DNA of 6,817 bases. Origin: Thermoproteota archaeon. GTDB taxonomy: Archaea > Korarchaeota > Korarchaeia > B14-G2. The stretch is from assembly GCA_003661385.1 (NCBI GenBank), contig QMWA01000098.1, forward strand, positions 1-6,817. Direction: 5' to 3'. Numbering within the stretch: the first letter of the stretch is position 1; every line of letters starts with the position of its first letter. The notes below the pieces were generated by a model. It was not told the origin of the DNA, did no database searches, and saw nothing but the letters and a program-made list of their open reading frames with translations. A program made the translations under genes and the position numbers. This document shows positions 1 to 6,817 of this stretch, in pieces.

Positions 1-322
1 CGATAAGCTCACCCTCAATATCGTAGTCAGTGCACACGACTACACGCCTACTCCTCCTATAAAGCTCCATGATTGCCCTGATGTACTTTGGGGCATCCTT
101 AACTCCAGTGACAGGCCTCCACTCCATCCTGTACACTGGGTACCCGCGGTCTGGGGAGTAAACCTCATACAGGTGGCCTCTAGCTGGGACAGCAACACAC
201 TTGAGGCCATCGACCTCAAACTCAAAAACCCCAATGCCATGAACCCTCCTCCTGGAGACCCCTCCATCAGCTAAAGCCCTAGCTATCCTCTCAGCCTGCT
301 TGCCCTTTTCAGCAAGAAACAT
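1..322 (-). CDS. topA: DNA topoisomerase type IA, N-terminal Toprim part (partial)
   Basis: The frame runs off the left edge, so only about 107 N-terminal residues are visible. They form a Toprim domain: an opening strand and helix MFLAEKGKQAERIARAL with the conserved glutamate, a GHLYE segment near the middle, and CTDYDIEGELI at the window edge, which carries the DxDxxGE metal-binding signature. Type IA enzymes cut one strand through a 5'-phosphotyrosine and relax negative supercoils; the tyrosine domain lies outside the window. I chose the ATG at 322. It gives an N terminus like bacterial TopB (MRLFIAEKPS) and lies about 33 nt from a TATA-like element at 352-359, which suits a leaderless or short-leader mRNA. 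GTG at 325 and GTG at 352 (directly after an in-frame TAA, with a GGTGG upstream) are alternatives. Topoisomerase III or another Toprim protein cannot be fully excluded, but the archaeal TopA assignment is likely. Confidence 0.82.
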   Translation of the reverse strand, partial: MFLAEKGKQAERIARALADGGVSRRRVHGIGVFEFEVDGLKCVAVPARGHLYEVYSPDRGYPVYRMEWRPVTGVKDAPKYIRAIMELYRRSRRVVVCTDYDIEGELI

Positions 323-351
323 CACATCATACCGCAGCCCAGATGCCAACA

Positions 352-359
352 CTTAAAAG
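352..359. promoter_or_regulatory. TATA-like element, possibly bidirectional (topA / C/D RNA)
   Basis: CTTAAAAG reads as CTTTTAAG on the other strand, so it can act as an archaeal TATA box either way. Its centre is about 24 nt before the first base of the predicted C/D RNA (379, plus strand) and about 33 nt before the topA ATG (322, minus strand). Both distances suit archaeal TATA-to-start spacing. No clear purine-rich BRE is seen, so the assignment rests on spacing and sequence. Confidence 0.5.
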
Positions 360-378
360 CCACCCACCCAACAAACTA

Positions 379-443
379 ATGGCGATGATGTAGGCGAACA
401 TCTCTTGACTCCAGGATGATAGACCCAGCTCAACCTGAGCCAT
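379..443 (+). ncRNA. C/D box guide sRNA, predicted 2'-O-methylation guide for 23S rRNA
   Basis: Visible in order: 5' stem ATGGC (379-383), box C ATGATGT (385-391, 6 of 7 to RUGAUGA), a 13-nt guide (392-404), box D' TTGA (405-408), a 7-nt spacer, box C' ATGATAG (416-422, weaker), a 12-nt guide (423-434), box D CTGA (435-438), and 3' stem GCCAT (439-443), which pairs perfectly with the 5' stem. The D' guide contains GGCGAACA, complementary to UGUUCGCC of the 23S A-loop. The fifth nucleotide before D' (A400) falls on E. coli U2552, a known methylated position. The D guide ACCCAGCTCA is complementary to archaeal UGAGCUGGGU; the fifth nucleotide before D (T430) falls on about A2577. The rRNA sequences are from memory. 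One mismatch next to U2552 (T401) weakens the D' duplex. The promoter at 352-359 is correctly spaced. In the cell the RNA would work with L7Ae, Nop5 and fibrillarin. Confidence 0.78.
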
Positions 444-486
444 TCTGGCTATTAATGTGTTTCCATACTAAGTGAAGCCAGAATGG
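440..486 (+). repeat. Long imperfect hairpin after the C/D RNA
   Basis: CCATTCTGGCT (440-450) and AGCCAGAATGG (476-486) form a perfect 11-bp inverted repeat. Inside it, TTAATGTG (452-459) can pair with CATACTAA (464-471) with one A.C mismatch and one G.U pair, closing a TTTC loop. The foot of the hairpin uses the same bases as the 3' strand of the C/D RNA terminal stem (439-443), so the two folds exclude each other. No T-run follows, so it is not a classic terminator. A processing signal, a separate small RNA or a protein-binding palindrome are all possible. Confidence 0.55.
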
Positions 487-503
487 AGCTTAAAGTTCGC
501 ATG

Positions 504-541
504 AAGCCTGTATACTTCTCTAAATCCCAAAAGCCAGGCTT
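504..541. repeat. Short inverted repeat, 7-bp arms
   Basis: AAGCCTG (504-510) and CAGGCTT (535-541) are perfect complements separated by 24 nt. The spacing resembles that of the neighbouring 440-486 repeat, but the arms are short and I see no strong pairing in the loop. Its role is unknown and it may be chance. The rest of the 444-637 stretch holds no convincing gene. Confidence 0.25.
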
Positions 542-602
542 ACGCTGCGCCCCTCATGCCAACAGGTGGTAAATGCTCTGTGTAAAGTAGCCTCAGCTGC
601 TC

Positions 603-618
603 CAGCATGTTGATGCTG
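603..618. repeat. Compact hairpin / palindrome upstream of the regulator gene
   Basis: CAGCAT and ATGCTG form a perfect 6-bp stem around the loop GTTG. It lies about 20 nt upstream of the TATA-like element at 638-645. A position just upstream of the promoter could suit an activator or regulator site, but this is only inferred from location. Confidence 0.3.
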
Positions 619-637
619 CTACAATTCGTGATGTGCC

Positions 638-645
638 TTCTTTAA
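638..645 (+). promoter_or_regulatory. TATA-like element of the regulator-uppP operon
   Basis: TTCTTTAA is a fair archaeal TATA box. With the usual spacing of about 26 nt, transcription would begin near 668-670. That is downstream of the first possible start codons (GTG 661, TTG 664) and just before GTG 676, the same TATA-to-start distance (about 33 nt) as for topA and the PPC gene here. Confidence 0.4.
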
Positions 646-651
646 CTACCT

Positions 652-671
652 GACCCCAGGGTGTTGGGGTC
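652..671. promoter_or_regulatory. GC-rich inverted repeat at the operon start, candidate operator
   Basis: GACCCCA (652-658) and TGGGGTC (665-671) are perfect 7-bp complements around a 6-nt spacer. The repeat lies between the TATA-like element and GTG 676, covering the predicted transcription start. A repressor bound there would block initiation. Since the first gene encodes an HTH protein, autoregulation is a reasonable guess, with no direct proof. Confidence 0.4.
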
Positions 672-675
672 TAGT

Positions 676-984
676 GTGGAGTCTGAGTGCTCTAGGAGGG
701 AGCGCTTGCTGATGCTTCTGCTGTCCAGTGACAGCCCCCTCACCCCCAGGGAGATAGCTGAGGAGCTTGACCTGAGCGAGAGGGATGTCTACAGGGATAT
801 TGAGCATGTTGCTAGGAGCTTGAGGGCTAGATCAGGAGGGTCTATGTGGGTTGAGGTCCTGCCTCCGCAGTGCTTGTCCTGCGGCTTTGTCTTCTCGAGG
901 AGGCCTTGGGCTAGGAAGAGCAGGTGTCCTCGATGTAAGAGCACACATATCTCTCCACCTAGGATTAGGGTTGGGAGGCGGTAG
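676..984 (+). CDS. Predicted transcriptional regulator, HTH fused to zinc ribbon (COG3357-like)
   Basis: The product is a small soluble protein of 102 residues in two parts. Residues about 8-52 form a winged-helix-like HTH, with LTPREIAEELDLSERDVYRD covering the helix-turn-helix. Residues about 61-96 hold a zinc ribbon with two CxxC knuckles, CLSC (C66, C69) and CPRC (C84, C87). The order HTH, IEHVARSLR-like linker, then CxxCGFVF and a second CPRC is typical of archaeal COG3357-type proteins, whose targets are unknown. I prefer GTG 676: it fits the TATA box and keeps the whole HTH. GTG 661 (107 residues) and TTG 664 are possible. The stop is 1 nt before the uppP start, so the two genes are cotranscribed and probably translationally coupled. 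Its DNA target may be the palindrome at 652-671; that is inference. Confidence 0.8.
   Translation: MESECSRRERLLMLLLSSDSPLTPREIAEELDLSERDVYRDIEHVARSLRARSGGSMWVEVLPPQCLSCGFVFSRRPWARKSRCPRCKSTHISPPRIRVGRR
973..981 (+). promoter_or_regulatory. Ribosome binding site that sets the uppP start
   Basis: GGGAGGCGG lies in the last codons of the regulator gene; its GGAGG core ends 7 nt before TTG 986. This supports 986 as the start of the phosphatase rather than a longer upstream frame. Confidence 0.6.
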
Positions 985-985
985 G

Positions 986-1744
986 TTGCCTGAACTGCTG
1001 GCTATGCTTGTAGCTGGAGTCGTGCAGGGTATCCTGGAGTGGCTTCCAGTCAGCAGCGAGGGATTCGTTGCAGCTGCCCTGCTATACTTCGGCTGTAGTC
1101 CACGCGTCTCTGTTGACTTGGCGCTACTAGCCCATGGTGGCACGATGGCTGCTGCAGCACTGTACTTTAGGAGGGAGCTAGCTCAAGGCTTGAGGAGCTC
1201 TAGCTTGAGAAGAGGCATTGTACCCTTCCTAGCTTCCTCCACGGCTTTCACCGCTGCAGCAGGCCTCCCACTTTACAGGTTTGTCACGTCACTTGACAGC
1301 AGAGCTATGACTGCTCTGCTAGGGATCTCTCTACTAGCTACTGGCTTGCTAGCTAGAGTCAGGTGGGTGAGGGGCTCTAAAGTGGTTGAGGACTTGACTC
1401 TACTTGATGGTGTGGTAGCTGGCTTAGCTCAGGGTGCTGCTGTGATCCCTGGTATAAGCAGGAGCGGATCCACCATCCTAGCGCTGATGCTGCTCGGCTT
1501 GCCTCCAAGTGAGGCTGTTAAGGCCTCCTTTATCATGTCGATACCAGCTTCAGCTGGAGCTGTGCTGCTAGCTTGGCCAGCTGACAGCCTGCTGCCTGTA
1601 GCTGTCATGGTCGCGTGCTCGCTGGCTGCTGGCCTGCTTTCCATAGGGCTTATCTCTAGGGCAGCTAGCTCTGCTCCCTCAGCTTTCCCAGTGGCTTTAG
1701 GCGTGATATGCCTGCTGTCTTTACTGGCCCCAAGCCCCCCTTGA
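986..1744 (+). CDS. uppP: Undecaprenyl-diphosphatase family protein (UppP/BacA), polyprenyl-PP phosphatase
   Basis: This is an integral membrane protein of 252 residues, close to the family's usual 250-275. UppP removes the terminal phosphate from a C55-type polyprenyl diphosphate to recycle the lipid carrier; in archaea the likely substrate is a dolichyl-type diphosphate used in glycan assembly. Visible signatures are QGILEWLPVSS (residues 14-24, with the (E/Q)xxxE pair Q14 and E18), a conserved AHGGT segment near residue 50, and PGISRSGST (155-163, catalytic-type R159). Several hydrophobic segments follow through to the C terminus. The bacterial SSSGH stretch reads SSEGF here, so the histidine after the serines is absent. 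The TTG at 986 is chosen over a longer frame starting at 851 because that extension overlaps the regulator, lacks membrane character, and a ribosome binding site precedes 986. ATG 1004 is an alternative. The 3' end overlaps the convergent DUF211 gene by 24 bp. Confidence 0.9.
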   Translation: MPELLAMLVAGVVQGILEWLPVSSEGFVAAALLYFGCSPRVSVDLALLAHGGTMAAAALYFRRELAQGLRSSSLRRGIVPFLASSTAFTAAAGLPLYRFVTSLDSRAMTALLGISLLATGLLARVRWVRGSKVVEDLTLLDGVVAGLAQGAAVIPGISRSGSTILALMLLGLPPSEAVKASFIMSIPASAGAVLLAWPADSLLPVAVMVACSLAAGLLSIGLISRAASSAPSAFPVALGVICLLSLLAPSPP

Positions 1745-2014
1745 CCCCGTCTTCTCCACTGTTATGCCGTCTACGCTCCTGAGGCTGCAGGAGGACTCCT
1801 CTAAGAGCTTCTTTATCTCCTCTCTGTCGAGGTTCATGCCCTCCAGCGTTATCCTGGTCGTCTCAGTTGCTATGTCCCTCTCCAGGATGTCTATCTGGAT
1901 CCTCTCTACTCCAGTTGCCTGGAGCAGGTTCTCTGCTAGCATCTCAACTGGCAGTGTGTTCGGCTTCAGCACGTCCAAGACGAGCCTAACTACTACAGGT
2001 TTACCCCGACTCAA
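1721..2014 (-). CDS. DUF211 family protein
   Basis: The product has 97 residues and matches the archaeal DUF211 family in length and pattern. It opens with VVVRLVLDVLKPNTLPVEMLA, has a central GVERIQIDILERD strand region and a TTRITLEGMNLDREEIKKLLEE segment, and ends with SLRSVDGITVEK. The family has a small ferredoxin-like alpha/beta fold that assembles into rings; its biochemical role is not established. The start is TTG 2014: an in-frame stop lies at 2026-2024 and no other start codon lies between. A good ribosome binding site AGGTGAGG is 7 nt upstream. The gene is 34 bp downstream of the Nudix gene, and a TATA-like GTTATAAC (2048-2055) could also give it its own promoter. The C-terminal codons overlap the convergent uppP gene. 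Confidence 0.88.
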   Translation of the reverse strand: MSRGKPVVVRLVLDVLKPNTLPVEMLAENLLQATGVERIQIDILERDIATETTRITLEGMNLDREEIKKLLEESSCSLRSVDGITVEKTGSRGAWGQ

Positions 2015-2021
2015 TCGGAGC

Positions 2022-2029
2022 CCTCACCT
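2022..2029 (-). promoter_or_regulatory. Ribosome binding site of the DUF211 gene
   Basis: AGGTGAGG on the minus strand is complementary to the usual archaeal 16S 3' end and ends 7 nt before TTG 2014. It confirms a non-ATG start. Confidence 0.6.
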
Positions 2030-2047
2030 GTGCCTACCATAGCTTGA

Positions 2048-2055
2048 GTTATAAC
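2048..2055 (-). promoter_or_regulatory. TATA-like palindrome before the DUF211 gene
   Basis: GTTATAAC overlaps the stop codon of the Nudix gene. Transcription from it would start about 2025, 11 nt before TTG 2014, although that would leave the AGGTGAGG site only partly transcribed. It may therefore be chance, with DUF211 simply read as the third gene of the operon. Confidence 0.25.
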
Positions 2056-2459
2056 CTTTGCTCCAGCTTCATGAGCCCATCTCTGACTATGTCAGCGTGA
2101 TCGAAGGCCATTTTGCTAGGTGGCTCCCTGAACCACCTTAGCTCAGGTGCCTCTTCTGTTTCTGTCTGAGCTCCGCCAGCTACCTCAGCCAGGAAGGCTA
2201 TGCTTACGACATGGTACCTGGGGTCTCTGTCTGGCTTGGAGTATACTCCTATTATCTCCTTGAGGCGGACCTTCAGCCCTGTTTCCTCCTCAGCCTCTCT
2301 AGCTGCAGCCTCCTCTACTGTCTCACCATACTTCACATGTCCTCCAGGTAGGGCCCAGTAGCCCCTGTATGGCGGCTTGCCCCTCCTTATCAGCAGGAAC
2401 TCCCTGCCTCGGCAGATCATCACGTCGACTGCCAGGACTGGGGTGTAGAGGCTCCTCAA
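2049..2459 (-). CDS. Nudix hydrolase
   Basis: The product is a cytoplasmic protein of 136 residues, a complete single-domain Nudix length. The Nudix box GX5EX7REUXEEXGU is intact at residues 40-62, with G40, E46, R54, E55 and the metal-binding pair E58/E59; before it is the WALPGGHVKYGE turn. Nudix enzymes split nucleoside diphosphates linked to another group X, using Mg or Mn. Archaeal proteins of this size and shape are often called ADP-ribose pyrophosphatases, but substrate-specific residues cannot be assigned here, so I leave the substrate open. TTG 2459 overlaps the TGA of the PPC gene (TTGA), and a GGAGGTGGAGG site sits in the end of that gene, so translation is coupled. A shared pathway with the PPC protein is plausible but unproved. 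Confidence 0.92.
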   Translation of the reverse strand: MRSLYTPVLAVDVMICRGREFLLIRRGKPPYRGYWALPGGHVKYGETVEEAAAREAEEETGLKVRLKEIIGVYSKPDRDPRYHVVSIAFLAEVAGGAQTETEEAPELRWFREPPSKMAFDHADIVRDGLMKLEQRL

Positions 2460-2911
2460 CCCTCCACCTCCAGCACAGCTGGATCTGTCTGGAGGAGCTC
2501 AAGCCCAGTCTCAGGGTCTGGAGCTCTCACCAGCTCAGCTCTTTCAGCCTCGACTATCACAAGCTCGCCTGTCCCCCTAACTCTGCTTCCGGGCATCAGG
2601 TGGCCTACTACGACCTTGCCCCAGTTTCCTGCTGCAATGTGGGCGTGTACGGCTACCTCCCCACTAAGCTTTCTTGAGATGGTTCCAGTGCAGGATACGA
2701 CCTCCATGAACTCCTCGAACACCCTCGTCTCATACTGGCCTCCTCCCCTGTAGACACCGACTACAAGCCTATCTACTCCTCCTATCAAGCTGAATGTAGC
2801 TGCCCTCACGTTGTGGCTTTCAGCAACCCTCTTTATCTCCTCAAGTATGTCGCTTCCCTCCTTAAGCCTGTGGAATATAAGCCTAGGGCTTAAGCCTACT
2901 ATAGGGCTCAA
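2456..2911 (-). CDS. PPC/DUF296 domain protein
   Basis: The product has 151 residues, nearly all one PPC (DUF296) domain. The conserved core is clear: a strand with ATFSLIGGVDRL, then EVVSCTGTIS, then VAVHAHIAAGNWGKVVVGHL around residues 87-105. H89, H91 and H104 are the histidines expected to bind zinc in this family, and GTGELVIVEA follows as the closing strand. In plants the domain is joined to AT-hooks and mediates trimer formation; prokaryotic members stand alone and their role is uncertain. No AT-hook is present. TTG 2911 directly follows an in-frame stop (2914-2912) and is preceded by GGTGA with a 5-nt gap, so the start is well fixed. The gene leads the PPC-Nudix cluster and is transcribed away from the radical SAM gene, probably from the TATA element at 2940-2948. 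Confidence 0.88.
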   Translation of the reverse strand: MSPIVGLSPRLIFHRLKEGSDILEEIKRVAESHNVRAATFSLIGGVDRLVVGVYRGGGQYETRVFEEFMEVVSCTGTISRKLSGEVAVHAHIAAGNWGKVVVGHLMPGSRVRGTGELVIVEAERAELVRAPDPETGLELLQTDPAVLEVEG

Positions 2912-2939
2912 CTAGGTCACCGGCTTCCCCACCCCTCAG

Positions 2940-2948
2940 CTTTTAAAT
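2940..2948. promoter_or_regulatory. TATA-like element shared by divergent PPC and radical SAM genes
   Basis: CTTTTAAAT reads as ATTTAAAAG on the minus strand. Its centre is about 28 nt before TTG 2973 (plus) and about 33 nt before TTG 2911 (minus). It is the only AT-rich stretch of the 61-bp gap, so one TATA box may direct both genes, probably with leaderless or very short-leader transcripts. Confidence 0.5.
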
Positions 2949-2972
2949 CCTCTTGCCCTCATCTAGCTACAG

Positions 2973-3851
2973 TTGGGTGTCACCTTGAAGCTTTCTCCAT
3001 TCAAGAGGGGCCCACTCTGCACTTGCCCACCGAAGTACAACCTCAACACCTACGCTGGGAGGTGCAGACATGGCTGCGTATACTGCTATGCAGTCAAGTT
3101 TCCAGCTTTCAGAGGGGAGCTCAAGCCTAGGCTCTCCCTGATACCCCACCTAGATAAGCTCGCCAGAACCAGGCCTAAGATGACTGTCATGCTATCAGAT
3201 GCAACAGACCCCTATCAGCCAGCTGAAAGAGAGTACTGCATAACCAGGAGAGCTATAGCTAAGCTCAGTGAAGCAGGCTTCCCTCTGCTGGTGGTCACGA
3301 AATCCCACCTGGTAGCCAGAGACGTGGACATACTCAGGAGATCCAGGTGCGTTGTCTCCATGACAGTCACTATGCTCGACAGGAGGAAGTCGATGGTCAT
3401 AGAGCCCAAAGCTCCCCCACCTGAGCTCAGGATCAGAGCCTTAAGCGTCTTGAGTGAAGCCGGGGTCCCAACCGCAGCGAGAATAGACCCCATAATCCCT
3501 GGGGTAAATGACAGCCCAGAGGGGCTCAGGAGGCTCGTGATAAGGCTCTACGACGCTGGAGTCCAGCACATAACGGCCTCAACTCTGAAGCCCGTCAGGG
3601 GTTTCTTCCAGAAAATCAAGCACATCCCCTGGCTATACGAGAGGCTAGCCAGAGAGTACCAGGATGCAATGCAGATAGCAGGCTACAGCTACCTCCCTGA
3701 GAAGAGGAGGAGAGAGCTTCTAGCTCCAGTCAGGGAGGCAGCAGAGGACATGGGGCTGACGTTCGCGGTATGCAGGGAGGGCTTCAGCTGGAACACCGCC
3801 TCATGTGACGGCTCACACCTAGCTACCGGGGGCTCTCAGCTCAGGGTATAG
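2973..3851 (+). CDS. Radical SAM protein, spore-photolyase-like (SplB/COG1533) family
   Basis: The product has 292 residues. The radical SAM cluster motif CRHGCVYC (C31, C35, C38) lies in an AGRCRHGCVYCYA context typical of COG1533 proteins, so a 4Fe-4S cluster should cleave S-adenosylmethionine to a 5'-deoxyadenosyl radical. Downstream are MLSDATDPYQPAE (the usual TDPYQPxE segment), LVVTKS, VSMTVTMLD and ARIDPIIPGVND, consistent with the TIM-barrel half of the family. Additional cysteines occur before the motif (C16, C18) and near the C terminus (C267, C278 in a CDGSH segment). Spore photoproduct lyase itself repairs UV lesions, but archaeal members are uncharacterised and no substrate should be inferred from the name. 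TTG 2973 is chosen because it lies about 28 nt after the TATA element; the N-terminal residues then match the family. The last 11 bp overlap the convergent gene. Confidence 0.9.
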   Translation: MGVTLKLSPFKRGPLCTCPPKYNLNTYAGRCRHGCVYCYAVKFPAFRGELKPRLSLIPHLDKLARTRPKMTVMLSDATDPYQPAEREYCITRRAIAKLSEAGFPLLVVTKSHLVARDVDILRRSRCVVSMTVTMLDRRKSMVIEPKAPPPELRIRALSVLSEAGVPTAARIDPIIPGVNDSPEGLRRLVIRLYDAGVQHITASTLKPVRGFFQKIKHIPWLYERLAREYQDAMQIAGYSYLPEKRRRELLAPVREAAEDMGLTFAVCREGFSWNTASCDGSHLATGGSQLRV

Positions 3852-4140
3852 GCTCTCTGACAAGCTTGAACACCACAGTTCCACCACAGGTCCTAGGCGG
3901 CCCTGGATCAGGGCACTGAACCCACCCGACATCAGGCTGCTCTCCTATCCCCAAGTCCACTGCACTCACCCCCTTTATGAAAGCTGATAGGAGTGTGAGC
4001 ATAGCTGAGAGGGCATGCATGCACACTCTACTGGACTCCCTAGAGGATATGTAGAACCTCTCGAACACTATGCTGTCTCCAGGCTTGTAAATAGGGCACT
4101 TTCCTCTAACCTCCTCTACCACAGCTCTAACCCTATACAA
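3841..4140 (-). CDS. TIGR04076 family protein, third gene after XPB and Bax1
   Basis: The product has 99 residues. The pattern YRVRAVVEEVRGKCPIYKPGD at the start, a central CMHALSAML helix and a closing QCPDPGP ... GTVVFKLVRE match TIGR04076-type small proteins, whose function is unknown. Four cysteines (C15, C40, C76, C85) could bind metal or form a redox site; C15, C40 and C76 sit at the positions usual for the family. No membrane segment or signal peptide is evident. TTG 4140 is 1 nt after the Bax1 stop, so it is almost certainly cotranscribed and may be translationally coupled. Whether it takes part in XPB-Bax1 work is untested. The 3' end overlaps the radical SAM gene by 11 bp. Confidence 0.8.
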   Translation of the reverse strand: MYRVRAVVEEVRGKCPIYKPGDSIVFERFYISSRESSRVCMHALSAMLTLLSAFIKGVSAVDLGIGEQPDVGWVQCPDPGPPRTCGGTVVFKLVREPIP

Positions 4141-4141
4141 C

Positions 4142-5698
4142 CTAGACCACCACAGCTGAGTCTAGATCAAGGCCTCTCCAGACAACCTTAAATCCAGCTA
4201 GCCTAAGAACCTCCAGGTGGTGCTTCCTCTCGACTCCAAGCCTCAAGAGGGCCTCAGAGGCCTCCTTGAACGTTCTCGACCCGGACACCTCGGCTGAGGC
4301 CTCAGCTATGAGCTTCCTGCTGACGAGCAGCCCACCTGAGAGCACATAGCCCTCTGGCGTCCTCTTCTTCAGAAGCCTCTCCAGCTGCCTCGGTGAGGCT
4401 CCCAGCCTCTTAGCCAGCTCAGCTACCTCGACTACAGGCTCCTTCAGCTCTAGCTCCCTCAGCTTCCTGCACAGTATCTCAGAGATGTCCCCCCAGGCCC
4501 TCTCCTCCAGCTCAGAGAGCCACTTAGCAACCTCGGATGCCGGTATCTTGCCCTCGTAGTACACCACTCTATGGGGGAGCTTCTCAAGCCTGCTGCACGC
4601 AAGCTGCTTGTCAGCTAAGATGAGGATAGGGGCTCTGGCTTCAGCCAGCTTCTTAACCTTCCTAGAGAGGTACTCTGGGGTCCAGTATCCCACTATCTCG
4701 ACATAGGCCTTCAAGGGCCCCTTGGTGAGGCAGAAGTCAGGTAGGATCAGCGTCCTCCCAGCAAGTATGGCTTCCTCCTCTCTTCTGACGCTCCACCCTC
4801 CAACCCCCTTCATGAGGGAGGCGAACTCCTCCTCAACGGCGCTGTCATACTCTGGCTCAGGCGGAGGGGCTTCTGGGAACAGCACCCTCTCAGCATCAGA
4901 GACCACTAGAGGCAGAGCTTCCTTCCTGCCAGCTCTCAGGACCGTTGCCCTAATAGCCCAGCTGCTCATTGAGACTACATGTGGTACTAGCTTAGCCAAG
5001 GCTGTACCATAGCGTGTAGTCATCTTCAGCAGGCTAGCAGGCCCATCCACTATGAGCTTCACTCTGTCAGCCTTCTCAGCCGTGTACATCAAGCCGAGCC
5101 TCTTCACTGCTCTAAGGAGCTGCTTAAGCTCCCACCCTGGAGCCCTGGTCTCCACGCTCATCCTCAGCGCTTTGAAGAGGGCTGTCTGGAGGAGAGATAG
5201 GTTGTACTCCCTGAGGAGTTCTCTCTCATCTACTTCGCTGAACTCCTCTACAAGCATCTCGCCTTCGCTGTCACACCACAGCGTGTGCTCTAGCTCCTCT
5301 GCTGTCATGCTAAGCCTCTTTGCTGCAGCCTCTATCACAGCCTTCCTCTCCTCAGCTGTAGACGTGAAGCCGCCTGCGATCTCGGTGCAGAGAGCGAACA
5401 CTATGGACCTGGCTTTAGCGGGGTCTACTCTAGTAGGTCTCCTAGCTACCCTACACCTCCTCTCCAACAGAGTAGCTAAACCCCTGACTAGCTTGTAGTC
5501 TACGCCAAGAACCTCATAGCACCTCTCAATGTCCTCTATCCTGGAGTAGAGCTCGCCAAGCGTCCTTCCAACGCACTCCCTGAACACGGATATGAGCTCT
5601 CTAGCCAACTCAAGCTCAGTCCCGCTGCCATATGCCCACAGCACCCTAAGCCTGCCACCTGAGGCTCGTGCTCTGAGCAGCTGAGATGGGAGCATCAC
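4142..5698 (-). CDS. bax1: Bax1 nuclease (DUF790), partner of archaeal XPB
   Basis: The product has 518 residues. Bax1 binds XPB and acts as a structure-specific DNA endonuclease; together they unwind and cut DNA, a pairing proposed to serve archaeal nucleotide excision repair. A long N-terminal helical region contains the DUF790 hallmark VDGPASLLKMTTRYG (217-231). The nuclease core follows: LILPDFCL (D321) and AYVEIVGYWTPEYLSRKVKKL (E334, with K347 as a possible third catalytic-type residue), the PD-(D/E)xK-like arrangement of the family. Near residues 421-446 VVEVAELAKRLGASPRQLERLL looks like a helix-turn-helix. The GTG at 5698 overlaps the XPB stop (GTGA); the adjacent ATG 5695 is an equal alternative, with GAGGG a few bases upstream. 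The tight overlap and fixed gene order with XPB make the assignment firm. Confidence 0.93.
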   Translation of the reverse strand: MMLPSQLLRARASGGRLRVLWAYGSGTELELARELISVFRECVGRTLGELYSRIEDIERCYEVLGVDYKLVRGLATLLERRCRVARRPTRVDPAKARSIVFALCTEIAGGFTSTAEERKAVIEAAAKRLSMTAEELEHTLWCDSEGEMLVEEFSEVDERELLREYNLSLLQTALFKALRMSVETRAPGWELKQLLRAVKRLGLMYTAEKADRVKLIVDGPASLLKMTTRYGTALAKLVPHVVSMSSWAIRATVLRAGRKEALPLVVSDAERVLFPEAPPPEPEYDSAVEEEFASLMKGVGGWSVRREEEAILAGRTLILPDFCLTKGPLKAYVEIVGYWTPEYLSRKVKKLAEARAPILILADKQLACSRLEKLPHRVVYYEGKIPASEVAKWLSELEERAWGDISEILCRKLRELELKEPVVEVAELAKRLGASPRQLERLLKKRTPEGYVLSGGLLVSRKLIAEASAEVSGSRTFKEASEALLRLGVERKHHLEVLRLAGFKVVWRGLDLDSAVVV

Positions 5699-6817
5699 AC
5701 CTCCCTCAGCGCTCTCCTCCTTCTGCTTGAGACCCTAGTCTCAACAGTCCCCTTAGACACTATCTCATAGAGGAGAGCGACCTTGACTCCACTCTTCCTC
5801 AAGACTCTCCCAAGCCTCTGGATGAACTCTCTTCTGCTCCCGCTTCCACCAACTATGACAGCCACCCTGGCATCTGGCACGTCAACTCCCTCATCCAGCA
5901 CCTTGGACGTCACTATCTTCGTGTACCTGCCCTCCTTGAAGCCGCTGAGCAGCTCCTCTCTCTCCTCCCTCCTAGTCCTGTGTGTTATCAGAGGGATCAG
6001 GAGCTCTCTGCTTATGAGCTCAGCCATCTCATTGTACTCAGTGAATATCAGGACCTTGTCCTGCCTATGTGCCTCCAGGATCTCCTTCAAGGCCTCTATC
6101 TTAGCCCTGGAGTTCAAGGCTATCTTCCTAGCCTCATTCCATGCCAGCAGCGCTCTCCTAGCTGGGAGGCTCACCCCGCTCCTCATTATGAGCTTCCTGA
6201 AGTCGTCTATGTCTCTTATCCTGAGGCCAGCTTTCTCCAGGTACGACTTGTACTCTCTCATGCACTTCTCGTACTCCAGCTTCTCCTCCTCTGTGAGCTT
6301 AACAGGCACCCTCACAACCTCAAACTCGGCTAAGTGCTTTCCAGCAAGCTCTCCTGGCCCCATCCTGAAGACTATCCCCCCTATCAGGCTGAAGAGCAGG
6401 ATGTGCCTACCATCCTCTCTCTCGAATGTAGCTGTCAGCCCAAGCCTATATGGCGCAGCTAGCATCTCACCTATCTGAGAGTACCCTTCTGCAGCTAGGT
6501 GATGGCACTCGTCGAACACAGCTAGCTCAAACCTGTCTCCAAGCTCCTCAGCCCTAAGGTAGGCTGAATCGTATGTCGAGACGGTTATGCCGCGTAGCTC
6601 ATGCCTACCGCCGCCGAGAGCTCCAGCCTCAATGCCAAGCAGCCTGCTGATCATGCTCCTCCACTGGTCAAGCAGGGGGAGAGTAGGGACAACCACCAGG
6701 GTGGGCTTACAGAGCCTCCTAATGACCTCAGCTGCGATCACAGTCTTACCTGAGCCAGGCGGCAGGACCACAACCCCACGGCCACCAGCCTTAAACCAGG
6801 CTTCAACAGCCCTCTCC
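5695..6817 (-). CDS. xpb: XPB/Rad25 family DNA helicase (5' end cut by the window)
   Basis: About 373 C-terminal residues are visible; the start, including the damage-recognition domain usual in archaeal XPB, lies beyond the right edge. The reading frame stays open to the edge (ERAVEAWFKAGGRGVVV), so the GTG at 6771 is internal. From the first visible codon: Walker A PPGSGKT (19-25), PTLPLLDQW (Ia), DECH box (102-105), LTATFERED (about 127-135) with the XPB-specific RED motif, a charged helical insertion at about 175-240 fitting the Thumb, then IFTEYNEMAE, TSKVLDEGVDVP and QRLGRVLR (333-340). This is an SF2 3'-to-5' DNA translocase driven by ATP. It opens the operon with Bax1, its known nuclease partner, with which it shares a 4-nt overlap. 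All visible catalytic motifs are intact. Confidence 0.95.
   Translation of the reverse strand, partial: ERAVEAWFKAGGRGVVVLPPGSGKTVIAAEVIRRLCKPTLVVVPTLPLLDQWRSMISRLLGIEAGALGGGRHELRGITVSTYDSAYLRAEELGDRFELAVFDECHHLAAEGYSQIGEMLAAPYRLGLTATFEREDGRHILLFSLIGGIVFRMGPGELAGKHLAEFEVVRVPVKLTEEEKLEYEKCMREYKSYLEKAGLRIRDIDDFRKLIMRSGVSLPARRALLAWNEARKIALNSRAKIEALKEILEAHRQDKVLIFTEYNEMAELISRELLIPLITHRTRREEREELLSGFKEGRYTKIVTSKVLDEGVDVPDARVAVIVGGSGSRREFIQRLGRVLRKSGVKVALLYEIVSKGTVETRVSSRRRRALREV

Follow-up and report, generated by a model that had tools for sequence, protein, structure and literature searches.

A very probable double-guide C/D box sRNA predicted to target two nearby sites in the peptidyl-transferase region of 23S rRNA in a Korarchaeia genome

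Results

Genomic context of the candidate sRNA

The window, by which we mean the whole stretch of 6,817 nt analyzed here, corresponds to contig C98 in a 1.74-Mb archaeal MAG (91% complete) that we place in Korarchaeia, a class with 25 other genomes, where it forms its own family. The following features were assigned at and around the candidate sRNA:

2-352, minus strand: type IA topoisomerase gene with a Toprim domain, the divergent neighbour of the sRNA
352-359, either strand: TATA-like element CTTAAAAG, with its centre some 25 nt upstream of where the sRNA is predicted to start
378-444, plus strand: the whole candidate C/D box sRNA gene (from a direct reading of boxes, stem and guides, an architecture scan and the pair list)
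378-383, plus strand: 5′ strand of terminal stem I, AAUGGC, forming six Watson-Crick pairs with 439-444
384, plus strand: G384, a single nucleotide between stem I and box C
385-391, plus strand: box C, AUGAUGU, departing from RUGAUGA only in its final nucleotide (U for A)
392-404, plus strand: D′ guide, AGGCGAACAUCUC, 13 nt, of which 393-404 pair with the organism's own 23S rRNA
405-408, plus strand: box D′, UUGA, which is CUGA with C changed to U, compensated by A421 in box C′
409-415, plus strand: D′-C′ loop (K-loop), CUCCAGG, read from the sequence
416-422, plus strand: box C′, AUGAUAG, with the core UGAU retained
423-434, plus strand: D guide, ACCCAGCUCAAC, 12 nt, of which 423-432 pair with the organism's own 23S rRNA
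435-438, plus strand: box D, CUGA, read from the sequence
439-444, plus strand: 3′ strand of terminal stem I, GCCAUU, pairing with 378-383
661-984, plus strand: PF0610-like HTH/zinc-ribbon gene, the downstream neighbour of the sRNA

The TATA-like element had been described in a first-pass annotation as a correctly placed TATA box for the sRNA. Its spacing on the plus strand does suit the sRNA, but on the minus strand its position would suit the divergent topoisomerase gene just as well if that gene starts at the inner ATG near position 322. On that strand it reads CTTTTAAG, which is closer than CTTAAAAG to the archaeal TATA consensus. The element may serve the sRNA, the topoisomerase gene, or both. 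We also observed the topoisomerase locus twice in the MAG, in versions from two strains: one in the window (1-394) and one on contig C12 (1-394; L038). Positions 333-394, comprising the promoter and the first part of the sRNA, are identical in the two versions despite divergence of the adjoining coding sequence; this identity does not tell which of the two genes the TATA-like box serves.

Box architecture and predicted fold

Judging from its boxes, stem and guides, the plus strand of the window at 378-444 very probably encodes a complete double-guide archaeal C/D box sRNA, with a predicted length of about 60-67 nt. The four boxes, the two guides and the terminal stem are all present where they had first been described. 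The stem, reported as perfect, consists of six base pairs, all of them Watson-Crick, and its full extent lengthens the element from 379-443 to 378-444, while an architecture scan returned the near-canonical guide lengths of 13 and 12 nt that had been claimed. When pairing was derived by the pattern expected from known C/D structures, the ends of the sRNA formed a complete C/D K-turn, in which the unpaired nucleotides G384-A385-U386 are followed by the sheared G-A pairs G387-A438 and A388-G437 and then by U389-U436 and G390-C435. The element thus combines a K-turn on a terminal stem, an internal D′/C′ K-loop and two spacers of about 12 nt.

The first-pass annotation had listed box C′ (ATGATAG) and box D′ (TTGA) as weak points. 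In the pair list, C′ and D′ are joined by G418-A408, A419-G407, U420-U406, A421-U405 and G422-C404. Since A421 (consensus G) and U405 (consensus C) lie opposite each other in the K-turn, A421-U405 replaces a G-C pair, and G422-C404 lengthens the C′/D′ pairing. The deviations therefore compensate each other, and the two off-consensus boxes amount to one compensated change.

Pairing of both guides with 23S rRNA

The single 23S rRNA of the source MAG is located on contig C20 (locus L001; match 539-3588), and no 16S rRNA was found in the MAG. We searched the 23S locus for targets of the two guides, and the best matches fell at the equivalents of U2552 and A2577. The D′ guide (393-404) forms 12 uninterrupted base pairs, 11 Watson-Crick and one G:U, arranged as ten consecutive Watson-Crick pairs followed by U403:G and then C404-G; its predicted duplex energy is -20.7 kcal/mol, and its next-best place in the locus offers six base pairs. 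The D guide (423-432) forms 10 uninterrupted Watson-Crick pairs with a predicted energy of -18.8 kcal/mol, compared with eight base pairs at its next-best place, leaving the two nucleotides adjoining box D unpaired. By the +5 rule, the D′ guide points to the U at position 2681 of the organism's own 23S rRNA and the D guide to the A at position 2706, which are 25 nt apart.

This region aligns without gaps to that of Escherichia coli. In the E. coli copy used, which has 2913 nt, the two target nucleotides are at 2561 and 2586; the reference 23S rRNA has 2904 nt, and subtracting the nine extra nucleotides gives U2552 and A2577. The earlier predictions of two target sites about 25 nt apart, and of U2552 and approximately A2577 as the nucleotides selected by the N+5 rule, thus agree both with the register on the organism's own 23S rRNA and with the ungapped alignment. 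A missing 8-10 bp match to that rRNA had been named as grounds for abandoning the assignment, and the alignment instead gave matches of 12 and 10 bp. Each guide contains ten consecutive Watson-Crick pairs over its +5 site, where the published criterion is nine Watson-Crick pairs covering +5 (PMC4644070).

A mismatch at T401 had also been suspected. The A-loop of the organism's own 23S rRNA reads GGGGATGTTCGCCC and has an A at E. coli position 2551, with which T401 pairs, so the D′ duplex is uninterrupted. The A-loop sequence GGGGATG(T/C)TCGCCC, with A in place of E. coli C2551, was present in all readable class relatives (read from L001 [G000:C20] at about 3215-3253, L041, L043-L049 and L051). 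The D′ guide therefore fits the rRNA of its own organism more closely than the common sequence; as just one sequence of this sRNA is known, the T401-A2551 fit is an agreement rather than a demonstrated covariation. We observed in addition that, with A2551, helix 92 would lose its closing pair C2551-G2557, and that one relative (G006; L046) also carries U2554C.

We consider it unlikely that, in a genuine C/D sRNA, only the D′ guide directed at U2552 is catalytic while the D guide just anchors the RNA or chaperones 23S folding. The two unpaired D-guide nucleotides beside box D are consistent with such a division of labor, and in certain archaeal double guides one arm is considered non-methylating (PMC4644070). 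However, the non-methylating arms in that study are mismatched at +5, whereas the D guide has no such mismatch: its +5 nucleotide and both flanks are paired inside the 10-bp Watson-Crick duplex, and the A2577 site carries methylation in eukaryotes.

Searches for related sequences

A covariance search placed no Rfam C/D family above its cut-off at 378-444, in which respect the element differs from archaeal C/D sRNAs with a family assignment. The best matches were sR49 (RF01303; 18.1 bits) and sR38 (RF01121; 13.1 bits), both with gathering scores of 50; these are archaeal C/D families as well, and the likeness is confined to the boxes and ends. Archaeal C/D families in Rfam are guide-specific, and a match above the cut-off does not by itself define a C/D sRNA.

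No homologous sRNA was recognised in the 25 class relatives with BLAST and four patterns, which returned coding-like or chance-like sites only, and BLAST matches in 100 relatives were all short or within coding-like DNA. In the 26 Korarchaeia genomes, patterns for guides aimed at U2552/G2553 or at A2577 hit coding-like contexts without C/D architecture. The full dual-guide pattern, searched in this guide order only, had four matches among 84,980 genomes, all of them bacterial and close to the estimated chance number. Two candidate relatives were set aside: C5:5468 (CCCAGCTCAACCTGA) lacks a box C, and L026, which was picked for sharing TGACTCCAGGATGAT, has boxes and no terminal stem. The intergenic DNA had no match among phages. 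Guide turnover has been reported for archaeal C/D sRNAs (PMC4644070), so the missing homologues weigh little against function; they do mean that comparative covariation is lacking for this sRNA.

A decayed or unexpressed copy, that is, an sRNA by descent whose production has been lost, might be expected to show the deviations in C, D′ and C′, the ambiguous promoter and the isolation within its class of 25 relatives. We nevertheless judge this very unlikely, given that each guide is perfect across 10-12 nt, that the C′/D′ deviations compensate, and that the 5′ part up to position 394 is preserved between the two strains next to diverged coding sequence.

Sequences flanking the sRNA

Directly after the sRNA lies a perfect 11-bp inverted repeat (440-450/476-486) with a predicted hairpin energy of -20.1 kcal/mol (z -3.46), possibly a processing or termination element. 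The hairpin and terminal stem I are mutually exclusive, since the left arm of the repeat shares sequence with the 3′ strand of the stem. The roughly 190 nt between the sRNA and the HTH gene (450-640) showed no significant Rfam match and no listed long plus-strand ORF.

The position between divergent genes and the strong hairpin next to the element (440-486) would also suit a cis element of the neighbouring genes, such as a K-turn leader or regulatory hairpin without a trans-acting guide, and L7Ae is reported to bind K-turns in other RNAs (PMC5539422). Such an element would have no need of two rRNA-complementary spacers of 10-12 bp in +5 register. The sequence at 378-444 also lies more than 200 nt from the start of the downstream gene, and upstream of the divergent gene, outside its body; we regard this explanation as highly improbable.

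Comparison with random sequence and the rest of the genome

First-order Markov sequence built from the window, 20 Mb in all, contained no instance of the strict box architecture. A looser scan in which a terminal stem was required gave three matches per 20 Mb of the same null, the weaker guide of each pairing over only 6 bp. Matches of 10 bp to the organism's own 23S rRNA were reached by 1.1-1.4% of random 12-13 nt guides, and by both of two random guides at a rate of 1.6e-4, prior to any demand on register or 25-nt proximity. Individual guide matches of about 10 bp thus arise in roughly 1% of random guides, but the joint architecture is absent from the 20 Mb null and the looser candidates fall short on one guide, so that chance resemblance in intergenic DNA is strongly disfavoured and has next to no probability, in line with the earlier judgment that two guides near the A-site were unlikely to be accidental.

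Applied to 347 kb of stretches from the organism's own genome, the looser scan returned two elements, the sRNA at 378-444 and L001:4465-4519. The latter (plus strand) lies downstream of the 23S and RNase P RNA genes and is a further candidate C/D box sRNA; it scored 38.2 bits against Rfam snoPyro_CD, under the gathering score of 45, its D′ guide forms eight Watson-Crick pairs and one G:U with the organism's own 23S rRNA at position 1207, and it works as a positive control. The archaeal RNase P RNA gene itself (L001:3619-3903, plus strand, 188.8 bits) starts about 30 nt past the end of the 23S match and may be co-transcribed with the rRNA. Within the window, a box C-like sequence at 629-635 was rejected as a second element, its guide having just a 7-bp match to 23S rRNA.

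Discussion

Methylation machinery and proposed mechanism

The genes for fibrillarin (314.7 bits) and Nop5 (210.1 bits) neighbour each other on contig C3 of the MAG. RlmE/FtsJ is the protein enzyme that makes Um2552 in E. coli. It was not detected in the MAG, where FtsJ-family matches scored 31.0 bits at most; three such weak matches were rejected as RlmE, their frames resembling those of an NSUN-type protein and of two UbiE-like methyltransferases. As the MAG is 91% complete, the missing gene is no proof, and is only suggestive of RlmE being absent from this lineage's genome.

If the sRNA is expressed and assembled, as we infer, its ends would fold into a K-turn (C/D) and its middle into a K-loop (C′/D′), and L7Ae, Nop5 and fibrillarin would be loaded onto the folded RNA. 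The D′ guide would pair with the 23S A-loop (helix 92), placing fibrillarin to methylate the ribose 2′-OH of U2552, and the D guide would pair with the strand 25 nt downstream, directing methylation to A2577. Given the short distance between the two targets, this particle may, in addition, keep that part of the peptidyl-transferase region in position while the rRNA folds. Tentatively, we propose a lineage-specific double guide, in which one RNA serves two peptidyl-transferase methylations that are split in yeast between snR52 and snR71, the D′ guide is adapted to the Korarchaeia-wide A2551, and RNA-guided methylation stands in for RlmE. This full combination is a possible account, and we hold it with much less assurance than the identification of the sRNA itself.

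Relation to known guides

As a kind of object, the sRNA at 378-444 is routine. In a survey where a double guide has two targets within 100 nt, 262 of 489 archaeal sRNAs were of this kind, and U2552 modification was predicted in five species (PMC4644070); modification of the A-loop at U2552 and/or G2553 has also been described (PMC7994747). Like archaeal double-guide C/D sRNAs, our candidate has the box order, the spacer lengths, the K-turn and K-loop, two targets less than 100 nt apart and at least nine Watson-Crick pairs per guide, and U2552 is a common guide target. Korarchaeia are without mention in either survey. The candidate shares the A-loop target of archaeal U2552 guides; it differs in carrying U401 for A2551 and in having A2577 as its partner target.

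The same two nucleotides are targeted in eukaryotes. Published tables list yeast Um2921 (snR52) and Am2946 (snR71), with equal 25-nt spacing, together with human and plant counterparts, human U29 among the guides to these sites. Yeast uses two separate snoRNAs, whereas one double guide is proposed for the Korarchaeia MAG. E. coli RlmE/FtsJ would yield the same product at U2552 as is predicted here, but as a stand-alone protein.

If our interpretation is true, a member of the Korarchaeia would have an RNA-guided route to Um2552, a modification achieved differently in other organisms, and Um2552 would be paired with Am2577 in one particle. The agreement of the D′ guide with an unusual, class-wide A-loop would make this sRNA a good test case for guides tracking changes in their targets.
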